The notes under the pieces are model-generated. The model ran no database searches and was not told the origin of the DNA. It worked only from the letters and a program-made list of their open reading frames with translations. A program made the translations under genes and the position numbers. A stretch of 64,000 nt of DNA from Fibrobacter succinogenes (lineage in GTDB: Bacteria > Fibrobacterota > Fibrobacteria > Fibrobacterales > Fibrobacteraceae), in assembly GCA_902791475.1 (NCBI GenBank), contig CADAWC010000008.1, forward strand, positions 1-64,000. The letters are read 5' to 3'. Position 1 is the stretch's first letter. Each line of letters begins with the position of its first letter. Of this stretch, positions 1 to 64,000 are shown piece after piece.

Positions 1-1
1 A

Positions 2-451
2 CCGAATACAATGGTTACTCTCGCTAAAATGGGTGCTGCTGCCGCTCTCGGCATTTCGGCAATGGGCTCCGCCCTTGGTTGCGGAACGGCTGGTATGTCT
101 GCTATCACGATGTGGAAGAAGGCTTACGCTCAGGGTAAGTCCGCTCTCTTCACGCTTCTCGTGTTCGTCGGTGCTCCGATTTCCCAGACGATTTACGGCA
201 TGTTGCTCATGAACTTCATCTTGAGCAAGGCTGCTGAACAGGGCTTTACGAACTGGGGCGGCTGCCTCGGTGCTGGTATCTTCGGTGGCCTCGGCATGAT
301 GGCTTCTGCTTGGTACCAGGGCAAGTCCGCAGCTGTGGCTTGCGATGCTCTCGGTGAAACCGGCAAGGGCATGGTGAACTACTTGATGGTTCTCGGTATC
401 GTCGAAACTGTCGCTTTGTTCGTGCTCGTGTTCTCCATGATGGTGCTTTAA
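2..451 (+). CDS. ntpK: V-type ATP synthase subunit K, first copy (5' end cut)
   Basis: Proteolipid (rotor c-ring) subunit of a membrane V/A-type ATPase. The protein is four hydrophobic helices forming two hairpins. The second hairpin has the ion-binding Glu in VLGIVETVALF, and the first has Gln at the matching place (GAPISQTIYG), the usual pattern for 16-kDa K subunits with one carboxylate per protomer. The reading frame is open to the window edge. Aligned with the next gene (MDQSQFLTLAKLG against PNTMVTLAKMG), about two N-terminal codons are missing, so the ATG at 11 is probably internal. The other subunits presumably lie upstream. It is followed 18 nt later by a paralogue. Confidence 0.9.
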   Translation, partial: PNTMVTLAKMGAAAALGISAMGSALGCGTAGMSAITMWKKAYAQGKSALFTLLVFVGAPISQTIYGMLLMNFILSKAAEQGFTNWGGCLGAGIFGGLGMMASAWYQGKSAAVACDALGETGKGMVNYLMVLGIVETVALFVLVFSMMVL

Positions 452-469
452 TCGAAAGAGGTTGCACTT

Positions 470-925
470 ATGGATCAATCACAATTTTTAACGCTCGCAA
501 AGCTCGGTGCGGTGGCGGCTCTAGGCCTTGCCGCAGTGGGTTCTGCGCTGGGCTGCGGGACTGCCGGCATGGCGGCCATCGGTGCCTGGAAAAAGGCGTA
601 TCTCAAGGGTAAGAACGCGCTCTTTACGCTGCTCATTTTTGTGGGTGCGCCGATTGCGCAGACGATTTACGGCATGCTCCTGATGATGTACATCTTGAAC
701 AAGTCGCAGGCAAATCCTGGCAACTGGGCAGCTTACCTCGGCGTAGGCATTTTCGGTGGCATTGGCATGATGGCTAGCGCTTGGTACGTGGGTAAGTCCG
801 CTGCTGACGCTTGCAACGCTCTTGGCGAAACGGGCAAGGGCCTTGTGAACTACCTCATGGTGCTCGGTGTCGGCGAAACGGTCGCACTGTTCGTCATGGT
901 GTTCTCGATGATGCTCGTGTCGTAG
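470..925 (+). CDS. ntpK: V-type ATP synthase subunit K, second copy
   Basis: 151-aa proteolipid closely similar to the preceding gene, with the same four-helix plan, Gln in helix 2 (GAPIAQTIYG) and the single ion-binding Glu at about residue 136 (VLGVGETVALF). An AGAGG ribosome-binding site lies about 8 nt before the ATG. Protein identity between copies is high, but the DNA differs strongly in synonymous sites (the first copy prefers gct/ctc-type codons), so the duplication is not recent. A mixed c-ring or alternative expression is possible but not shown. A strong hairpin terminator at 1021-1060 ends the operon. Confidence 0.9.
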   Translation: MDQSQFLTLAKLGAVAALGLAAVGSALGCGTAGMAAIGAWKKAYLKGKNALFTLLIFVGAPIAQTIYGMLLMMYILNKSQANPGNWAAYLGVGIFGGIGMMASAWYVGKSAADACNALGETGKGLVNYLMVLGVGETVALFVMVFSMMLVS

Positions 926-940
926 CGGAGCTACGCAGTA

Positions 941-1005
941 GGCTGTAGGAAGTAGACAGTAGGAAGTGTTCTGCTACGTCGTTGCGAGCGTAGCGAAGCA
1001 ATCTA
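941..1005 (+). repeat. composite intergenic repeat (GTAGGAAGT unit plus family A)
   Basis: The GTAGGAAGT motifs (around 948-968) are followed by a family A unit at 978-1005 that starts GTCGTTGCGAGCG and ends GCGAAGCAATCTA. The same order, AGTAGGAAGTG then TTCTG then a GTC...GAGCG unit, recurs inside the cobA-hemD coding sequence at 32087-32159. It lies between the second K gene and its terminator. Confidence 0.65.
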
Positions 1006-1020
1006 CTTGAACTTTCAAAA

Positions 1021-1061
1021 AAAACAAAGAAGACTGCTTAACGGCAGTCTTCTTTGTTTTT
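1021..1061 (+). terminator. intrinsic terminator of the V-ATPase operon
   Basis: A 17-bp perfect stem (1021-1037 with 1044-1060) with loop TTAACG. It has T-runs on the 3' side and A-runs on the 5' side, so it could act in both directions. Confidence 0.85.
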
Positions 1062-1076
1062 AAATAAACTAAAAAA

Positions 1077-1105
1077 AATGACGGATTTTCATCCGTCATT
1101 TTTGC
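1077..1105 (-). terminator. intrinsic terminator of metK
   Basis: Stem AATGACGGAT (1077-1086) and ATCCGTCATT (1091-1100) with a 4-nt loop. On the minus strand it is followed by eight Ts, placing it about 40 nt after the metK stop codon. Confidence 0.8.
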
Positions 1106-1140
1106 TAAATGCTTTATGTCGCAAGTTTGGAGAGGCTTGA

Positions 1141-2337
1141 TTAAACAGCTTCAGCAGCAGCCTTCTTCAGAGCTTCGGCCTTGTCAGTCTTTTCCCACGT
1201 GAAGCGGGCGCCGGTACGGCCAAAGTGGCCGAGAGCGGCGGTAGCGACGTAACCCGGCTTGCGGAGGTCGAGCATCTTTTCGATGCCGGCCGGAGAGAGG
1301 TCGAAGTTTTGGGCTACAATTGCTTCGATCTTGCGGTCGTCAATCTTGCCAGTGCCAAACGTGTTCACGAGCACGGAAACCGGCTTGGAGTAGCCGATAG
1401 CGTAAGCGAGCTGTACTTCGCAACGGTAGGCGAGGCCTGCTGCGACAATGTTCTTAGCGACATAGCGTGCGGCGTATGCTGCGCTGCGGTCGACCTTACT
1501 CGGGTCCTTGCCGCTGAATGCGCCACCACCATGACGGCCCATGCCACCGTAAGTGTCGACGATAATCTTACGGCCAGTGAGGCCGCAGTCGCCGTGCGGG
1601 CCACCGACAACGAACTTGCCAGTCGGGTTCACGAGGTAACGGGTCTTCTTGTCCAAGAGCTTGGCCGGGATGACCTTCTTGATGAGCTTTTCGATGATTT
1701 CCTTTTCGATCTGGGAATGCTTGAGTTCCTTGCCGTTCACCTTTTCGTCGTGCTGGGTGGAAATGACGACGGTATCAACGCGGACCGGCTTGTCATTTTC
1801 GTCGTATTCGACGGTGACCTGGGACTTAGCATCCGGACGGAGCCACTTGATCTTGCCCTTTTCGCGGAGGTTCTGGATTTCTTCCATGAGCTTGTGGGCG
1901 AGGCTGATCGGGAGCGGCATGAGTTCCTTGGTTTCCTTGACGGCGTAACCGAACATCATACCCTGGTCACCAGCACCCTGCTTGTCGTCTTCCTTGCCTT
2001 CGGCTGCCTTGGCGTCAACGCCCTGGGCAATATCCGGAGACTGCTTGTCCATAGCGACGAGCACGGCGCAGCCCTTGTAGTCGAACTGGAGGTCTGGGTT
2101 CACGTAGCCAATGTTCTTGATGGTGTTGCGTGCAACTTCCTGGAAGTCAACAACAGCCTTGGTGGTGATTTCACCAGAGATAACGACGAGACCTGTGTTC
2201 ACGAGAGTTTCGCAAGCGACACGGCTTTTCGGGTCTTGAGCGAGGCAGGCGTCGAGGATGGAGTCGGAGATTTGGTCGGCGACCTTGTCCGGGTGACCTT
2301 TAGAAACGGATTCAGAGGTAAAAAGATAATGTGCCAT
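1141..2337 (-). CDS. metK: S-adenosylmethionine synthetase
   Basis: Makes S-adenosylmethionine from methionine and ATP in the cytosol. The 398-aa length is normal for the family. Hallmarks are [18 protein letters not shown] near the N-terminus, [12 protein letters not shown], the phosphate-binding [13 protein letters not shown] and the adjoining [18 protein letters not shown], and a C-terminal ALGHFGRTG. The start has a TAGGAGC ribosome-binding site. It is monocistronic, with its own terminator. I looked for a SAM riboswitch in the 235-nt leader and did not recognise one. The SAM supply is relevant to the methyltransferases and radical-SAM haem enzymes of this window. Confidence 0.97.
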
Positions 2338-2572
2338 TTGGGGCTCCTATAATAATTCTTTCAATTTTCTTTCTATGCGTAAATTTAGTTAAATGCATAG
2401 ATTGTGGCAACGACAATTTAATCCAATATGGCTTTTTATGCCCTAATTTGCACTTTTGTGTTGTAAATAAAAATTATGTATCTATATTTTCTATAGCTAA
2501 CGATAAAGAGTTGGATGGTGGAGAGTTGATTCTGGCATGGTGCCGGGATGTTTTGCTTAACAAGGAGATTTT
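2338..2572. promoter_or_regulatory. divergent intergenic region metK / NIF3 gene
   Basis: An AT-rich gap of 235 nt holding the promoters for both directions. Small inverted repeats are visible: CTATGC 2373-2378 with GCATAG 2395-2400, and ATTGT 2401-2405 with ACAAT 2413-2417. Both lie in the metK leader. No known riboswitch core was recognised. The NIF3 gene start has the site AAGGAG at 2562-2567. Confidence 0.4.
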
Positions 2573-3337
2573 ATGGATCTGTCTTTTATGACTGCATGGT
2601 TTGACGACCTGCTTGACCCGAAATCCTTTAATGATTACTGTGTAAATGGCCTTTGTGTCGAGGCTAAAGACAAGGTAACCAAAATCGTGACGGGCGTGAG
2701 CCTGCGCGACCAGTTGATTGATGCCGCCATTGCCGAGCATGCTGACTGTATTATCGTTCACCATCCGAATGGTTTCTGGAAAGGGGAGTCTCAGCTCCCG
2801 GTTGGCAAGTTCGCAGAACGCCTCCGTAAGCTTATGAACAACGGAATTTCCGTGTTCGGTTTCCATCTGCCGTTGGACGCTCATCGTGAAATCGGTAACA
2901 ACGCCGTTATTGCAAAGCTTCTCGGTCTAAATCCTGTGCATGAATTTGTCCATGTCGGGATGCGCGCCATTGGCGTAATCGCTGAATGGAACACCCCTGC
3001 AACGAGGGAAGAACTAATTGATGGCCTGAGTGGCGCTTTTGTGCATGGCGTGCAGAACCAGTTTTTCTATGGTCCTGAAGAAATCAAGCGTGTTGCTATT
3101 TGCAGTGGTAGTTGCAGTGTGTCTGACATCAGGGAAGCTATGGAAATGAACTGCGATGCTTATATTACGGGTAGCATCAAGGAAGAAGTTCCCATATTCT
3201 GTCAGGAAAACGGGGTGAACCTTGTCTCTTGCGGGCACCATAGAACCGAGATTTTTGGGGTCAGAGCCCTTGCTTCTAAGATTCAAACCGAATTGAGCAT
3301 TCCGTCTAAATTCATCGATTTGGACAACCCGATTTAA
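2573..3337 (+). CDS. NIF3-like dinuclear metal centre protein (DUF34)
   Basis: 254-aa member of the NIF3/YbgI family, which form hexameric rings with a two-metal site; the cellular role is unsettled (annotated as a GTP cyclohydrolase I type 2 homologue in some genomes). Metal-ligand motifs are visible: IIVHHPNGFW near residue 60, FHLPLDAH near residue 100 and the C-terminal SCGHHRTEIFG. The protein has the short form without the inserted PII-like domain. Start ATG has AAGGAG 6 nt upstream. It is divergent from metK and probably monocistronic. Confidence 0.88.
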   Translation: MDLSFMTAWFDDLLDPKSFNDYCVNGLCVEAKDKVTKIVTGVSLRDQLIDAAIAEHADCIIVHHPNGFWKGESQLPVGKFAERLRKLMNNGISVFGFHLPLDAHREIGNNAVIAKLLGLNPVHEFVHVGMRAIGVIAEWNTPATREELIDGLSGAFVHGVQNQFFYGPEEIKRVAICSGSCSVSDIREAMEMNCDAYITGSIKEEVPIFCQENGVNLVSCGHHRTEIFGVRALASKIQTELSIPSKFIDLDNPI

Positions 3338-3512
3338 GATTGATTTTTGTCATCAAGCCCCATGTAAACTTTTATTATAAATGGCTTGAGACTGCGCTAA
3401 ATGGCTATAGGATTATTACAAAATTAGCACATTTTTCTATATATGCTGTGTAATAAAAAAATACGGATAAATCCTTTGAATTTTTAATGCCATTTATTTA
3501 CATTATCGTCTG
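3338..3512 (+). other. AT-rich intergenic region
   Basis: 175 nt with long A/T runs and no ORF or convincing hairpin. It should contain the promoter for the peptidase gene, whose ATG at 3513 has no clear ribosome-binding site. Confidence 0.4.
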
Positions 3513-4433
3513 ATGAATTTTGTGAAGGCAACCATACACTTTCAGAAGTCGTCACGGGCTTTGACCGTGAAGGTGCCTTCGTTTATTCTCCGCGGTTCGC
3601 TTTTTATTCGAATTGTTGTTGTTATCGGATTCATCCTTTTCCTTGTACAAGTGCTTTCCACCTCCGTTTATGACGGAGTGTTGAAACATGCCTTTTCTAG
3701 CCGTCAGAAGTTGAACAAGGAACTTTCACAGATCCAGAACACGGTGGATTACATTTCCAGTACGTCCAAGGATTTTTTCAAGGCCGAAAAGATGCTCCAT
3801 GCTAAGCTTGGACTACCGCTGCCGGATGAAGCTTCTCGCAAGCTTTCGACAGGTGGCCATATTGAGCCGAATGTTCAGCTTTTGCGCAAGAGTTCCCCGG
3901 TGTTTGAACGTACCGCCAAGATGCACGAAGATGTCTGGCGTATCTTTGGACAGATCCAGAACAACGAAGAATCCTTTAATTTTCTGACCAAGTACATTGA
4001 TCAGAGCCGTTCTGTTTTACGCTATATCCCGTCGATATCGCCGACGAATGGCCGCTATGCATCTGCCTTTGGCCCGCGTGTACATCCGGTAACGGGTGAA
4101 ATCGGTAAGATGCATCAAGGTATTGATATTTCCAACGATCGTTGGACCCCGATTTATGCGCCGGCAGATGGCGTGGTTGAAATTTCCCAACTGAGTTCCT
4201 CTTTTGGGAATTTTGTAGTCCTGAATCATGGCAATGGTCTTAAGACCCGCTATGGGCACATGCAGATGTCCGCCGTGACTCCGGGCGAGTTTGTACATCG
4301 TTATCAGATTCTTGGCTATATGGGAAATACAGGTCGTTCTGTTGGCCCGCACCTTCATTATGAGGTATGGAAAAACGGCGTCCCGGTAAACCCTCTTCCT
4401 TATATTCTCCCTAACGACTATGAAGTCGACTAA
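3513..4433 (+). CDS. M23 (LytM-type) metallopeptidase, membrane-anchored
   Basis: 306-aa cell-wall peptidase of the LytM/gluzincin-like M23 family, expected to cut peptide crosslinks of peptidoglycan in the periplasm or to act as an amidase activator if degenerate. It has one N-terminal membrane segment (about residues 28-48), then a coiled-coil-like region (KLNKELSQIQNTVDYIS), and a C-terminal M23 domain with the zinc ligands intact: H and D in GKMHQGIDIS, and HLHYEVW for the HxH motif. This argues for an active enzyme. It ends about 50 nt before a secreted protein gene and is not clearly in an operon with it. Confidence 0.9.
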   Translation: MNFVKATIHFQKSSRALTVKVPSFILRGSLFIRIVVVIGFILFLVQVLSTSVYDGVLKHAFSSRQKLNKELSQIQNTVDYISSTSKDFFKAEKMLHAKLGLPLPDEASRKLSTGGHIEPNVQLLRKSSPVFERTAKMHEDVWRIFGQIQNNEESFNFLTKYIDQSRSVLRYIPSISPTNGRYASAFGPRVHPVTGEIGKMHQGIDISNDRWTPIYAPADGVVEISQLSSSFGNFVVLNHGNGLKTRYGHMQMSAVTPGEFVHRYQILGYMGNTGRSVGPHLHYEVWKNGVPVNPLPYILPNDYEVD

Positions 4434-4482
4434 TCCTCGCTAGCGTTATTACGCATGGTGGGTGCGCCCAGGGGAGGGTGCA

Positions 4483-5760
4483 ATGAATAATTATGGTGTT
4501 GTGCCGGCGGTGAGCTTGGCGCTTTTTTCGTGGGCATTATCATGCCCGGTGTTTACTGAATTCTATCCGGACCCGAAAGAAGTTTCGGACCAGGAGGGGG
4601 AGTACGTCGAAATTCGCATGGACGATTTTCGGGCGGAATCGCTTTACGTGCAATTTGAATCCAAGACGGTTATGGCGTTTGCTTGGCCGGAGGCGGAGCG
4701 CTTTGTGCTTGTGCATGACTCGGCTAAATGTGTGGCAGACTCGTTAGGGGAGGCTTCGCAAGTTCTGTCACAAGAAACGCCTCGGGCTAGTGTTGCGTGT
4801 AGTTCGCTCGGAAAAATCTCGCTACCGAATTCACGAGAGTCCGTTTGGAAAGTATGGGCGGGGACGTGTATGGATTCTGTGACTGTTCCTCGCCCTAAAC
4901 CAGGGAAGGTTATTCAGCGTGTGGGGTTGACGGACAAGTGGGAGTTTGTTGATGTGTCTAAGGTTGTACCGGAGTCGCCTGATGCGGCGGATTCACTATT
5001 GAAGGGCGTGATGGCTGGGATGTCGCCATTACGTGTGACTGAGGTTCATCATTGCCCGGAAGAACCAATGCCCGAATGGGTGGAACTCTATAATGCAAGC
5101 GGGATTTCTTTGCCGCTAGATGCGTTCCGCTTTTGCGATCGCGGAGGTGCGCTAGGGAAGGAGGGCGATTCGATTCAGCCTTATCAGGCATTGCTTGTGA
5201 GCAAGGATACATCGTCTCTGCGGGCTGCACTCAACATTCCCGATATTCGGATGATTCAGGTGTCGCTGGGGTTCTTAAACAACACAGAAGGAATGCTCCG
5301 ACTTTGTTTCCGGGATAGCGTGATAGATAGCGTTTATTGGAGCAAGGGGATGTTTGCGTGTCCGTTTGGATTTAATCCGCTCTCGATGCGGCGGGAGTTT
5401 ACACCGGGGTATTTGCCTCATGGTTCGCAAGTGTATGCTCGGAATGTGTCTCAGACGGGCGGAGCTAATCAAGCGGCGACGAGTCTAGTGGCGGCAAAAG
5501 CGCCTGTTGTATACAAACTATCTTCTCGTGTAGCTTCAAAAAAAGGCTCTCCGCTTCGAGTGCGTGTAGAATCTGAACACAATGTTGTGCTTTCGCTTTT
5601 GGATTCGGCGGGCCGTTGTGTTTGGAAGTCTGTAGTTTCGGCGATGTCGAATGAATGGGTGAAAGTCCCGGCGCAGGAATACCTTGGAATTGGTGCTGCA
5701 TTTGTTTCTTTGTCTGTGGGGGAGTACGAGAATGTGGTCGGTATTCTTGTTCGCCCGTAA
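4483..5760 (+). CDS. secreted lamin-tail-domain protein
   Basis: Extracellular or surface protein of about 425 aa. The GTG-initiated longer frame (from 4462) is less likely, because ATG 4483 has GGGGAGGG 5 nt before it and opens a normal signal peptide (VPAVSLALFSWALSCP). It has two lamin-tail-like segments: an N-terminal one beginning FTEFYPDPKE with EYVEIRM, and a central one with VTEVHHCPEEPMPEWVELYN. A C-terminal module of about 80 aa (SRVASKKGSPLRVRVES to the end) resembles the beta-sandwich sorting modules of type IX secretion cargo. The function is unknown; lamin-tail domains are often found in cell-surface nucleases and adhesins. It overlaps the next start by 29 nt, so the two are co-translated. 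Confidence 0.75.
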   Translation: MNNYGVVPAVSLALFSWALSCPVFTEFYPDPKEVSDQEGEYVEIRMDDFRAESLYVQFESKTVMAFAWPEAERFVLVHDSAKCVADSLGEASQVLSQETPRASVACSSLGKISLPNSRESVWKVWAGTCMDSVTVPRPKPGKVIQRVGLTDKWEFVDVSKVVPESPDAADSLLKGVMAGMSPLRVTEVHHCPEEPMPEWVELYNASGISLPLDAFRFCDRGGALGKEGDSIQPYQALLVSKDTSSLRAALNIPDIRMIQVSLGFLNNTEGMLRLCFRDSVIDSVYWSKGMFACPFGFNPLSMRREFTPGYLPHGSQVYARNVSQTGGANQAATSLVAAKAPVVYKLSSRVASKKGSPLRVRVESEHNVVLSLLDSAGRCVWKSVVSAMSNEWVKVPAQEYLGIGAAFVSLSVGEYENVVGILVRP

Positions 5761-6526
5761 GGGATTTGCTGCGTGCTTATGTGCCCGGATCTGGTTGGGG
5801 TTGATTTTGCTTTGGGGCATGCTGATGGCGCCGGGGCGAGTCTTGGCTGCGGAGGGGCGAGCTTCGTTTGCTGCGCTCTTGGCGGGTGGACTTTCACCGA
5901 TTGGGCTTGGCGGATACAATTCGACTCCGGCACGGTATGCGATTCCGGCGTATGGCATTTCGTATTACTGGTTGGACGATGTGGATGAATCTTCGTGGAA
6001 CTTGTCGCTTGAATTTGGGAACGATGCTTACCGCGTGGGCGCTTTTATTGCTTACGAGTCGATGGATTCGCTATATCGCAATCTGTATTCAGAAGCGTCT
6101 TATGCGAAAACATGGCCGCATTTTGCAATTGGCGTGAGCTATGGGCTTGGTATAGAATGGACTCCTGGCGAGGTACTTTGGACACGACACCGATTCAAGT
6201 GGGCTGGATCGGTTCATTGGCATCAAGTCTATTTGGCGGGGATGCTGAGTGGCTTTACAGATGAGGTTTTTTCGCCTGCGGTGGGGGTTCATTGGATCTC
6301 GGATGAGGCTGTTTCGGCATTTGCCGAATGCGATTTCGATTTCTTGTATGTGGGGGCTTATTTCCGCTGGAAATTTGTGGAGTTAAGCACGTCTTACCGA
6401 TTCCCCGATTTTGCCGTAGCGTTACAGATCTCGTTTAGCGGGGCGCATTATGGAGCCTCGTATGCTAGAGGCTTTAAGCACAATTCTATAGGCTGGAATG
6501 GTTTTCATCTTAGGAAAAATATCTAA
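5732..6526 (+). CDS. putative outer-membrane beta-barrel protein
   Basis: Hypothetical protein of 264 aa from ATG 5732, which has GGGGGAG 8 nt upstream; the longer frame from 5684 lacks a site. It has a long signal sequence (IWLGLILLWGMLMAPGRVLAAEG), then alternating aromatic/hydrophobic strands (ISYYWLDDVDESSWNLSLEFG, FRWKFVELSTSYRFPDFAVALQISF) typical of a small outer-membrane barrel. I do not recognise a family. It is translationally coupled to the lamin-tail protein gene and may serve its export or anchoring (inference). Confidence 0.6.
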   Translation: MWSVFLFARKGFAACLCARIWLGLILLWGMLMAPGRVLAAEGRASFAALLAGGLSPIGLGGYNSTPARYAIPAYGISYYWLDDVDESSWNLSLEFGNDAYRVGAFIAYESMDSLYRNLYSEASYAKTWPHFAIGVSYGLGIEWTPGEVLWTRHRFKWAGSVHWHQVYLAGMLSGFTDEVFSPAVGVHWISDEAVSAFAECDFDFLYVGAYFRWKFVELSTSYRFPDFAVALQISFSGAHYGASYARGFKHNSIGWNGFHLRKNI

Positions 6527-6531
6527 ATTTG
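6524..6531 (+). promoter_or_regulatory. TAnnTTTG promoter box, leaderless gene
   Basis: ATCTAAATTTGA with the core TAAATTTG ending 4 nt before the ATG at 6536. There is no ribosome-binding site in reach (TAGGA is about 20 nt away). A Bacteroidetes-type -7 element here would place the transcription start at or beside the start codon. Confidence 0.55.
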
Positions 6532-6535
6532 AACC

Positions 6536-7279
6536 ATGAAGAAAGTCGTCCTTCTCTTGATTGCTTTGTCTGTATTTTGTGCCGCTAAACCAGCTAAATC
6601 GCAGCCGAAATCGAATGTGAAAGCAGAGGCAAAACAAGAAGTCGTGAAGGACGAAGTCAATACAGCCGAGGCTGAGCCGAGTGTGCCGCAAACGGTTAAT
6701 GAAGAATCTTCCGAGTCGCAGGTGGATGATTCTCTCCGAGACTCTACATTCACGTTGTACATTCATCCGTTGAATTTTATGGTGCCGTATTCACATTTTT
6801 GGGGCGGCATCAACGTTCCGAATGGCTTTACGGACTATCCGATATTCAATTTGACGTTTGAATGGAAAATCATGGAAAAGATTTCTCTGGTGTCTATGCC
6901 GCATTATGTGCGTGTTGACCGTTCCGATGATGATTACAAGATTTACGATATCGGCTTGCAAGAAAGCTTTCGCTTGTATGGCGTTGGCGGTAAGCGTTGG
7001 CGCTATTTCCAGGTCGGCTTTCTCGTGAATCATCTGAAAATAGACACGGACGAACATGGCGATTTTAATGGATGGCTGTGGGGCTTTATGCTTAGTGGCG
7101 GCATCAAGAAAGTTTTGAATGGCGGGGAAGGTTTTTTAGGGCGTTTTGCAGTGTTTGCCGATGCCGGTTTTGGTTATGCCTGGACGAGCAAATTTGAAGC
7201 GGATCGCAAGAATGCCTTTTTTAAGATGGACAAGGGACTTGTCATCGATATTAACGCCGCAATAGGCTTCCAAATTTAA
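6536..7279 (+). CDS. hypothetical exported beta-strand-rich protein
   Basis: 247 aa with a clear signal peptide (MKKVVLLLIALSVFCAAKP), an acidic low-complexity linker (about residues 20-65) and a beta-strand-rich body with a Gly/aromatic pattern ending in DINAAIGFQI, which looks like a closing outer-membrane strand. No named family was recognised. It follows the previous barrel gene by 9 nt but seems to have its own promoter (box at 6524-6531). Confidence 0.6.
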   Translation: MKKVVLLLIALSVFCAAKPAKSQPKSNVKAEAKQEVVKDEVNTAEAEPSVPQTVNEESSESQVDDSLRDSTFTLYIHPLNFMVPYSHFWGGINVPNGFTDYPIFNLTFEWKIMEKISLVSMPHYVRVDRSDDDYKIYDIGLQESFRLYGVGGKRWRYFQVGFLVNHLKIDTDEHGDFNGWLWGFMLSGGIKKVLNGGEGFLGRFAVFADAGFGYAWTSKFEADRKNAFFKMDKGLVIDINAAIGFQI

Positions 7280-7301
7280 ACGATTAGATGAATAATGTGT
7301 A

Positions 7302-7383
7302 AGCTGACCCCGTCCCCATTCGCGGATCATGCCCACATAAGCGCTAAAGCGCAAGTGGGCAAAGAGCACAGAGGCAGGGGTGA
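7302..7383 (-). repeat. long family B repeat with internal hairpin
   Basis: Minus-strand reading begins GTCACCCCTG and ends GGGGTCAGC, so the outer arms are ACCCC/GGGGT. The interior carries a nested hairpin at 7331-7360 (GCCCAC ... GCGC TAAA GCGC ... GTGGGC). The same outer plan is seen at 52247-52347. Confidence 0.55.
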
Positions 7384-7393
7384 CTTTAAACGA

Positions 7394-7420
7394 AAAGCAC
7401 TTCTCAAAGAGAAGTGCTTT
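7394..7420 (-). terminator. terminator after the first tRNA-Asp
   Basis: Perfect 12-bp stem AAAGCACTTCTC (7394-7405) and GAGAAGTGCTTT (7409-7420) with loop AAA, 5 nt after the tRNA 3' end. Confidence 0.75.
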
Positions 7421-7424
7421 ATCG

Positions 7425-7500
7425 CGGGATAGACGAGGCTTGAACTCGCAACCTCCGGCGTGACAGGCCGGTGCTCTAACCAAAATTGAGCTACCACCCC
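7425..7500 (-). tRNA. tRNA-Asp(GTC), first copy
   Basis: 76 nt on the minus strand. The anticodon arm is CCGGC-CTGTCAC-GCCGG with anticodon GTC, the T arm is GCGAG-TTCAAGC-CTCGT, the D arm is GCTC/GAGC, and the acceptor GGGGTGG pairs with CTATCCC with discriminator G. CCA is not encoded. It lies 25 nt downstream of tRNA-Val in the same direction. An identical copy lies at 8048-8123. Confidence 0.95.
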
Positions 7501-7525
7501 AAAATCGTTTCCGATTCTTCGGTAG

Positions 7526-7600
7526 TGGACGATAACGGATTCGAACCGCTGACATTCTGCTTGTAAGGCAGACGCTCTGAACCAGCTGAGCTAATCGTCC
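7526..7600 (-). tRNA. tRNA-Val(TAC)
   Basis: 75 nt on the minus strand. The acceptor GGACGAT pairs with ATCGTCC, the anticodon arm is TCTGC-CTTACAA-GCAGA with anticodon TAC, the T arm holds GGTTCGAATCC, and the discriminator is A. No CCA is encoded. It probably shares a transcript with the DUF3098-like gene upstream and tRNA-Asp downstream. Confidence 0.95.
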
Positions 7601-7606
7601 AAATAA

Positions 7607-7798
7607 TTACTTGTTTTCATCCTTGCCGTTGAAAAGAATTCCAAGAGGAATAATCACAACGTAAGCAATCGTCAAGATAATTGGTGCAACAGAAAGGCTT
7701 ACCGGATTGTCTGCAGGGCCTGTGGCGAGGCAGATAAAACCAATAACAAGTAGTAAAATGCCAATACCGATAAGAATAAGATTCTTTTTGTTTAACAT
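7607..7798 (-). CDS. small two-helix membrane protein (DUF3098-like)
   Basis: 63 aa with two transmembrane helices (about residues 7-26 and 36-56) joined by the short loop ATGPADNPVSLSV. The plan KKN-helix-loop-SVAPI-helix resembles DUF3098 proteins of Bacteroidota, whose function is unknown. It starts at ATG 7798 with a GAGG-containing leader and ends 6 nt before tRNA-Val, an unusual co-transcription of a protein gene with tRNAs. Confidence 0.7.
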   Translation of the reverse strand: MLNKKNLILIGIGILLLVIGFICLATGPADNPVSLSVAPIILTIAYVVIIPLGILFNGKDENK

Positions 7799-7895
7799 TT
7801 TCTACAACCTCGAGTTACGAGCCAAATATACAAATATTAAAAGTCTTGTCAACCGGAAATGGGCTTTTTTGCAAAAAAAGTGAAAATTTTTTGAT

Positions 7896-7976
7896 AGGGG
7901 ATTCCCACCTAAAGGTGGCCATGCGCACTATGGAACAAAGTTCCAAGTGCTGTCCGCCCGCTCGAAGGGGAATGAC
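7896..7976 (-). repeat. long family B repeat with internal hairpin
   Basis: Minus-strand reading starts GTCATTCCCC and ends GTGGGAATCCCC. Inside is the hairpin GCACTTGGAAC ... GTTCCATAGTGC. It fills most of the 250-nt gap between the DUF3098-like gene and the second tRNA-Asp. Confidence 0.55.
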
Positions 7977-8017
7977 ATGCAAGGGTATCAATTAAGCGAT
8001 GATTTGAGTATAAACGA

Positions 8018-8043
8018 AAAGACCTCTCTTTCGAGAGGTCTTT
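8018..8043 (-). terminator. terminator after the second tRNA-Asp
   Basis: Perfect 11-bp stem AAAGACCTCTC (8018-8028) and GAGAGGTCTTT (8033-8043) with loop TTTC, 4 nt past the tRNA end. Its sequence is unrelated to the terminator of the identical tRNA copy. Confidence 0.75.
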
Positions 8044-8047
8044 GTCG

Positions 8048-8123
8048 CGGGATAGACGAGGCTTGAACTCGCAACCTCCGGCGTGACAGGCCGGTGCTCT
8101 AACCAAAATTGAGCTACCACCCC
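8048..8123 (-). tRNA. tRNA-Asp(GTC), second copy
   Basis: Identical in all 76 nt to the copy at 7425-7500, with the same anticodon loop CTGTCAC and discriminator G. The flanks differ completely apart from a few bases, which points to duplication or gene conversion limited to the tRNA body. Confidence 0.95.
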
Positions 8124-8231
8124 AGTGGTTTGATTCAGTCTTTCAACCGAACGACCCAAATATAAAAAGAATTAATTAGTGTGTCAAGGGATAAGGGCGA
8201 ATTTCTTTAAATTTTTTCCCTTTAAAAAAGA

Positions 8232-8299
8232 GATGCCCGCTCAGGGGCGGGCATGACATTCTCTCGTCTGTAGACTCCTTGTGCCGTTCTCTCGTCTAA
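8232..8299 (-). repeat. family B palindrome followed by a family C repeat at the pgpH stop
   Basis: The palindrome ATGCCCGC (8233-8240) with GCGGGCAT (8247-8254) belongs to family B. It is followed by two CTCTCGTCT units (8261-8269 and 8289-8297). On the minus strand the latter reads TTAGACGAGAGAACGG, as in the coding repeats at 32887 and 33807. The TAG inside it is the stop codon of the HD phosphodiesterase gene. Confidence 0.6.
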
Positions 8300-10572
8300 C
8301 GTTGTCCCGGATACTTCACGCGGGTGTGGTACGTGCCGTCGAGACTGTGGAGGAACGCTTCTTCGAGTTTGGAAAGTTCCTTTACAGACAAATTGCTTTC
8401 GTTGAACTGCCCGTCCATGAACTTGTCGAGAATCGTCTTGTGGATCATGGATATAAGCGCTTCGGAAGAGGTGTCTGCCATGGAACGGCTTGTCGCTTCG
8501 ATAACGTCTGCCAGCATAAGAATGGCTGTTTCCATGCTCTGCGGGCGCGGTCCCTTGTAGCGGAAATCTTCTTCCTTGACTTCTTTACCAGTTTCCTTAG
8601 CGAGTTCTGTCGCCTTGTGGTGGAAGTACTGGATGAGCGTTGTGCCGTGATGTTCCTGGATGCCCGTGGCGACGAGTTCTGGAATCTTGTATTCTTTGGC
8701 TAGCAGCATGCCCTGCGAAACGTGACCGGTCAATATTTTGACGGATTGGTACGGATCGAGGTTGTTGTGCGGGTTCACGCCTTGCTTCTGGTTTTCGGTG
8801 AAGTATTCAGGGCGCATCGTCTTGCCAAGGTCGTGGTAGAGCGCCATCACGCGGACGAGGAGCGAATTAGCTCCAATGCTTTCGGCTACGCTTTCGGCGA
8901 GGTTCGAAACCTGGATGCTGTGGTGGAACGTTCCCGGTGCAAGTTCCGAAATGCGCTTGAGGGCCGGGCGGTTGAAGTCCGACATTTCCATGAGCGTAAG
9001 CACGGTCGTAATGCTAAAGACTTTTTCGACAACGTGGATCAATAGCACGGAGGCGACTGCGGTAAAGATGATGATGTTTGCGCTTGCGGCAATGAGCGTC
9101 TGGTAGAACGTCGCAAAATTGAAACGGTTGCGGAGGAGAAGCATGATGCTTACGGATGCTGCTGCAGCAACGACTCCTGCGATCATGCTCCAGGCAAACT
9201 GCACACGGTAACGCATGCGGAAGAGCGGAGCGATTACGGCGATGTTCACGACCAAGCTTGTGAGTGTTGCGGCAAGGTCGTAGCCGTTCAAGATGCCATA
9301 GAATCCAGCGGAGAATGTCGCGAATGCAAGTCCCATGCGTGCGTCATAGAGCACAACGGCGATCACGGGCGTAAACGTAATCGGGTACAGCCACATGAAG
9401 TCGATGGCGTCGGGGAGGATGCTTTCGGGGCGGCTGAGCGTTCCCGAAAGGTTATGGATAATCCAGAAAGCGAGTAATTGCAGTATGGTAAGGAATACAA
9501 GGCTCCACAACTGGCGGGGCGTCTTGAACATGGTGCGCGTCGGCGTGTAGAGCCAGAACATGACGAGGAGCGTAATGATGATGACGAAGACGAGCACGTT
9601 GCCGTACGGGGCTGTGAGCATCTTCGAGTTTTCTTCGTTCTGCTGAGCCTGCTGGAGGGCGTCGATCTTTTCGAGAATTTCCTTGGTGATGGGCGCGCCC
9701 TGGGCTACGATTTCCATGCCACGCGGGACCATACCCTTGATGAGCGTGACCTTGTTGCTCGCGTCGAGCTTGCGAGCTTCAGTTTCTTTTTCGAGGTAGA
9801 AAACGTTCGGGCTTGTGAAAACGTAGAGAGCTTCGTAGAAGGCGCTTTGCAATCCCTGTTCTGCAGAGAACGAGTTTTGCAGTTGTCCAAAAGCTTCTTC
9901 GATGCGGCGTTGCATCGGCTGAATTTCACTGATTTCCAGAGTGCTTTCTTCGTTGTCCTTGATGAGCGAAATGTTTGGCTTGTTGTAGATGAGATTCTTG
10001 ATTTGCTTTATGTTGTAGCTGTTGCAAAACAGGTTGACTTCGGTTTCGGTCTTGGCAAGGAGGGTGTTCGAAACACCTTTCTGCATCATCTGGTAGAACA
10101 CGGACATCAAGGAATCACGGGCGATGGAATTCGTGCTGAGCGGCTTGATGGCGGTAATGGAAAGCCTCTGCTTCAACTGGTCGTAGATGCTCGACGCTTC
10201 CTTGATTTTTTCTTGCATGGAGGCGCTTCCGTCATCCTTGCTGCTGCTGATGAGGGCCTGCATCTTGCCGTACTGTTCGAGCTTTTTGAGGTACTGTTCC
10301 AGTTCACGCAGTTGGCGCGTGGTTTCGTCGGCATTGAATTCAAAAATGGCATTGATCTTGTCGGCGGCACGGGCCTTTTCGGCCTGGATTTCCTGTTCGG
10401 TTTTTGGAACTTCGAACTTGAACGGGGCGACAATCGTCCTTGTACTGAGCTGGCCTAAGTGCGGGCGCTCGGCGCGTAGGGCTATATTCTTGTCCGGAAA
10501 TAAGAGAATGGCGATAAGGATTAAGATAACCCAGCCAATAAATAAATGAATCTTTTTCTCTTTCTTGTTCAT
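8296..10572 (-). CDS. 7TM-HD domain phosphodiesterase, PgpH/YqfF family
   Basis: 758-aa membrane protein with the order of the PgpH family: N-terminal membrane helix (residues 9-27), extracytoplasmic helical domain (about 30-320), seven-helix membrane block (about 325-530) and cytoplasmic HD domain. HD-domain metal ligands are visible in [16 protein letters not shown] (about residue 578), LTGHVSQG and IQEHHGT. Characterised family members hydrolyse cyclic di-AMP; that activity here is inferred. It lies 11 nt after phoH, the common phoH-yqfF arrangement. The stop codon falls in a family C repeat. Confidence 0.9.
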
Positions 10573-10583
10573 TTAAAGCTCTT

Positions 10584-11546
10584 CTATTTTTTTTGCTCGT
10601 TCTGTTCGTAAGCTAGCAAAATGTCTTTGACTAGATGATGACGAAGAACGTCAGTAGCGCTAAATTCGACTTCGGCAATTCCCCGAATCCCCTGGAGTAT
10701 TTTCATCGCGTGTTCAAGACCGGAAGTTTGGCCTTTGGCGAGGTCAATCTGACTTGTGTCGCCGGTGATAATCGCCTTGCTGTGGGGGCCGAGTCGGGTG
10801 AGGAACATCTTCATCTGGGCGATAGTTGTGTTTTGAGCTTCGTCCAGGATGATGAAGGCGCGTTTGAGCGTGCGGCCACGCATGTAGGCGAGGGGTGCCA
10901 CTTCTATGGCGCCCGTTTCTTCGTAACGCTTGAGCTTCTCGGCGGGCAGGAGTTCGGAGAGGCTGTCGTGGATCGGGCGGAGGTAGGGGGCGATCTTTTC
11001 TTTGAGGTCGCCAGGCAGGTAACCGAGTGATTCGCCAGCTTCGACGGCGGGGCGCACTAGGCAGATGCGTTCAGCTTCGCCGCGTTCTAGGCTTGCGACG
11101 GCAAGCGTTACAGCGAGGAACGTCTTACCTGTACCTGCAGGACCTTTTGCAAAAATGATGTCGTTCTTCTCGACCGCCTTGACCAGTTCCGCTTGTGCGG
11201 GAGTCTTTGCAGAAACGCTGATGCCGAACCTGTTCCTAAAGACGGGACTGTCGGGGATGAGTTCGGTGTAGCTCGTTTCGGATGTTTCCTTGGGGCCGAG
11301 CATGCGGTCCAGTTGGGATGCGTCTAAAATCTCGCCGTTGCGTGCGGCGATTTTGAGCTGGTCGAGTACTGCCAGCAGGCCTGACAAGTCGGCACCTTCC
11401 TGGGGAACTAGGTCCAGACCTGGAAGACGGGTGCGTATTTCAACGCAAAAACGGCTCTCCAGTAATCGGAAAACCGTTTCACGTTCGCCTGAAATAACTC
11501 GTTTCAGGTTGTCAGACAGTGAGTAATGCCTTATACTACTCTTCAT
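10584..11546 (-). CDS. phoH: PhoH family ATPase
   Basis: Cytosolic ATP-binding protein of the PhoH family, often linked to RNA handling; the exact role is not settled. Walker A is GPAGTGKT (about residues 135-142), Walker B is AFIILDEAQN, and GDTSQIDL is the helicase-like sensor motif. ATG 11546 gives 320 aa with the N-terminus MKSSIRHYSL; a TTG 30 nt upstream is possible but less likely. The start overlaps the lipoprotein stop by 11 nt, so lipoprotein, phoH and the HD phosphodiesterase form one operon. Confidence 0.92.
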   Translation of the reverse strand: MKSSIRHYSLSDNLKRVISGERETVFRLLESRFCVEIRTRLPGLDLVPQEGADLSGLLAVLDQLKIAARNGEILDASQLDRMLGPKETSETSYTELIPDSPVFRNRFGISVSAKTPAQAELVKAVEKNDIIFAKGPAGTGKTFLAVTLAVASLERGEAERICLVRPAVEAGESLGYLPGDLKEKIAPYLRPIHDSLSELLPAEKLKRYEETGAIEVAPLAYMRGRTLKRAFIILDEAQNTTIAQMKMFLTRLGPHSKAIITGDTSQIDLAKGQTSGLEHAMKILQGIRGIAEVEFSATDVLRHHLVKDILLAYEQNEQKK

Positions 11547-11892
11547 CTGTAGAAGGTTGCTGAATCGGGAGACCAAGCTTGGTCCTTGCGTCGAAGATTT
11601 CCTTGCGGAGCTTGTGGTTGTCTTCGTTAGCGGCGACTGCTTCGTCCTGAGTCTTCTTCAGTGTCTTTTCGTTGATGACTTCCTTAGGAGCCTCTTTCTT
11701 CGGCTGTGCAGCCGGCTTAGCGGCTTCGGCCTGGTTTTCGTTGTAACCTGTGTAAGAAGAGGATTCAGAGGTAGATTCGTTGCTTCCCGTATAGCCTGTA
11801 TCGCTGCTGCTAGAGTTAGAAGAACCTGCGCAAGCTGTGAAAAGTGCTACAGAAACAGAGGCGAGAACTAATTTCCATTTTTTAAGAGACAT
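11536..11892 (-). CDS. small Ser-rich lipoprotein
   Basis: 118 aa with the lipobox LFTAC at about residues 17-21, followed by a Ser/Gly-rich tether and a short helical C-terminal part (EKTLKKTQDEAVAANEDNHK). The function is unknown. ATG has GGAGC upstream. It is first gene of the operon with phoH. TATATTTTAG about 25 nt before the site is a possible -7 box. Confidence 0.7.
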   Translation of the reverse strand: MSLKKWKLVLASVSVALFTACAGSSNSSSSDTGYTGSNESTSESSSYTGYNENQAEAAKPAAQPKKEAPKEVINEKTLKKTQDEAVAANEDNHKLRKEIFDARTKLGLPIQQPSTDEE

Positions 11893-11974
11893 TATTAAGC
11901 TCCATTCTAGTCTTTGATGGCTAAAATATATATAGTTGTGGCAGAAAAAATGTTAAAAAAGGTAAAAATTGACT

Positions 11975-13351
11975 ATGCAAGCACGTAAAAATGATGTTCA
12001 GACCTATTCTCAGGTCTTTTTATCGTCCAAAAATTACGATTCCAAGAAAATTTATGCGAAAAGACGCAAGTCTTTGATGGAAAAGCTAGACTCTTTTTGC
12101 GTTTTTGCCGGGATGCCCGTTGAACCGGGGGGCGAGGAAGCCTTTGTTCAAACTTGGACGCGCTTTGTGCAGGATCCGGCGTTCCTGTATTTGACAGGCG
12201 TGAACCAGGCGGGCTGCTATTTGGTGCTGGACCCGCGTGCCATGTGTTCGACACTCTTTGTGCCGCGCAAGGATCCGTTCAAGGAATTCTGGAACGGCAA
12301 GCGTCTTGGCTTTGTGGATGGCGAAAACGTTGTTGCTCGCTTGACGGGCGTAGAAGATGTGCGGCCGGTTGACGAACTTTGGGATTTTGTCGAGTCGCTT
12401 GCGAAGAAATATGCGAATGGCAAAAATGCGGTAGACCACGCTTATGCTTTCTATTACGAGAAGTTCAAGGGCGATCACAACGAAAAGCTCAAGAACGATC
12501 TGAAGAAGGTGCTCCGCCCTTATAAGTTGAACGTCAAGAGCTGTGCCGACATTCACTTCGAAGACCGCTTGGTGCTGGAACCGGAACGCATTGGTGATGC
12601 CCGCGTGGCGCAACAGATTACGGACGAGGCGTTCCGCGCATTGTTGCCCGAGATGAAGAACATGAAGACCGAGCGTGATGTGGCGTTGTTCCTCAATTAC
12701 GAGATGCAGCGCCGTGGCGATGGCGACCTTGCGTTCCCGACGATTATTGCGGGTGGCAAGAATGCTTGTTGCTTGCATTACGTGAAGAACGATGAGCAAT
12801 TGCGCGATGGCGAACTTGTTCTCTTTGACTTTGGTGTGCGGTTCGGGACTCTCCACAGCGATATATCGCGTACAATCCCTGTAAATGGTAAGTTTGACCC
12901 GCTTCAAAAAATGTTGTACGAAATCGTGCTTGAATCCGCAAAAGTGTACCAGCGCGTGGTGCGTCCGGGCGTTGCTCTCAAGGAAATCGGCATGATTTGT
13001 TGGGAATTCATCATGATGGAACTTGACCGTCGCCTTGTAAAGGGGGCGAAGGGGAGTTTTAAGCTCTTGTACGACAAAAGGCCGCATGGGGTGAGCCACT
13101 TTATCGGGGAACATATCCACGAAGGCGACCCGGGTTCCCGTTCCTTGGATGTGGTGTTAAAACCGGGAATGTTAATTTCTTGTGAGCCAGGACTTTACGG
13201 AGATTTTACGGCGACAATTGACGGCAAGCGCTACCGCGAAAGTATCGGCATCCGCATCGAAGATGATTTAATTATTACAAAAAGCGGTTTTGAAAATATT
13301 TCGGAGCATATTCCGCGCACAGTCGGGGAGATTGAGGCGCTTATGAAGTGA
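11975..13351 (+). CDS. pepP: M24 metallopeptidase, Xaa-Pro aminopeptidase type
   Basis: Removes N-terminal residues preceding proline. It has 458 aa from ATG 11975 (the TTG two codons earlier lacks advantage; an AAGG site lies about 11 nt upstream). The N-terminal AMP_N-like domain (about 15-180) is followed by the pita-bread catalytic domain. All five metal ligands are recognisable: D in LFDFGVRFG, D in TLHSDISRT, H in GVSHFIGEHIHEG, E in SCEPGLYG and E in GIRIEDD. It ends 50 nt before the acyltransferase fusion, with a promoter box between. Confidence 0.9.
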   Translation: MQARKNDVQTYSQVFLSSKNYDSKKIYAKRRKSLMEKLDSFCVFAGMPVEPGGEEAFVQTWTRFVQDPAFLYLTGVNQAGCYLVLDPRAMCSTLFVPRKDPFKEFWNGKRLGFVDGENVVARLTGVEDVRPVDELWDFVESLAKKYANGKNAVDHAYAFYYEKFKGDHNEKLKNDLKKVLRPYKLNVKSCADIHFEDRLVLEPERIGDARVAQQITDEAFRALLPEMKNMKTERDVALFLNYEMQRRGDGDLAFPTIIAGGKNACCLHYVKNDEQLRDGELVLFDFGVRFGTLHSDISRTIPVNGKFDPLQKMLYEIVLESAKVYQRVVRPGVALKEIGMICWEFIMMELDRRLVKGAKGSFKLLYDKRPHGVSHFIGEHIHEGDPGSRSLDVVLKPGMLISCEPGLYGDFTATIDGKRYRESIGIRIEDDLIITKSGFENISEHIPRTVGEIEALMK

Positions 13352-13357
13352 TTTTTC

Positions 13358-13365
13358 TATCTTTG
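13358..13365 (+). promoter_or_regulatory. TAnnTTTG promoter box before the aas fusion
   Basis: TTCTATCTTTGGGC with core TATCTTTG, seven bases after the pepP stop. The leader to ATG 13402 is about 30 nt and includes an AAAGGG site, so this is the leadered version of the box. Confidence 0.5.
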
Positions 13366-13401
13366 GGCAAAAGGACAATTTGCAAAAAAAGGGTTTTGTA
13401 A

Positions 13402-16400
13402 ATGTGGAAAGTTAAAGGTTCTATAAGATTCTTCTTATCTATCCTTGCAACAACTTTTGTTCAGGCGGGTGTGTTTATTTACGCCCAGAAAATTCTGTCG
13501 GGATCGTTCTTTGCAAAGGATGGTTTCATCTGGCAGAACTTCATGCTTCAAATCTTCTTCCTCGCGCCATACGTGTTGATGGTGTTCTTTGCGGGGTTCT
13601 TCACCAATAAGTTCTCAAAGAACAAGGTGATGGCTTGGTCGTCACTCATGATGACGCTATTTGTGATAGCGCAGTCGGTCTTGGTGACGGTCGATTTCCC
13701 GCGAGTCGCATTCTGGCTCTCGATTGGGCTGAGCTGCGGTTTTGCCATCCACAGTGCGGCGAAGTACGCCATTGTGAAGGAAATGTTCGGCGTGCGCAAT
13801 TTGAGCTACGCGAACGCTTTCCTCCAGATATTCAGTATTAGCGGTATTATCGCGGCATCCTGGCTTACGATTGTCGGCGTGAACCTGATCAACTTGGACC
13901 AGCTCGTTTCTTACGAAGCTGTGCGTCGCATTACGGAAAAGTCCGTCGTGATTCCGTGGATTTTGACAGCGGTGAGCGTGCTTGGTACGGTTGCGAACTT
14001 CATGATTCCGCGCGTGAAGTTCGAAGACTTGAACGTGAGCGTTGACAAGGTCAAACGCCACTTGAGTCTCGGTTTCCGCGTGCCGACGCTCCGTGCGTCT
14101 ATCATCGCCCTTTCGATGTTCTGGGCTTTGGCTCAGGTATTCGTGCTGATTTACCAGGACGTGTCCGGTTCTTCGACCGTGAACATGATGCAGGACTACA
14201 TGTCGTTTGCGATTGTGGGCCTCATGGTTGGTACGATTGTGGCAGCGCATTTCTCCAAGGACTTTATTGAATCCGGCTTTGTGCCGCTTGGCATGTTTGG
14301 TGCTTCGATCTGCATGTTCCTCGTGCCGTTCCTTGTGCATCCGGTTGCACTCGTTGTGCTTTATTCCATGACTGGTTTCTTTGGCGGTCTCATCTTGGTG
14401 CCGGTGAATGCGCTTTTGCAGTATAACACGCGTCCGAACAACTCCGGTTCCGTGATTGCTCTTGCTAACTTGATCCAGGCTGTGGTGCTTGTGGCGTTCC
14501 TGTTCGTGTTCACGATGATGGTCCGCAACACCGATATCCGTCCGCAGAACTACTTCATTGGCCTTGCCGTGATTTCTGTGGGTGTATTCGTCTGGTCGAT
14601 TTCGAACTTGCCGCAGGCGATGCTCCGTACGCTTTTACGTTTTGTGTTCAGCCGCTATAGAATCCGCGTGTTGAACGTGCAGAACATCCCGAACGATGGT
14701 CCGATTCTCTTGGTCGGTAACCACCATAGCTTTATTGACTGGGCTATGGTGCAGATGGCTTCTCCGCGTCCGCTTTGTATTGCAAGTAACAAGGACCATT
14801 TCGACAAGTGGTATTTGCGCGCCGTGCTCAAGCGCTTGGGCATGATCCGTATTGATAACCGCAATCCCAAGGTTGCGATGGATAAGATTCATGCCGCCCT
14901 CCTCGCAGGTAAGGCTGTCGTGATTTTCCCGTCGGGCGAAGTTTCCAAGTCTCCGCACGTGGAACCGTTTACGATAGACTATTCCTCCGCTGTCGATGGC
15001 ACGAAGGCTCAGGTAATCCCGTTCTACATCCAGGGCTTGTGGGGCTCTAACTATAGCTATAGCTCCTCGAACATGTTCGGTGCTTCGGCTGAACGTTCTG
15101 TGACGGTTGCTTTTGGTGAAGCTCTCCCGGCGAACACTCCGCCTAACGAAATCCGCGCCATTATCCGCCGCATTTCTATTGACGCTTGGAACTACGCTGT
15201 TTCGTTTGTGCACCCGATTGCCGATAGCTGGATCCGCACTTACAAGAAGTACGTGAAGAACGGTCCTGCTATTTATAGCCCGGATGGCGCTCATTTCTCG
15301 GGTTACAAGCTGATGGGCGCTGTGATGGCTTTCCGCGGCTACCTCAAGAAGACGCTTGGCAAAAACGAACAGAACGTGGGTATTATGCTCCCGCCGAGTC
15401 CTGCGGGCGTGATTGTGAACCTCGCTCTTTGGGTGATTGGCAAGACGAATGTGAACTTGAACTACACGTCTTCTGTCGAAAACGTGAAGTTCTGCTGTGA
15501 ACGTGCGGAATGCTCGACTGTGATTACGAGCCGCCAGTTTGTGCAAAAGCTGAAAGGCCGTGGTAACGATTACTCGCAGATTGCATCGGACAAGGTGCGC
15601 TTGCTCTATGCCGAAGATATCATGAAGGAAATCCCGAAGGCAAAGATTGCGGCTTTCCTTGTGCTTTGCATCCTCATGCCGAGCTGGCTTATTCGCCTTG
15701 TGTTTGTGAAACATCGCAACATGGACGACAATGCTGTGATTGTGTTTAGCTCTGGCTCTGAAGGTACGCCGAAGGGTGTGGAACTTACGCAGCGCAACTT
15801 GATGGGCAACATCCAGCAGCTTGCTTGCATTTTGAACGTGAGCCGTGGCGACGTGATGCTCTCGGAACTCCCGCTGTTTCATAGCTTTGGTCTTACGGTG
15901 ACGACGCTTTTGAACCTCACGGAAGGCTGCCCGATTGTAGCTGTGGCTGACCCGACCGACGTGAAGACGATGTCTCGCGTTTGTGCTGAATTCCAGGTAA
16001 CGTTCTTGGTGGCAACACCGACGTTCCTCCGCGCCTTTACGGTGAGCCGCTATGTGCACCCGTTGATGTTTAAGTCTGTGCGTATTATTATCGCTGGTGC
16101 CGAGGCTCTCCGTCCGGAACTTGCAACGGCATTCCGCCTTAAGTTCGGTAAGGAAATTTACGAAGGTTACGGCTGTACGGAAACGGCTCCGGTGGCATCG
16201 GTCAATACTGAAAATACGTTGTTCGATGACTATACCACGTTGCAGGTGAACAACAAGCCGGGTACGGTGGGTCCTGCGCTCCCGGGTACGCAGTTCTTGA
16301 TTGTCGATCCAGAAACAAACGAACCGCTCCCGACTGGTGAAGCGGGTATGATTCTCATTGGCGGTTGCCAGGTGATGAAGGGTTACCTCAAGGATGAAGA

Positions 16401-16827
16401 ACGCACGAAGAGCGTGATTGTCCAGAAGGATGGCATTCGCTATTACCGCACGGGTGATAAGGGCTATCTCGATGAAGACGGCTTCCTTACGATTGTGGAC
16501 CGCTACAGCCGCTTTGCAAAGCTTGGCGGTGAAATGATTAGCCTTGGCGCTGTCGAAAAGAAGATTCAGGATACGCCTGTTTTGCAGGGCTGTGATTACG
16601 TTGTTACGGCAATTCCGGATGCGACCAAGGGTGAAAAGATTGTTCTTTTGTACCAGGGCGAAAAGGATCCGAAGGACGTGCTCTCGGAATTGCGTGCAAG
16701 CGGTATGCCGCCTCTCATGCTCCCGTCCGCTGCGTTTAACGTAGACGTGATGCCGAAGCTTGGCAGTGGCAAGGCTGACTTTGTGACCGCAAAGAAGATG
16801 GCGAAGGAACTGGTGGAGAAGAAATAG
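13402..16827 (+). CDS. aas: LplT-PlsC-acyl-ACP synthetase fusion (lysophospholipid recycling)
   Basis: 1141-aa inner-membrane protein in three parts: a 12-helix MFS transporter like LplT (residues 1-410), a PlsC acyltransferase with GNHHSFIDW and the FPSGEVSKSP block (about 425-620), and an AMP-forming acyl-ACP synthetase with VFSSGSEGTPKGVELT and YGCTETAPVAS (about 640-1141). In E. coli the flippase LplT and the bifunctional Aas are separate proteins. Here import of lysophospholipid and its re-acylation are predicted in one chain. AAAGGG precedes the start by 8 nt. A repeat begins directly at the stop codon. Confidence 0.92.
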   Translation: MWKVKGSIRFFLSILATTFVQAGVFIYAQKILSGSFFAKDGFIWQNFMLQIFFLAPYVLMVFFAGFFTNKFSKNKVMAWSSLMMTLFVIAQSVLVTVDFPRVAFWLSIGLSCGFAIHSAAKYAIVKEMFGVRNLSYANAFLQIFSISGIIAASWLTIVGVNLINLDQLVSYEAVRRITEKSVVIPWILTAVSVLGTVANFMIPRVKFEDLNVSVDKVKRHLSLGFRVPTLRASIIALSMFWALAQVFVLIYQDVSGSSTVNMMQDYMSFAIVGLMVGTIVAAHFSKDFIESGFVPLGMFGASICMFLVPFLVHPVALVVLYSMTGFFGGLILVPVNALLQYNTRPNNSGSVIALANLIQAVVLVAFLFVFTMMVRNTDIRPQNYFIGLAVISVGVFVWSISNLPQAMLRTLLRFVFSRYRIRVLNVQNIPNDGPILLVGNHHSFIDWAMVQMASPRPLCIASNKDHFDKWYLRAVLKRLGMIRIDNRNPKVAMDKIHAALLAGKAVVIFPSGEVSKSPHVEPFTIDYSSAVDGTKAQVIPFYIQGLWGSNYSYSSSNMFGASAERSVTVAFGEALPANTPPNEIRAIIRRISIDAWNYAVSFVHPIADSWIRTYKKYVKNGPAIYSPDGAHFSGYKLMGAVMAFRGYLKKTLGKNEQNVGIMLPPSPAGVIVNLALWVIGKTNVNLNYTSSVENVKFCCERAECSTVITSRQFVQKLKGRGNDYSQIASDKVRLLYAEDIMKEIPKAKIAAFLVLCILMPSWLIRLVFVKHRNMDDNAVIVFSSGSEGTPKGVELTQRNLMGNIQQLACILNVSRGDVMLSELPLFHSFGLTVTTLLNLTEGCPIVAVADPTDVKTMSRVCAEFQVTFLVATPTFLRAFTVSRYVHPLMFKSVRIIIAGAEALRPELATAFRLKFGKEIYEGYGCTETAPVASVNTENTLFDDYTTLQVNNKPGTVGPALPGTQFLIVDPETNEPLPTGEAGMILIGGCQVMKGYLKDEERTKSVIVQKDGIRYYRTGDKGYLDEDGFLTIVDRYSRFAKLGGEMISLGAVEKKIQDTPVLQGCDYVVTAIPDATKGEKIVLLYQGEKDPKDVLSELRASGMPPLMLPSAAFNVDVMPKLGSGKADFVTAKKMAKELVEKK

Positions 16828-16938
16828 GCGGCGGAGCCGCAGTTACTAGTTATTAGTTGGTAGTTATTAGATTATAGTTTGGCGGCTATGCCGTGATTAT
16901 TATGACTAATGACCATTGACTAATGACTAAAGACTAGG
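16828..16938 (+). repeat. family E repeat block (TAGTTATTAGT / GACTAATGAC units)
   Basis: Immediately after the aas stop codon come CGGCGGAGCCGCAGT, runs of TAGTTATTAG, the hairpin GGCGGCTATGCCG with GTGATTAT (16881-16900), then tandem GACTAATGACC-type units to 16935. A related block with GGCGGCAAAGCCGCGATTAT lies at 44887-45180. The last unit, GACTAGGAG, supplies the ribosome-binding site of the next gene. Confidence 0.6.
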
Positions 16939-16945
16939 AGAACAA

Positions 16946-17863
16946 ATGAAAAGCTTGACCCCTGTACGTACTGCACGTTTGATTGCATCGCTGATTGCGG
17001 TCTTTGGAATGTTCGTTTTTGCAGTCGAACGTGTGCTCACGAAAGTTTGCCTGATGGCAAAAGACGGCGTGCAGATGGGGCTTAACCGTTATTCGAATTC
17101 GTTCACAGGTCGTTTTGCGGCTGAGAATTTTTCGGATGACAAAAAACTTTTGGATGTTCTTCGTCAGGCAAAGGATTTATTGCCTACGGCTGATAATGCC
17201 TTGCTCGTGCTGTTCATCTTGAGCATTGTTCTTTTTATCATTGCCGCGTTTGGACTTGCATTCCCGAAACAGTTTTGCCAGATGCTCGTTGCAACGAAGC
17301 TCCTCAAGTGGCAAGACGGAATTGCTTTGCAGGACATGAAACTCTCGGGAACTCCGTCAGAGGGACCTAGCGTTTCTGACAAACTTAAGGAACTTTGCGG
17401 AAAGATTGCTGTTGCCGCAAAAAAAGTTCAGCCGAAGTACTGGATTTTTATTGGCTGTTCGCTTGCGTTTGTGCTTGTGCTCGTTTTTGGCGTGCGCGGT
17501 TGCTCAACGCCGAGCGTTTTCGGTGGATCGCAGGCGGTGTCCGAAGATTTGACTGGGCAGACTTTGTACTATATCCAGGCGCAAAAGTCTTTCTTTGCAA
17601 AGACAAACAAGGTGGGTGGGCCGAAATCGCTCCAGATGCCGGATTCTTTAGTGTCGGATTACTTTACGTACCGCGTGACGGGCGGAAAGTTTACGGCAAC
17701 GCTGAACAAAAACGTTAGGGATTGCCCTGCCGGTACCCGCTGGTCGGTGAGTGCGACAACTAAGGGTATTTTTACGGTTGATTTAGTGCTTTATCGCTCT
17801 GCACCAAAAGACTCCAATTGCGTGTTCATATCGCCAAATTTCAAGAATCTCGGAAGAAAGTAA
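16946..17863 (+). CDS. hypothetical membrane protein
   Basis: 305 aa of unknown function. It has three predicted membrane helices: residues 11-33, about 88-112 (ALLVLFILSIVLFIIAAFGL) and about 165-187 (WIFIGCSLAFVLVLVFGV). The C-terminal domain of about 115 aa (DLTGQTLYYIQAQKSFF onward) is beta-strand-rich and probably extracytoplasmic. No named family was recognised. AGGAG lies 5 nt before the ATG and comes from the repeat block upstream. Confidence 0.65.
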   Translation: MKSLTPVRTARLIASLIAVFGMFVFAVERVLTKVCLMAKDGVQMGLNRYSNSFTGRFAAENFSDDKKLLDVLRQAKDLLPTADNALLVLFILSIVLFIIAAFGLAFPKQFCQMLVATKLLKWQDGIALQDMKLSGTPSEGPSVSDKLKELCGKIAVAAKKVQPKYWIFIGCSLAFVLVLVFGVRGCSTPSVFGGSQAVSEDLTGQTLYYIQAQKSFFAKTNKVGGPKSLQMPDSLVSDYFTYRVTGGKFTATLNKNVRDCPAGTRWSVSATTKGIFTVDLVLYRSAPKDSNCVFISPNFKNLGRK

Positions 17864-17965
17864 CCCCAAACGGGGAGTCTCAAGACAACTATTTTGCGTT
17901 ATATTCTTGCACTTGCGAGAGCTTGAATATATATTAATACCATCTAGAATGGTCTAGGGTTGTTG

Positions 17966-20293
17966 ATGGGTGGTGCTATGAGATTCTTCTCGCAATTGGT
18001 TTGCTTTGCGGCTGTGGCGGCAATCGCTGATGTGAACTGGATTCCTCAGTGCGAAAGCAATGGCTTTACGCTGATTCGTTCTTCGGAACATTTTGAGGTT
18101 TGCAAAAAGCCGAAAGCCGATGATGGCTCTGTAAATAACGTTTCTATTGCGGTTTCCGATGCCGAAGGCGTGCTTCAATCGCTTGAAAAGGTGTATTCCT
18201 TTTACATTGATTCGCTCGGTTGGATGTTGCCGTTCCCGAAAAGCCCCGACAGAAAACTCAAGAGCAATATCTATGTGTTCGACAATTCCGTGATGGCGGC
18301 TCTTTATGGCGGTCAGGACTTTGTGAAGGACTTGAACGGCGAATATGGCCCGGGCATGTGGATTGGAGTCGGTTCGCTCAAGGATTATTGGGGAACTTCG
18401 CATGAATTCGCGCATGGCTTGCAGGGGGTTGCCGGTTGGCTCGGAAACAATAGCCACTCTGGCTGGATGGCGGAATCGCATGCAAACTGGATGGCACATC
18501 AGTATAATCCAAACGACGCCCATTGCTCGGAATATCTGATAAACTACCCATATCTGTATTACGGTTCCACGCGAGACCGCTATTGCAACTGGCAATTCCT
18601 GGAACATTTGAAAGAGGAATTCGGTGGCGGCAACAAGGGGGCGCACGAAGTCAACCGTATTTGGATGGAATCGATTCGCGACGGGGAAGATGGACGCATG
18701 GAACAGACTCCGTTTAGCGCGATGATGATGGTTTACGGCTGGTCGCTAGAACAGCTGAATGATCAGTTCGGCAAGTTTGCCATGAAGAACGCGACGCTTG
18801 AATATGCTCCGGCGAAAAAGAGTTTGTACAAAAAATCCTATGGCGATTATGAATTTAAGACGCGCCGCGATGCAAGCTGGGGCGACAATTACCGCAGGCA
18901 TTCCCGCGTGACGATGCTGAACAAGATGAAATGTGAAAGTTCTGAGAATTCGGATGGGAATGTCGCGGCCGAGAATTGCGCGGACCGTTACATTTCGCCC
19001 TCCTACTGGGCTCCGCAGCGCTGGGGCTATAACTTGGTGCGCATTTATCCGGATTCGGCGGGGAAGGTGACGGTCAAGTTCCGTGGAATTGTGCAAGAGA
19101 AGCCGACTGTGAGCGGATATAAATGCTTTGGTGACAATACCGACTACTACAAAGGAAAAACGTACAATTGGTGTAATTACGCTCCGGACAAATTGCCGGA
19201 CCCGGCTTCGGGCTGGACGGTTGGCTTGGTGGCGGAAGGTGCGGACGGTACGCCGCGTTACAGCGAAATGAAGCATGGAACGGGTTTCAATCTTGAAATC
19301 GAGACGAAGTCAAATGACAAGGCTTTGTGGCTTGCGGTGACGGCGACTCCGACGGAAATGCAGACGATTCTTTGGGACCAGTTCTATTACAGCATTTACC
19401 GCTATCCGTACATGATTGAAGTCGAGAACGGCGCGCCTGAAGGTTATAACAAGGACTTCTGGAAGCCTTCGAATGCAAGTGGCTACTCCAAGCATGCAAA
19501 TGGTGGCGGCCTCGTGAGCAACAAGGCGAAGGTCGCTGCTACGGCTTATGTGGGGCCTGATGCGGTTGTAAATGGCGGTACGGTTTCGGGGAATGCACGC
19601 ATTGAAGATTTTGCCGTGATAAATGGCGGAACGATTAGCGATAACGCCGTGGTTCGCGGGCGAGCGCTCGTGACTGCGGGAAACATCAGCGGCGATGCCG
19701 TGCTCGAAGATGATGCCTGGCTTGTGAGCGGCACTATTAGCGGCAAGGCTAAAGTCGGTGCGATTTCGATTATCGTGAATACGACCGTGACCGACAACGC
19801 ACAGGTCTATGGCGTGATGTGGGCGGTAAATGGCAAAAAGCTTTCCGGCACGGCTCAGCTTCGCGGCGACCTCGAAAACAATTTTTCGAAGGAACTTACG
19901 AAGGGCGTGTTCTACGGCATGGTCGATGACGGCATGCTGAACAATGCGAACTACGGTGCAAACCTCACGACGCCCCCGACGGATGCGACCGCAAGCATAG
20001 AAAATGCCAAGTGGTACGCCGTTGCGGATGATTCCACGCAGACAGATCCGGGGCATACAACGGGTATTGCTTCTAAGGTGGTGGCGCTACAGTTGAGTGA
20101 TGTGAATGAAAACTTTGATGTGTTTGATTTGAATGGGAAACATCTTGGTCTTGCGAAAATTGTTGCGTCTGAAAATGGTGTGCTTAGCAACAAATCTTTG
20201 CAAAAGACGCTCCGTGCGGCGGGATTCAACGCGGGTGTGTATCTTGTTCGTGCAAAACGTTCGCATCGTATGATTCGTGTGAATGTGCGTTAA
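17966..20293 (+). CDS. secreted HEXXH protein with left-handed beta-helix and sorting module
   Basis: About 775-aa exported protein. ATG 17966 is chosen (AGGG upstream); ATG 17978 (MRFFSQLVCFAAVAAIA, a compact signal peptide) is an equal alternative. Residues about 20-450 resemble the DUF6055 type, with the gluzincin-like motif HEFAHGLQ (about residue 145) and a downstream ESHANW glutamate. Residues about 515-630 are hexapeptide-type repeats (AKVAATAYVGPDAVVNGG, then NARIEDFAVINGG) predicting a left-handed beta helix. The last 80 aa (NFDVFDLNGKHLG ... GVYLVRAK) form a C-terminal sorting-like module. A metallopeptidase or glycan-directed function is plausible but not shown. Confidence 0.75.
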   Translation: MGGAMRFFSQLVCFAAVAAIADVNWIPQCESNGFTLIRSSEHFEVCKKPKADDGSVNNVSIAVSDAEGVLQSLEKVYSFYIDSLGWMLPFPKSPDRKLKSNIYVFDNSVMAALYGGQDFVKDLNGEYGPGMWIGVGSLKDYWGTSHEFAHGLQGVAGWLGNNSHSGWMAESHANWMAHQYNPNDAHCSEYLINYPYLYYGSTRDRYCNWQFLEHLKEEFGGGNKGAHEVNRIWMESIRDGEDGRMEQTPFSAMMMVYGWSLEQLNDQFGKFAMKNATLEYAPAKKSLYKKSYGDYEFKTRRDASWGDNYRRHSRVTMLNKMKCESSENSDGNVAAENCADRYISPSYWAPQRWGYNLVRIYPDSAGKVTVKFRGIVQEKPTVSGYKCFGDNTDYYKGKTYNWCNYAPDKLPDPASGWTVGLVAEGADGTPRYSEMKHGTGFNLEIETKSNDKALWLAVTATPTEMQTILWDQFYYSIYRYPYMIEVENGAPEGYNKDFWKPSNASGYSKHANGGGLVSNKAKVAATAYVGPDAVVNGGTVSGNARIEDFAVINGGTISDNAVVRGRALVTAGNISGDAVLEDDAWLVSGTISGKAKVGAISIIVNTTVTDNAQVYGVMWAVNGKKLSGTAQLRGDLENNFSKELTKGVFYGMVDDGMLNNANYGANLTTPPTDATASIENAKWYAVADDSTQTDPGHTTGIASKVVALQLSDVNENFDVFDLNGKHLGLAKIVASENGVLSNKSLQKTLRAAGFNAGVYLVRAKRSHRMIRVNVR

Positions 20294-20361
20294 ATGCTCA
20301 ATATTGCATAGATTGAGTAAACTCATTAGACCCTTGTATTTTTGCAATAAAATAAAAATAG

Positions 20362-20388
20362 GAAACCTCGAAACGGGGTTTCTTTTTT
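20362..20388 (+). terminator. intrinsic terminator
   Basis: GAAACC (20362-20367) pairs with GGTTTC (20377-20382), extended by two inner pairs and followed by six Ts. It ends the HEXXH protein gene 68 nt after its stop. Confidence 0.65.
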
Positions 20389-20454
20389 GTTATAATTAGA
20401 GATAAGGGTTGTATAACTTGTCACGTTAGTGACAGCTTTTTGTTTGGAGGACAA

Positions 20455-21531
20455 ATGCTAAAAAAAATCCTTAAGTCTGTTGTTGTTACAAGTGCCGTAC
20501 TCGGTGCGGTAAGTTTTGCACAGGACCCGAACTTGCATATTTATCTTGCTTACGGGCAGTCGAACATGTCCGGGCAGGCTACAGTTACAGATTCGGACCG
20601 TCAAACGAATCCGCGATTCTTGGTTTTGCGAGCCGGAAATCATTCGAACCAGAAGGTGGGCGAGTTTTACCCGGCGGCACCACCGATGGGGCATAGCCAA
20701 TCCAAGGTGGGCATTGTCGATTTCTTTGGCCGCAAGATGATTAAGGAGTTGCCAGATAGTATCACTGTAGCGGTTGCTAATGTGGCGATTGGCGGTCAGA
20801 GTATTGATTTGTTCGACAAGGACCGTAACAAGAGCTATGTGCAGAACGCAAAGAACAAAGGCGACACTTGGTGGATTCAGTACCTTGACGAATACGGCGG
20901 AGATTTGTACAAACGCATTGTCGAAATGGGTAAAATCGCGAAGCAGAAAGGCGTTATCAAGGGATTTTTGTTCCATCAGGGCGAAGCGGACTACCAGATG
21001 AACGACTGGCCGAAACGCGTCAAGAAAGTTTATGATGACTTGATCAAGGAACTGGAACTGGATCCGGAAAAGACCCCGATTCTTATTGGCGAACTTGCTC
21101 CGACTGGCGATTTGGGCTGGCGCAATGAAGCCGTAAAACAAGCGGCTGACTTAATTCCGAATGGTCATTTGATTTCGGCACAGGGTTGCCCTGCAATTAA
21201 GGAACCCAGCTATACGTTGCATTTCTCTCGCGAAGGCTACCAGACGTTTGGTGAACGCTATGCGGAAAAGATGCTTGAATTGCTCAAGGCTCAGGAACCG
21301 GCTCCAGATTCCTCTAAAGCTGATTCCTCGAAGGTCGAGCCTTCAGATTCGACAGGTCGCGATTCTACATCGTCGGACAGTACGAGCGCTATTCGAAATT
21401 CGGCTGTTGCTCGTGCTGTGGAATCGCAATCGCCGAGGCTGTTCTATGATGTTCGCGAACATAGTTTGTTTGTGCGATTCAAGAAAAACGGCGTAGAATA
21501 TCGTTACCGCTTGACCGGGCGGAAAAAATAA
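20455..21531 (+). CDS. secreted acetyl esterase, SASA/CE6 type
   Basis: 358-aa exported esterase. ATG 20455 follows GGAGG by 5 nt; the TTG frame start at 20440 is rejected. After the signal peptide (MLKKILKSVVVTSAVLGAVS) comes a SGNH-like fold: nucleophile Ser in AYGQSNMSG, block II/III FHQGEADYQ, and the catalytic His in LHFSREGYQTFG. The family removes acetyl groups from xylan or sialic acids; in a fibrolytic bacterium acetylxylan is the likelier substrate (inference). A Ser/Asp-rich linker (about 285-320) leads to a short beta-rich C-terminal tail (LFYDVREHSLFVRFKKNG), possibly a secretion signal. Confidence 0.85.
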   Translation: MLKKILKSVVVTSAVLGAVSFAQDPNLHIYLAYGQSNMSGQATVTDSDRQTNPRFLVLRAGNHSNQKVGEFYPAAPPMGHSQSKVGIVDFFGRKMIKELPDSITVAVANVAIGGQSIDLFDKDRNKSYVQNAKNKGDTWWIQYLDEYGGDLYKRIVEMGKIAKQKGVIKGFLFHQGEADYQMNDWPKRVKKVYDDLIKELELDPEKTPILIGELAPTGDLGWRNEAVKQAADLIPNGHLISAQGCPAIKEPSYTLHFSREGYQTFGERYAEKMLELLKAQEPAPDSSKADSSKVEPSDSTGRDSTSSDSTSAIRNSAVARAVESQSPRLFYDVREHSLFVRFKKNGVEYRYRLTGRKK

Positions 21532-21551
21532 AATTGTTGTGGTTATAATGA

Positions 21552-21580
21552 AAAACGTCCAGCGAGCGCTGGACGTTTTT
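21552..21580. terminator. bidirectional terminator between the esterase gene and trpB
   Basis: AAAACGTCCAGCG (21552-21564) pairs perfectly with CGCTGGACGTTTT (21567-21579) over 13 bp, with A- and T-runs on the outer sides. It serves the esterase gene on plus and trpB on minus. Confidence 0.8.
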
Positions 21581-21659
21581 GCTTAAGGATGACAAATGCG
21601 AATTAGCCTTCTCCCCAAAGGGGATAACTCAACTAAGGCAACAAGTTGCCAAGTTTCGT

Positions 21660-23039
21660 TTAGATCTTCGGAAGCTGGGAGAGGCTCTTCGCGATGTCTT
21701 CATCCGTCGGGATGTAGTCGCTCATTTCGCCGTCGTTGAACTTCTGGTAAGCAACCATGTCGAAGTAACCCGTGCCGGTGAGACCGAACACGATATTCTT
21801 TGCCTGACCAGATTCCTTGCACTTGAGAGCTTCGTCGATCGTTGCGCGGATGGCGTGGCTGGATTCCGGAGCCGGGAGGATACCTTCGGTCTGGGCGAAG
21901 AGCTTTGCGGCTTCGAAGACCTTAGTTTGTTCGACAGACGTTGCGCGCATGAGGCCCTGATCGTAGAGTTCAGAGAGAATGGTGCTCATGCCATGGTAAC
22001 GCAGGCCACCAGCGTGGTTGGCTGACGGCATGAAGCTGGAGCCGAGAGTGTACATCTTGGCGAGCGGGCAAACACGACCGGTATCGCAGAAGTCGTAGGC
22101 GTACTTACCGCGAGTGAGGCTCGGGCAGCTTGCCGGTTCCACAGCGAGAATATCGTAGTCGGCTTCGCCACGGAGTTTTTCGCCAACGAACGGGCTAATA
22201 AGGCCACCGAGGTTAGAGCCACCGCCAGCGCAACCAATGATGAGGTCGGCTTTCACGCCGATCTTGTCGAGAGCTGCTTTTGTTTCGAGACCGATGACGG
22301 ACTGGTGGAGGAGCACCTGGTTCAGTACGGAACCGAGAACGTAGCGGTAACCCGGCTGTTTGGTGGCTGCTTCCACAGCTTCAGAAATGGCGCAACCAAG
22401 GCTTCCGGTGGTGCCCGGAAATTCGGCGTTAATCTTTTTGCCGATTTCAGTTGTCATGGAAGGCGACGGGGTGACAGATGCACCATAGGTGCGCATCACT
22501 TCACGGCGGAACGGCTTCTGTTCATAAGAAACCTTCACCATGTAAACCTGGCAGTCCAGTCCGAAGAATGCTGTGGACATCGAAAGAGCGGTGCCCCACT
22601 GGCCTGCACCCGTTTCGGTCGTCACGCCCTTGAGGCCCTGCTTCTTAGCGTAGTAGGCCTGAGCGATAGCGGAGTTGAGCTTGTGAGAACCCGAAGTGTT
22701 GTTGCCTTCGAACTTATAATAGATGTGTGCCGGAGTGCCAAGCGCCTGTTCGAGGAAGTATGCGCGAACGAGCGGGGACGGACGGTACATCTTGTAGAAT
22801 GTGCGGATGTCTTCCGGAATTTCGATGTAAGCGGTATCGTTATCGAGTTCCTGCTTGATGAGTTCATCGCAGAAAACTGGCTGCAGGTCTTCGAAAGTCA
22901 CCGGCTTGCCGGTACCCGGGTTCAGAAGCGGAGCGGGCTTCTTCTTCATGTCGGCGCGGACGTTATACCATGCCTTCGGAAGTTCATCTTCGTGGAGATA
23001 AGTCTTGACCTGACCATCGATCTTGAGCGAGTTTCTCAT
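21660..23039 (-). CDS. trpB: tryptophan synthase beta chain, TrpB2 type
   Basis: PLP enzyme that joins indole and serine to tryptophan. ATG 23039 has AAAGGA 6 nt upstream, giving 459 aa; the ATG 30 nt earlier lacks a site. The N-terminal extension before the core (PAPLLNPGTGKPVTFEDL) and length mark the TrpB2 subgroup. The PLP lysine is in GNNTSGSHKLNSA and the phosphate loop is GCAGGGSNLGG. No trpA is next to it, so it may act alone or salvage indole. The terminator at 21552-21580 follows it. Confidence 0.92.
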   Translation of the reverse strand: MRNSLKIDGQVKTYLHEDELPKAWYNVRADMKKKPAPLLNPGTGKPVTFEDLQPVFCDELIKQELDNDTAYIEIPEDIRTFYKMYRPSPLVRAYFLEQALGTPAHIYYKFEGNNTSGSHKLNSAIAQAYYAKKQGLKGVTTETGAGQWGTALSMSTAFFGLDCQVYMVKVSYEQKPFRREVMRTYGASVTPSPSMTTEIGKKINAEFPGTTGSLGCAISEAVEAATKQPGYRYVLGSVLNQVLLHQSVIGLETKAALDKIGVKADLIIGCAGGGSNLGGLISPFVGEKLRGEADYDILAVEPASCPSLTRGKYAYDFCDTGRVCPLAKMYTLGSSFMPSANHAGGLRYHGMSTILSELYDQGLMRATSVEQTKVFEAAKLFAQTEGILPAPESSHAIRATIDEALKCKESGQAKNIVFGLTGTGYFDMVAYQKFNDGEMSDYIPTDEDIAKSLSQLPKI

Positions 23040-23222
23040 ATTGTATCCTTTAAATTTGTGTAACCGCATCCAATTATATTAAATCGAATTTGCGTTGACA
23101 ACAGCACTTGTGCAAAATGACCAATGTATATGATTAACCTTGATTGGCGGTGGTGCTTTCTTGAAATTTTAAAATTTTTTAATATATTGTTTCTATCACC
23201 ATCATAAACATTAGGAGCTCCT

Positions 23223-24561
<1,339 letters not shown>

Positions 24562-24582
24562 ATTTTTTTATAAATTGAAAGT

Positions 24583-25587
24583 ATGCTAGAATTTCGAATT
24601 CCAGAACTTTCAGATCGAGAAAATGTGGCAAGGGCTGTGGCAGAATCCGGTTATATCGGGAGTGATGCTGCGTTTGCAAGCCTTTTCTTGTGGCGCAAAA
24701 AATACGGCACGCTGATGGCGATGCAAAATGGATTCCTCTTTCGCTATTATCAAGGCGAGGGGAGCCGGCGCGGTTACACGTTCCCGCTTGGGGCCGATGA
24801 CCCGCGTGAAGCGCTTGACGCAATTGTTCAAGATGCGAAAGAATCGGGCCGTCCGTTGGAATTCTGCTTGGTCGATGAAACTCGTGCGCATATCCTTTGG
24901 GATTATTTTAAGAAGTCCATCCAGTTTGTAAATGACCGTGGCGATAGCGATTACATTTATTCTGCGGAAAGTCTTGCGACTCTTGCAGGGAATACGTATC
25001 GCAAAAAGCGGAACCATATTTCGAAATTCAACCGTTCGTATGAACATTACGAACTGCGCGATATTACCGCTGATAACTATGTGGATGCTCTCGAAGTTGA
25101 AAAAAAGTGGCTGCAAAATTCTATGTCGGGCGAAGAGCCTTGTGAACCGACTTGCGAATGCGAAGAAGCTGCTTGGGCAGAACGGTCTACGGATGAAAAA
25201 TCGCGTATGGCGGAATTTTGTGCAATAGAAGAAGCGCTTAAGAATTTTGATGCGCTTGGCTTGAAGGGCGCAATACTTTATGTGGAAAATGCTCCTGTTG
25301 GCATGACGATAGCTTCTGAAATTGCCCCTAGAGTCTGGGATATCCATTTTGAAAAAGTCATTGGCGAGTATGCAGATAATGGCGGCTATGCCGTTATTAA
25401 TAAAATGTTTGCAGAAACGCTTACAGGTGCAAAGCTCATCAATCGCGAAGAAGATATTAATATTGAAGGGCTCCGCAAAGCAAAACTTTCGTATTACCCG
25501 CTCAATATTTTGGATAAATGCCATGCGACTGTTTCTCTTGATAGGACTGTCGCTGAACGTGATGCAGATGAGCTGGGGAATGTTTAA
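24583..25587 (+). CDS. DUF2156 (LPG-synthase C-domain) acyltransferase-like protein
   Basis: 334-aa cytosolic protein of the GNAT-fold DUF2156 family, related to the aminoacyl-transfer domain of phosphatidylglycerol lysyltransferase but without a membrane part. Typical blocks are FASLFLWRKKYG near the N-terminus, YRKKRNHISKFNRSY in the middle (about residue 140) and the C-terminal NREEDINIEGLRKAKLSYYP. The substrate is unknown. A cysteine-rich insert (EEPCEPTCECEEAAWAE, about 185-200) is odd. The TAA overlaps the next ATG (TAATG), so it is coupled to the cysteine-cluster gene. Confidence 0.85.
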   Translation: MLEFRIPELSDRENVARAVAESGYIGSDAAFASLFLWRKKYGTLMAMQNGFLFRYYQGEGSRRGYTFPLGADDPREALDAIVQDAKESGRPLEFCLVDETRAHILWDYFKKSIQFVNDRGDSDYIYSAESLATLAGNTYRKKRNHISKFNRSYEHYELRDITADNYVDALEVEKKWLQNSMSGEEPCEPTCECEEAAWAERSTDEKSRMAEFCAIEEALKNFDALGLKGAILYVENAPVGMTIASEIAPRVWDIHFEKVIGEYADNGGYAVINKMFAETLTGAKLINREEDINIEGLRKAKLSYYPLNILDKCHATVSLDRTVAERDADELGNV

Positions 25588-26108
25588 TGCTTTCAAAAGT
25601 TCTTTCAAAAAATTCTTGTGCCGCATGTAAGTTTTGCTGTTCCTTTAGGCGAATGAGCCTTTGGGAAACACCTCTTTTCCCACATGAAATTGCAGAGAAA
25701 TTAAGTCGCGAAAATGAGTATGGCGTGGTGGGCGAGTTCCGCATGTCTCAAACGGTGCAGGGAGTGCGCTTTGGCCGCTTGATTCTCGAAAATAATTATC
25801 GTACGGATGATCCCGAAGAAGAAGTTCCTTGCTCGTTCCTGGATCCGCAAAAAGGTTGCATTTTGAAGGGCGACGATAAACCGTTTGATTGCAGTATTTG
25901 GCCTCTTAGAATCATGGACAGAAATGGTGAGCTTGTTATTGCACTCACGCCAACGTGCCCATCAATTGGATCAACTCCGGGTGAAAATCTTGCGGAACTC
26001 GTGAAATCAGGTCTCGGTGAAAAAATCTACGAGTATGCCAAAACGCACCCTTACATTATCAAGGAATACCATGAGGGATTTCCGATTATAGAAATTGGGT
26101 CCTTGTAA
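25587..26108 (+). CDS. YkgJ-type cysteine cluster protein
   Basis: 173 aa. It has the family cysteine set: CAACKFCCSF near the N-terminus, CSFLDPQKGCIL (about 83) and FDCSIWP (about 103), expected to bind zinc or an iron-sulphur centre. The function is unknown. It is coupled to the DUF2156 gene through TAATG, a pairing that suggests joint action. Confidence 0.8.
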   Translation: MLSKVLSKNSCAACKFCCSFRRMSLWETPLFPHEIAEKLSRENEYGVVGEFRMSQTVQGVRFGRLILENNYRTDDPEEEVPCSFLDPQKGCILKGDDKPFDCSIWPLRIMDRNGELVIALTPTCPSIGSTPGENLAELVKSGLGEKIYEYAKTHPYIIKEYHEGFPIIEIGSL

Positions 26109-26175
26109 TATTTTTTTGAATCAAAAAACATAAATATGGATACTCGTGGATGGCGGATTGCTGTCAGAATATTTC

Positions 26176-26183
26176 TATTTTTG
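26176..26183 (+). promoter_or_regulatory. TAnnTTTG promoter box before ahbC
   Basis: TTCTATTTTTGGGT with core TATTTTTG. The leader to ATG 26229 is about 40 nt and contains GGAAGA at a fair distance for ribosome binding. Confidence 0.5.
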
Positions 26184-26228
26184 GGTCATTCTTTGTAGTC
26201 GTTGTTTTAGTGTTTTTGGAAGACCCTG

Positions 26229-27401
26229 ATGATCAGTATTACTAAGCTTTTGATGGACACCCCGAATTTCGGGGATTCTCTTCGTTATGAACCGCGTGCC
26301 CATGAATCCAAGAACGGTGTGGGCCCGGGCCGTGGTCCGGTGGTGGTGTGGAACTGCACCAAGACTTGCAACCTGAAGTGCGTGCATTGCTATGCCCGTT
26401 CAGAGGCTATCAAGTACCAGAACGAACTTTCACACGAAGAGGGAATCAAGCTTATTGATCAGCTCGCAGATTTCCATGTGCCGGTGATTTTGTTCAGCGG
26501 TGGCGAACCGCTTTTGCGCCCGGACTTTTTTGAACTGGCGAACTACGCGGCAAGCAAGGGCATCCGTCCGACAATTTCGACGAACGGCACTTGCATCACG
26601 CCGGATGTGGCGCAGAAGCTCAAGGCGATGGGCGTTGGCTATGTGGGAATTAGCTTGGATGGTTGCGAAGAAACTCACGACAAGTTCCGCGGCAAGCAGG
26701 GCGCGTACCAGATGGCTTTGCGCGGAATCCGCAATTGTGTGGCGACGGGCCAGAAGGTCGGTCTCCGCTTCACGATTACGAAGTACAACTATCAAGACTT
26801 GAACGCCATTTTCGATTTGCTCGAAGCGGAAAACATTGATAGAGTTTGTTTCTATCACCTTGTCTATAGCGGTCGCGGAAGTGCAATGGTCGATAACGAC
26901 TTGAATCACGAAGAAAGCCGCAAGGTGATGGACTTGATTATTGACCGCACTTTGGACTTTAAGAAGCGCGGCGTGAACAAAGAAATTTTGACCGTCGATA
27001 ACCATGCCGATGCCGTTTATCTGTATCAGCGCATGAAGCGCGAAGACCCGGAACGCGCCGAAAAGATTTTGGATTTGATTAAGCGTAATGGCGGTAACCG
27101 CAGCGGTATGGCATTTGGCAATATCGATAGCATTGGCAATGTGCATCCGGACCAGTTTACGCAATATATCACGCTCGGAAATGTTCGCGAACGCAACTTT
27201 GGCGACATCTGGACGGACGAATCGAATCCGATTATGGCTGGCCTCAAAAACCGTAAGCCGATTCTCAAGGGTCGCTGCCCGAATTGCAAGTTCTTGAATT
27301 TGTGCAACGGCAATTTCCGCACGCGTGCCGAAGCCGTGACGGGCGATTTCTGGGCCGAAGACCCCGCTTGCTATTTGACGGATGAAGAAATCGGGCTGTA
27401 A
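26229..27401 (+). CDS. ahbC: radical SAM Fe-coproporphyrin III synthase AhbC
   Basis: Removes two acetate side chains from 12,18-didecarboxysirohaem to give Fe-coproporphyrin III in the sirohaem-dependent haem pathway. 390 aa. The N-terminal MISITKLLMDTPNFGDSLRY is characteristic of AhbC/NirJ. The radical-SAM motif is CNLKCVHC, preceded by WNCTKT. GGE is in FSGGEPLLRP. A C-terminal cysteine cluster is seen in GRCPNCKFLNLCNGN and DPACY (SPASM-like). The next gene overlaps by 20 nt and encodes the preceding enzyme, which supports AhbC over NirJ or a peptide-maturation enzyme. Confidence 0.87.
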   Translation: MISITKLLMDTPNFGDSLRYEPRAHESKNGVGPGRGPVVVWNCTKTCNLKCVHCYARSEAIKYQNELSHEEGIKLIDQLADFHVPVILFSGGEPLLRPDFFELANYAASKGIRPTISTNGTCITPDVAQKLKAMGVGYVGISLDGCEETHDKFRGKQGAYQMALRGIRNCVATGQKVGLRFTITKYNYQDLNAIFDLLEAENIDRVCFYHLVYSGRGSAMVDNDLNHEESRKVMDLIIDRTLDFKKRGVNKEILTVDNHADAVYLYQRMKREDPERAEKILDLIKRNGGNRSGMAFGNIDSIGNVHPDQFTQYITLGNVRERNFGDIWTDESNPIMAGLKNRKPILKGRCPNCKFLNLCNGNFRTRAEAVTGDFWAEDPACYLTDEEIGL

Positions 27402-28410
27402 CGCCCCTTGCGATGTGCCGCAAATGCTGAGTCAAAAACTTCTCGCGATTATTCAAGACGGCTTTCCGTTGGTGGAACGCCCGTATAAAGCGCTTGCGGA
27501 AATGTTGAACGTTTCAGAACAAGACGTTTTTGATGAAGTTGAGAAAATGCGCGCTTCTGGCGTAATTCGCCGTATTGGTGGCGTGTACGATTCCAAAAAA
27601 CTCGGCTTTATTTCGAGACTTTGTGCAGGGAAAGTACCTGCTTCGTCGCTTGATTTTTCGGCAGAACCGCATTCGCAAACGCCGATGGAAAAGTTCGCTG
27701 CAGTCGTGATGAGCGAACCCGCGATTACGCACAATTATATCCGCAGTCACGAATACAATGTTTGGTTTACGGTCATTGCCGAAAACGAATCCGCAATCCA
27801 GACGGTTGTTGACCGCGTGTGTGCTAAAACAGAATTGCGCGATGTCCATGTTCTTACTGCCACAAAGAAGTATAAAATCAATACGGTGATGGGGAAGGGG
27901 GCTGGCGCACCTTCTAAAAACGTCTTTGCGAGCGCCGTGCGGCAATCCCCTGAGAACGCGTTAACAGAAGCTGACCGTACCCGAATCCACATCGCTTGTG
28001 ACGATATTCCGCATTCTCTCACTCCGTTTAAGGATTGGGGCGTTTCTTGCGATGAACTTCGCGAGGACCTTGCCGCCAAACGCATGCGCCGCTTTGGTGC
28101 AATCCTCCGTCATCAAGATGCGGGTTTCCCATGCAATGCGATGGTCTGCTTTATGTTGGACGATGGAACGCTCGCAAATTCGGAAAGTGCGGGTTCTCTA
28201 CTTGCAAAAAAACATTACGTGTCGCATTGTTACGAGCGTCCGTCTTTTGAAAATTTTCCGTACAACTTGTATGCAATGATGCATGCTCAGACGCCCGAAG
28301 AATTGAACGGCTATATCAAGGAATCCGTGGCTTTGCTTGATAATCCGGAATACGTCGTTCTCCATTCGCTCAAGGAACTCAAGAAAACGAGCTTTAGATT
28401 TTTTGCGTAG
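27382..28410 (+). CDS. ahbAB: sirohaem decarboxylase, AhbA-AhbB fusion
   Basis: Decarboxylates sirohaem to 12,18-didecarboxysirohaem. AhbA and AhbB are normally two Lrp/AsnC-fold proteins of about 160 aa forming a heterodimer; here both lie in one 342-aa chain. The N-half (residues 15-165) has the HTH-like FPLVERPYKALAEML, GVIRRIGGVYD and YNVWFTVIAE. The C-half has a shortened HTH, then RMRRFGAILRHQDAGF and the HCYERP...FPYNLYAMMH block typical of AhbB. The start at 27382 overlaps ahbC by 20 nt; ATG 27424 is an alternative that still keeps the whole domain. Confidence 0.83.
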   Translation: MKKSGCNAPCDVPQMLSQKLLAIIQDGFPLVERPYKALAEMLNVSEQDVFDEVEKMRASGVIRRIGGVYDSKKLGFISRLCAGKVPASSLDFSAEPHSQTPMEKFAAVVMSEPAITHNYIRSHEYNVWFTVIAENESAIQTVVDRVCAKTELRDVHVLTATKKYKINTVMGKGAGAPSKNVFASAVRQSPENALTEADRTRIHIACDDIPHSLTPFKDWGVSCDELREDLAAKRMRRFGAILRHQDAGFPCNAMVCFMLDDGTLANSESAGSLLAKKHYVSHCYERPSFENFPYNLYAMMHAQTPEELNGYIKESVALLDNPEYVVLHSLKELKKTSFRFFA

Positions 28411-28422
28411 TCCAATCTTTTC

Positions 28423-28430
28423 TATCTTTG
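28423..28430 (+). promoter_or_regulatory. TAnnTTTG promoter box, leaderless hemA
   Basis: TTCTATCTTTGGAC with core TATCTTTG, ending 4 nt before ATG 28435. TTTG at 28402-28405, 17 nt upstream, fits a -33 element. No ribosome-binding site is present. Confidence 0.6.
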
Positions 28431-28434
28431 GACT

Positions 28435-29805
28435 ATGCGCAAAATTTACATGGCAGGCATGAGCCACAAGGTGGCTGAAATCGCAATTCGCGAAAAATTT
28501 TACATCCCGATGGATGTGAAGACAGAAGCTTTAACGCATTCTCCGTTTGATGAACTTTTGATTTTGGCAACGTGCAACCGCACGGAAGTCTATGTGGCGA
28601 GCGACCGCGAAATCACTGATGGTGAACTCGTTCGTTATGTGTGTGGACTTGCCCGTCAAGATTACGATGATTTTGCGAAGTTCTTTTATTTTAAGTCGGG
28701 TGATGATGTGGCGCATCATGTGATGAATGTTTGCGCTGGGCTTGATTCTGTTGCCATGGGTGAAGATCAGATTTTGCACCAGATTGGTCGTGCGTACGAA
28801 ACGGCGCATCAGCTGAATGCAACGGGCAATACGCTGAACAAGCTTTTCCAGAGCGCGATTCATACGACAAAGCGCATCAAGACCGAGACGAACTTGAGCA
28901 AGCTCAGTTGCAATATTCCGTTCTTGGCGATGAAGCAAGTGCAGAAGACTTTTGACGATCTTGAAAATCGTACCGTGTATATCGTAGGGCTTGGCGAAAT
29001 GGGTTCGTTGATGCTCAAGTATGTACAAGAGAATACGACCAAGATTTTTGCAAGTAGCAAGACTTTTGCGAATGCCGAAAAATTTGCAGATGTGCTTACT
29101 CCTGTGAAATTCGAAGACCGCTACGAAGTTCTTGGCAAGTGCGATGTTGTGATTCTTTGCAGCGCTTGTCAGGAACCGATTGTGACGAAAGATGAATTTG
29201 TTAAGGCTCTTGCTTTATATCATCCTGTGTATCGCGAAGACAACTCAGAAGGCGAGCGTTGCAAAAATGAAAAAGATCATTTTTATAACCGAGCCGAAGA
29301 GTTGGGGCTGCATGCAGCCCCATCCAGTGAAGGTTTGTCTGCTGTGACCATCCCTTCAAAGCGCTTGATTATTGATCTCGGTAGCCCGCGCAATGCTGAA
29401 GCTTCTATTGGCGAACTTCCGGGCGTTGAATACGTTTGCGTTGATGACCTTGAAAAGATCGTTTCTGAAAATCGTCGCTTGCGCATGATTGAACTTGATG
29501 CTGCGCAGAAAATCTTGAAAGAAGGCCTCGATGAATTCTTGCATTGGAACCGCATGGACGAGGTCTCCAAGCAAATTCATTTGCATGCCGAGAAAATGCT
29601 TACGACGGCGAATGAAGAATCTGAAAAGTTGTTGCGCTCCATGCCGGAACTTTCGGAAGATGATCGCCATCGCATCCAGATGATGTACGAACGCTTTGCA
29701 AAGAAAATGGCAAATGACTTTTTGTATAAAGTTAAGGCTGAAAATTCGCCCGAAGATGTGCAGGTATTCCTGAAGTGCTTGGATTCGAAATCTCCTAGAA
29801 ATTAG
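28435..29805 (+). CDS. hemA: glutamyl-tRNA reductase with an expanded loop
   Basis: First committed step of C5 tetrapyrrole synthesis, giving glutamate-1-semialdehyde. 456 aa against about 420 usual. Blocks are GMSHKVAEIAIREKF, the catalytic Cys in LATCNRTEVYV, MGEDQILHQIGRAYETA, and the NADPH-binding VYIVGLGEMGSLM. Between FVKALALYHPVY and RLIIDLGSPRNAEA lies about 35 residues not expected in the family (codons 29230-29346), charged and without a fold signature, containing a 20-bp palindrome. The final dimerisation helices are intact, so the gene should be functional. It lies 11 nt before hemC. Confidence 0.93.
   Translation: MRKIYMAGMSHKVAEIAIREKFYIPMDVKTEALTHSPFDELLILATCNRTEVYVASDREITDGELVRYVCGLARQDYDDFAKFFYFKSGDDVAHHVMNVCAGLDSVAMGEDQILHQIGRAYETAHQLNATGNTLNKLFQSAIHTTKRIKTETNLSKLSCNIPFLAMKQVQKTFDDLENRTVYIVGLGEMGSLMLKYVQENTTKIFASSKTFANAEKFADVLTPVKFEDRYEVLGKCDVVILCSACQEPIVTKDEFVKALALYHPVYREDNSEGERCKNEKDHFYNRAEELGLHAAPSSEGLSAVTIPSKRLIIDLGSPRNAEASIGELPGVEYVCVDDLEKIVSENRRLRMIELDAAQKILKEGLDEFLHWNRMDEVSKQIHLHAEKMLTTANEESEKLLRSMPELSEDDRHRIQMMYERFAKKMANDFLYKVKAENSPEDVQVFLKCLDSKSPRN
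29303..29322. repeat. 20-bp perfect palindrome inside hemA
   Basis: TGGGGCTGCATGCAGCCCCA reads the same on both strands and sits in the extra loop of hemA, where it encodes LGLHAAPS. The position inside a family-specific expansion suggests an inserted palindromic element. Confidence 0.7.
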
Positions 29806-29816
29806 AGGGACTTGCT

Positions 29817-30863
29817 GTGAGTGAATTGAAATTACGTATTGCAACGCGCAAGAGCGCTTTGGCTTTGGCCCAGACGACGATGGCGGCGGATGCTATTGTC
29901 GCTGCGAATGCGGTTGCTGAACCGTTGACTTATGAACTTGTCTCCATGACAACCGAAGGCGACCGCCGTTTGGACAAGTCCCTTGCGAGTTTTGGTGGCA
30001 AGGGCGTGTTCATCAAGGAACTGGAAATTGCTCTCCTCGAAGGTCGTGCCGATATCGCGATTCACAGTTTGAAGGACATGCCTGCTGAAGTACTACCGCA
30101 GTTCAAGCTTGCCGCAGTCTTGAAACGCGAAGACCCGCGAGATGCGTTCCTTTCGCGTGGTGGTGCTGCTGGAATCCGCTTTATGGATTTGCCTGCTGGA
30201 GCTTGCGTGGGTACGGGTAGTATTCGCCGTGTGGTACAGCTGAAAGCGCTTCGCCCGGATTTGGAATATGTGCCGATTCGCGGAAACATCCAGACTCGCA
30301 TTGGTAAACTTGCGGAACTTGATGGTGTTGTGCTTGCAGCGGCGGGCCTTAAGCGTATGGGCCTTGCCGATCAGGTAACGGAATACTTTAGCACTGAACA
30401 GATGCTACCCGCAAGTGGTCAGGGAATCCTTGCAATTGAAACGTTGAATGATGCAACTGTTCAAGAATCGCGCATCTTTGGTCATCCTGAACAAAGCGAA
30501 GGATCCTGTGAAATTTCCGTAAACCTTTCGCAAATTCTCGCTCGCGTGAACGATGTCGAAACTTTCTGCATCGCTTCCGCTGAAATGGCTTATTTAAAGG
30601 CGCTCAATGCCGGTTGCCAATTCCCGGTGGCAAGCTTCGCTGAATTTGTTTGCGATGATAGTGTTGATGATCGCGGCACTTGTGGCGCACTCGAAGAGAA
30701 TGTGCAGACTTTAAAAATTCGTGGCATTTATTGGGACGAAAAATCCGAAAAACTGATCCGCGCAGAAACCTCGGGCGCACTTGATTTAAATTCTGCGGAT
30801 TGCGTTCTGCACGCTAAGAACTTGGGCGTTGAACTTGCCCGCGAAATTCAAAAGCAATTGTAA
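29817..30863 (+). CDS. hemC: porphobilinogen deaminase (hydroxymethylbilane synthase)
   Basis: Condenses four porphobilinogen units to hydroxymethylbilane. GTG start 11 nt after hemA; 348 aa against about 310 usual. It has RIATRKSALALAQT, SLKDMPAE, GTGSIRRVVQLKALRPD, IRGNIQTRIGKL, and the dipyrromethane-cofactor Cys in NAGCQFPVA. The excess length falls after GQGILAIETLND: residues about 221-230 are encoded by a family A repeat (30481-30506). A second loose stretch lies at VCDDSVDDRGTCGALEE. A frame-preserving repeat in an essential enzyme is notable. Confidence 0.93.
   Translation: MSELKLRIATRKSALALAQTTMAADAIVAANAVAEPLTYELVSMTTEGDRRLDKSLASFGGKGVFIKELEIALLEGRADIAIHSLKDMPAEVLPQFKLAAVLKREDPRDAFLSRGGAAGIRFMDLPAGACVGTGSIRRVVQLKALRPDLEYVPIRGNIQTRIGKLAELDGVVLAAAGLKRMGLADQVTEYFSTEQMLPASGQGILAIETLNDATVQESRIFGHPEQSEGSCEISVNLSQILARVNDVETFCIASAEMAYLKALNAGCQFPVASFAEFVCDDSVDDRGTCGALEENVQTLKIRGIYWDEKSEKLIRAETSGALDLNSADCVLHAKNLGVELAREIQKQL
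30481..30506 (+). repeat. family A repeat translated inside hemC
   Basis: 26 nt starting GTCATCCTGAAC and ending GCGAAGGATCC, matching the intergenic copies at 36314-36338 and 38151-38178 at both ends. It encodes HPEQSEGSC in the hemC frame. Confidence 0.75.
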
Positions 30864-30871
30864 CTTACTTT

Positions 30872-30900
30872 GTCATTCCCGACTCCGTTCAAGAATCGCC
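30872..30900 (+). repeat. family B repeat after hemC
   Basis: 29 nt starting GTCATTCCCGACTCCGTTC and ending AATCGCC, 9 nt past the hemC stop. It shares the GACTCCGTTC core with the copy translated in cobA-hemD at 32591-32619. Confidence 0.7.
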
Positions 30901-30923
30901 ATCTTGTATCGCAAAAAAAATAT

Positions 30924-30950
30924 CCCGCGCATTTTGGATGTGCGGGTTAA
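30924..30950 (-). terminator. hairpin between hemC and the convergent dCMP deaminase gene
   Basis: CCCGCGCA (30924-30931) pairs with TGTGCGGG (30939-30946) with one G-T pair. An A-run precedes it and T-rich sequence follows, so it can end transcripts from both sides. Confidence 0.6.
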
Positions 30951-31002
30951 ATTTTATGCCGTATCCTTTTGCGAGTCGCGAAGCGATGTGGCAATTTATA
31001 CG

Positions 31003-31560
31003 TTACTTCTTTTCTGGCTTCGACACAACAGGCTTGATTCGTTTGCCGCAAAGCGTTACGATAATTCCTGCCTGTGCGAACATGTAGTAAGCCGTGTCGC
31101 GGTTGTTGTTCAACGTAGATTTAGGATCATAATCGTCCTTGGTCACGAATACTTCGGCAACGCCCGAAAGGCTAATGTCCAAAGAGCAACGTTCGCACGG
31201 GAATCCAATCACGTAGAGCTTGGAACCTGGAGGAACTTTTCCGCGGGCGTAGTGGAGTGCGTTGATTTCGGCGTGGACCATGAACGGATACTTGTTCGCC
31301 TCGAATTCGTGGTGGCTCAAAAGCTCGCCCGAGTCGGCGTCTAGCAAATCGTAAGCGAGGAGTTGCTTTTCGCGCGTGTACGGAACGGTCTCGTCGTCAA
31401 ATCCAGCGGGAGCTCCATTGTAACCCGTGCTAATAACACGTCCGTCGGCGCTTACAAGAACGGCACCCATTTGGGTATTTTGGTCTTTGGAAAGGCGTGC
31501 CTGGGCACACATCATCTGCGTATAGACTTCGTCGCGAAGCTTTGCTCTAGAACTATTCAT
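31003..31560 (-). CDS. comEB: dCMP deaminase (ComEB type)
   Basis: Deaminates dCMP to dUMP for thymidylate synthesis. ATG 31560 gives 185 aa (an upstream TTG is ignored). It has zinc and catalytic motifs HAEINAL and PCERCSL of the cytidine deaminase fold, plus the GYNGAPAGFDDE nucleotide-binding segment. The substrate could also be a related deoxynucleotide. It is convergent to hemC and divergent from cobA-hemD, interrupting the haem genes. No ribosome-binding site is seen; TATATTTT 5 nt before the ATG may be a variant promoter box. Confidence 0.88.
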   Translation of the reverse strand: MNSSRAKLRDEVYTQMMCAQARLSKDQNTQMGAVLVSADGRVISTGYNGAPAGFDDETVPYTREKQLLAYDLLDADSGELLSHHEFEANKYPFMVHAEINALHYARGKVPPGSKLYVIGFPCERCSLDISLSGVAEVFVTKDDYDPKSTLNNNRDTAYYMFAQAGIIVTLCGKRIKPVVSKPEKK

Positions 31561-31600
31561 GTTAAAAAATATAGGCAAAAATTTAATGGCGAAGTTTTTC

Positions 31601-31608
31601 TAAATTTG
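31601..31608 (+). promoter_or_regulatory. TAnnTTTG promoter box, leaderless cobA-hemD
   Basis: TTCTAAATTTGGTT with core TAAATTTG, ending 6 nt before ATG 31615. No ribosome-binding site is present. Confidence 0.55.
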
Positions 31609-31614
31609 GTTTCG

Positions 31615-33459
31615 ATGGAAAATTCGAATCATTTTGGCAAAGTTTATTTGATTGGCGCGGGTCCGGGCGATCCTGGGCTTTTGACCGTGCGCGGAAAGTC
31701 TATTCTTGAAAAAGCCGATGTTGTTGTTTACGATCGTTTGGTATCACCGGGCGTGCTCTCGTTATGTAATCCGAAAGCAAAGATGGTCGATGTGGGTAAA
31801 ATGCCGACGCACCACAAGGTGAAACAGTCCGAAATCAATAAGCTCTTGGTAAAATTTGCCGTTGAAATGCCGAGTTCGATCGTTGCGCGTTTGAAGGGCG
31901 GTGATCCGTTTGTGTTCGGCCGTGGTGGCGAAGAGGCTTTGGAGCTTGTCGATGCTGGCGTCGAATTTGAAGTTGTGCCGGGCGTGACGTCTGCCATAGC
32001 TGTGCCTGCTTATGCGGGCATTCCCGTGAGTCATCGTGGAATTGCAACAAGTTTCCATATCATCACAGGGCATGAAAAAGAAGTAGACGGAAGGAAGTCG
32101 GAAGTAGGAAGTGATTCTGTCATCCTGAGCGAAGTGCGTAGCACGAAGTCGAAGGATCCAAGCCAGAATCTCTCGCTAGACTTTGAAAATCTCGCGAAGT
32201 GCCAGGGAACGCTCATCTTTTTGATGGGCATTGCCAATATGGACTTTATCGCACGTCGTTTAATCGAGTGTGGCAAAGACCCGAAGACTCCGCTTGCGTT
32301 TATCGAAAAAGGGACAACACCGAATCAGCGTACTGTTATGGCAACGCTTGAAACAGCGGGCGAGACCATTGTCCGTGAAAATGTGACGGCACCCGCAATT
32401 ACGATTATGGGTGGTGTGGTTGAGCTAGGCAAGACTCTTGCGTGGAAAAAGAATTTGCCGCTTTCGGGCAAGCGCTTGGTTGTCACGCGAGCCGCAAAGC
32501 AGTCTAGCGGGATTACTGCTCGATTGACCGCTCTCGGTGCCGAAGTCATCGAAACTCCGATGATTGAAACACGGGATGTTTTCCCTTGTTGTCATACCGG
32601 ACTCCGTTCCGGCATCTCCAATTCTTCTGAAAATAAGGTTGCTGAGCCTGTCGAATTCGAAGACCTCAAAAATTTTGACATTCTCGCATTCACGAGCACG
32701 AATGGTGTTGAAAGTTTCTTTAAGCAGTTGTTCGCTGCGGGTTATGACGTGCGCGTCCTTGCGGGCAAGAAAATTGCAAGTGTCGGGAAAATCACCGAAA
32801 AGAAATTGCTTGAATACGGCATCCGCTGCGACTACGTGCCCGAAGACCACACCGGTGAAGGTCTGGGGATGCTTCTTCGAAGCTTTTTAGACGAAAGAAC
32901 GCTCGTAAACTCGCTACAGACGAAAGACGAAAGAGGCGAATGCTGCGAGACTGCTTGCAGGCTCATAGCTGAGCCGACTAGTCTAGGTTCGGAGAACAAA
33001 GACGAAAGATGCTCAACAAATTCGCAGACTTTAGCAAGTACCCTGAGCTTGTCGAAGGGAACTGAATTCACGAATTTGGATGAATCCCGCATCCTCCTCC
33101 TGCAAGGAAACCTAGCAGACGATACTTTGCTCAAACTCTTGCCGAAAGCAACCCGCTGGACGGTTTACGAAACACTGCCGGTTGCTGAACTCCCGGATTG
33201 GAAGCGTGAAGCCATTGTAAGTGCCGATGCAGTCGTCTTCGCCAGCACCAGTGCCGTCGAGAATTTTGTCAAACTTACGCATCAAAGTGCCGAAGGCACG
33301 ACCTCACTCCTCACTCCTCACACTTCTTTTTGCATTGGTCGCATAACGGAATCCGCTGCTAGCAAGTACGGCTTTGAAACGGTCACCTCTGACGAAACAA
33401 CGATGGATTCGCTCGTCAAAAAAATCGTGGAATATTACATGATGGGGGAGAATGCTTAA
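31615..33459 (+). CDS. cobA-hemD: uroporphyrinogen-III methyltransferase / uroporphyrinogen-III synthase fusion
   Basis: Bifunctional: HemD closes hydroxymethylbilane to uroporphyrinogen III and CobA (SUMT) methylates it twice to precorrin-2. 614 aa from ATG 31615. The CobA part (1-280) shows YLIGAGPGDPGLLTVRG, VVYDRLVS, ARLKGGDPFVFGRGGEE, VPGVTSA and GTLIFLMGI. The HemD part (280-614) begins GKRLVVTRA and has FTSTNGVESFF, VGKITEKKL and FASTSAVENF. The HemD part is about 80 aa longer than usual. The surplus coincides with repeats at 32591-32619, 32637-32656 and 32887-33059, and CobA has one at 32087-32159. All are in frame. It overlaps the next gene (TAATG). Confidence 0.92.
   Translation: MENSNHFGKVYLIGAGPGDPGLLTVRGKSILEKADVVVYDRLVSPGVLSLCNPKAKMVDVGKMPTHHKVKQSEINKLLVKFAVEMPSSIVARLKGGDPFVFGRGGEEALELVDAGVEFEVVPGVTSAIAVPAYAGIPVSHRGIATSFHIITGHEKEVDGRKSEVGSDSVILSEVRSTKSKDPSQNLSLDFENLAKCQGTLIFLMGIANMDFIARRLIECGKDPKTPLAFIEKGTTPNQRTVMATLETAGETIVRENVTAPAITIMGGVVELGKTLAWKKNLPLSGKRLVVTRAAKQSSGITARLTALGAEVIETPMIETRDVFPCCHTGLRSGISNSSENKVAEPVEFEDLKNFDILAFTSTNGVESFFKQLFAAGYDVRVLAGKKIASVGKITEKKLLEYGIRCDYVPEDHTGEGLGMLLRSFLDERTLVNSLQTKDERGECCETACRLIAEPTSLGSENKDERCSTNSQTLASTLSLSKGTEFTNLDESRILLLQGNLADDTLLKLLPKATRWTVYETLPVAELPDWKREAIVSADAVVFASTSAVENFVKLTHQSAEGTTSLLTPHTSFCIGRITESAASKYGFETVTSDETTMDSLVKKIVEYYMMGENA
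32087..32159 (+). repeat. composite repeat translated in the CobA domain
   Basis: GGAAGTCGGAAGTAGGAAGTG followed by TTCTGTCATCCTGAGCG and ending GTCGAAGGATCC. It has the same unit order as the intergenic copy at 941-1005. It encodes about residues 158-182, between the family blocks ITGHEK and LAKCQGTLIF. Confidence 0.78.
32591..32619 (+). repeat. family B repeat translated in the HemD domain
   Basis: GTCATACCGGACTCCGTTCC then GGCATCTCC, an almost perfect inverted repeat (CCGGA/TCCGG). It encodes HTGLRSGIS. Related intergenic copies are at 30872 and 35432 (minus). Confidence 0.78.
32637..32656 (+). repeat. family D repeat translated in the HemD domain
   Basis: GGTTGCTGAGCCTGTCGAAT, matching the tadA copy at 44367-44387 (GGTTGGTGAGCCTGTCGAAC) in 18 of 20 positions and encoding VAEPVE against VGEPVE. 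Confidence 0.75.
32887..33059 (+). repeat. family C and D repeat cluster translated in the HemD domain
   Basis: It begins TTAGACGAAAGAACGCTCG (as at 33807), then CAGACGAAAGACGAAAGA. A TCATAGCTGAGCCG segment (32962-32975) is the exact reverse complement of 52280-52293. It ends CCCTGAGCTTGTCGAAGGG at 33041-33059. It encodes about residues 425-482, an Asp/Glu/Lys/Cys-rich stretch with no family match. Confidence 0.75.
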
Positions 33460-34442
33460 TGAAAGCCATTCTTATCATCGCTCATCATTGCATTTTGCCG
33501 GGTGCATACAAAGGATTCGAAGAAATCCTTGACCGCTTGCATCACGATTTGCCGGGCACGCGAGTGGCGAGCACGAGTTTGTTGGATTTGGAAAACGACC
33601 TCCGTACGCTTTTGCGCGAAGATGTGGAATCAGTGACGCTTCTGCCGTATTTGCTGTTGAATGGTCAGCATACAAAGAATGACGTGCCGCGTGTTGTTGC
33701 AAAATTGCAGGCGGAATTCCCGCAAATCCCGATTACGCTTTTGCCTTGCCTTGGCGATTGGAAAGAATTTTCGAGCATGGTGGTCTGCGGTATCCAAAAT
33801 GCACAATTAGACGAAAGAACGCTCGCTGAAGCGAGCTGCAGACGAAAGACGAAAGAGAATAAAGCCCTTGTTGAAGAAAACCATCTCTCGTCTCTCGTCT
33901 CTCGTCTTTCGTCTAAAACATCAAACCTCTTCTCCATTGAGCTGAACCTCGAAGGGCGTAATGTTCTTGTGGTGGGCGGTGGTCGCATTGCACTTCGCAA
34001 GGTGAAAACGCTTATTCCGACCGGTGCTCACATTACCGTTGTCGCTCCGCAAATCGACCCTGAATTTGAAACGCTCAAGACTGGAGATAAGGTCCCTGAG
34101 CTAAGCCGAGGGGTCGAGGCTTCTATCACTCTAAAAAACCGTCCGTACGAACCGCTTGACTTGCGTTGCGTTTTCATGGTTTTTATTTGCACCGATCAGC
34201 CTGCCGTCAATGCTCAAGTTTCTAACGATGCCCGTGCCCGCCGCATTCTCGTGAATAATGCCTGCGATTACCTCGACGGCGATTTCATTGTGCCTGCCCG
34301 CATGGATTTTGGCGAAAACATTGCCGTGACAGTCTCCACGCAGGGCCGCGCCCCTTCGCTTGCCAAGAAGCTCAAGCAGAAAATCCAGACCGAATGGGCA
34401 GAAGACCTTGTGCAAATTGAAAAAGATTTCAAAAAGGAATAG
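33459..34442 (+). CDS. sirohydrochlorin chelatase / precorrin-2 dehydrogenase fusion
   Basis: Predicted to oxidise precorrin-2 to sirohydrochlorin and insert iron, making sirohaem. 327 aa. Residues 1-116 form a CbiX/CbiK-like chelatase half (ILIIAHHCILPGAY with the metal-binding His, and LLLNGQHTKNDV). Residues 153-327 are a CysG-N/Met8-type NAD domain (NVLVVGGGRIALRKVKTL, VNNACDYLDGDFIVPA, STQGRAPSLAKKLKQKI). The 37-residue linker between them is a translated repeat with 12-bp terminal inverted repeats, and a second repeat sits at 34091-34120. The start overlaps the cobA-hemD stop as TAATG; hemB follows 5 nt later. Iron rather than cobalt is inferred from the haem context. Confidence 0.87.
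   Translation: MKAILIIAHHCILPGAYKGFEEILDRLHHDLPGTRVASTSLLDLENDLRTLLREDVESVTLLPYLLLNGQHTKNDVPRVVAKLQAEFPQIPITLLPCLGDWKEFSSMVVCGIQNAQLDERTLAEASCRRKTKENKALVEENHLSSLVSRLSSKTSNLFSIELNLEGRNVLVVGGGRIALRKVKTLIPTGAHITVVAPQIDPEFETLKTGDKVPELSRGVEASITLKNRPYEPLDLRCVFMVFICTDQPAVNAQVSNDARARRILVNNACDYLDGDFIVPARMDFGENIAVTVSTQGRAPSLAKKLKQKIQTEWAEDLVQIEKDFKKE
33807..33916 (+). repeat. 110-bp family C element with terminal inverted repeats, translated
   Basis: Left end TTAGACGAAAGA (33807-33818) and right end TCTTTCGTCTAA (33905-33916) are perfect 12-bp inverted repeats. Inside are a CTCGC-TGAA-GCGAG hairpin, GACGAAAGACGAAAGAG and three CTCTCGTCT units. It lies exactly at the domain boundary of the chelatase-dehydrogenase fusion and keeps the frame. 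Confidence 0.8.
34091..34120 (+). repeat. family D-like repeat translated in the dehydrogenase domain
   Basis: GGTCCCTGAGCTAAGCCGAG followed by GGGTCGAGGC, related to the CCCTGAGC...TCGAAGG units. It encodes VPELSRGVEA between the second and third strands of the NAD domain. Confidence 0.5.
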
Positions 34443-34447
34443 TTATT

Positions 34448-35413
34448 ATGATTATTCGTCCTCGTCGTTTACGTAGAAATGAAGTTATCCGCAACATGGT
34501 TGCAGAAACTGCTGTAAATCCCGATGCCCTCGTTTACCCGATGTTCGTGGTTGAAGGAACGGGAATCAAAGAAGAAATCCCGTCCATGCCGAACCAGTTC
34601 CGTTTCTCGATTGATGAAATCCTGAAGGAACTTGCGGACTGTGTCGCACTTGGCATCAAGTCCATTTTGCTCTTTGGTATCCCGGATCACAAGGACGAAA
34701 TGGCAACTTCTGCATACGATAACGATGGCATTGTGCAGCGTGCCGTGCGTGCTATCAAGGCGAAGTTTCCGAGTTTGTACGTAATTACGGACGTGTGCCT
34801 TTGCGAATACATGAGTCATGGCCATTGCGGCATCATCAAGGATGGTGATGTGGATAACGATCCAACGCTTGAACTTTTGGCAAAGACCGCTGTTTCGCAG
34901 GTGGCTGCCGGTGCCGACATGGTTGCTCCGAGTGACATGATGGATGGCCACATCACTGCTCTCCGCGAAGCTCTTGACAATGCGGGCTTTACAAATACGC
35001 CGATTATGGGTTACAGCGCGAAGTTCGCTAGCGCTTATTATGGTCCGTTCCGCGATGCCGCTGATTCCGCTCCGCATTTCGGCAACCGCAAAAGTTACCA
35101 GATGGACGTGCGCAATGGCCGCGAAGCGCTCCATGAAGTGGAACTCGATCTTGAAGAAGGTGCAGATATCGTGATGGTAAAGCCTGGCCTCGCATTTCTC
35201 GATGTGCTTCGCCAGACGGCTGAAATCAGCAATGTGCCGGTCGCTGTGTATAACGTAAGTGGTGAATATTCGATGGTCAAGGCTGCTGCAAAGATGGGCT
35301 GGATTGATGAAAAATCGATTATCCGCGAAAACATGATTGCGTTCAAACGCGCCGGTGCGGACATCATCATTACGTACCACGCCAAGGAAATTTTGGAAAA
35401 TAAAATTCTGTAA
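34448..35413 (+). CDS. hemB: delta-aminolevulinic acid dehydratase
   Basis: Joins two 5-aminolevulinate molecules to porphobilinogen. 321 aa, AAGGA 7 nt before the ATG, 5 nt after the chelatase-dehydrogenase gene. The zinc-type cysteine cluster is VCLCEYMSHGHCGI. The Schiff-base lysines are in YSAKFASAYYGPFRDAA and IVMVKPG. The family signature is complete and no repeat has entered this gene. Confidence 0.96.
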   Translation: MIIRPRRLRRNEVIRNMVAETAVNPDALVYPMFVVEGTGIKEEIPSMPNQFRFSIDEILKELADCVALGIKSILLFGIPDHKDEMATSAYDNDGIVQRAVRAIKAKFPSLYVITDVCLCEYMSHGHCGIIKDGDVDNDPTLELLAKTAVSQVAAGADMVAPSDMMDGHITALREALDNAGFTNTPIMGYSAKFASAYYGPFRDAADSAPHFGNRKSYQMDVRNGREALHEVELDLEEGADIVMVKPGLAFLDVLRQTAEISNVPVAVYNVSGEYSMVKAAAKMGWIDEKSIIRENMIAFKRAGADIIITYHAKEILENKIL

Positions 35414-35431
35414 AATAAGATTTTGTAAAAA

Positions 35432-35460
35432 GGCGATCTCGGAACAGAGTCCGGGATGAC
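35432..35460 (-). repeat. family B repeat
   Basis: The minus strand reads GTCATCCCGGACTCTGTTCC then GAGATCGCC, the closest intergenic relative of the copy translated in HemD at 32591-32619. It lies between hemB and mscS. Confidence 0.75.
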
Positions 35461-35480
35461 AATTAAAAAAGGATGCTAAA

Positions 35481-36290
35481 ATGAAAGAATTCGAATCGTT
35501 CTTGAAAAATGTCGGTGTCACGAATGCTATTGCTCAGGACATCATTGAAATTGCGACAGTGCTTGTCGTTATCGCTATTATCTTGGCGATTATAAAGTTT
35601 ATTCTTAGTTTTGCCATTAAGAAGGGCGCTGATGAATCGGTAAAACCGCTACTTTATTCGCTGTTCTCTTATGCGCTGTACATTGTCGGTTTGCTCATGA
35701 TTCTCCATATTCTCGGTGTGAACACCGCAGGAATCGTGACGGTTATCGGTGCCGCTTCTCTTGCCATTGGCCTTGCTTTGAAGGATACGCTTGGTAACAT
35801 TGCGTCGGGAATCCTATTGCTGTTCCTCCATCCGTTCCGCGCTTCGGACTACATTGAATGCGGTTCTTTGAAGGGTAAAATTGTGGGCGTGAGCCTTTTC
35901 AACACGACGCTTATTTCGTTGGACGGCCTTTATATCTCTGCTCCGAACAGCATGTTGTGGGGTGCTCCGATTGTCAACTTTAGCCGCAATCCGAGCCGCC
36001 GCCTTGATTTGGCTTTTGGCATTGATTATGCGGATTCTGCTGAAAAGGCTATGAATGAAATGAAGCAACTTGTGAATGCGGACCCGGAAGTCCTGAAAAA
36101 TCCGGAACCGTCGTTCTTTGTCTCGTCGCTGGATGATAGCTCGGTGGCTGTCAATTTGAGAATTTGGGTCAAGACCGCAAATTACTGGGATATGCGTTGC
36201 AAGTACATGAAGGCTGTGAAGGAACGCTTTGACGCAGTCGGTATTTCTATCCCGTTCCCGCAGCGCGTGGTACATATCGTAAAGGAGTAG
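35481..36290 (+). CDS. mscS: MscS-type mechanosensitive channel
   Basis: 269-aa small-conductance channel that releases solutes on hypo-osmotic shock. It has three membrane helices (about 20-45, 60-85, 90-125), with the pore helix GAASLAIGLALKDTLGNIASG, then the beta domain (HPFRASDYIECGSLKGKIVG) and the C-terminal alpha/beta domain. AAAGGA lies 8 nt before the ATG. It sits between hemB and hemL without functional link. Confidence 0.93.
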   Translation: MKEFESFLKNVGVTNAIAQDIIEIATVLVVIAIILAIIKFILSFAIKKGADESVKPLLYSLFSYALYIVGLLMILHILGVNTAGIVTVIGAASLAIGLALKDTLGNIASGILLLFLHPFRASDYIECGSLKGKIVGVSLFNTTLISLDGLYISAPNSMLWGAPIVNFSRNPSRRLDLAFGIDYADSAEKAMNEMKQLVNADPEVLKNPEPSFFVSSLDDSSVAVNLRIWVKTANYWDMRCKYMKAVKERFDAVGISIPFPQRVVHIVKE

Positions 36291-36313
36291 ATTACTAGAA
36301 TTCAGAATGCAGT

Positions 36314-36338
36314 GTCATCCTCGCGTATGCGAGGATCC
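36314..36338 (+). repeat. family A repeat, palindromic form
   Basis: GTCATCCTCGCGTATGCGAG then GATCC; the arms ATCCTCGC and GCGAGGAT form a perfect 8-bp hairpin. It lies in the mscS-hemL gap. Confidence 0.7.
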
Positions 36339-36391
36339 ATAATTTCTAAATCCTCATTTTAGTTGGGTTTACGAAGTTGCAAGGATTATTT

Positions 36392-37678
36392 ATGAATCAT
36401 TCTTTAAGCGAAAAGTTGTTTGCAGAAGCAAAGACGCTCATGCCGGGTGGCGTGAACAGTCCTGTGCGTGCGTTTAGCAATGTGGGGGCGACGCCTCCGT
36501 TTATCAAGCGTGCCAAGGGTAGCCACATTTACGATGTTGATGGAAACGACTACATCGATTACGTGGGCAGCTGGGGCCCGATGCTTTTGGGGCATGCACA
36601 CGATGCAGTGATTAAGGCTGTTGCCGATACGGCTCAGAACGGTCTCAGTTTTGGCGCCCCGTGCGGTCTTGAATCGGAACTTGCGAAGCTTGTGATGAGT
36701 CTTGTGCCGAGTGTCGAGATGATTCGCATGGTGAACAGCGGAACCGAAGCTACGATGAGTGCCATCCGTGCGGCTCGCGGTTTTACCGGTCGCGATAAGA
36801 TTGTGAAATTCGAAGGTTGCTATCACGGCCATAGCGATAGCTTGCTTATCAAGGCGGGCTCGGGCATGCTCACGACGGGCAAGCCGAGCAGCAAGGGTGT
36901 GCCTGCGGATTTGGCAAAGTACACGATTACGCTCCAGTACAACGATGTGGCGGGCGTTAAGGAACTTTTCGATAAGATTGGCGACGAAATCGCAGGCGTG
37001 ATAGTAGAACCGGTGGCTGGCAACATGGGCGTTGTCCCTGCGAAGCCGGAGTTCTTGCAGACGCTTTCTGAAGAGACTAAAAAACATGGCGCTTTGCTAA
37101 TTGTTGATGAAGTCATGACCGGTTTCCGTGTCGGGATTCATTGCGCACAAGGTCTCTATGGCATTAAGCCGGATCTCACCACGTTCGGTAAGATTATCGG
37201 CGGCGGCATGCCGGTGGGCGCTTATGGCGGTCGCTTGGACGTGATGCAGCAGATTGCTCCGCTCGGTGGTATTTACCAGGCGGGTACGCTTTCGGGCAAT
37301 CCTGTGGCGATGGCTGCAGGGCTTGCCACTATGCGTGAACTTTCAACGCATCCTGAACATTACGTGCATGCTGAAGCCATGACGAAACGCTTGATTGCAG
37401 GGCTCAAGTCCGCTGCAACTGAAGCGGGGATTCCGCTTGCTACAAACCAGGTCGGCTCCATGGGCTGCATCTTCTTTACGGAAGGGCCGGTCACGTGCTT
37501 TGCCGACGTGCAAAAGTCTGATTTGGAACTCTTCCGCAGGTATTTCCTCGGCATGCTTGACGAAGGATTCTACTTTGCGCCGAGCCAGTTCGAAGCCATC
37601 TTCGTGAGCGCCGCTCACACCGAAGATGAAATCGATCGTACCATTGAAGCCGCACGAAAAGTGTTTAAAGCGCTGTAG
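36392..37678 (+). CDS. hemL: glutamate-1-semialdehyde 2,1-aminomutase
   Basis: PLP enzyme making 5-aminolevulinate from glutamate-1-semialdehyde, the partner of HemA. 428 aa from ATG 36392, which has AAGGA 7 nt upstream (the TTG start 15 nt earlier is rejected). It has [51 protein letters not shown] and the PLP lysine in [17 protein letters not shown]. The length is normal, with no repeat insertion. Confidence 0.96.
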
Positions 37679-37765
37679 TTCTGGAATGTTAAATTTTTAT
37701 TATTTATTTTGATTGAATTATGTTATATATTATGGGTATCATAATCAACAAGATGGAGAATAAAA

Positions 37766-38065
37766 ATGAAAAAAATCATGATTCTTGCAGCTATTGGAAG
37801 TGCGGTCGTTCTCTCTGCTTGCGCTGCCGCTTCTAAAGCCTCGTCGGTTGTTACTGATGCCAGCGATTGTACGGTTTCTAGTACCGATAACTCGGCTACA
37901 GCCACAACGAAAGGTGGCTCCGTTACATTCACGCAGACTGAAAACGGTTATTCCATGACTTATGGCGGTGTCCTAAGCTCCCTTGAACCAAAGGAATTTG
38001 ATGTAAAGGTAGGTAAGGAACAGCTGCTTGATATGGCAAATAAATACTGCGCTGATAACAAGTAA
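37766..38065 (+). CDS. small lipoprotein
   Basis: 99 aa with lipobox LSAC (cysteine about residue 19), a Thr/Ser-rich body and two further cysteines (SDCTVSS and NKYCADNK) that could form a disulphide. The function is unknown. A GGAG site lies upstream and a terminator at 38073-38104. Confidence 0.7.
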   Translation: MKKIMILAAIGSAVVLSACAAASKASSVVTDASDCTVSSTDNSATATTKGGSVTFTQTENGYSMTYGGVLSSLEPKEFDVKVGKEQLLDMANKYCADNK

Positions 38066-38072
38066 AGTTTAA

Positions 38073-38104
38073 AAAAATCCGACTTCTTTAGAAGCCGGAT
38101 TTTT
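38073..38104 (+). terminator. intrinsic terminator of the small lipoprotein gene
   Basis: AAAAATCCG-A-CTTC pairs with GAAG-C-CGGATTTTT around loop TTTA, with a single A-C mismatch. The T-run follows. Confidence 0.75.
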
Positions 38105-38150
38105 TAATGTCGCCCGCCCGTCTGCGACGGTGCGGTTTTCGTTATTTCAT

Positions 38151-38178
38151 GTCATCCTGAGGCGAAGCCGAAGGACCC
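38151..38178 (+). repeat. family A repeat abutting a stop codon
   Basis: GTCATCCTGAGGCGAAGCCG then AAGGACCC, ending 2 nt before the minus-strand stop codon (38181-38183) of the acyl-CoA ligase gene. Confidence 0.7.
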
Positions 38179-38180
38179 AG

Positions 38181-39914
38181 TTACTTCTCGTTGTTTGCGG
38201 TCGTTTCGCTTGCGGCGTTTTCCGCATTCGCTTCGTCCGGTGCCGTCACATTCTCGGCGGTATCCTTGTCGCGAATGGTTGCACGGCGAATCTTTCCGCT
38301 AATCGTCTTTGGCAGTTCCGTCACAAAGTCAATGATGCGCGGGCTCTTGTAGCTAGCTGCAATGTTCTTTGCAAAAAGCTGGATTTCCTTTGCAAGTTCC
38401 TTGGACGCTTCGTAACCCTTTTGCAAAACGACCGTTGCCTTGACCGCCTGGCCGCGAGACTTGTCTTCGACGCCCGTGACAGCGACTTCCAAGACGGCGG
38501 GGTGCTTGTGCAGCACTTCTTCGACTTCGAAGGGGCTGATGCGGTAACCGGAGCTCTTTATCAAGTCATCCGTGCGGCCCACGAACCAGAAGAATCCGTC
38601 CTTGTCGCAGTAGGCGGTATCGCCAGTGTGGTATACGCCGCCTTCAAAGACTTTCTCGGTGCGTTCCGCATCGCGATAGTAACCGCAGAACATGCCAAAA
38701 GGCTTGCCCTGGTCAATCTTGATGATAAGCTCACCGACTTCTTCGGCGGCACAGGGTTTACCTTCGGCATTGATGATTTCCATCTGGTAGCCTGGAGAGG
38801 GTTTGCCGATAGAACCCGGGTGCGGTTCGCTAAAGCCAAAGTTACCCGTGGTAAGCGTAAGCTCGGTCTGTCCGTAACCTTCTTGCATGCGGATGCCCGT
38901 CTGCTCATAGAACCTGTTGTAAATATCCAAGTTCAACGCTTCGCCTGCGGTGGTGCAGTATTGCAAGCTCGATAGATCGTACTTGCTGAGGCCATGCTGC
39001 AAAATGTAGCGGTACACTGTCGGCGGTGCGCAGAATGTCGTCACCTTGTATTCCGCCATCTTCTCGAGGAGCTTGCCCGGGATGAACGTGGTCATGTCGT
39101 AAGTGAATACGGCGCTTCCAGCAATCCACTGCCCGTAAATTTTGCCCCAGAGAGCCTTGGCCCAGCCTGTTTCGGCAACGGTCAAATGGCGACCTCCGTC
39201 CACAACGTGTTGCCAGTACTTGGCGGTTACAATGTGTCCGAGCGGGTACGTATAAGTGTGTGCCACCATCTTCGGGTTTGAACTTGTACCACTTGTAAAG
39301 TACACAATCATGATGTCGTCATTATGCGTTGCGGCATCGCCAACGGGGCGTTCAAACGTCGATGGGAAAAGTTCGTAGTCGTCGTAGAAGCTAATCCAGT
39401 TTTGGCGAGCTGTCTGGCCGACTGTCACGAGCTTTTCGATCGATTCGCACTTGGATTTTGCCTTGTCCACTTCCTTTTGCAAGGCGGGGTCGTCGTATGT
39501 TACGACCATCTTGATTTCGGCGGCATTGAAGCGGTATTCCAAATCTTCGGCGGCGAGCATGTTCGTTGCCGGGATGGCGATTGCGCCAATGCGGTGGAGC
39601 GCCAACAAGAAAAACCAAAATTCGTAGCGACGGCGCAAGATGAGCATCACGCGGTCGCCCTTCTGGATACCTTGTTCTACAAGGAAATTCGCCGTGCGCT
39701 GGGAGGCAAGCGACAAGTCCTTGAACGTGTAAATGTGGCTTTCATCGTTATCGTCACACCACACGAGGGCTTCACGCTTCGGCTCCGTCTTGGCATATTC
39801 GTCAACAACGTCATAAGCGAAGTTAAAATCATTCGGAATCGTTATCTTGAAATTTTTATACAAATCTTCATAAGACTTGTAATCAATTTTAGATAGAAAC
39901 TTATTTAAAATCAT
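38181..39914 (-). CDS. AMP-forming acyl-CoA synthetase
   Basis: 577-aa ANL-superfamily ligase that activates a carboxylic acid as acyl-AMP and transfers it to CoA. It has P-loop YFTSGTSSNPKMV, YGQTELTLTTGN, the hinge region GRTDDLIKSSGYRISPFEVE and the catalytic lysine in PKTISGKIRR. The overall form (EYAKTEPKREALVWCDDN at the start) resembles the acetyl/medium-chain acyl-CoA synthetases. The acidic C-terminal tail after the catalytic lysine (about 30 aa, Ala/Glu/Asn-rich) is unusual. Last of a four-gene minus operon with fabF. Confidence 0.88.
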   Translation of the reverse strand: MILNKFLSKIDYKSYEDLYKNFKITIPNDFNFAYDVVDEYAKTEPKREALVWCDDNDESHIYTFKDLSLASQRTANFLVEQGIQKGDRVMLILRRRYEFWFFLLALHRIGAIAIPATNMLAAEDLEYRFNAAEIKMVVTYDDPALQKEVDKAKSKCESIEKLVTVGQTARQNWISFYDDYELFPSTFERPVGDAATHNDDIMIVYFTSGTSSNPKMVAHTYTYPLGHIVTAKYWQHVVDGGRHLTVAETGWAKALWGKIYGQWIAGSAVFTYDMTTFIPGKLLEKMAEYKVTTFCAPPTVYRYILQHGLSKYDLSSLQYCTTAGEALNLDIYNRFYEQTGIRMQEGYGQTELTLTTGNFGFSEPHPGSIGKPSPGYQMEIINAEGKPCAAEEVGELIIKIDQGKPFGMFCGYYRDAERTEKVFEGGVYHTGDTAYCDKDGFFWFVGRTDDLIKSSGYRISPFEVEEVLHKHPAVLEVAVTGVEDKSRGQAVKATVVLQKGYEASKELAKEIQLFAKNIAASYKSPRIIDFVTELPKTISGKIRRATIRDKDTAENVTAPDEANAENAASETTANNEK

Positions 39915-39932
39915 TTATGCGAAGTCCTGAAA

Positions 39933-40703
39933 TTACAAGTCCTTGTACATGATTTTTTCGCGCAAGGTCGAAATGTAGCGCACCATGTTCAAAATGCGTT
40001 TCTCGCCAATCGTTCTGAAGTCTTTATCGTGGAACACCAGACGGTGGACTCCACCCGGCAAGAGCATACGGAGGCAGGCGTAAGTCTGCGCGATACCGAG
40101 AATCGGGGTGGGCAAAATCGAGAAGCTAAGCGTTGCAGAATTCGTCTTCTTGATGTTGCCTTTGACCTTCTGGTAAATGCCGTGGAAATCTTCGTAGTAG
40201 TCGAAAATTTCGAGAGCCTGTTCCTTGAGGTACTTGTTGCCAAACCAAATCGGCGGGATAAAGCCAGAGGGCTTGCCGTTGCCGTGAGCCTTCCACAGTG
40301 CGAGACTGCGCTTGAGGAGTGCTTGCGTGAAGCGTTCGTCGATGCCTGCAAATTCTGCTTCGTTGTTCGAAACGAGGAGCGCGAGCTTGCCTGCAATGCT
40401 ACGGTTCAGCGAGAGGTCTGCGCGGTGGCGTGCACCGTGGAGCATAATTTCGTAGCCTTCCTTGACAAACTTGTCGAGCTCTTCGCGGAACTGTTCGGCT
40501 TCGGATTCCGGGGCAGCACCAAATGCGGGGATGACCGCAATGCTGATGGGGGAGCCTGCCGCTTCTGCAAGCTTTCTAATCTGGACGGATGCCTTCTTGA
40601 AGTTGTTCACGCTAAAGCTGTGGTAGCAAAGGATGAACTTCTTCTTCTTTTGGAAGGTTGCTTCGGCCGCTTGGATGTCGGCGATATCTTTATTCTGTTC
40701 CAT
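39933..40703 (-). CDS. DUF2334-type polysaccharide deacetylase-like protein
   Basis: 256 aa with the NodB-like barrel pattern: FILCYHSFSVNNF at the first strand, SIAVIPAFGA, and the metal-site-like MLHGARHRADLS, close to the HGxxH of DUF2334 proteins. It lacks a signal peptide, so it may act inside the cell. Substrate unknown. It is between the small membrane protein (3-nt gap) and the acyl-CoA ligase. Confidence 0.75.
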   Translation of the reverse strand: MEQNKDIADIQAAEATFQKKKKFILCYHSFSVNNFKKASVQIRKLAEAAGSPISIAVIPAFGAAPESEAEQFREELDKFVKEGYEIMLHGARHRADLSLNRSIAGKLALLVSNNEAEFAGIDERFTQALLKRSLALWKAHGNGKPSGFIPPIWFGNKYLKEQALEIFDYYEDFHGIYQKVKGNIKKTNSATLSFSILPTPILGIAQTYACLRMLLPGGVHRLVFHDKDFRTIGEKRILNMVRYISTLREKIMYKDL

Positions 40704-40706
40704 AAG

Positions 40707-40838
40707 CTACTCTTGTTCTTTAGATTTTGTGGAAACTTCTTCTTCCAACTTCTGCGAAATGAAGAGGTGGTAGAAAAAGAACAATACTGCGCTGCAGATG
40801 GTTGCTTTAACCCAGGATTTAAAAAGCCAATCAGACAT
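40707..40838 (-). CDS. 43-aa single-helix membrane protein
   Basis: Short frame with an excellent site (AAAGGAG 6 nt before ATG). The product starts MSDWLFKSWVKATICSAVLF, has one membrane helix (about residues 12-29) and a charged C-terminal tail (EEEVSTKSKEQE). It fits tightly between fabF (14 nt) and the DUF2334 gene (3 nt), so it is very likely translated. The function is unknown; a role as a subunit or membrane tether of a neighbour is possible. Confidence 0.7.
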   Translation of the reverse strand: MSDWLFKSWVKATICSAVLFFFYHLFISQKLEEEVSTKSKEQE

Positions 40839-40852
40839 AGCGGCTCCTTTGT

Positions 40853-42103
40853 TTAATCTTTAAACTTTTTGATGACGACGATACCGTTGTGGCCGCCAAA
40901 GCCAAGCGAGGCAGATACAGCAACGTCGATGTTCCCTTCAACGCCCTTGTGCGGAACGTAGTCGAGATCGCATTCTGCGTCCGGGTTGTCGAGGTTGATG
41001 GTGGCGGGGTAGAACGAATCGCGGATGGCAAGCGTGCTAATCATCGCTTCGATAACGCCTGCTGCACCGACGCAGTGGCCGGTCATGCTCTTGGTGCTAG
41101 AGACCTTGATCTTGTAGGCGTGTTCGCCGAGAGCAATTTTCAGCATCTGCGTTTCGGTGAGGTCGTTCAGGTGCGTCGAGGTACCGTGGGCATTGTAGTA
41201 GCCCACATCCGTCGGGGCGATGCCCGCATCCTTCATAGCCTTGATCATTGCCTTGGCGCAAGTTTCTCCACCCGGGCGCGGGCTTGTGATGTGGTAAGCG
41301 TCAGCAGAAGAACCGTAACCGGCGACTTCGGCGTAAATCTTTGCACCGCGGGCCTTGGCGTGTTCGAGTTCTTCGAGCACGAGGATGGCTCCTGCTTCAC
41401 CCATGACAAAACCGCTGCGGTCCTTGTCGAACGGGCGGGATGCCTTTTCCGGGGCGTCGTTAAACTTGTCGGTGAGGGCGTGCATGCCTGCAAAGCTCTT
41501 GATGGAGTAATCCGTGATGGCGCTTTCGGAACCGCCGGCGAGGCAGACGTCAAGCCTGCCTGAGCGGACGGCATCAAGGGCAACGCCGATGGCGTCCGTG
41601 CCGGAGGCACAGGCGGTGCAGACCGTCCAGGCGGAGCCTGTGATACCAAGTGCGATGGAAACGTTTGCGCATGCTTCGTTTGCAATCAGTTCGGGCATGG
41701 CGAGTGGCGAGACGCGGCGGCGGCCACCTTCGAGGTACTTGCAGTAAGTTTCTTCAACAACGTCCATGCCGGCAAGGCCGTTACCGGCGACAATACCAGT
41801 CGTGTCTGCGGCGATTTCTTCCTTCGTTAAGCTTGCGTCCTTGACCGCTTCGTTAGCGGCGGCGACGAGAAACTGCGTGAAGCGGGCCATGCGGCGGGCT
41901 TCCTTCGGGTCGATGCCATGTTCTTCGGGCTTAAAATCCTTGACTTCTGCCGCAATTTTCACCGGGCAGTTCGTAGCATCGAACAATGTGATCGGGCCGA
42001 TGCCGCACTTGCCTGCCTTAATGGCGTTCCAAAGTTCGGGGGCGGACTTGCCTACGGGGGTCACCGCACCCATACCAGTAATAACAACTCTTCTTCTATT
42101 CAT
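40853..42103 (-). CDS. fabF: beta-ketoacyl-ACP synthase II
   Basis: Elongating condensing enzyme of fatty acid synthesis. 416 aa from ATG 42103 (MNRRRVVITGMGAVTPVG, the normal family start). ATG 42115, with GGGA upstream, would add four residues. The catalytic triad is Cys in TVCTACASGTDAIG, His in NAHGTSTHLND and His in STKSMTGHCVGAAG. A family B repeat touches the start region (42117-42145), so the translation signal lies in or next to the repeat. First gene of the minus operon with the 43-aa protein, DUF2334 protein and acyl-CoA ligase. Confidence 0.95.
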   Translation of the reverse strand: MNRRRVVITGMGAVTPVGKSAPELWNAIKAGKCGIGPITLFDATNCPVKIAAEVKDFKPEEHGIDPKEARRMARFTQFLVAAANEAVKDASLTKEEIAADTTGIVAGNGLAGMDVVEETYCKYLEGGRRRVSPLAMPELIANEACANVSIALGITGSAWTVCTACASGTDAIGVALDAVRSGRLDVCLAGGSESAITDYSIKSFAGMHALTDKFNDAPEKASRPFDKDRSGFVMGEAGAILVLEELEHAKARGAKIYAEVAGYGSSADAYHITSPRPGGETCAKAMIKAMKDAGIAPTDVGYYNAHGTSTHLNDLTETQMLKIALGEHAYKIKVSSTKSMTGHCVGAAGVIEAMISTLAIRDSFYPATINLDNPDAECDLDYVPHKGVEGNIDVAVSASLGFGGHNGIVVIKKFKD

Positions 42104-42116
42104 AAAAATCTGCATT

Positions 42117-42145
42117 GTCATTCCCGCCACTGAGCGGGAATCTCC
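42117..42145 (+). repeat. family B repeat at the fabF start
   Basis: GTCATTCCCGCCACTGAGCG then GGAATCTCC; the arms ATTCCCGC/GCGGGAAT pair. It lies 13 nt upstream of the fabF ATG on the opposite reading and probably forms the 5' end of its mRNA. Confidence 0.7.
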
Positions 42146-42272
42146 TTTTCGGATCGTTCTTTTCTAAGATAGTATTTTTGCGATAGTAACGGTAATTATA
42201 TAGGGGTATAATAGGATATATTATGATAGAAAATGGAATTTGAAGAATATGATATCAAAAAGAATCGTTTAA

Positions 42273-42303
42273 AAAAGAGCCTAGCTTTATGCTAGACTCT
42301 TTT
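42273..42303 (-). terminator. intrinsic terminator of the AT-rich island operon
   Basis: AAAAGAG-C-CTAGC (42273-42285) pairs with GCTAG-A-CTCTTTT (42291-42303), one mismatch. It lies 10 nt after the stop of the 50-aa ORF on the minus strand. Confidence 0.7.
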
Positions 42304-42312
42304 CTATAACGA

Positions 42313-42465
42313 TTATTTATTTTTTTTGTTTTGTTGCGGTTGCTTTTGATCGAAACAATTTTTTGAAAAGTTTCTCTGTACAGCTGAATCGTTTCTTATT
42401 TTGAATTCATTTATTGGTGGTGGAGGTTCTGGTCCGATTACTTGTTTTTTGGGTGAATTTGTCAT
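42313..42465 (-). CDS. 50-aa Pro/Asn/Lys-rich small protein in an AT-rich island
   Basis: Short frame with AAGGAA 4 nt before ATG 42465. The product starts MTNSPKKQVIGPEPPPPINE and ends FDQKQPQQNKKNK. It is hydrophilic, with a Pro4 run and an Asn/Gln/Lys tail, and has no membrane helix. Located 18 nt downstream of the four-helix membrane protein gene and 10 nt before a terminator, so the two form one transcript. No family was recognised. Confidence 0.55.
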   Translation of the reverse strand: MTNSPKKQVIGPEPPPPINEFKIRNDSAVQRNFSKNCFDQKQPQQNKKNK

Positions 42466-42483
42466 TCGATTCCTTTTTGATAA

Positions 42484-43137
42484 CTATTTAAAAAATGGAG
42501 CTAGTTTCTGTAAAAAAACGGCAAGTGAGAATAACAAGTAGAATATTAAACAAATCTTCATATATTTCTTTGCTATTTTACAGGTTTTTACTTTATCGCG
42601 ATTTGCAAGAAGATTTTTATATGCTCCGGAAGCGTTAGTTGCGATGCTGTTTATTTTTATGGTTCTTAAATCATAATCAATAATAGAGGCTATATCCCTT
42701 GGAATTTCATATTGGAATGATAAAGCTTTGAAATAAGCTATGGTTGAAACAATTAAACAAAGAACGCTGATTGATAAGCAAAATACGAGTGCGAAAAAAA
42801 TTTCTTTGTAATTTGGATTGAATAGAATTTTTCCGAAAAAAAAGAGTGCTGATAATAAAGCTGTCAAAATAATGGTATATGAAAAAATATTTTTATTTTC
42901 GGCATCTCGCAGGGATAGGGTTTGTAGAATGTCTTCATAGCTCTTTGTATATAACAAGTTTATTATTTTCTTGTTGGCATTTTGTAGCTTTGTATTTAAT
43001 GAAGAAAAAGATTTGTCTTCTACGTTAGGATTGTTCGATTTAAACAAGAAAACGAGGTCTTTCCAAAAATTTGACTTGTAAAGACACAAAAAAAGACATG
43101 CTATAGCAATTATAATATAGACTGTTATTTTTATCAT
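42484..43137 (-). CDS. four-helix membrane protein of an AT-rich island
   Basis: 217 aa, unknown. It has membrane helices at about residues 3-20, 86-105, 112-136 and 192-212. Between helices 1 and 2 is a cytosolic charged segment, and between 3 and 4 a segment with IPRDIASIIDYDLRTIKIN. The base composition is far more AT-rich than the neighbours (AAA, ATA and TTT codons, long A/T runs), pointing to recent acquisition. The layout is reminiscent of small multi-helix effector or immunity proteins, but no motif proves this. It is followed by the 50-aa ORF and a terminator. Confidence 0.6.
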   Translation of the reverse strand: MIKITVYIIIAIACLFLCLYKSNFWKDLVFLFKSNNPNVEDKSFSSLNTKLQNANKKIINLLYTKSYEDILQTLSLRDAENKNIFSYTIILTALLSALFFFGKILFNPNYKEIFFALVFCLSISVLCLIVSTIAYFKALSFQYEIPRDIASIIDYDLRTIKINSIATNASGAYKNLLANRDKVKTCKIAKKYMKICLIFYLLFSLAVFLQKLAPFFK

Positions 43138-43324
43138 ACAAGAAAAAATAGAAAATAAATTAAATAGTTTTTTTTTAGGGTTCTTTTTTTGTGTAAAAAC
43201 TTGTTTATTCCCAAATGGCTATCTTTTATAAAAGAAAAACATACGTTGATACCCTTATTGGATGCCGTTGTTCTTTGAAAAAACTATTTTTTTTTAAAGT
43301 ATTTTATTGAACGAGGTCTATGGC

Positions 43325-44317
43325 ATGATCGTCTCTTGGATGACAACTAATAAATGTAACTTGACGTGCAAACACTGCTATCAAGATGCAGGCGAAAACA
43401 AGTCTGCCGAACTCACGACATCAGAAGCGCTCAAGCTTATCGACGAAATTGCAAAGGCCGGATTCAAGATCATGATTTTCAGCGGTGGTGAACCGATGAC
43501 TCGCCCGGATATCGTGGAACTTGTGGCCCATGCCCGCGAACGTGGACTCCGCCCGGTGTTTGGCACGAACGGAACGCTCATTACACATGATTTGGCGTTC
43601 AAGCTCAAGGAAGCGGGTGCCATGGCAATGGGTATCAGCGTCGATAGCATTGATCCCAAGCGTCATAATGATTTCCGTGGCCTTCCGAACGCCTTTGAAC
43701 TCACATTGATGGGCATCGAAAACTGCAAGGCGGCTGGCCTCCCGTTCCAGATTCATACGACTATTATGGACTGGAACCAGAACGAAATTTTTGACATCAT
43801 GGACTGGGTCAAGGAAATCGGTGCCGTGAACCACCAGATTTTCTTCCTCATTCCGGTGGGGCGTGGCAAGGAAATCGAAGGTCATGCGCTGCGCGTTGCC
43901 GAATACGAAGGACTCCTCCGCAAGATTATGGAAAAGAGCCGCACGCTCGGAATCCCGGTGAAGCCCACATGCGCTCCGCAGTTCCTCCGCATCGCAGACC
44001 AGCTCGACATCAAGACGCGTTACAGCCGCGGTTGCCTCGCTGGCCTTGACTACTGCATCGTAAGCCCGATTGGCAAGGTGCGCCCCTGCGCTTACATGAT
44101 GGAAGAAGCGGGCGATGTTCACGATACGCCGTTCGACGAAATTTGGGCAAATGCCGAAATCTTCAAACAGTTACGTACAAAGGCGTACAAGGGCGCTTGC
44201 AGTAAGTGCAAGTTCAACGACCGCTGTGGCGGCTGCCGTGCCCGTGCCGCTTACTACCACGATGGCGACTACATGCAAGAAGACTCCTACTGCGCGTACG
44301 GAAGAGGGTTGAAGTAG
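43325..44317 (+). CDS. ahbD: radical SAM haem synthase AhbD
   Basis: Last step of the sirohaem-dependent pathway: oxidative decarboxylation of two propionates of Fe-coproporphyrin III to the vinyl groups of haem b. 330 aa from ATG 43325 (GAGGT upstream; the TTG start 18 nt earlier is rejected). The radical-SAM motif CNLTCKHCYQDAG is at the very N-terminus after MIVSWMTTN. GGEP and STISVD-like GISVDSID follow. The C-terminal SPASM-type cysteines are in RGCLAGLDYCIVSP, GKVRPCAYM and CSKCKFNDRCGGCRARA, with a final DSYCAYG. ahbC and ahbAB in the same region strengthen the call. Confidence 0.85.
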   Translation: MIVSWMTTNKCNLTCKHCYQDAGENKSAELTTSEALKLIDEIAKAGFKIMIFSGGEPMTRPDIVELVAHARERGLRPVFGTNGTLITHDLAFKLKEAGAMAMGISVDSIDPKRHNDFRGLPNAFELTLMGIENCKAAGLPFQIHTTIMDWNQNEIFDIMDWVKEIGAVNHQIFFLIPVGRGKEIEGHALRVAEYEGLLRKIMEKSRTLGIPVKPTCAPQFLRIADQLDIKTRYSRGCLAGLDYCIVSPIGKVRPCAYMMEEAGDVHDTPFDEIWANAEIFKQLRTKAYKGACSKCKFNDRCGGCRARAAYYHDGDYMQEDSYCAYGRGLK

Positions 44318-44319
44318 GT

Positions 44320-44886
44320 ATGAATAACGTAACCGACAACAACGCAAATCTCTCGTCTCTCGCCAAGGTTGGTGAGCCTGTCGAACCACGTCTCTCGTCT
44401 GACAATTCCGACGACGTTAAATTTATGCGTATGGCGCTTCGTCAGGCCCAGATTGCATTTGACTTTAAGGAAATCCCCATCGGTTGCGTCATCGTAAAAG
44501 ACGGAGTCGTGATAGGGAAGGGCTACAATCAGGTCGAACAGCTCAAGGACGCGACGGCTCATGCCGAAATTATCGCTATTGGCACGGCTGCAAGCACGCT
44601 TGACAACTGGCGCTTGGACGGCTGCACGCTTTATGTGACGCTCGAACCATGCCCTATGTGCGCAGGAGCCATCCTCAACAGCCGTGTTTCCCGCATTGTT
44701 TACGGTTCTCCGGATTCTCGTTTTGGTGGCTGTGGTACGACGATTGATGTCATTACCGGCAATGCACTCAAGCGCACGGTAGAAGTCACGGGTGGCATTC
44801 TCGCAGACGAATGCCTCGGCCTTTTGAAAGGCTTTTTCCAGCAGATGCGCCTCGAAAAAGGTGATTCGGGCAATAAAGGAATTTAG
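44320..44886 (+). CDS. tadA: tRNA adenosine(34) deaminase with a repeat-encoded N-terminus
   Basis: Converts A34 to inosine in tRNA-Arg(ACG). 188 aa from ATG 44320, 2 nt after ahbD. The core starts at FMRMALRQAQIAFDFKEIPIG. Zinc and catalytic motifs are HAEIIAI and PCPMCAGAIL. The first about 30 residues (NLSSLAKVGEPVEPRLSSDN) are not part of the family and are encoded by repeat units at 44349-44402. The stop codon TAG is the first unit of a TAGGTTTTAGG repeat block. Confidence 0.92.
   Translation: MNNVTDNNANLSSLAKVGEPVEPRLSSDNSDDVKFMRMALRQAQIAFDFKEIPIGCVIVKDGVVIGKGYNQVEQLKDATAHAEIIAIGTAASTLDNWRLDGCTLYVTLEPCPMCAGAILNSRVSRIVYGSPDSRFGGCGTTIDVITGNALKRTVEVTGGILADECLGLLKGFFQQMRLEKGDSGNKGI
44349..44402 (+). 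repeat. family C and D repeats translated at the TadA N-terminus
   Basis: TCTCTCGTCTCTCG, then GGTTGGTGAGCCTGTCGAAC, then CACGTCTCTCGTCTGA. The D unit matches the one in HemD (32637-32656) in 18 of 20 positions and is read in the same frame (GEPVE against AEPVE). Confidence 0.78.
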
Positions 44887-45180
44887 GTTTTAGGTTATAG
44901 GTTTTAGGAAAAGATTCACGTGCTTCGCACTTAGTAAAGGGCGGCAAAGCCGCGATTATGATTCTAATCCCTAACTCCTAACCCCTAATCCCTGACCACT
45001 AATCACTTATTTCGCCTTACATTTCTCTCGTCTTTGGATTATCGCTTCGCTTTAATCCCAAATGTTGACCTCGGTCATGCCAAAGCAAGCTTTGTCGCGA
45101 CTCTCGGTCTATGCATTTGTCGTCTCTAATCCCCTTCTAATTACTAGCTACTAGCCACTAACCACTAATCTATTACTATA
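44887..45180 (+). repeat. family E repeat block and repeat-only intergenic region
   Basis: No gene in these about 300 nt. The order is TAGGTTTTAGG units starting at the tadA stop, a CGTGCTTCGCACTTAGTAAA hairpin, GGCGGCAAAGCCGCGATTAT (as at 16881), CTAATCCCTAACTCCTAACC-type units (44964-45006), TCTCGTCTTTGGATTATCGC (family C), a stretch with TTGTCGTCTCTAATCC, and ACTAGCTACTAGCCACTAAC units to 45176. It looks like stacked repeat insertions. Confidence 0.65.
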
Positions 45181-45188
45181 TTCATTAC

Positions 45189-46037
45189 ATGAATTTTACC
45201 AAGTTTAGCGCATTCTCCGCGCTCTCAACACTCTCTATTGCGTTAATGACCCTTTGTTCCTGCGAACGGAACGAAATCCATCTTTCTTTTAACACGAAGA
45301 CCGTTTCTCCGCAGACGTTCGTTCTCGAATCGACGCTGAATGCAAGCATCCCTGGCGATTCCATCAACGAACCCGAATCCATGCGGACCCACGTGAATGT
45401 CCGCAGCACGATGAGCCTTCTCATGTCGTATGACGATGGCTCGGGCCGCTTTGAGATGAAAATCGATTCCGTCGATTACACAAGCGACAAGCGCTCCGTT
45501 GATGAATTCCGCAACATTGAAAAGTATTTATCCATTCAGAATTTCCAGTTCAAGCTTGATCACGATGGCATCATCACTGACCCGACTATTGAAAATGCGG
45601 TCGAAATGCCTTCCGAAGATGATCTGAATCTCATTCCGCTTTTCCTCAAGGCTCAGCCGCTTCTCCCCGAAAAGCCGGTCAAGCTTGGTGAATCTTGGGA
45701 ACGCCAGATGCCGATTTTCGGCAAGGGCAATAGCTCCACGACCGTTTATAAGACATTCACGCTGCAAGACGTTTTCCTCCAGGATGGCGTGCGCATGGCT
45801 AAAATCCACATGGGCGTGAAATACCTCGAACTCCCGGACACGACTTCGAATTTACAGCTGAAGAGTAGCGACTATGTCGTGGGCGATGGCATGGTTCTCT
45901 TTGATGTCACTCATGGAATTATATCATCTGCCGAAATGAATCTTGTGGCAGTTATTGATGTACGCGACCTCGTTGCTGGCGATACGCTTCCGAGCATGAA
46001 CGTCAATCAGAAAATCACCTTGAGGAACGTCCAATGA
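45189..46037 (+). CDS. lipoprotein, first gene of the motor-like operon
   Basis: 282 aa with a signal peptide ending in lipobox TLCSC (cysteine about residue 25). The mature part is beta-rich (VNVRSTMSLLMSYDDG, FEMKIDSVDYTSDKR, KLGESWERQMPIFGKG), similar in style to DUF6263-type periplasmic lipoproteins. Function unknown. Its stop overlaps the next start by 4 nt (ATGA), so it belongs with the five genes downstream. Confidence 0.7.
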   Translation: MNFTKFSAFSALSTLSIALMTLCSCERNEIHLSFNTKTVSPQTFVLESTLNASIPGDSINEPESMRTHVNVRSTMSLLMSYDDGSGRFEMKIDSVDYTSDKRSVDEFRNIEKYLSIQNFQFKLDHDGIITDPTIENAVEMPSEDDLNLIPLFLKAQPLLPEKPVKLGESWERQMPIFGKGNSSTTVYKTFTLQDVFLQDGVRMAKIHMGVKYLELPDTTSNLQLKSSDYVVGDGMVLFDVTHGIISSAEMNLVAVIDVRDLVAGDTLPSMNVNQKITLRNVQ

Positions 46038-46750
46038 AAAATTTAATCTGTTCCTCTCTTGTGGCCGTGGCGACTGTTGCTAGCGTGGCTGTCGCTTCGG
46101 GTATGCCGTTTCCGGTGGCCGAAAACAACAAGGTCTTTTTGCAAGAAAAGGATAGCCCTTACGTGCTCGAACAGAGCGTGGTTGTCGGCGCTACGGATAC
46201 GCTAGTCATTGAACCGGGCGTGACCGTTTTGATGGGCGAATTTGCAAAGCTCATGATCCAGGGCTCGGTAAAAATTGCGGGTACAAACGATAAACCCGTC
46301 GTCTTTAGCGGTGCCGATTCTGTGGCGAACTGGAATGGTTTCCACATCATGTCTAGCGCACAACCGTTTGAAATAAAGAACTTGACCGTCGAGAATGCGT
46401 TCCGCAATACGATTTTCCGTTCTAGCGGTACTCTCGAAAACGTCAATTTCTTCAATAACTATTATGGTCTCTGGGTCGATGAAAGCCCCAATGTGACGCT
46501 TGCCCGTTGCACGTTTGCTCACAACCGTTATGCCTTGTCTGTGAGAGCAGGTCGTGTTGTTTCGAACGGTACAAGCATCTCCGAAAACGTCTATGGACTT
46601 TATCTCGAAACCGAAGGCAAGCTCGATGGCGATACGGACTTGATTCGCAACAACCAGGAATCCGATATCCGCAGCGAAGCCGCTGATTTGAAGACGAGTA
46701 AAAAGCGCGTCCGCCGCAACGTGTGGCACAACATCGAAGCGCGTTTCTAA
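46034..46750 (+). CDS. exported right-handed beta-helix protein
   Basis: 238 aa with signal peptide (LICSSLVAVATVASVAVASG). It has pectate-lyase-like parallel beta-helix coils: TLVIEPGVTVLMGEFAKLMI, SVKIAGTNDKPVVFSG, NGFHIMSSAQPFEIKNLTVE, and NNYYGLWVDESPNVTLARC. It lacks visible catalytic carboxylate clusters of pectinases, so a structural or binding role is as likely. It is coupled to the lipoprotein and lies 9 nt before the next gene. Confidence 0.75.
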   Translation: MKNLICSSLVAVATVASVAVASGMPFPVAENNKVFLQEKDSPYVLEQSVVVGATDTLVIEPGVTVLMGEFAKLMIQGSVKIAGTNDKPVVFSGADSVANWNGFHIMSSAQPFEIKNLTVENAFRNTIFRSSGTLENVNFFNNYYGLWVDESPNVTLARCTFAHNRYALSVRAGRVVSNGTSISENVYGLYLETEGKLDGDTDLIRNNQESDIRSEAADLKTSKKRVRRNVWHNIEARF

Positions 46751-46759
46751 GAGGTAGTC

Positions 46760-47677
46760 GTGGAAGAAGCTTTCCGTAGAGCCATACGTAAGATGACAGG
46801 GGCAAGCGTACGCTTGGCCGTGCGTCCGAATCGCTCGGCTATTGTCGCGACGCTTTCTCAGTCCATGATGGTCACGTGGTCGATTGCGCTCTTTGAACAT
46901 CTCGATGCCATGCTCAACAATCCGGATGCAAACGTCGGCAGTTCCGAGCTCATCTCGTATAGCGAATCCGCCTGGAAACTTTGCGAATCGGGATTCCCGC
47001 AGATTTTCAAGGATTGCGAAAAACTTTATAGCGAGTTCCGCGCCAAGTGGATCCAGCGTTTTTCGACCGATGAAGTCTTGCGACTCTTGCTTGAAGGCGG
47101 TGATTTCTTGGTCCATGACGAAGAAAAGGGCTGGGCTCTTACGGTCAAGAACAACAAGCAGGACATCAACAACTTTTATTCGGCGACGATCCACTTGCTC
47201 GTGAGCGATGCCGAACCGTTGTTTGTGCGTATGCATGGTCGCGTGATGCAGTTGCAAGAAAAACTTTGCAAGTACTGGCTTTCTGAAAGTGCGGTGGACC
47301 CGGTGTCAAAGCTCTTGCCATGCCTCGAAGCTTCGCTTCGTGAAAAAGAAAACGCCATGGTGGTTTCGCTCCGTACGTCCTTGAATTCGCTTGCGAAAAA
47401 GCGTTTTGCGGCGGCGTTCGCCTCTAAAGGTCCTGTCCGTTACTATTCGTCCGCAATGTCCTGCGCTCGCAATGTGGGGCGCTACTGGAACCCGCATTAC
47501 GCATACGAAAACTGCTTCCTTGCGTTTACGGATGATTTTTGTGATTACGCCCAAGGGCTTACGACTCAGGTTATCGAATGGTACCAGAGCAAATGGTCCC
47601 TTTTCCTTCGCGGGTTCTCTCGCGGTCAGTTAAACTTGTTTGAAACAGTCGCTCCTTATCAAGCGCAGAATGTGTAG
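46760..47677 (+). CDS. conserved-looking cytosolic protein of unknown function
   Basis: 305 aa, GTG start with AGAGGT 6 nt upstream. No signal peptide, membrane helix or known motif was recognised. It is helical, with WKLCESGFPQIFKDCEKLYSEF-like amphipathic stretches, several Trp and Cys residues and a C-terminal YYSSAMSCARNVGRYWNPH block. It precedes the MotA-like gene by 7 nt. A regulator or cytosolic partner of the channel is an inference from position only. Confidence 0.6.
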   Translation: MEEAFRRAIRKMTGASVRLAVRPNRSAIVATLSQSMMVTWSIALFEHLDAMLNNPDANVGSSELISYSESAWKLCESGFPQIFKDCEKLYSEFRAKWIQRFSTDEVLRLLLEGGDFLVHDEEKGWALTVKNNKQDINNFYSATIHLLVSDAEPLFVRMHGRVMQLQEKLCKYWLSESAVDPVSKLLPCLEASLREKENAMVVSLRTSLNSLAKKRFAAAFASKGPVRYYSSAMSCARNVGRYWNPHYAYENCFLAFTDDFCDYAQGLTTQVIEWYQSKWSLFLRGFSRGQLNLFETVAPYQAQNV

Positions 47678-47684
47678 GTAAAAA

Positions 47685-49517
47685 ATGAAAAATGCATTCA
47701 ATACGATTCTTATTTTGACGGTGGTGGGTTTTGTAGCCCTTATCGCAGGCGCTCTCTACTTTGGCGCCCCGGCATTTGGCTGGATCATCATGATTGCTAT
47801 CATGGCTGTTTACTTGGTGGAGCAATTTTCTGCCATCCGCAAGATGAAGCAGATTATCGCCGAAGACGAAGTTATCGATTCTTGCGAAAAAGGGAACGCT
47901 TATCCGGAGCCGGGAACGGGCGTTGTCGCGAAGAGAATTGAACTTGCAAAGCGTCTGTTGCAAAAGAACATCCGCCTCGATTCTCCGATTGCCTTTGATG
48001 TACTTTCGTCGGAGTCTTCGATTCCGCTCAACCGCAGCGTGGGTTCGACGGTCATCCTCCTTGGCCTTATGGGTACGTTCTTCGGCCTTATGCAGTCTGT
48101 GGCAACCGCTGGTGGTGCGATTGACAATTCTACGACGCAGGGTACGCTCGATACGATCCAGGTGCTATTTCAGAACATGAAGGGCATTTTCGGTACTAGC
48201 CTTTGTGGTTTGTTTGCCGCCTTGATTTTGAGCGCAAGCCGCACGGTGCTCAGCTCCAAGCGCGATGAATTCATGGCGCACCTCGACACTTTCACGCTCG
48301 ATATGCAAAAAGATGAAAGCGCAGAAGGCGTGATTGAAGAAGACAAGAACGAGCTTGAACGCCTCTTTGAATCTGTCGAAAAGAATTTGTCCGTAATCGC
48401 CTCTTCGGTCAAGGAAGGTTTGGCTGGTGTTGTTTCCATGGTTGGCGAAGAACTCTCCGCTATGACCTCGAAGCTGAATCAGGATGTTTCTTCTTCTATC
48501 AAGACAGTCAATGATTCTCTCGCTGGTGCTGTGGCGAATATGAACGAATCAACGCAGAAGTTTGGCGAGCTTGTTGGCGCTTCTGTGACGAACGCTTTCA
48601 GCCCGATCAATGAAAATATCGGTGCGCTCTCCAAGTCTGTTGAGGCTATCCCGTCGAAGCTTGACGATAAACTCAATGGTATTTCTGCTGCTTTGAACGC
48701 AAGTCTTGATGGTCTTTCTGCCGGTGTCAAGAGCTCGCTCGACGGTGTGGCTTCTGACGTCAAGGCTGGCCTTGATGGCGTTGCATCCGATGTTAAGGCT
48801 GGCCTTCAGGATGTGGCGAAGGGCACGATGGATGTGGCATACCTTACAAAGGATGCAATGGACGAAGCATCTAAGAGCATTGGTGATTCCGTTGCTGAAC
48901 AGGTCAAGCAGTCGGGCGAACAGTGGGCAGACTTTATGCAGCGCCTCGAAGACAAGACGACTGCCAACGTGGATTCCCAGCGCGAAGGTCTCGAAACGCT
49001 CAAGAACGTGGCACTCCAGGTTGCTGAAAAGGCGCAGGCTGGTTCTGCAGAACTTTCTCAGAATGTCTCCGAAAAGCTCGGCGCCCTTTCTTCTGACATT
49101 CTCGGCGCATTCCAGAAGCTTTCCGAAACATCTTCTGTGCTTCTCGAAGCGCAAAAGGCTCTCACCGAAAGCATCGACAATCGCGTGATCAAGGAAAAAG
49201 AAGCTACGGACGCTCTTGGCGGAAACATCGTGGAAACCGCAGAACTTATGCGCGTGAACCAGTCCGAACTCAGCGCCAACCTCGAAATGCTGCGTAGCGG
49301 CCTCGAAACGATTCTCGAAAAGCTCTCCGGCGATACCGCAGAACACGAAGAAGAAGACAACTTTATTGAACATCTCAACCAGTCTCTCGAAGCCTTCCAT
49401 GAACGCGCCAGCGAAGTGCTCATGGAAAATGCAGTCAAGACTCAGGAAATCTTGCTCGAAGTTCTCGAACAGACACAGCGTTCTGCAATCCCCGCTCAAC
49501 CTAAAGCTGAAGGTTAA
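47685..49517 (+). CDS. MotA/TolQ/ZorA-like proton-channel protein with long repeat tail
   Basis: 610 aa. It has membrane helices at about 7-27, 30-47, 121-142 and 168-190. The last two carry the MotA/ExbB-type core STVILLGLMGTFFGLMQSV and GIFGTSLCGLFAALILS. After it comes a roughly 400-residue helical tail with 11-residue periodicity, e.g. DGVASDVKAGL repeated exactly twice (48741-48806). Long-tailed five-subunit motors of this kind are known as ZorA in Zorya systems, paired with a ZorB-like stator. The following gene supplies such a partner 2 nt later. No ZorC, ZorD or ZorE gene is near, so the role is open. Confidence 0.85.
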   Translation: MKNAFNTILILTVVGFVALIAGALYFGAPAFGWIIMIAIMAVYLVEQFSAIRKMKQIIAEDEVIDSCEKGNAYPEPGTGVVAKRIELAKRLLQKNIRLDSPIAFDVLSSESSIPLNRSVGSTVILLGLMGTFFGLMQSVATAGGAIDNSTTQGTLDTIQVLFQNMKGIFGTSLCGLFAALILSASRTVLSSKRDEFMAHLDTFTLDMQKDESAEGVIEEDKNELERLFESVEKNLSVIASSVKEGLAGVVSMVGEELSAMTSKLNQDVSSSIKTVNDSLAGAVANMNESTQKFGELVGASVTNAFSPINENIGALSKSVEAIPSKLDDKLNGISAALNASLDGLSAGVKSSLDGVASDVKAGLDGVASDVKAGLQDVAKGTMDVAYLTKDAMDEASKSIGDSVAEQVKQSGEQWADFMQRLEDKTTANVDSQREGLETLKNVALQVAEKAQAGSAELSQNVSEKLGALSSDILGAFQKLSETSSVLLEAQKALTESIDNRVIKEKEATDALGGNIVETAELMRVNQSELSANLEMLRSGLETILEKLSGDTAEHEEEDNFIEHLNQSLEAFHERASEVLMENAVKTQEILLEVLEQTQRSAIPAQPKAEG

Positions 49518-49519
49518 TC

Positions 49520-50170
49520 ATGCGTCGCAATAGAGACGAAAATAGCAATCCATGGATGGCGTACACGGACTTGGGCGTGGCCCTCGTTTCGCTCTTTATC
49601 CTTGCGTTTGTGGCGATGGCGACCCTCAAGGAACAAAAAGCGGAAGACTTGACGCGTACCGAAGAAGAAGTGCTTAGCTGCCAGGAACAGATGCGTAAGA
49701 TTGCGGCAGAACGCAATGCGCTTTTGTCCAAGAGCTTGCAGACTTCCATTGAAGCTGGCCTTATCGCGCTCGAAGATGGCAAAATCCAGATTCAGGCGAG
49801 CTTCCTTTTCCCGATTAACGGCGCAAACCTTACCAAGGAAGGCGAGGGCGTGATTCGCGGAATCAGCAAGGGTCTTTTGGAAGCTCTTGATTCTACGGAC
49901 GTGATCATGGTGAGTGGCTTTACGGACGACATTCCGTTTAGCGGCTCGACATCCTATACGAACTGGAACCTTTCTACGGAACGTGCCGTGAACGTGGTCA
50001 AGATGCTCGTGAAAATGGGCTTCCCGCCCGATAGGCTCTTTGCCGCAGGCTTTGGCGAACACCGCCCGAAGTACCCGAACGATAGCGAAGAACATCGCCG
50101 TTTGAACCGTCGCGTGGAAATCGGTGTGACTCCGCTCCAGTCCAACAAAACAGCTGAGGTGACGCCCTAA
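49520..50170 (+). CDS. MotB/ZorB-like OmpA-domain stator protein
   Basis: 216 aa. A single N-terminal membrane helix (about 13-35, MAYTDLGVALVSLFILAF) carries the proton-binding Asp near residue 17. A short coiled coil follows, then an OmpA-type peptidoglycan-binding domain (about 95-205) with VSGFTDDIPF, NWNLSTERAVNVVKML, FGEHRPKYPN and LNRRVEIGV. Together with the preceding channel it should form an ion-driven rotary unit anchored in the cell wall. Its stop overlaps the next start (TAATG). Confidence 0.88.
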   Translation: MRRNRDENSNPWMAYTDLGVALVSLFILAFVAMATLKEQKAEDLTRTEEEVLSCQEQMRKIAAERNALLSKSLQTSIEAGLIALEDGKIQIQASFLFPINGANLTKEGEGVIRGISKGLLEALDSTDVIMVSGFTDDIPFSGSTSYTNWNLSTERAVNVVKMLVKMGFPPDRLFAAGFGEHRPKYPNDSEEHRRLNRRVEIGVTPLQSNKTAEVTP

Positions 50171-50835
50171 TGGAAGAGCTCACCGAAAAACTGTCCGAAA
50201 TCAAGGCTAGCATAGATGCCATTCGCAAGACTGGCAAACTTTCGCATTGGCGGATGGTTTATGCGGATACGCTTTACACGCGTGCCCAGGAATATGTGGC
50301 GGTGGACCGTTATCCCGAGGCAAAACTAGTCGCGCAAAAGCTGGACCGCTGGATTCAAGCCCACAAGCCCGCTCTCGAGACAAACACGGGGGATGTGCGC
50401 CCGCCGATGATCTTCTGGAATGCGGACTTGCTGAACAACATTGTGAAGCGCATCCGTTCAACGCTCGATGCAAAGAAAATGCTTGTGCCGGCAACCGAAC
50501 GCGATTCCATCAATCGCCGTTTGAACGTAGTCGAAGAATGGATCCAGAAAGGTGAATTCCTTGTCGCGCACGATGAGCTTTTGGCCCTCCGCAGTGCCTT
50601 GATTGCTCGCCTCCGCCGCAGTTACCGCGCCCGCATTGTCGCTTCGTCTGCGTACAGTGGTGGATACGTCCAGCCGGCCGGTTCGACCGTGGGCCTTTAC
50701 AACTCGCTCCATACGCTCGAGGAAACGTTCCACATCGTTGGCGAACACGATCCGATTTGGATCGAAGACTTCCTCGAAATTTACAACGATTTGTTTAGAA
50801 TTGTAGACAGACTAGTTCCGCAAGACAAAAAATAA
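50170..50835 (+). CDS. unknown helical protein at the end of the motor-like operon
   Basis: 221 aa, start overlapping the OmpA protein stop as TAATG. It is cytosolic, all-helical, with TPR-like alternation (WRMVYADTLYTRAQEYVAVD, AKLVAQKLDRWIQAHKP) and a basic central patch (LIARLRRSYRARIV). No family was recognised. Tight coupling suggests it binds the stator or the tail of the channel protein. Confidence 0.6.
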   Translation: MEELTEKLSEIKASIDAIRKTGKLSHWRMVYADTLYTRAQEYVAVDRYPEAKLVAQKLDRWIQAHKPALETNTGDVRPPMIFWNADLLNNIVKRIRSTLDAKKMLVPATERDSINRRLNVVEEWIQKGEFLVAHDELLALRSALIARLRRSYRARIVASSAYSGGYVQPAGSTVGLYNSLHTLEETFHIVGEHDPIWIEDFLEIYNDLFRIVDRLVPQDKK

Positions 50836-50876
50836 TATACATTTATCTGTGTAAACAACGTTAAAAGGGGTTCTTT

Positions 50877-52175
50877 ATGAAGCTGAAGAATTATTTTCTG
50901 TTAGCCGCATCTGTTGCTGTTGGTGGTCTTGTAGGTTGCTCTCCTGCTGATGAACATGTTTTAAAGAGTGTTGAACGTCCTGCTGAAATTAAGGACGGCA
51001 AGCTTATAGACAGTCGTGATGGCAATGAATATAGTGTTACTTTGATTGATGGCCTCTATTGGATGGCGGAGAACCTTCGTTATGCCGATTCTACGAGCAT
51101 GAAGAATCTCAAGGGCAATTCCTGGTGCCATGAAGACGACAAAAAATGTACCAAGTACGGTCGCCTTTATTCTTGGACTGCGGCAATGGATTTGGATAAA
51201 AAGTTCCTTTCAACGTATGGTGGGCGAGACAATGGTAACAATACGCAAGGCATCTGCCCTGCGGGGTGGCATTTGCCGAGTCCGTCTGAATGGCAGAATT
51301 TGATGCAGTATGTGGATTTGAACAACAATGGGGAAGGATCTGGCACAAGTTTGAAGTCTACTAAAACATGGGATGAATCTGACAAGGTGCCTGCTCCGAC
51401 GAACCGCTTTGGCTTTAACGCATTGGCTTCTGGGCGCCGCAATAACGATGGAGAAACATTCCTCAGCACTGGTCAAATTGCTTTCTTCTGGTCTTCATCG
51501 GAAAAAGATGCGGGAACGGCTTACGGCTTGCAGCTTCGCCACGATGTTGAATTATTGCAGGAAGGCAATTTTTATAAAGACCATGGTTTGTCCGTTCGTT
51601 GTGTTGTGAGTCTTTATAATGCGCGAGTCACGGGAGCGCTTGATTCTTCGTTCATAGAAGAAATGCCGCATAACTATGGTACTCTGAAAATCGATGGCCA
51701 GTCTTATAGAACTGTTGAAATTAAAGGAGTTACTTGGATGGCTGACAACATGAATTTGGATGTCAAGGGAAGCCATTGCTATAATGACGACCAGGAAAAC
51801 TGCAAAAAATTCGGTCGACTTTATACTTATGAAGCCGCCAAGACCGTTTGTCCAGAAGGTTGGATGTTACCGTCTTCATCGATCTTCAAGAGCTTGGCTG
51901 GGTCCGCTTTTTCGAGTAACCATTTGCGTTCTACAACAACCTGGAGCGACAAGGCTTCTAGAGGTCTCAATTCTTGGGGCTTTGATGCCAAGGCGGCTGG
52001 CGGGCGCGAAAGCAGTGGTTACTTTGACTTGAAGACAAGCGCTTACTTCTGGCTTTCGGATGCTGCTGAAGGAAATAACGCTTTAGCGGCATGGATCAAT
52101 TACTATAGCATACCTAGTGCAGTCCTCCGCAGCACTTCAGATGAATTCTCCGTCCGATGCATAAAGTTTGAATAA
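50877..52175 (+). CDS. lipoprotein with two Fibrobacter major paralogous domains
   Basis: 432 aa with lipobox GLVGC (cysteine about 21). It has two FSMP (TIGR02145-type) domains: residues about 45-245 with DGLYWMAENLRY, CHEDDKKCTKYGRLYSW and CPAGWHLPSPSEWQNLM, and about 265-432 with KGVTWMADNMN, CYNDDQENCKKFGRLYTY and CPEGWMLPSSS. This domain is greatly expanded in Fibrobacter and is the best taxonomic marker of the window. Its role is unknown, probably surface binding. A terminator follows at 52203-52234. Confidence 0.92.
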   Translation: MKLKNYFLLAASVAVGGLVGCSPADEHVLKSVERPAEIKDGKLIDSRDGNEYSVTLIDGLYWMAENLRYADSTSMKNLKGNSWCHEDDKKCTKYGRLYSWTAAMDLDKKFLSTYGGRDNGNNTQGICPAGWHLPSPSEWQNLMQYVDLNNNGEGSGTSLKSTKTWDESDKVPAPTNRFGFNALASGRRNNDGETFLSTGQIAFFWSSSEKDAGTAYGLQLRHDVELLQEGNFYKDHGLSVRCVVSLYNARVTGALDSSFIEEMPHNYGTLKIDGQSYRTVEIKGVTWMADNMNLDVKGSHCYNDDQENCKKFGRLYTYEAAKTVCPEGWMLPSSSIFKSLAGSAFSSNHLRSTTTWSDKASRGLNSWGFDAKAAGGRESSGYFDLKTSAYFWLSDAAEGNNALAAWINYYSIPSAVLRSTSDEFSVRCIKFE

Positions 52176-52202
52176 CGTTTTGATGGAATAATGGTTATTG
52201 CA

Positions 52203-52234
52203 AAAATGCCGTGCACTTGAATGCACGGCATTTT
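52203..52234. terminator. intrinsic terminator after the FSMP lipoprotein gene
   Basis: Perfect 13-bp stem AAAATGCCGTGCA (52203-52215) and TGCACGGCATTTT (52222-52234) with loop CTTGAA. Confidence 0.8.
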
Positions 52235-52246
52235 CACATTTGTAAT

Positions 52247-52347
52247 GTCACCCCGGATTTGTACAAGTACAAAGCCCTTCGGCTCAGCTATGAAAATGCA
52301 AGTATTTTCGCAGCGTTCGCCTTGGTTGCTTTTATTCCGGGGTCGCC
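52247..52347 (+). repeat. long family B repeat with internal segment
   Basis: It begins GTCACCCCGGA and ends TCCGGGGTCGCC, with 8-bp perfect outer arms. The interior holds GGCTCAGCTATGA, whose reverse complement is part of the translated repeat cluster in HemD (32962-32975), and GAAAATGCAAGTATTTTC. It fills the gap up to argH. Confidence 0.65.
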
Positions 52348-52362
52348 ATTTTTCGGAGGCAA

Positions 52363-53766
52363 TTACTTCTTGAGCTTCTTGAGGAGTGCGGCTGCCTTCG
52401 TGAACTGCTGTTTTACGGACTTCGGGCCCGTACCGCCTTCGATGTTGCGCTTGCTGATACTGTATTCGAACGTAAGCGTCTTCTTCATCTTGGCGACGTC
52501 CGGGACGCCTGCGGCGGCCCAAGCCTCGTCGGAAAGTTCCGTAAACTGCTTGCCCTGGCGTGCTGCATCACCGACGAGGCTTCCCACGACGTGGTGGGCG
52601 TCGCGGAACGGAACGCCTGCTTCCACGAGCAAGTCGGCGAGGTCTGTTGCGAGGAGCGCCGGGAGCATCTTGGCGTGCATCGTCTCGAAGTTGAAACGAG
52701 CCGTTTCCAAAGCTTCCTTCATCACGCGGAGAATCACCTTCACGTTGTGGACGCTATCGAATACCGGTTCCTTGTCTTCTTGCAAGTCGCGGCTGTAGCT
52801 GAGCGGAGCGCCCTTCACGAGTGTGTAAAGTGCAGAAAAGTTTCCGAGCATACGGCCAGACTTTCCGCGGATGAGTTCCATGGAGTCCGGATTCTTCTTC
52901 TGCGGCATCATCGAAGAACCGCTGGAAAATGCGTCGTGCAACGTGAGGAATCCAAATTCGCAAGAGCTCCAGTTCACAAAGTCTTCGGCGTAGCGGCTCA
53001 TCGTGTTCGCGATAATCGCAAGATCGGCTTCGAATTCGAGCATCATGTCGCGATGGCTTACGGCGTCAATGCTGTTCGGGCTCACGTCCTTAAAGCCAAG
53101 GGCTTCGGCAACGAGAGCGCGGTGGTACGGAAATGCTGAACCAGCCATGGCGCCACTGCCGAGCGGAAGCTGGCTGTGCAATTCCAAGAAGTTGTCGAGA
53201 CGTTTCACGTCACGGCTCACGGCAAAGAACATGCTCATGAGGTAATGGCTAAAGTAAATCGGCTGGGCCTGCTGCAAGTGCGTATAGCCCGGCATCATTT
53301 TGCCGAAGTACTTCTTGGAAAGGTCCAAAACCGTTTCCATAAGATCTACTTCAAGGGCGCGGATTTCTGCAGCGCGGTGACGCATGTAAAGCTTGAAGTC
53401 CGTGCAGACCTGGTCATTGCGGCTGCGGCCGGTGTGAATCTTTTTGCCGAGAGCACCGATGCGTTCGGTGAGCACGCGTTCCACGGCCATGTGGATGTCT
53501 TCGTCGCTATCGCACCAGAGATTTTTGCCGGCGTGGTAGTCGTCGAGGATGCTCTTTAATCCATCGCAAATTTTCTTGTAGTCGGCCTTGGAAAGTACAC
53601 CCGATTCCACGAGACCCTTGCCATGTCCGATGCTCCCTTCGATATCTTCTTCGATGAGTTCTGCATCAAACTGCAAGCTGAAACTTAAATCGACCATGCT
53701 CTGGGCCATGCCGCTAGCAAAACGACCTGTCCACATGTTAGTCTGGGTATCTTTCTTCTTAGCCAT
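52363..53766 (-). CDS. argH: argininosuccinate lyase
   Basis: Splits argininosuccinate into arginine and fumarate. 467 aa from ATG 53766 (GAGG 6 nt upstream; the TTG four codons earlier is rejected). It has MWTGRFASGMAQ, THLQQAQP, and the signature GSSMMPQKKNPDSMEL with the catalytic Ser loop. Other arg genes are not adjacent. An attenuator-like pair of hairpins lies between the preceding gene and the ribosome-binding site (53786-53815). Confidence 0.96.
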   Translation of the reverse strand: MAKKKDTQTNMWTGRFASGMAQSMVDLSFSLQFDAELIEEDIEGSIGHGKGLVESGVLSKADYKKICDGLKSILDDYHAGKNLWCDSDEDIHMAVERVLTERIGALGKKIHTGRSRNDQVCTDFKLYMRHRAAEIRALEVDLMETVLDLSKKYFGKMMPGYTHLQQAQPIYFSHYLMSMFFAVSRDVKRLDNFLELHSQLPLGSGAMAGSAFPYHRALVAEALGFKDVSPNSIDAVSHRDMMLEFEADLAIIANTMSRYAEDFVNWSSCEFGFLTLHDAFSSGSSMMPQKKNPDSMELIRGKSGRMLGNFSALYTLVKGAPLSYSRDLQEDKEPVFDSVHNVKVILRVMKEALETARFNFETMHAKMLPALLATDLADLLVEAGVPFRDAHHVVGSLVGDAARQGKQFTELSDEAWAAAGVPDVAKMKKTLTFEYSISKRNIEGGTGPKSVKQQFTKAAALLKKLKK

Positions 53767-53785
53767 TGTAAACCTCAAATAAAAA

Positions 53786-53815
53786 AGCCGTGAAATCGGC
53801 TATGATTTCTCGGCT
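53786..53815 (-). promoter_or_regulatory. attenuator-like hairpins in the argH leader
   Basis: On the minus strand AGCCGAGAAAT and ATTTCACGGCT form a long stem with one mismatch. Alternatively, the inner AGCCG pairs with the same CGGCT to give a short hairpin followed directly by TTTTTT, then ATTTGAGG and the ATG. The two folds exclude each other. The T-run ends only about 15 nt before the start codon. No arginine operator was recognised. Confidence 0.5.
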
Positions 53816-53842
53816 AAAGATAAAAATTTTTAGAGTATTTTG

Positions 53843-54292
53843 TTAGTCCCAAACGCTCTTTTTGACAGGAGCCTGGACGGCTGGAGCTTGATTATTGCCT
53901 TGAACATTGGGATTCATTCCGTTAGCGTTGATGCTCATGCAAGTGTACAAGTTGTAAGTCTGTACGCCGTTAATAAAGCATTTGGTCTTGATTTCTTCAT
54001 CGCGGCTGAACTTTGTGCGAGCGACCTGTATTCCGTTGACGTAAAAATCGAAGTTTCCGTTCTTCATGCCTCTAGTGCACTTGCCAATCACATCGACTTT
54101 CTGACCGAACCTGTCCACGTAATGCCATTCAGCGTGGTTCATGTGGTAACCGTCGCAGTTGCAGGGCTTGTACTTGTCAGATTCTTCCTGATATCTGTCA
54201 TACGAGCCAGCGCAAGAACTTAAGAGAAGCGTGGTTGCACAAGCCATCGCGACACAGCACAGTTTCTTGAAAATCTTTTTCGTTTTTATCAT
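53843..54292 (-). CDS. cysteine-rich lipoprotein with toxin-antidote-like MORN-style segment
   Basis: 149 aa from ATG 54292 (GAGG site). Lipobox LLSSC is near residue 26. The mature part contains CNCDGYHMNHAEWHYVDRFG and RGMKNGNFDFYVNGIQVAR, resembling a single MORN-like turn, then a disulphide-capable pair (KTKCFING, LYTCMS) and a Pro/Gln-rich end. Function unknown. It lies between two hairpin leaders, upstream of argH on the same strand. Confidence 0.65.
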   Translation of the reverse strand: MIKTKKIFKKLCCVAMACATTLLLSSCAGSYDRYQEESDKYKPCNCDGYHMNHAEWHYVDRFGQKVDVIGKCTRGMKNGNFDFYVNGIQVARTKFSRDEEIKTKCFINGVQTYNLYTCMSINANGMNPNVQGNNQAPAVQAPVKKSVWD

Positions 54293-54310
54293 ACAAAACC
54301 TCAAATAAAA

Positions 54311-54339
54311 AGCCGTGAAATAATGTTGTTTTCACGGCT
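54311..54339 (-). promoter_or_regulatory. leader hairpin matching the argH leader
   Basis: Perfect 10-bp stem AGCCGTGAAA (54311-54320) and TTTCACGGCT (54330-54339), followed on the minus strand by TTTTTATTTGAGG and the start. The flanks TTTATCTTTAGCCG and CGGCTTTTT-ATTTGAGGTTT are shared with the argH leader, so the region was duplicated. TATCTTTA at its 5' side may be a promoter box. Confidence 0.55.
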
Positions 54340-54363
54340 AAAGATAAAAAATATTATTTGCTG

Positions 54364-55386
54364 TTAGATACCAAAGCCGAGGCCCAAGCTGAACTTAAAT
54401 CCGTTGATATAGTAGTTCTTGGTTATGACTTGAGTATTCATGCCGTAATCTCCGACCTTTTGATCTCTATATTCGACAAACGGAGATTCAAAGAAGTCCG
54501 CAAAGTACTTGACCTGTGCAATGAACATCACGCGGCTAGCACGGTTGAGGATCACACCACCGCCAATTTCGCCGGTAAGGCCACTAGAGACCACTTCGTC
54601 GTCTTCGTCATAATAGCGATAGGTGTCGAGTTCGACGCTGCGTCTGCTGTAAGCGAGACCGCCGCCGATAAACGGAGTGATGTTCTTGGTGCCAAATGGG
54701 TAGTAGGCAGAGAGAGTTAAGCCAGAAAGGGTCGGTCTATGAGTTTTCTTGGAATCGATATTGTTGATAGACCAGTCGAAGCCGAACAAGCAGTTTCTGG
54801 CATCGTAGAGCACGAATAACCCAAAACCACCTTCAAATTTTGCATTGGGATTGACCGGAACCATACTTGTAATCTGGCCACCGATATAAGAGGACATGCT
54901 CTTCTTTTTGCGGGTCTTCGTTTCCTGTTCGGTCACGGAGTAAATATCATCGTCATCGGTAGCCTTCTTGTCTGTACCGATGTTACGGGCAACGCGCTGG
55001 ATAATCGGGTCAAAATCGTCCGGATTCTTTGCTTTAAGGCGGTCGCTCCAGACGGCGGTTTCGTTGTTTACGTCATAAAGCTTGAAAGAGGTGATGACGT
55101 TTTCGCCGAGGCGGGTGAATTCGGCAATGATGAACTTGGAGCAGTTCTTTTCGATTGCCTTCTTGTTGGCGGCAACGCGGTCGCCAGCCTTGACGGAGTC
55201 TTGTTCGGTGTAGTTTAGCAAGATGAAGTTCTTGTTATCTTCGATATAGGTGTTGAGGAGTTTTTCGGCAGGCAATGCGAAATTCTCGTTTAACCCGATC
55301 ATGTTGAACGGAGCCATATAGACTCGTTCGGTAGCGTAAATTGATGCTGCAAGAGCAAGAGATGCCGCTAAGATTTTTTTGATCAT
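54364..55386 (-). CDS. exported protein with C-terminal outer-membrane beta-barrel
   Basis: 340 aa with signal peptide (MIKKILAASLALAASIYA). Residues about 25-150 form an alpha/beta domain (NFILLNYTEQDSV, KFIIAEFTRLGENVITSFKL) like those of curli-G/TolB-N-type lipoproteins. Residues about 165-340 form a barrel with SYIGGQITSMVPVNP, PFIGGGLAYSRRSVEL and the closing strand FKFSLGLGFGI. Function unknown. It has a 200-nt leader region with a long hairpin at 55414-55457. Confidence 0.65.
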   Translation of the reverse strand: MIKKILAASLALAASIYATERVYMAPFNMIGLNENFALPAEKLLNTYIEDNKNFILLNYTEQDSVKAGDRVAANKKAIEKNCSKFIIAEFTRLGENVITSFKLYDVNNETAVWSDRLKAKNPDDFDPIIQRVARNIGTDKKATDDDDIYSVTEQETKTRKKKSMSSYIGGQITSMVPVNPNAKFEGGFGLFVLYDARNCLFGFDWSINNIDSKKTHRPTLSGLTLSAYYPFGTKNITPFIGGGLAYSRRSVELDTYRYYDEDDEVVSSGLTGEIGGGVILNRASRVMFIAQVKYFADFFESPFVEYRDQKVGDYGMNTQVITKNYYINGFKFSLGLGFGI

Positions 55387-55413
55387 ATTGCTAGTCCTCG
55401 TTTATACTCGTTA

Positions 55414-55457
55414 AACTTTACATAAGACTGCCTAAATGAGCAGCCCTGTGTAAAGTT
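55414..55457 (-). promoter_or_regulatory. long 5'-leader hairpin of the barrel-protein gene
   Basis: AACTTTACA (55414-55422) and TGTAAAGTT (55449-55457) are perfect 9-bp arms; the inner bases continue the stem (GACTGC against GCAGCC with wobble pairs) to a loop around CTAAATGA. It ends 27 nt before the start codon and has no T-run, so a stability or translation-control element is more likely than a terminator. Confidence 0.5.
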
Positions 55458-55588
55458 CATGAGCGATTGTTCTTACATATAATTTAGCAAAAGTAAGGAA
55501 AAAATAAAAGAACTTTTTTGCCTAAAATGTAAAATAAACGATAATCTGAGAATATATGGGGCTGATTTGCAAAAATAAGTGATAATAT

Positions 55589-56365
55589 TCACTTGTTTGG
55601 AAGTTCTGCCTCGAGAATATCCTTCATTTTTTTCGTGAGAACGATAGCACTTTTGGTCATAGGGACGTCCTCAAATTCCTTTACCGAAATCGGATCGAGG
55701 ACCTTAAGGTTGTACTGGTAGCGTTCTGTGGGGTGGTACTGCAATATTTTATCGTGTTTGCGGATGCCAATTTTTTCATTCCCGCCAAAGAAAACAGGAA
55801 TTATATCATTTTTTGAGTAAAGAGCAAATCTGGCAGCACCTTTCTTAAATTCCCAAGGCTCATTGGGTTTTGAACGGGTACCTTCTGGGAAAATGATGAG
55901 GTTATTGCCCTCTTCCATCGATTTTTTGGCAAGTTCTAGCTGATCGTCGAAAGGAATGTTGTTTGGAATATAGAGGTTTCTGATAATCAGTGAAACAAAT
56001 TTGTTCTTGACGAGATCGCCTTTGACAATGCAATCGGCGTTGGGGACGAGCGAAAACAAGATGACAACATCGAGGATGGAGGGGTGGTTTGCGATGACGA
56101 CTTTGGAACGGAGTTTGGCGAGGGCTTCCTTGTTTTCGACGTTTACGCGGATGCAGCCGATAAAGCTGATGATTTTGATGTAAATGATGAAAAATAAATG
56201 ATTTAGCTTGCGTGCTATGGTCTTGAATCGTTTTTCTGAAAAGCCGGCAAAAACGTGCATAATCGGGAAACCGAATAGCGCAACTAGAAGGCTAAACGAG
56301 CCAAAAAGTGCAAAACTGAACAGTTTGACGATAATATGCCAGACGTAGCAAATCTTTTGAATCAT
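55589..56365 (-). CDS. lysophospholipid-type acyltransferase (PlsC family) of the polyene cluster
   Basis: 258-aa membrane-associated 1-acyl-glycerol-phosphate acyltransferase fold. It has an N-terminal helix (residues 10-35), the catalytic block VIANHPSILDVVILFS with NHxxxxD (NHPSILD), and the FPEGTRSKPNEPWEFKKGA glycerophosphate-binding block. In aryl polyene clusters such an enzyme attaches the polyene or a fatty acid to a lipid anchor (inference). Third of three minus-strand genes. Confidence 0.85.
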   Translation of the reverse strand: MIQKICYVWHIIVKLFSFALFGSFSLLVALFGFPIMHVFAGFSEKRFKTIARKLNHLFFIIYIKIISFIGCIRVNVENKEALAKLRSKVVIANHPSILDVVILFSLVPNADCIVKGDLVKNKFVSLIIRNLYIPNNIPFDDQLELAKKSMEEGNNLIIFPEGTRSKPNEPWEFKKGAARFALYSKNDIIPVFFGGNEKIGIRKHDKILQYHPTERYQYNLKVLDPISVKEFEDVPMTKSAIVLTKKMKDILEAELPNK

Positions 56366-56370
56366 CGGGG

Positions 56371-57063
56371 CTAATTCCTTTGCATATCGATAGCGCAGAG
56401 AAATGCTATCGCCTGTTCTGCGGCGGTGTCGAAATTGTTCTGCAACATCTTAAGCTGTGCAAGCTGGCTTGATACATCGACGTTTTTAAGCGCTGAGTCT
56501 GCCTTAGATTCATCGGTGGTCAGTCTGAGGGCTAGTGCGCAAACGGCGTTCGGGTAGGGGACGCCTGCAACAGGTGCGTAAGTTTCGGGAATCAGTTCGT
56601 CTGCAAAGATAAACGTGCGGGTGTCATTAGGCTCGTTTTCGAGGGCGGCTAAGCAGTCAGTCAGTCCTGTTGTGAATGCGTCTTTTCCAGAAAAAACGGC
56701 GGAGTAGCCCGCTGTATTTGTTTCGAGAATGGAGGCGTTTGCAACAGCAGCGTTAAATACGGAAAGGCTGAAATGTGCGGGTGAGACCGTTCCCGTGTCA
56801 ATGAGCGTTTGTGAAATTTTCAACTGCTGGCTGATTTCGCCAAATTGCGATGCAAATGTGACTTTGCAGGGGGGGAGCTTGTTTCCATCCTTGTCTCGAG
56901 AAACCTGGTCACTGACGAGAACGACCATACGAGAAATGTAGCTCAAACGACGTCTTGTGAGCATCGGGACAAATGAAACATCGGGCTTTGGTTTTGCCTC
57001 TGTCGGTACAAAACTTGCAATCTTTTCGATATAGATTTTGGGATGAGTGGTGTTGTCTGACAT
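56371..57063 (-). CDS. beta-ketoacyl-synthase-like protein, N-terminal domain type
   Basis: 230 aa, about half a ketosynthase. The pattern of the Ketoacyl-synt_2 proteins found in aryl polyene clusters is visible: TRRRLSYISRMVVLVSDQV, TFASQFGEISQQLKI, PAHFSLSVFNAAVANASI and VPYPNAVCALALRL. There is no catalytic Cys in the usual nucleophile elbow, so it may be a chain-length or partner subunit. It lies 2 nt after the methyltransferase gene. Confidence 0.8.
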   Translation of the reverse strand: MSDNTTHPKIYIEKIASFVPTEAKPKPDVSFVPMLTRRRLSYISRMVVLVSDQVSRDKDGNKLPPCKVTFASQFGEISQQLKISQTLIDTGTVSPAHFSLSVFNAAVANASILETNTAGYSAVFSGKDAFTTGLTDCLAALENEPNDTRTFIFADELIPETYAPVAGVPYPNAVCALALRLTTDESKADSALKNVDVSSQLAQLKMLQNNFDTAAEQAIAFLCAIDMQRN

Positions 57064-57065
57064 GG

Positions 57066-58163
57066 TTATGCTTGCTTTATGCGGAAACGGAGGAGGGAAT
57101 GTGTACTTGGACCAAGGTTGTGGTGAGCCTCTTTGAGTTCGAAGCCCGCGCTTTCTATGGCGTTTTTGAGTTCGGCATAGCGGTACATTTTGCTGTTGCC
57201 ATTGGCGATACAGGTAAAGTAGAGTGATGTTGCCTGTAATGAATAGGCCGCCGCTTCAAAGCGTTGCTTGTCCCAAAGAGTTTCCAATACGTAGATATCT
57301 GTTTCTGGCGTGATTGCCTTGCGTATTTTCGTCAAAATCAGTTTAATCTGGTCCAGTGAAAAACAATCCAGGAACTGGCTCATCCAGACGACGTCTGCAC
57401 CTTGAGGGAATTCGGTGGCGTTGTCGAGGACGTTACAAGGGATGGTGTCGATACGGTCGGCAAAGCCTGCTTCTTTAGCGTTCTTTTCGGCGACTGCGGT
57501 CTGACCAGGGAGGTCGATGATGGAAACCTTGACATCCTTGTTGTACTTGCAACAGGAGATTGCCCATTTGGCGGTATTTCCGCCGATATCAAACAGGTGT
57601 TGGATCGGCTTTTCGAATACAATGGAGAGGGCGTCGGGAAAGGATTGGTCCGAATAGAAATGGTCAAAGCCGAACCAGCTCTTTTTTTGCTGATCTGTAA
57701 GCTTAGATAATCCTTCGTATACGGTTTTCCACGGTCCGAGATGCGGGAGTCCTGCGGGCTTGTCTTCACGGATGGATTCTTCCAGATTTTCTGCACCGCG
57801 GTAGCAGATATTTTGCGAAAAATCCATATTTACTCGAGTCATTTCATCAAACAAGAGAAAAAAGCCGATTTTCCCGAGCGTAAAACGTTCCTTGTTATCT
57901 TCGGAATCCTTGTTGATTTTGACAACTCCCATGCCAAGTCCCATCTCGACAAGAACCTTGACACCGTATTCCGAAACGCCTGTTTTTTGCGAAAGCTCCG
58001 AAATCGTTATGCCTTTTTTGCGGGCGTTGCTGATTTCGCCAAGAATTCCCATGTTCTTAAGTGCGCGGATTGCCTGAAAACTTAGTGGGGAAAAAGCAAT
58101 CTTTTGTGCTTCGAATTTGGCGTTCACTGCATCAATGGAGTCGTCTTTGTAAAATTCAAACAT
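57066..58163 (-). CDS. SAM-dependent methyltransferase of the polyene cluster
   Basis: 365 aa of the plant-type O-methyltransferase family. The N-terminal winged-helix dimerisation domain (about 20-100) contains KKGITISELSQKTGVSEYG. The Rossmann domain has LFDIGGNTAKWAISC (SAM loop), VSIIDLPGQTAVAEKNAKE and DVVWMSQFLDCFS. It is likely to methylate the aromatic head or ring of the polyene. First gene of the minus branch; it shares a 103-nt promoter region with the ACP genes. Confidence 0.85.
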   Translation of the reverse strand: MFEFYKDDSIDAVNAKFEAQKIAFSPLSFQAIRALKNMGILGEISNARKKGITISELSQKTGVSEYGVKVLVEMGLGMGVVKINKDSEDNKERFTLGKIGFFLLFDEMTRVNMDFSQNICYRGAENLEESIREDKPAGLPHLGPWKTVYEGLSKLTDQQKKSWFGFDHFYSDQSFPDALSIVFEKPIQHLFDIGGNTAKWAISCCKYNKDVKVSIIDLPGQTAVAEKNAKEAGFADRIDTIPCNVLDNATEFPQGADVVWMSQFLDCFSLDQIKLILTKIRKAITPETDIYVLETLWDKQRFEAAAYSLQATSLYFTCIANGNSKMYRYAELKNAIESAGFELKEAHHNLGPSTHSLLRFRIKQA

Positions 58164-58266
58164 TTTAACAATTACAAAATGGAAGTTTTATATGTTGTAA
58201 ATTAATATAAAATTAATTTTCTATATTGCGGTACGTGACATAAAGATTAATTAAGGATAAAAACAC
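58164..58266. promoter_or_regulatory. divergent promoter region of the polyene cluster
   Basis: 103 nt, very AT-rich, between the methyltransferase and first ACP starts. TTTTCTATATTGCGG (about 58217-58231) resembles the promoter boxes of this window (TATATTGC against TAnnTTTG) for the plus branch. AATTAATATAAAATTAATT is an inverted repeat that could bind a regulator. Confidence 0.4.
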
Positions 58267-58542
58267 ATGTCCGATTTGAACAACCGCATTAAGGATGTCA
58301 TCATTGAATCCTTGGAATTGGAAGATATCACACCTGATGATATCGTAGATTCTGCTCCGATTTTTGGCAAGAACGAAAAGGGTGAAGGTCTTGGCCTGGA
58401 TTCCATCGACGCTCTAGAACTGGGTATTGCCATCAAGGAAAAGTTTGGTGTCACTTTTTCAACGGTAAAAGAAGAAACGAAGAAGCATTTTGCTTCTGTA
58501 GATGCTCTTGCCGCTTATATTTCTGAACATTCTAAGGGTTGA
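58267..58542 (+). CDS. acyl carrier protein, first copy
   Basis: 91-aa carrier protein. The phosphopantetheine Ser is residue 46 in GLGLDSIDALELGI. AAGGA lies 10 nt before ATG. The insertion GKNEKGEG before the Ser motif is typical of aryl polyene ACPs. It is 3 nt before the second ACP. Confidence 0.9.
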   Translation: MSDLNNRIKDVIIESLELEDITPDDIVDSAPIFGKNEKGEGLGLDSIDALELGIAIKEKFGVTFSTVKEETKKHFASVDALAAYISEHSKG

Positions 58543-58545
58543 TTT

Positions 58546-58800
58546 ATGGAAAAACAGGAAATTTTTGAAAAAATCAAGGCTGCTCTTATCGAAGATTTCG
58601 ATATTGACGAAGCAAAGCTCGTGCCGGAAGCCAAACTTTACGAAGACTTGGAACTGGATAGCATTGATGCCGTTGACTTGATTGTCAAGTTGAAGTCCTT
58701 TTTGCCGAAAAACATTGATCCGGAAGTGTTTAAGGCCGTTCGCACGTTGCAGGATGTGGTGGACGCTATCTACAACTTGATCCACTCGGAAAGCAAGTAA
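58546..58800 (+). CDS. acyl carrier protein, second copy
   Basis: 84-aa carrier protein, Ser39 in YEDLELDSIDAVDLIV. It differs from the first ACP over the whole length, suggesting different partners (starter loading and elongation). The TAA overlaps the next ATG (TAATG). Confidence 0.9.
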   Translation: MEKQEIFEKIKAALIEDFDIDEAKLVPEAKLYEDLELDSIDAVDLIVKLKSFLPKNIDPEVFKAVRTLQDVVDAIYNLIHSESK

Positions 58801-61148
58801 TGAAATCAATCGCGGGAAAGGTTCTCTTTACCGCAATTTCTGTTCTGTACCCGTTAATCGTTTATTGCGGGTTAGAATTTTGGGGGCTCTCGCCAAGGCG
58901 ATTGAGCCTCTTGCTTTTATCGCTTGCGTTTTTTCATTTTCTAAACTTTACGCACAATTCGTCAAAGTTGGACCGCTTGCGCATGGCTGTGCTTATTGCA
59001 CTTGTGCTTGTGTGCGCGGTTATTGCATTTTTTGCAGATAACATTTTATTTGTCAAGTTTTATCCAGTGCTTGTCAACTTGAGTTTGCTTGTGTTTTTTG
59101 GATTTACGCTTTGGCGGACTCCGAGTTTTGCGTTCCGCATGGCAATGCTTGGGAATAAAAATCTGATAAATTCTCCGTCGTTAAAATCGGTGGAACGCTA
59201 TTGCAATAAGGTTACTTTGGCGTGGTGTGTTTTTTTTGTTGTGAATACATCCATTTCAACAACCACTGTTTTTATTGGGTCTGATAAAGTTTGGTCGTTA
59301 TATAACGGATTAATTTCCTACATTTTAGTTGGAATTTTTTTTACAGTGGAATTTGGGATTCGAAAAATGGTGCAGAGCAAAATGCAGTCATACGTTCCTG
59401 TATGTGATTTGGAACAGGATTCTCGCCCGGATGGAGCGCTTGTCGCCGAAGGCAAGACCTGGGGCGATTTCGTGAGCGATGTTTCCAAGGTGCGTTATTA
59501 CCTTGAAGCTCGTGAAAATACACCGTGGATTTTGCATTGCGAAGATTCGTATTTCTTTACGGTATCGCTTTTGGCGATGCTCCAAAGCGGTCGCAAGGCG
59601 CTTGTGACGGCGAATCGCCAAGATGCGTTTATCAAGGAAATCAAGAAGCCTGAATACGGTTTTTTGACGGATGAGCCTTTTACGGGTGATATCGCAGGAA
59701 TGCCTGCGACGATGATTCAGGATGTGCTCGTTAGTGAAAATGCGCACTGCTCGGATGGTGACAATTCCCGCGAAATTAAGTTCGGCAAGTTCGACAAAAC
59801 TAAGGCTGAAATGGTAATGTACACGTCGGGCACGACGGGAGAGCCAAAGGCCGTGTTCAAATTGTTTATGCAATTTGAAAATGAACTTTTTGAACTCGTG
59901 AAAGTCTTTGGAAACGACTGGGTTGATCGCAAAGTCTTTAGTACTGTAAACCACCATCATATTTACGGCTTGTTGTTTACTGCGCTTTTGCCTATTGCGA
60001 CGGGACTTCCGTTCCGTAGGCATCGTATCGATTTCCCGACTGAACTTGCTAACATTGCGGGGGAGGCTGCGGTTGTGGCTTCGAGCCCAGCGTTCTTGAA
60101 GCGCTTGGCTGCTGAAGCGGATAAGCCGATTGATTTTAAATGCCCGCCGATTATTTATTCTTCGGGTGGCCCGCTCCCTGTGGAGGTGGCTCAAAAAGCA
60201 AGTGAACTCGTTGGCTATTGGCCGATGGAAATTTATGGCAGCACCGAAACAGGTGGCATTGCTTATCGTCAGTCCAAGAATGGCGCTGTTTGGAAACCGT
60301 TTGAAGTTTGCAAAATGAGTGTTGCCGAAAATGGATGCTTGAACATCAAGTCGAGCTACATTTTGGAAGCAGAAGGTTTCACGACGGGGGACTTGGTGGA
60401 CCTCTATGACGACGGTCGTTTCTTGCTCAAGGGACGTTCGGATTCGATTGTGAAAATTGAAGAAAAGCGAATCTCGCTCCCTGAAGTGGAAAATCGCTTG
60501 AAGCAGACAGGCTTGGTTCAAGATGTGCGCGTGGTTCCGATGGTGGGCAAACGCCAGTACTTGGCTGCCGCGATTGTGCTGAACGAGGCTGGGCGTGAAA
60601 AGTTTGCGGGCTTACCGAAACTTGCCATCAATAATTATTTCCATGATTATTTGCTCCAGTTTATAGAGAATACCGTTTCTCCAAAGAAGTGGCGCTATCT
60701 TGAAGAATTGCCGCAGAATACCGAAGGTAAAATCCGCATGCGCGATATCCAGGCTTTGTTTAATTTGCCTGAAAGTCCGAACTTTAAGATTTTGAAGTTC
60801 CGTCGTGAACCGGGGGCTTTGACGGCAAAGCTTTTGTTCCCGGCAACGAGCGATTACTATGATGGACATTTCCCGGAGTTCAAGTTGCTCCCGGCGGTCG
60901 CTCAAGTGGATATGGTGCTTCGCCTTGCCCGAAATTTCTTGGATGTGCCTAAAAAGCTTTCTAAAATTCATCGTACCAAGTTCGCAAGCCCCATTTTGCC
61001 TGATGTTCCTGTGATGCTCAAGGTTTCTTATAATGCTGATGCCGCTAAGGTGACGTTTAGCTTTACAAGTATGCCTGATGCACAAGGTAACGAAAAAATG
61101 CATTCAAGCGGTTCGTTCACGATGAATCCGGAGGAATCCCTTGGCTAA
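58800..61148 (+). CDS. fusion of membrane domain, aryl-acid ligase and thioester dehydratase
   Basis: 782 aa combining three proteins that are separate in many aryl polyene clusters. Residues 1-185 are a COG4648-like membrane part with about six helices. Residues about 200-645 form an AMP-forming ligase with MYTSGTTGEPKAVFK, NHHHIYGLLF and EIYGSTETGGIAYRQ. Residues about 660-782 are a hotdog dehydratase with YYDGHFPEFKLLPAVAQVDM (the HFPxxxLLPAV active-site block). The ligase is expected to load 4-coumarate-like acids on the ACP, and the dehydratase to make the double bonds. The 3' end overlaps the next gene by 8 nt. Confidence 0.88.
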   Translation: MKSIAGKVLFTAISVLYPLIVYCGLEFWGLSPRRLSLLLLSLAFFHFLNFTHNSSKLDRLRMAVLIALVLVCAVIAFFADNILFVKFYPVLVNLSLLVFFGFTLWRTPSFAFRMAMLGNKNLINSPSLKSVERYCNKVTLAWCVFFVVNTSISTTTVFIGSDKVWSLYNGLISYILVGIFFTVEFGIRKMVQSKMQSYVPVCDLEQDSRPDGALVAEGKTWGDFVSDVSKVRYYLEARENTPWILHCEDSYFFTVSLLAMLQSGRKALVTANRQDAFIKEIKKPEYGFLTDEPFTGDIAGMPATMIQDVLVSENAHCSDGDNSREIKFGKFDKTKAEMVMYTSGTTGEPKAVFKLFMQFENELFELVKVFGNDWVDRKVFSTVNHHHIYGLLFTALLPIATGLPFRRHRIDFPTELANIAGEAAVVASSPAFLKRLAAEADKPIDFKCPPIIYSSGGPLPVEVAQKASELVGYWPMEIYGSTETGGIAYRQSKNGAVWKPFEVCKMSVAENGCLNIKSSYILEAEGFTTGDLVDLYDDGRFLLKGRSDSIVKIEEKRISLPEVENRLKQTGLVQDVRVVPMVGKRQYLAAAIVLNEAGREKFAGLPKLAINNYFHDYLLQFIENTVSPKKWRYLEELPQNTEGKIRMRDIQALFNLPESPNFKILKFRREPGALTAKLLFPATSDYYDGHFPEFKLLPAVAQVDMVLRLARNFLDVPKKLSKIHRTKFASPILPDVPVMLKVSYNADAAKVTFSFTSMPDAQGNEKMHSSGSFTMNPEESLG

Positions 61149-61908
61149 AGCTGATGCAAAAAATGTCGATGTTCGACTTTGTGCGATTGTACCTGTGTAC
61201 AGGCACGAAAAGGCGTCCCGAGCTGTTGTCGAAAAGCTTGTTTCTTACAATCTGCCCGTGATTCTTGTTGATGATGGCAATGCTCCTGAAGGCCATGAAA
61301 TTCTGGTGCAAATCACCAAGGAATTTCCGAATGTGGAACTTGTAACGCACAAAGTCAATCGCGGTAAAGGCGGTGCGGTGCGCTCTGGAATGGAAGCTGC
61401 TGTCGCTGCTGGCTATACGCACGCCCTTCAGGTCGATGCCGATGGTCAGCACGATATGGAGGCTATTCCGTTTTTCATGAAGGCGGCGAAAAAGCACCCT
61501 GCTGATATGATTTGTGGATTCCCGCAGTACGATGATTCTGTTCCAAAATCTCGTGAAAACGGCCGTAAGGTCACGAATTTCTGGGTGGCTGTCGAAACGC
61601 TTTCGAAGGACATTCCCGATGCCATGTGCGGTTTTCGCGTGTACCCGCTTGCAACATCTTGGAAAGTGGTTCGCCGTTTCCGTAACAACCGCATGGGCTT
61701 TGATATTGAAATTTTGGTGCGACTCTCTTGGGCTGGCTTAAAGATGCGTTTTTACCCAATCAAGGTAAGTTATCCGGAAGACGGAGTTTCGAACTTTAGA
61801 ATGTTCCATGACAATGTCGCCATTTCGCTCACGCATTCGATGCTCTTCTTTGGCATGTTGATTCGACTGCCTTTGATTCTGGCTCGCCGTCTGTTTAAAA
61901 AGAAATAA
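61141..61908 (+). CDS. family 2 glycosyltransferase of the polyene cluster
   Basis: 255 aa, TTG start at 61141 preceded by GGAGG (7 nt), overlapping the fusion gene. GT-A fold motifs are VPVYRHEKASRAVVEKL, VILVDDGNAPEG, NRGKGGAVRSGM and the metal-binding QVDADGQHDMEA. A hydrophobic C-terminus (MLFFGMLIRLPLILARRLF) suggests membrane association. In these clusters it is thought to add sugar to the lipid anchor; the substrate is not visible. Confidence 0.87.
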   Translation: MAKADAKNVDVRLCAIVPVYRHEKASRAVVEKLVSYNLPVILVDDGNAPEGHEILVQITKEFPNVELVTHKVNRGKGGAVRSGMEAAVAAGYTHALQVDADGQHDMEAIPFFMKAAKKHPADMICGFPQYDDSVPKSRENGRKVTNFWVAVETLSKDIPDAMCGFRVYPLATSWKVVRRFRNNRMGFDIEILVRLSWAGLKMRFYPIKVSYPEDGVSNFRMFHDNVAISLTHSMLFFGMLIRLPLILARRLFKKK

Positions 61909-61909
61909 C

Positions 61910-62905
61910 ATGGACGCGAATACCCCAAATTTGAATACAAATGATGTCTTGAAGGCGCATTGGGCGGACATCAAGGAAGTGGGCGGTAGCATGTGGCATT
62001 TCCGCTTTATGCTTTGGATGGTATGTCATCTGCCGCTGTTCATGGTCGAAATCATTACGGCTGTGGTTTGCTTCTTCTTTTGGCTGGGAGCGAAGCCTGT
62101 TCGTGTTCGTTCTAAAGTTTATCTGGAACATGTGTTCAAGGCGAATGGGAAACGCGTTGATTTATTGGGGACGTATAAGCATATCTATTCATTTGCCCTT
62201 TCGATGATGGAAAAGTTGCTTGGCTGGAAGGGGGCTATCAAGCTGAACCAAATTGAAACGCGAAATGATGATTTGCATTCGTTGATGGACGGTTTCGAAA
62301 ATGGGCAAGGCGCTTTTGCCATTTGTTCACATTTAGGGAATATGGAAATGCTTCGTTCGTTGACTGGGTATGGCGAATACATGACGAAGCGAAAGTTTGA
62401 AGTTTTCCCGGTACTTGATTTTTCGGTAACTTCAAAATTTAACAGCCTCTTGCGTGAATTGAATCCAGAATTGATGGACCATGTAGTGGATGCAAACCGC
62501 ATAGATGTGAATACTGCGGTGTGGATGAAAGAACAAATTCACAATGGCAACTTCGTTGTAATCGCTGGGGATCGCACGTCTGCCAATTCGAGAAATCGCG
62601 TGATAGAAACAACGTTTTTAGGGGAAACTGCAAATTTCCCGGAAGGCGCGTTTTCATTGGCGGGCATCCTTGATGCTCCTGTTTATTTCATTTTTGCGGT
62701 TCGCAAACACGATTTTAATATCCGCTCTGCATATGAAATGCATGTGGTGCGGGCTAAAACGTCTTTGGACTGCTCACGTAAAGAGCGGCCGGAGCGTTTG
62801 AAAAAGCTTTTGCAGGAATACACTGAGTTGTTGGAAAGGCTGTGCAAAGAACATCCTTATCAGTGGTACAATTTCTACAACTTTTGGGAAAGATTAGAAA
62901 AATAG
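61910..62905 (+). CDS. LpxL/HtrB-like lipid acyltransferase of the polyene cluster
   Basis: 331 aa of the lauroyl-acyltransferase family. It has an N-terminal membrane helix (about 40-65, MLWMVCHLPLFMVEIITAVV), HxxxxE catalytic motif in CSHLGNMEML, and VIAGDRTSAN with FPEGAFSLAGI. It starts 1 nt after the glycosyltransferase stop. GT2 and acyltransferase are a single fused protein in some other aryl polyene clusters; here they are separate. Confidence 0.87.
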   Translation: MDANTPNLNTNDVLKAHWADIKEVGGSMWHFRFMLWMVCHLPLFMVEIITAVVCFFFWLGAKPVRVRSKVYLEHVFKANGKRVDLLGTYKHIYSFALSMMEKLLGWKGAIKLNQIETRNDDLHSLMDGFENGQGAFAICSHLGNMEMLRSLTGYGEYMTKRKFEVFPVLDFSVTSKFNSLLRELNPELMDHVVDANRIDVNTAVWMKEQIHNGNFVVIAGDRTSANSRNRVIETTFLGETANFPEGAFSLAGILDAPVYFIFAVRKHDFNIRSAYEMHVVRAKTSLDCSRKERPERLKKLLQEYTELLERLCKEHPYQWYNFYNFWERLEK

Positions 62906-62919
62906 GTGGAGACAATCTC

Positions 62920-64000
62920 ATGAAAACAGTCGTTATCGGAAGCAAAAAGTTAACTATTGAAGATGTGGTCGCTATTGCGAAAAAGCAGGTGGCTGTTGAA
63001 CTCGATAGCTCTATTGAATTTCAGAAAAAGATTGATTCGGGTGCTGAATTCCTGGATGAAGCTCTTGCTGAACACGGCGGCATTTATGGCGTGACGACGG
63101 GTTATGGCGATTCCTGCACGCAGGTGTTGCCTCCTGAACATTATTACCAGCTCCCCATCAACTTGACACGTTTTCATGGTTGCGGTCTCGGCGATTACTT
63201 TGATGCTGAAACGACTCGCGCTATTATGGCGGTTCGCTTGAATACGCTTGCGCAGGGCTTTTCGGGCGTGAGCTACGCTCTTCTGAAAATCATTATGCAG
63301 TTCTTGCAGAATGATATCTTGCCGCTGATTCCGCAGGAAGGTTCTGTGGGCGCAAGCGGTGACTTGACTCCGCTTTCGTATTTGGCTGGTGCCGTGATTG
63401 GCGAGCGCGATGTGATGTACAAAGGCGAACGCCGTTCTTCTCTGGACGTGATGAAGGAATTGGGAATTACTCCGCACAAGTTCCGCCCGAAAGAAGCAAT
63501 TGCCATTATGAATGGTACGGCGGCGATGAATGCGGTTGCCTGCATGGCTTATTCCCGCGCCGAATACCTTTCGGATTTGGCTTGCCGCATTACGGCGATG
63601 ATTACGGTTGCCATGAAGGGCAATGCCTATCACTATTATGAACGCTTGTTCGAAGCGAAGCCGCATCCGGGTCTTGGACTTGCCGCCAAGAAGATGCGTG
63701 AAGCCTTGAATCTCGAAGTTGTGCAAAACGTTGTTCCTGAAAAAATTCAGGATCCGTATTCACTGCGTTGCGCTCCGCATGTGATTGGTCTTTTTTATGA
63801 TTCCAGTGCTTTCTTGCGCCAGCTGATTGAAATTGAACTCAACAGCGCCAATGATAATCCGATTGTCGACCCGTTCACGAAAAACATTTTCCACGGTGGG
63901 CATTTCTATGGCGGGCATATTTGCCTTGCGATGGATACGCTCAAGAATATGGTTGCAAATATTGCTGATCTTTTAGACCGTCAGCTCGCCATGATTGTCG
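62920..64000 (+). CDS. aromatic amino acid ammonia-lyase (HAL/PAL/TAL family), 3' end cut
   Basis: 360 codons visible, no stop before the window edge. GGTGGAG lies 8 nt before ATG. The MIO-cofactor triad Ala145-Ser146-Gly147 is in GSVGASGDLTPLS, and the catalytic Tyr56 is in YGVTTGYGDSC. The substrate-selectivity pair reads Phe85-His86 (NLTRFHGCG), unlike the Ser-His usual in histidine ammonia-lyase, so tyrosine or phenylalanine is more likely here. Position next to the aryl-acid ligase predicts it makes the coumarate-type starter. Confidence 0.88.
   Translation, partial: MKTVVIGSKKLTIEDVVAIAKKQVAVELDSSIEFQKKIDSGAEFLDEALAEHGGIYGVTTGYGDSCTQVLPPEHYYQLPINLTRFHGCGLGDYFDAETTRAIMAVRLNTLAQGFSGVSYALLKIIMQFLQNDILPLIPQEGSVGASGDLTPLSYLAGAVIGERDVMYKGERRSSLDVMKELGITPHKFRPKEAIAIMNGTAAMNAVACMAYSRAEYLSDLACRITAMITVAMKGNAYHYYERLFEAKPHPGLGLAAKKMREALNLEVVQNVVPEKIQDPYSLRCAPHVIGLFYDSSAFLRQLIEIELNSANDNPIVDPFTKNIFHGGHFYGGHICLAMDTLKNMVANIADLLDRQLAMIV

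What the first reader, a model, noticed from the sequence alone, without database searches (positions are those of the whole stretch)
45189..50835. Long-tailed MotA/MotB-like motor operon without flagellar or Zorya partners
A ZorA-like channel with a 400-residue tail of 11-residue repeats and a ZorB-like OmpA stator are tightly coupled to a lipoprotein, a beta-helix protein and two unknown helical proteins. ZorC, ZorD and ZorE are absent. The lipoprotein and beta-helix protein point outward, so this may be an envelope-spanning force-generating machine (adhesion to fibre, motility or transport) rather than phage defence.
Basis: partly seen in the sequence, partly recalled or inferred. Interest (0 to 1): 0.75.

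Follow-up and report, generated by a model that had tools for sequence, protein, structure and literature searches.

The report
Clade-wide Zorya-III-like motor operon, sometimes motorless
Almost every sequenced member of one class of bacteria that includes fibre-digesting gut species carries a fixed gene cluster that looks like a distant, permanently resident relative of a mobile anti-virus motor system (type III Zorya), and some lineages lack the motor but keep its tail and partner proteins.

Summary
Six tightly packed genes encode a lipoprotein, a beta-helix protein, unknown gp3, a ZorA-like channel with a long 11-residue-repeat tail, a ZorB-like OmpA stator and unknown gp6. The order is conserved across the Fibrobacteraceae, usually with tadA just upstream. 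gp3 occurs in all 68 near-complete genomes of the class and in none of 42 other Fibrobacterota genomes.

The order gp3-ZorA-ZorB-gp6 is that of type III Zorya (DUF3348-ZorA-ZorB-DUF2894). ZorA and ZorB are closest to type III. gp6 and gp3 show weak but specific profile similarity to DUF2894 and DUF3348, above every shuffled, cross-pair and real-family control, although no standard HMM recognises them. So it is probably a divergent, vertically inherited type III Zorya relative, not a motor without Zorya partners.

Two features are unexpected. It sits at one fixed site in Fibrobacter (99% of genome pairs share flanking genes), unlike type III loci in Variovorax (10%). Several Fibrobacteria lineages lack the channel and ZorB, yet keep gp3, a membrane-anchored tail with the same tip, and gp6.

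Function is unproven. I favour a resident envelope role (gp3/gp6 held at the tail tip, motor optional) over mobile phage defence. Motility has no support.

The parts
45189..46037 (+). gene 1: lipoprotein, 282 aa, lipobox-like LCSC; conserved in Fibrobacteraceae with the motor and in one motorless genus group (f4 g14)
   Evidence: (DUF6263 just below cut-off)
46034..46750 (+). gene 2: exported right-handed beta-helix protein, 238 aa; found only in motor-bearing Fibrobacteraceae
   Evidence: (PF13229 6.6e-8)
46760..47677 (+). gene 3 (gp3): 305 aa, predicted cytoplasmic, mostly helical; probable remote homologue of DUF3348 (ZorF of type III Zorya); in all near-complete genomes of the class
47685..49517 (+). 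gene 4: ZorA-like ion channel subunit, 610 aa, four TM segments and long cytoplasmic tail
   Evidence: (channel domain vs type III ZorA, hhalign prob 95.7, P 9e-9)
48036..48254 (+). TM3-TM4 channel core of the ZorA-like protein (GLMGTFFGLM ... GIFGTSLCGLFAALIL); absent in motorless lineages
48297..49484 (+). cytoplasmic tail with 11-residue (hendecad) periodicity
49233..49484 (+). tail tip (about residues 517-600), conserved across the class even where the channel is absent
49520..50170 (+). gene 5: ZorB-like stator, 216 aa, one TM helix with invariant Asp17 and OmpA-type peptidoglycan-binding domain
   Evidence: (vs type III ZorB, prob 99.9)
50170..50835 (+). gene 6 (gp6): 221 aa, predicted cytoplasmic, helical; probable remote homologue of DUF2894 (ZorG of type III Zorya)
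44320..44886 (+). tadA-like deaminase directly upstream in most Fibrobacteraceae: marks the fixed chromosomal site, not proposed as part of the machine

Best explanation
The operon encodes a divergent, vertically inherited relative of type III Zorya. ZorA-like (five copies) and ZorB-like (two copies) form an ion-driven motor in the inner membrane. ZorB grips peptidoglycan. Ion flow turns or strains ZorA and its long tail, and the conserved tail tip holds gp3 and gp6 (the ZorF/ZorG equivalents) in the cytoplasm. The lipoprotein and beta-helix protein add an outward-facing part not seen in type III Zorya. Because it is a fixed part of the class genome, and because gp3, tail and gp6 persist where the motor is absent, its main job is most likely a resident envelope function in which the motor modulates a membrane-tethered gp3/tail/gp6 assembly. 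Shown: gene content, order, conservation, motor and peptidoglycan-binding residues, tail periodicity, motorless forms. Inferred: 5:2 assembly, motion, tip binding, and the resident rather than immune role.
For: ZorA channel and ZorB match type III best. Same four-gene order and packing in ten betaproteobacterial plasmid loci and 72 genome loci. gp6 vs DUF2894: hhalign 32.9 over 170 colinear columns, 0 of 300 column shuffles reach it (max 25.7); gp3 vs DUF3348: 29.0, 0 of 300 (max 22.9); cross pairs not significant. 44 comparisons with unrelated real families peak at 23.6. gp6 invariants G175, N178, D194, P195, W197, F201 fall at the same spacing as DUF2894 G168, N171, S187, P188, Y190, F194. 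Asp17 and the peptidoglycan-binding residues are invariant and shared with type III. gp3 in 68 of 68 near-complete class genomes and none outside the class. gp3 tree follows taxonomy. Fixed site in Fibrobacter (99% of pairs share flanks) against 10% for Variovorax type III. Motorless forms keep gp3, TM-tail with the same tip, and gp6.
Against: Pfam DUF2894 and DUF3348 models find no gp6 or gp3 in 168 genomes; homology rests on weak profile-profile scores plus synteny. The gp3-DUF3348 match covers only about 42 columns. The tail tips of the two groups are not significantly similar. A type III system did protect E. coli from phage (PMC8565338), so an immune role cannot be dismissed. No expression, interaction or phenotype data for this operon were available.
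Confidence: 0.6

Rival explanations
1. A genuine anti-phage system that became a fixed, core innate defence of the class: motor senses envelope damage by phage, gp3/gp6 act as effectors or regulators.
For: Closest relatives are classed as defence, and a Stenotrophomonas type III system reduced phage plaquing in E. coli BL21-AI (PMC8565338). ZorB residues needed for Zorya activity (TM Asp, peptidoglycan-binding residues; PMC11890865) are kept here.
Against: Universal, single-site, vertically inherited, unlike typical defence loci and unlike type III in Variovorax. No nuclease or other recognisable effector, no defence-gene neighbours apart from a radical-SAM protein with only generic similarity to viperins. 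Lineages without the motor keep the rest.
Confidence: 0.25
2. An envelope-spanning machine for adhesion to fibre, gliding or surface transport.
For: Lipoprotein and exported beta-helix protein co-transcribed with a peptidoglycan-anchored motor.
Against: Relatives that lack the motor keep the cytoplasmic parts, and the beta-helix gene is confined to part of one family. No motility has been demonstrated in F. succinogenes (PMC3079729). No adhesion domain found. The long part of the motor points into the cytoplasm.
Confidence: 0.1
3. gp3 and gp6 are unrelated to DUF3348/DUF2894; a Fibrobacteria-specific membrane tail complex recruited a ZorAB-type motor once in the Fibrobacterales, and the shared gene order with type III Zorya is coincidence.
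For: No HMM recognises gp3 or gp6. Motorless forms dominate the other orders of the class.
Against: Independent support from order, ZorA3/ZorB3 affinity and two specific profile matches in the expected positions. f4 forms keep a two-TM hairpin before the tail, as expected of a ZorA that lost TM3-TM4.
Confidence: 0.15

Closest known systems
Zorya type III (ZorF DUF3348, ZorA3 DUF802, ZorB3, ZorG DUF2894; Payne et al. 2021, PMC8565338)
   Same: Four-gene order and packing; best matches of ZorA and ZorB; hendecad tail; TM Asp and peptidoglycan-binding residues; gp6 and gp3 specifically similar to DUF2894 and DUF3348.
   Different: gp3 and gp6 too diverged for any HMM; two extra envelope genes; different tail-tip sequence; fixed core locus rather than varied sites; motorless derivatives exist.
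Zorya types I and II (ZorAB plus ZorC/ZorD or ZorE; PMC11890865)
   Same: ZorAB motor with long ZorA tail and peptidoglycan-binding ZorB.
   Different: No ZorC, ZorD or ZorE found; weaker match than type III.
MotAB/PomAB flagellar stators, TolQR-Pal, ExbBD, GldLM
   Same: 5:2 ion-motor superfamily; ZorB periplasmic domain resembles MotB/PomB (PDB hits to 6e-18).
   Different: No flagellar, Tol, Ton or T9SS partners in the operon; long cytoplasmic hendecad tail.

Membership tests
Zorya type III | ZorA: MotA-type channel of the ZorA3 kind with long cytoplasmic tail | tested here: met
   PADLOC ZorA3 1.7e-11; hhalign channel domain prob 95.7, P 9e-9; hendecad tail in both
Zorya type III | ZorB: TM helix with ion-binding Asp and OmpA-type peptidoglycan-binding domain, ZorB3 kind | tested here: met
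   PADLOC ZorB3 6e-42; hhalign prob 99.9; shared invariant residues
Zorya type III | DUF3348 protein (ZorF) upstream of ZorA | tested here: inconclusive
   gp3 in that position; Pfam PF11828 finds nothing; profile-profile 29.0, 0/300 shuffles, above 44 real-family controls, but only about 42 columns
Zorya type III | DUF2894 protein (ZorG) downstream of ZorB | tested here: inconclusive
   gp6 in that position; Pfam PF11445 finds nothing; profile-profile 32.9 over 170 columns, 0/300 shuffles; one of 58 members weakly hits the PADLOC DUF2894 model, E 0.019
Zorya type III | Protects against phage | not testable with these tools
   shown only for the Stenotrophomonas system expressed in E. coli (PMC8565338)
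Zorya types I/II | ZorC and ZorD, or ZorE, in the locus | tested here: not met
   no match in the six genes or ten flanking genes
Mobile defence island | Patchy presence and varied genomic sites | tested here: not met
   68/68 near-complete class genomes; same site in 99% of Fibrobacter pairs
Flagellar stator (MotAB) | Flagellar partners in the operon | tested here: not met
   none among the operon or its flanks; whole-genome search for flagellar genes not done

The most novel reading that the evidence does not exclude
Type III Zorya descends from, or shares an ancestor with, an old housekeeping envelope complex: a membrane-tethered tail carrying ZorF/ZorG-like proteins to which the ion motor is an optional module. 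Mobile phage defence in Pseudomonadota would then be one derived use, and Fibrobacteria keep both the motorised and motorless forms.
Probability: 0.3. Interest if true: 0.8.

Novelty: new variant of a known kind. Interest (0 to 1): 0.6.

Why it matters
Zorya is treated as a mobile anti-phage motor, and what ZorF and ZorG do is unknown. A fixed, class-wide relative with natural motorless versions gives a way to ask what the tail and its two partner proteins do without the motor, and whether type III Zorya began as a housekeeping envelope complex. It also means that annotation by ZorA/ZorB similarity alone can label a core operon as a defence system, or miss it as one.

Tried and rejected
Pfam, NCBIfam and PADLOC scans of gp3 and gp6, alone and as alignments of 45 and 58 members: no usable match; stray PADLOC hits (JetB, MTase_II, Cas12, BrxA) judged noise because they are inconsistent between members. 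Pfam DUF2894 and DUF3348 models against 168 Fibrobacterota genomes: nothing at the operon. AlphaFold models of gp3 (pLDDT 87.5, pTM 0.83) and gp6 (82.4, pTM 0.50) gave no significant PDB fold match. Tail-tip comparison with type III ZorA: not significant. GldL search in the genome: no match, but the control genomes also gave none, so it says nothing. One type III ZorF (L144) had an over-extended start and was trimmed before the final comparison. A search centred on a proteobacterial genome was not possible with the tool. The proteome entry FSU_0286 (MotA/ExbB domain, F. succinogenes S85, PMC6851124) may be this ZorA, but the identity could not be verified.

Full report
What is there. Window 45189-50835 holds six + strand genes with almost no spacing: a lipoprotein, a beta-helix protein, gp3, a ZorA-like channel protein with a long tail, a ZorB-like OmpA protein and gp6. 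The ZorB-like protein matches PADLOC ZorB3 at 6e-42 against 3e-22 for ZorB1; the ZorA-like protein matches ZorA3 best at 1.7e-11. No ZorC, ZorD or ZorE lies in the operon or among ten neighbours.

How it is distributed. In 168 Fibrobacterota genomes gp3 is found in 120 of the 126 members of the class and in none of the 42 others; the six class members without it are all under 90% complete, so it is in 68 of 68 near-complete ones. ZorB and gp6 follow the same family. In the motor-bearing Fibrobacteraceae loci examined the order lipoprotein, beta-helix, gp3, ZorA, ZorB, gp6 holds on one strand, with tadA directly upstream in most; in one genus (L122) the beta-helix gene was not detected, and some contigs end inside the operon. 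A gp3 tree groups the sequences by family and genus.

The motor is not always there. The channel domain is found in 93 of 126 class genomes. It is absent from genera g2 and g4 and families f3, f4 and f5, where ZorB is also absent from the locus. These lineages still carry gp3, a membrane-anchored tail protein and gp6 in order. Their tail protein keeps the same tip; f4 members keep two membrane segments before the tail but lack TM3-TM4, and g4 members have one segment and a proline-rich linker. Because family f2, outside f1, has the motor, loss in g2/g4 is the simplest reading, with moderate tree support. For f3-f5, loss or original absence cannot be told apart here.

Link to type III Zorya. 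Type III Zorya, described by PADLOC, pairs ZorA and ZorB with a DUF3348 and a DUF2894 protein, and one such system protected E. coli from phage (PMC8565338). Betaproteobacterial loci annotated this way have the order DUF3348-DUF802(ZorA)-OmpA(ZorB)-DUF2894, the same as gp3-ZorA-ZorB-gp6. A scan found 429 further stretches encoding DUF2894 relatives; 72 of the 80 loci kept hold all four genes. Profile comparison gives ZorB prob 99.9 and the ZorA channel domain prob 95.7. gp6 against DUF2894 scores 32.9 over 170 colinear columns and gp3 against DUF3348 scores 29.0 over 42 columns; none of 300 column shuffles reaches either, and the crossed pairs are not significant. Comparisons with 22 unrelated real families peak at 23.6. 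Invariant residues of gp6 and DUF2894 fall at the same spacing. Against this, Pfam models of both families miss gp3 and gp6 in all genomes. I conclude that common descent is likely but not proven.

Inheritance compared. With the same method, 99% of pairs among 20 Fibrobacter loci share a flanking gene, against 10% of pairs among 21 Variovorax type III loci and 23% among eight Paraburkholderia loci. ZorB is somewhat more diverged in the Variovorax set (median 81% against 92% identity), which explains part of the contrast at most.

How it most likely works. By analogy with solved ZorAB complexes (PMC11890865), five ZorA and two ZorB form an ion-driven motor whose tail bundles into a rod. The residues needed, TM Asp and peptidoglycan-binding positions, are invariant here. 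That gp3 and gp6 sit at the tail tip is inferred from three facts: they are kept when the motor is absent, the tip is the conserved part of the tail, and all three genes are always adjacent. The AlphaFold models show helical proteins with no close PDB relative. What the assembly does is not known; a resident envelope role is favoured by fixed inheritance and by motorless forms, and phage defence remains the main rival.

Verdict.

Noticed in passing
window 43307-44317 (+): Radical-SAM protein with a SPASM-like C-terminus; PADLOC viperin models match at 2e-23, probably generic radical-SAM similarity rather than a viperin.
   Followed up: partly
window 44885-45180: Non-coding stretch between tadA and the operon with short CTAATCCCTA/CTAACC-like repeats; a 32-base piece of it occurs only once in the genome.
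   Followed up: partly
G112:C1:40602-40667 and G129:C6:46036-46104: Short stretches matching only the last 22-23 residues of gp6 at 83-91% identity, away from the operon; possible duplicated gene end.
   Followed up: no
L102, L103, L118 and other g2/g4 loci: A small exported protein of about 180-190 aa, unrelated to the lipoprotein by search, sits directly upstream of gp3 in several motorless loci.
   Followed up: no
L149-L228: Type III Zorya loci within one genus (Variovorax) sit at many different chromosomal sites.
   Followed up: partly
PADLOC-DB model PDLC00654: PADLOC-DB labels the DUF2894 model ZorF, whereas the PADLOC paper calls DUF3348 ZorF and DUF2894 ZorG.
   Followed up: no
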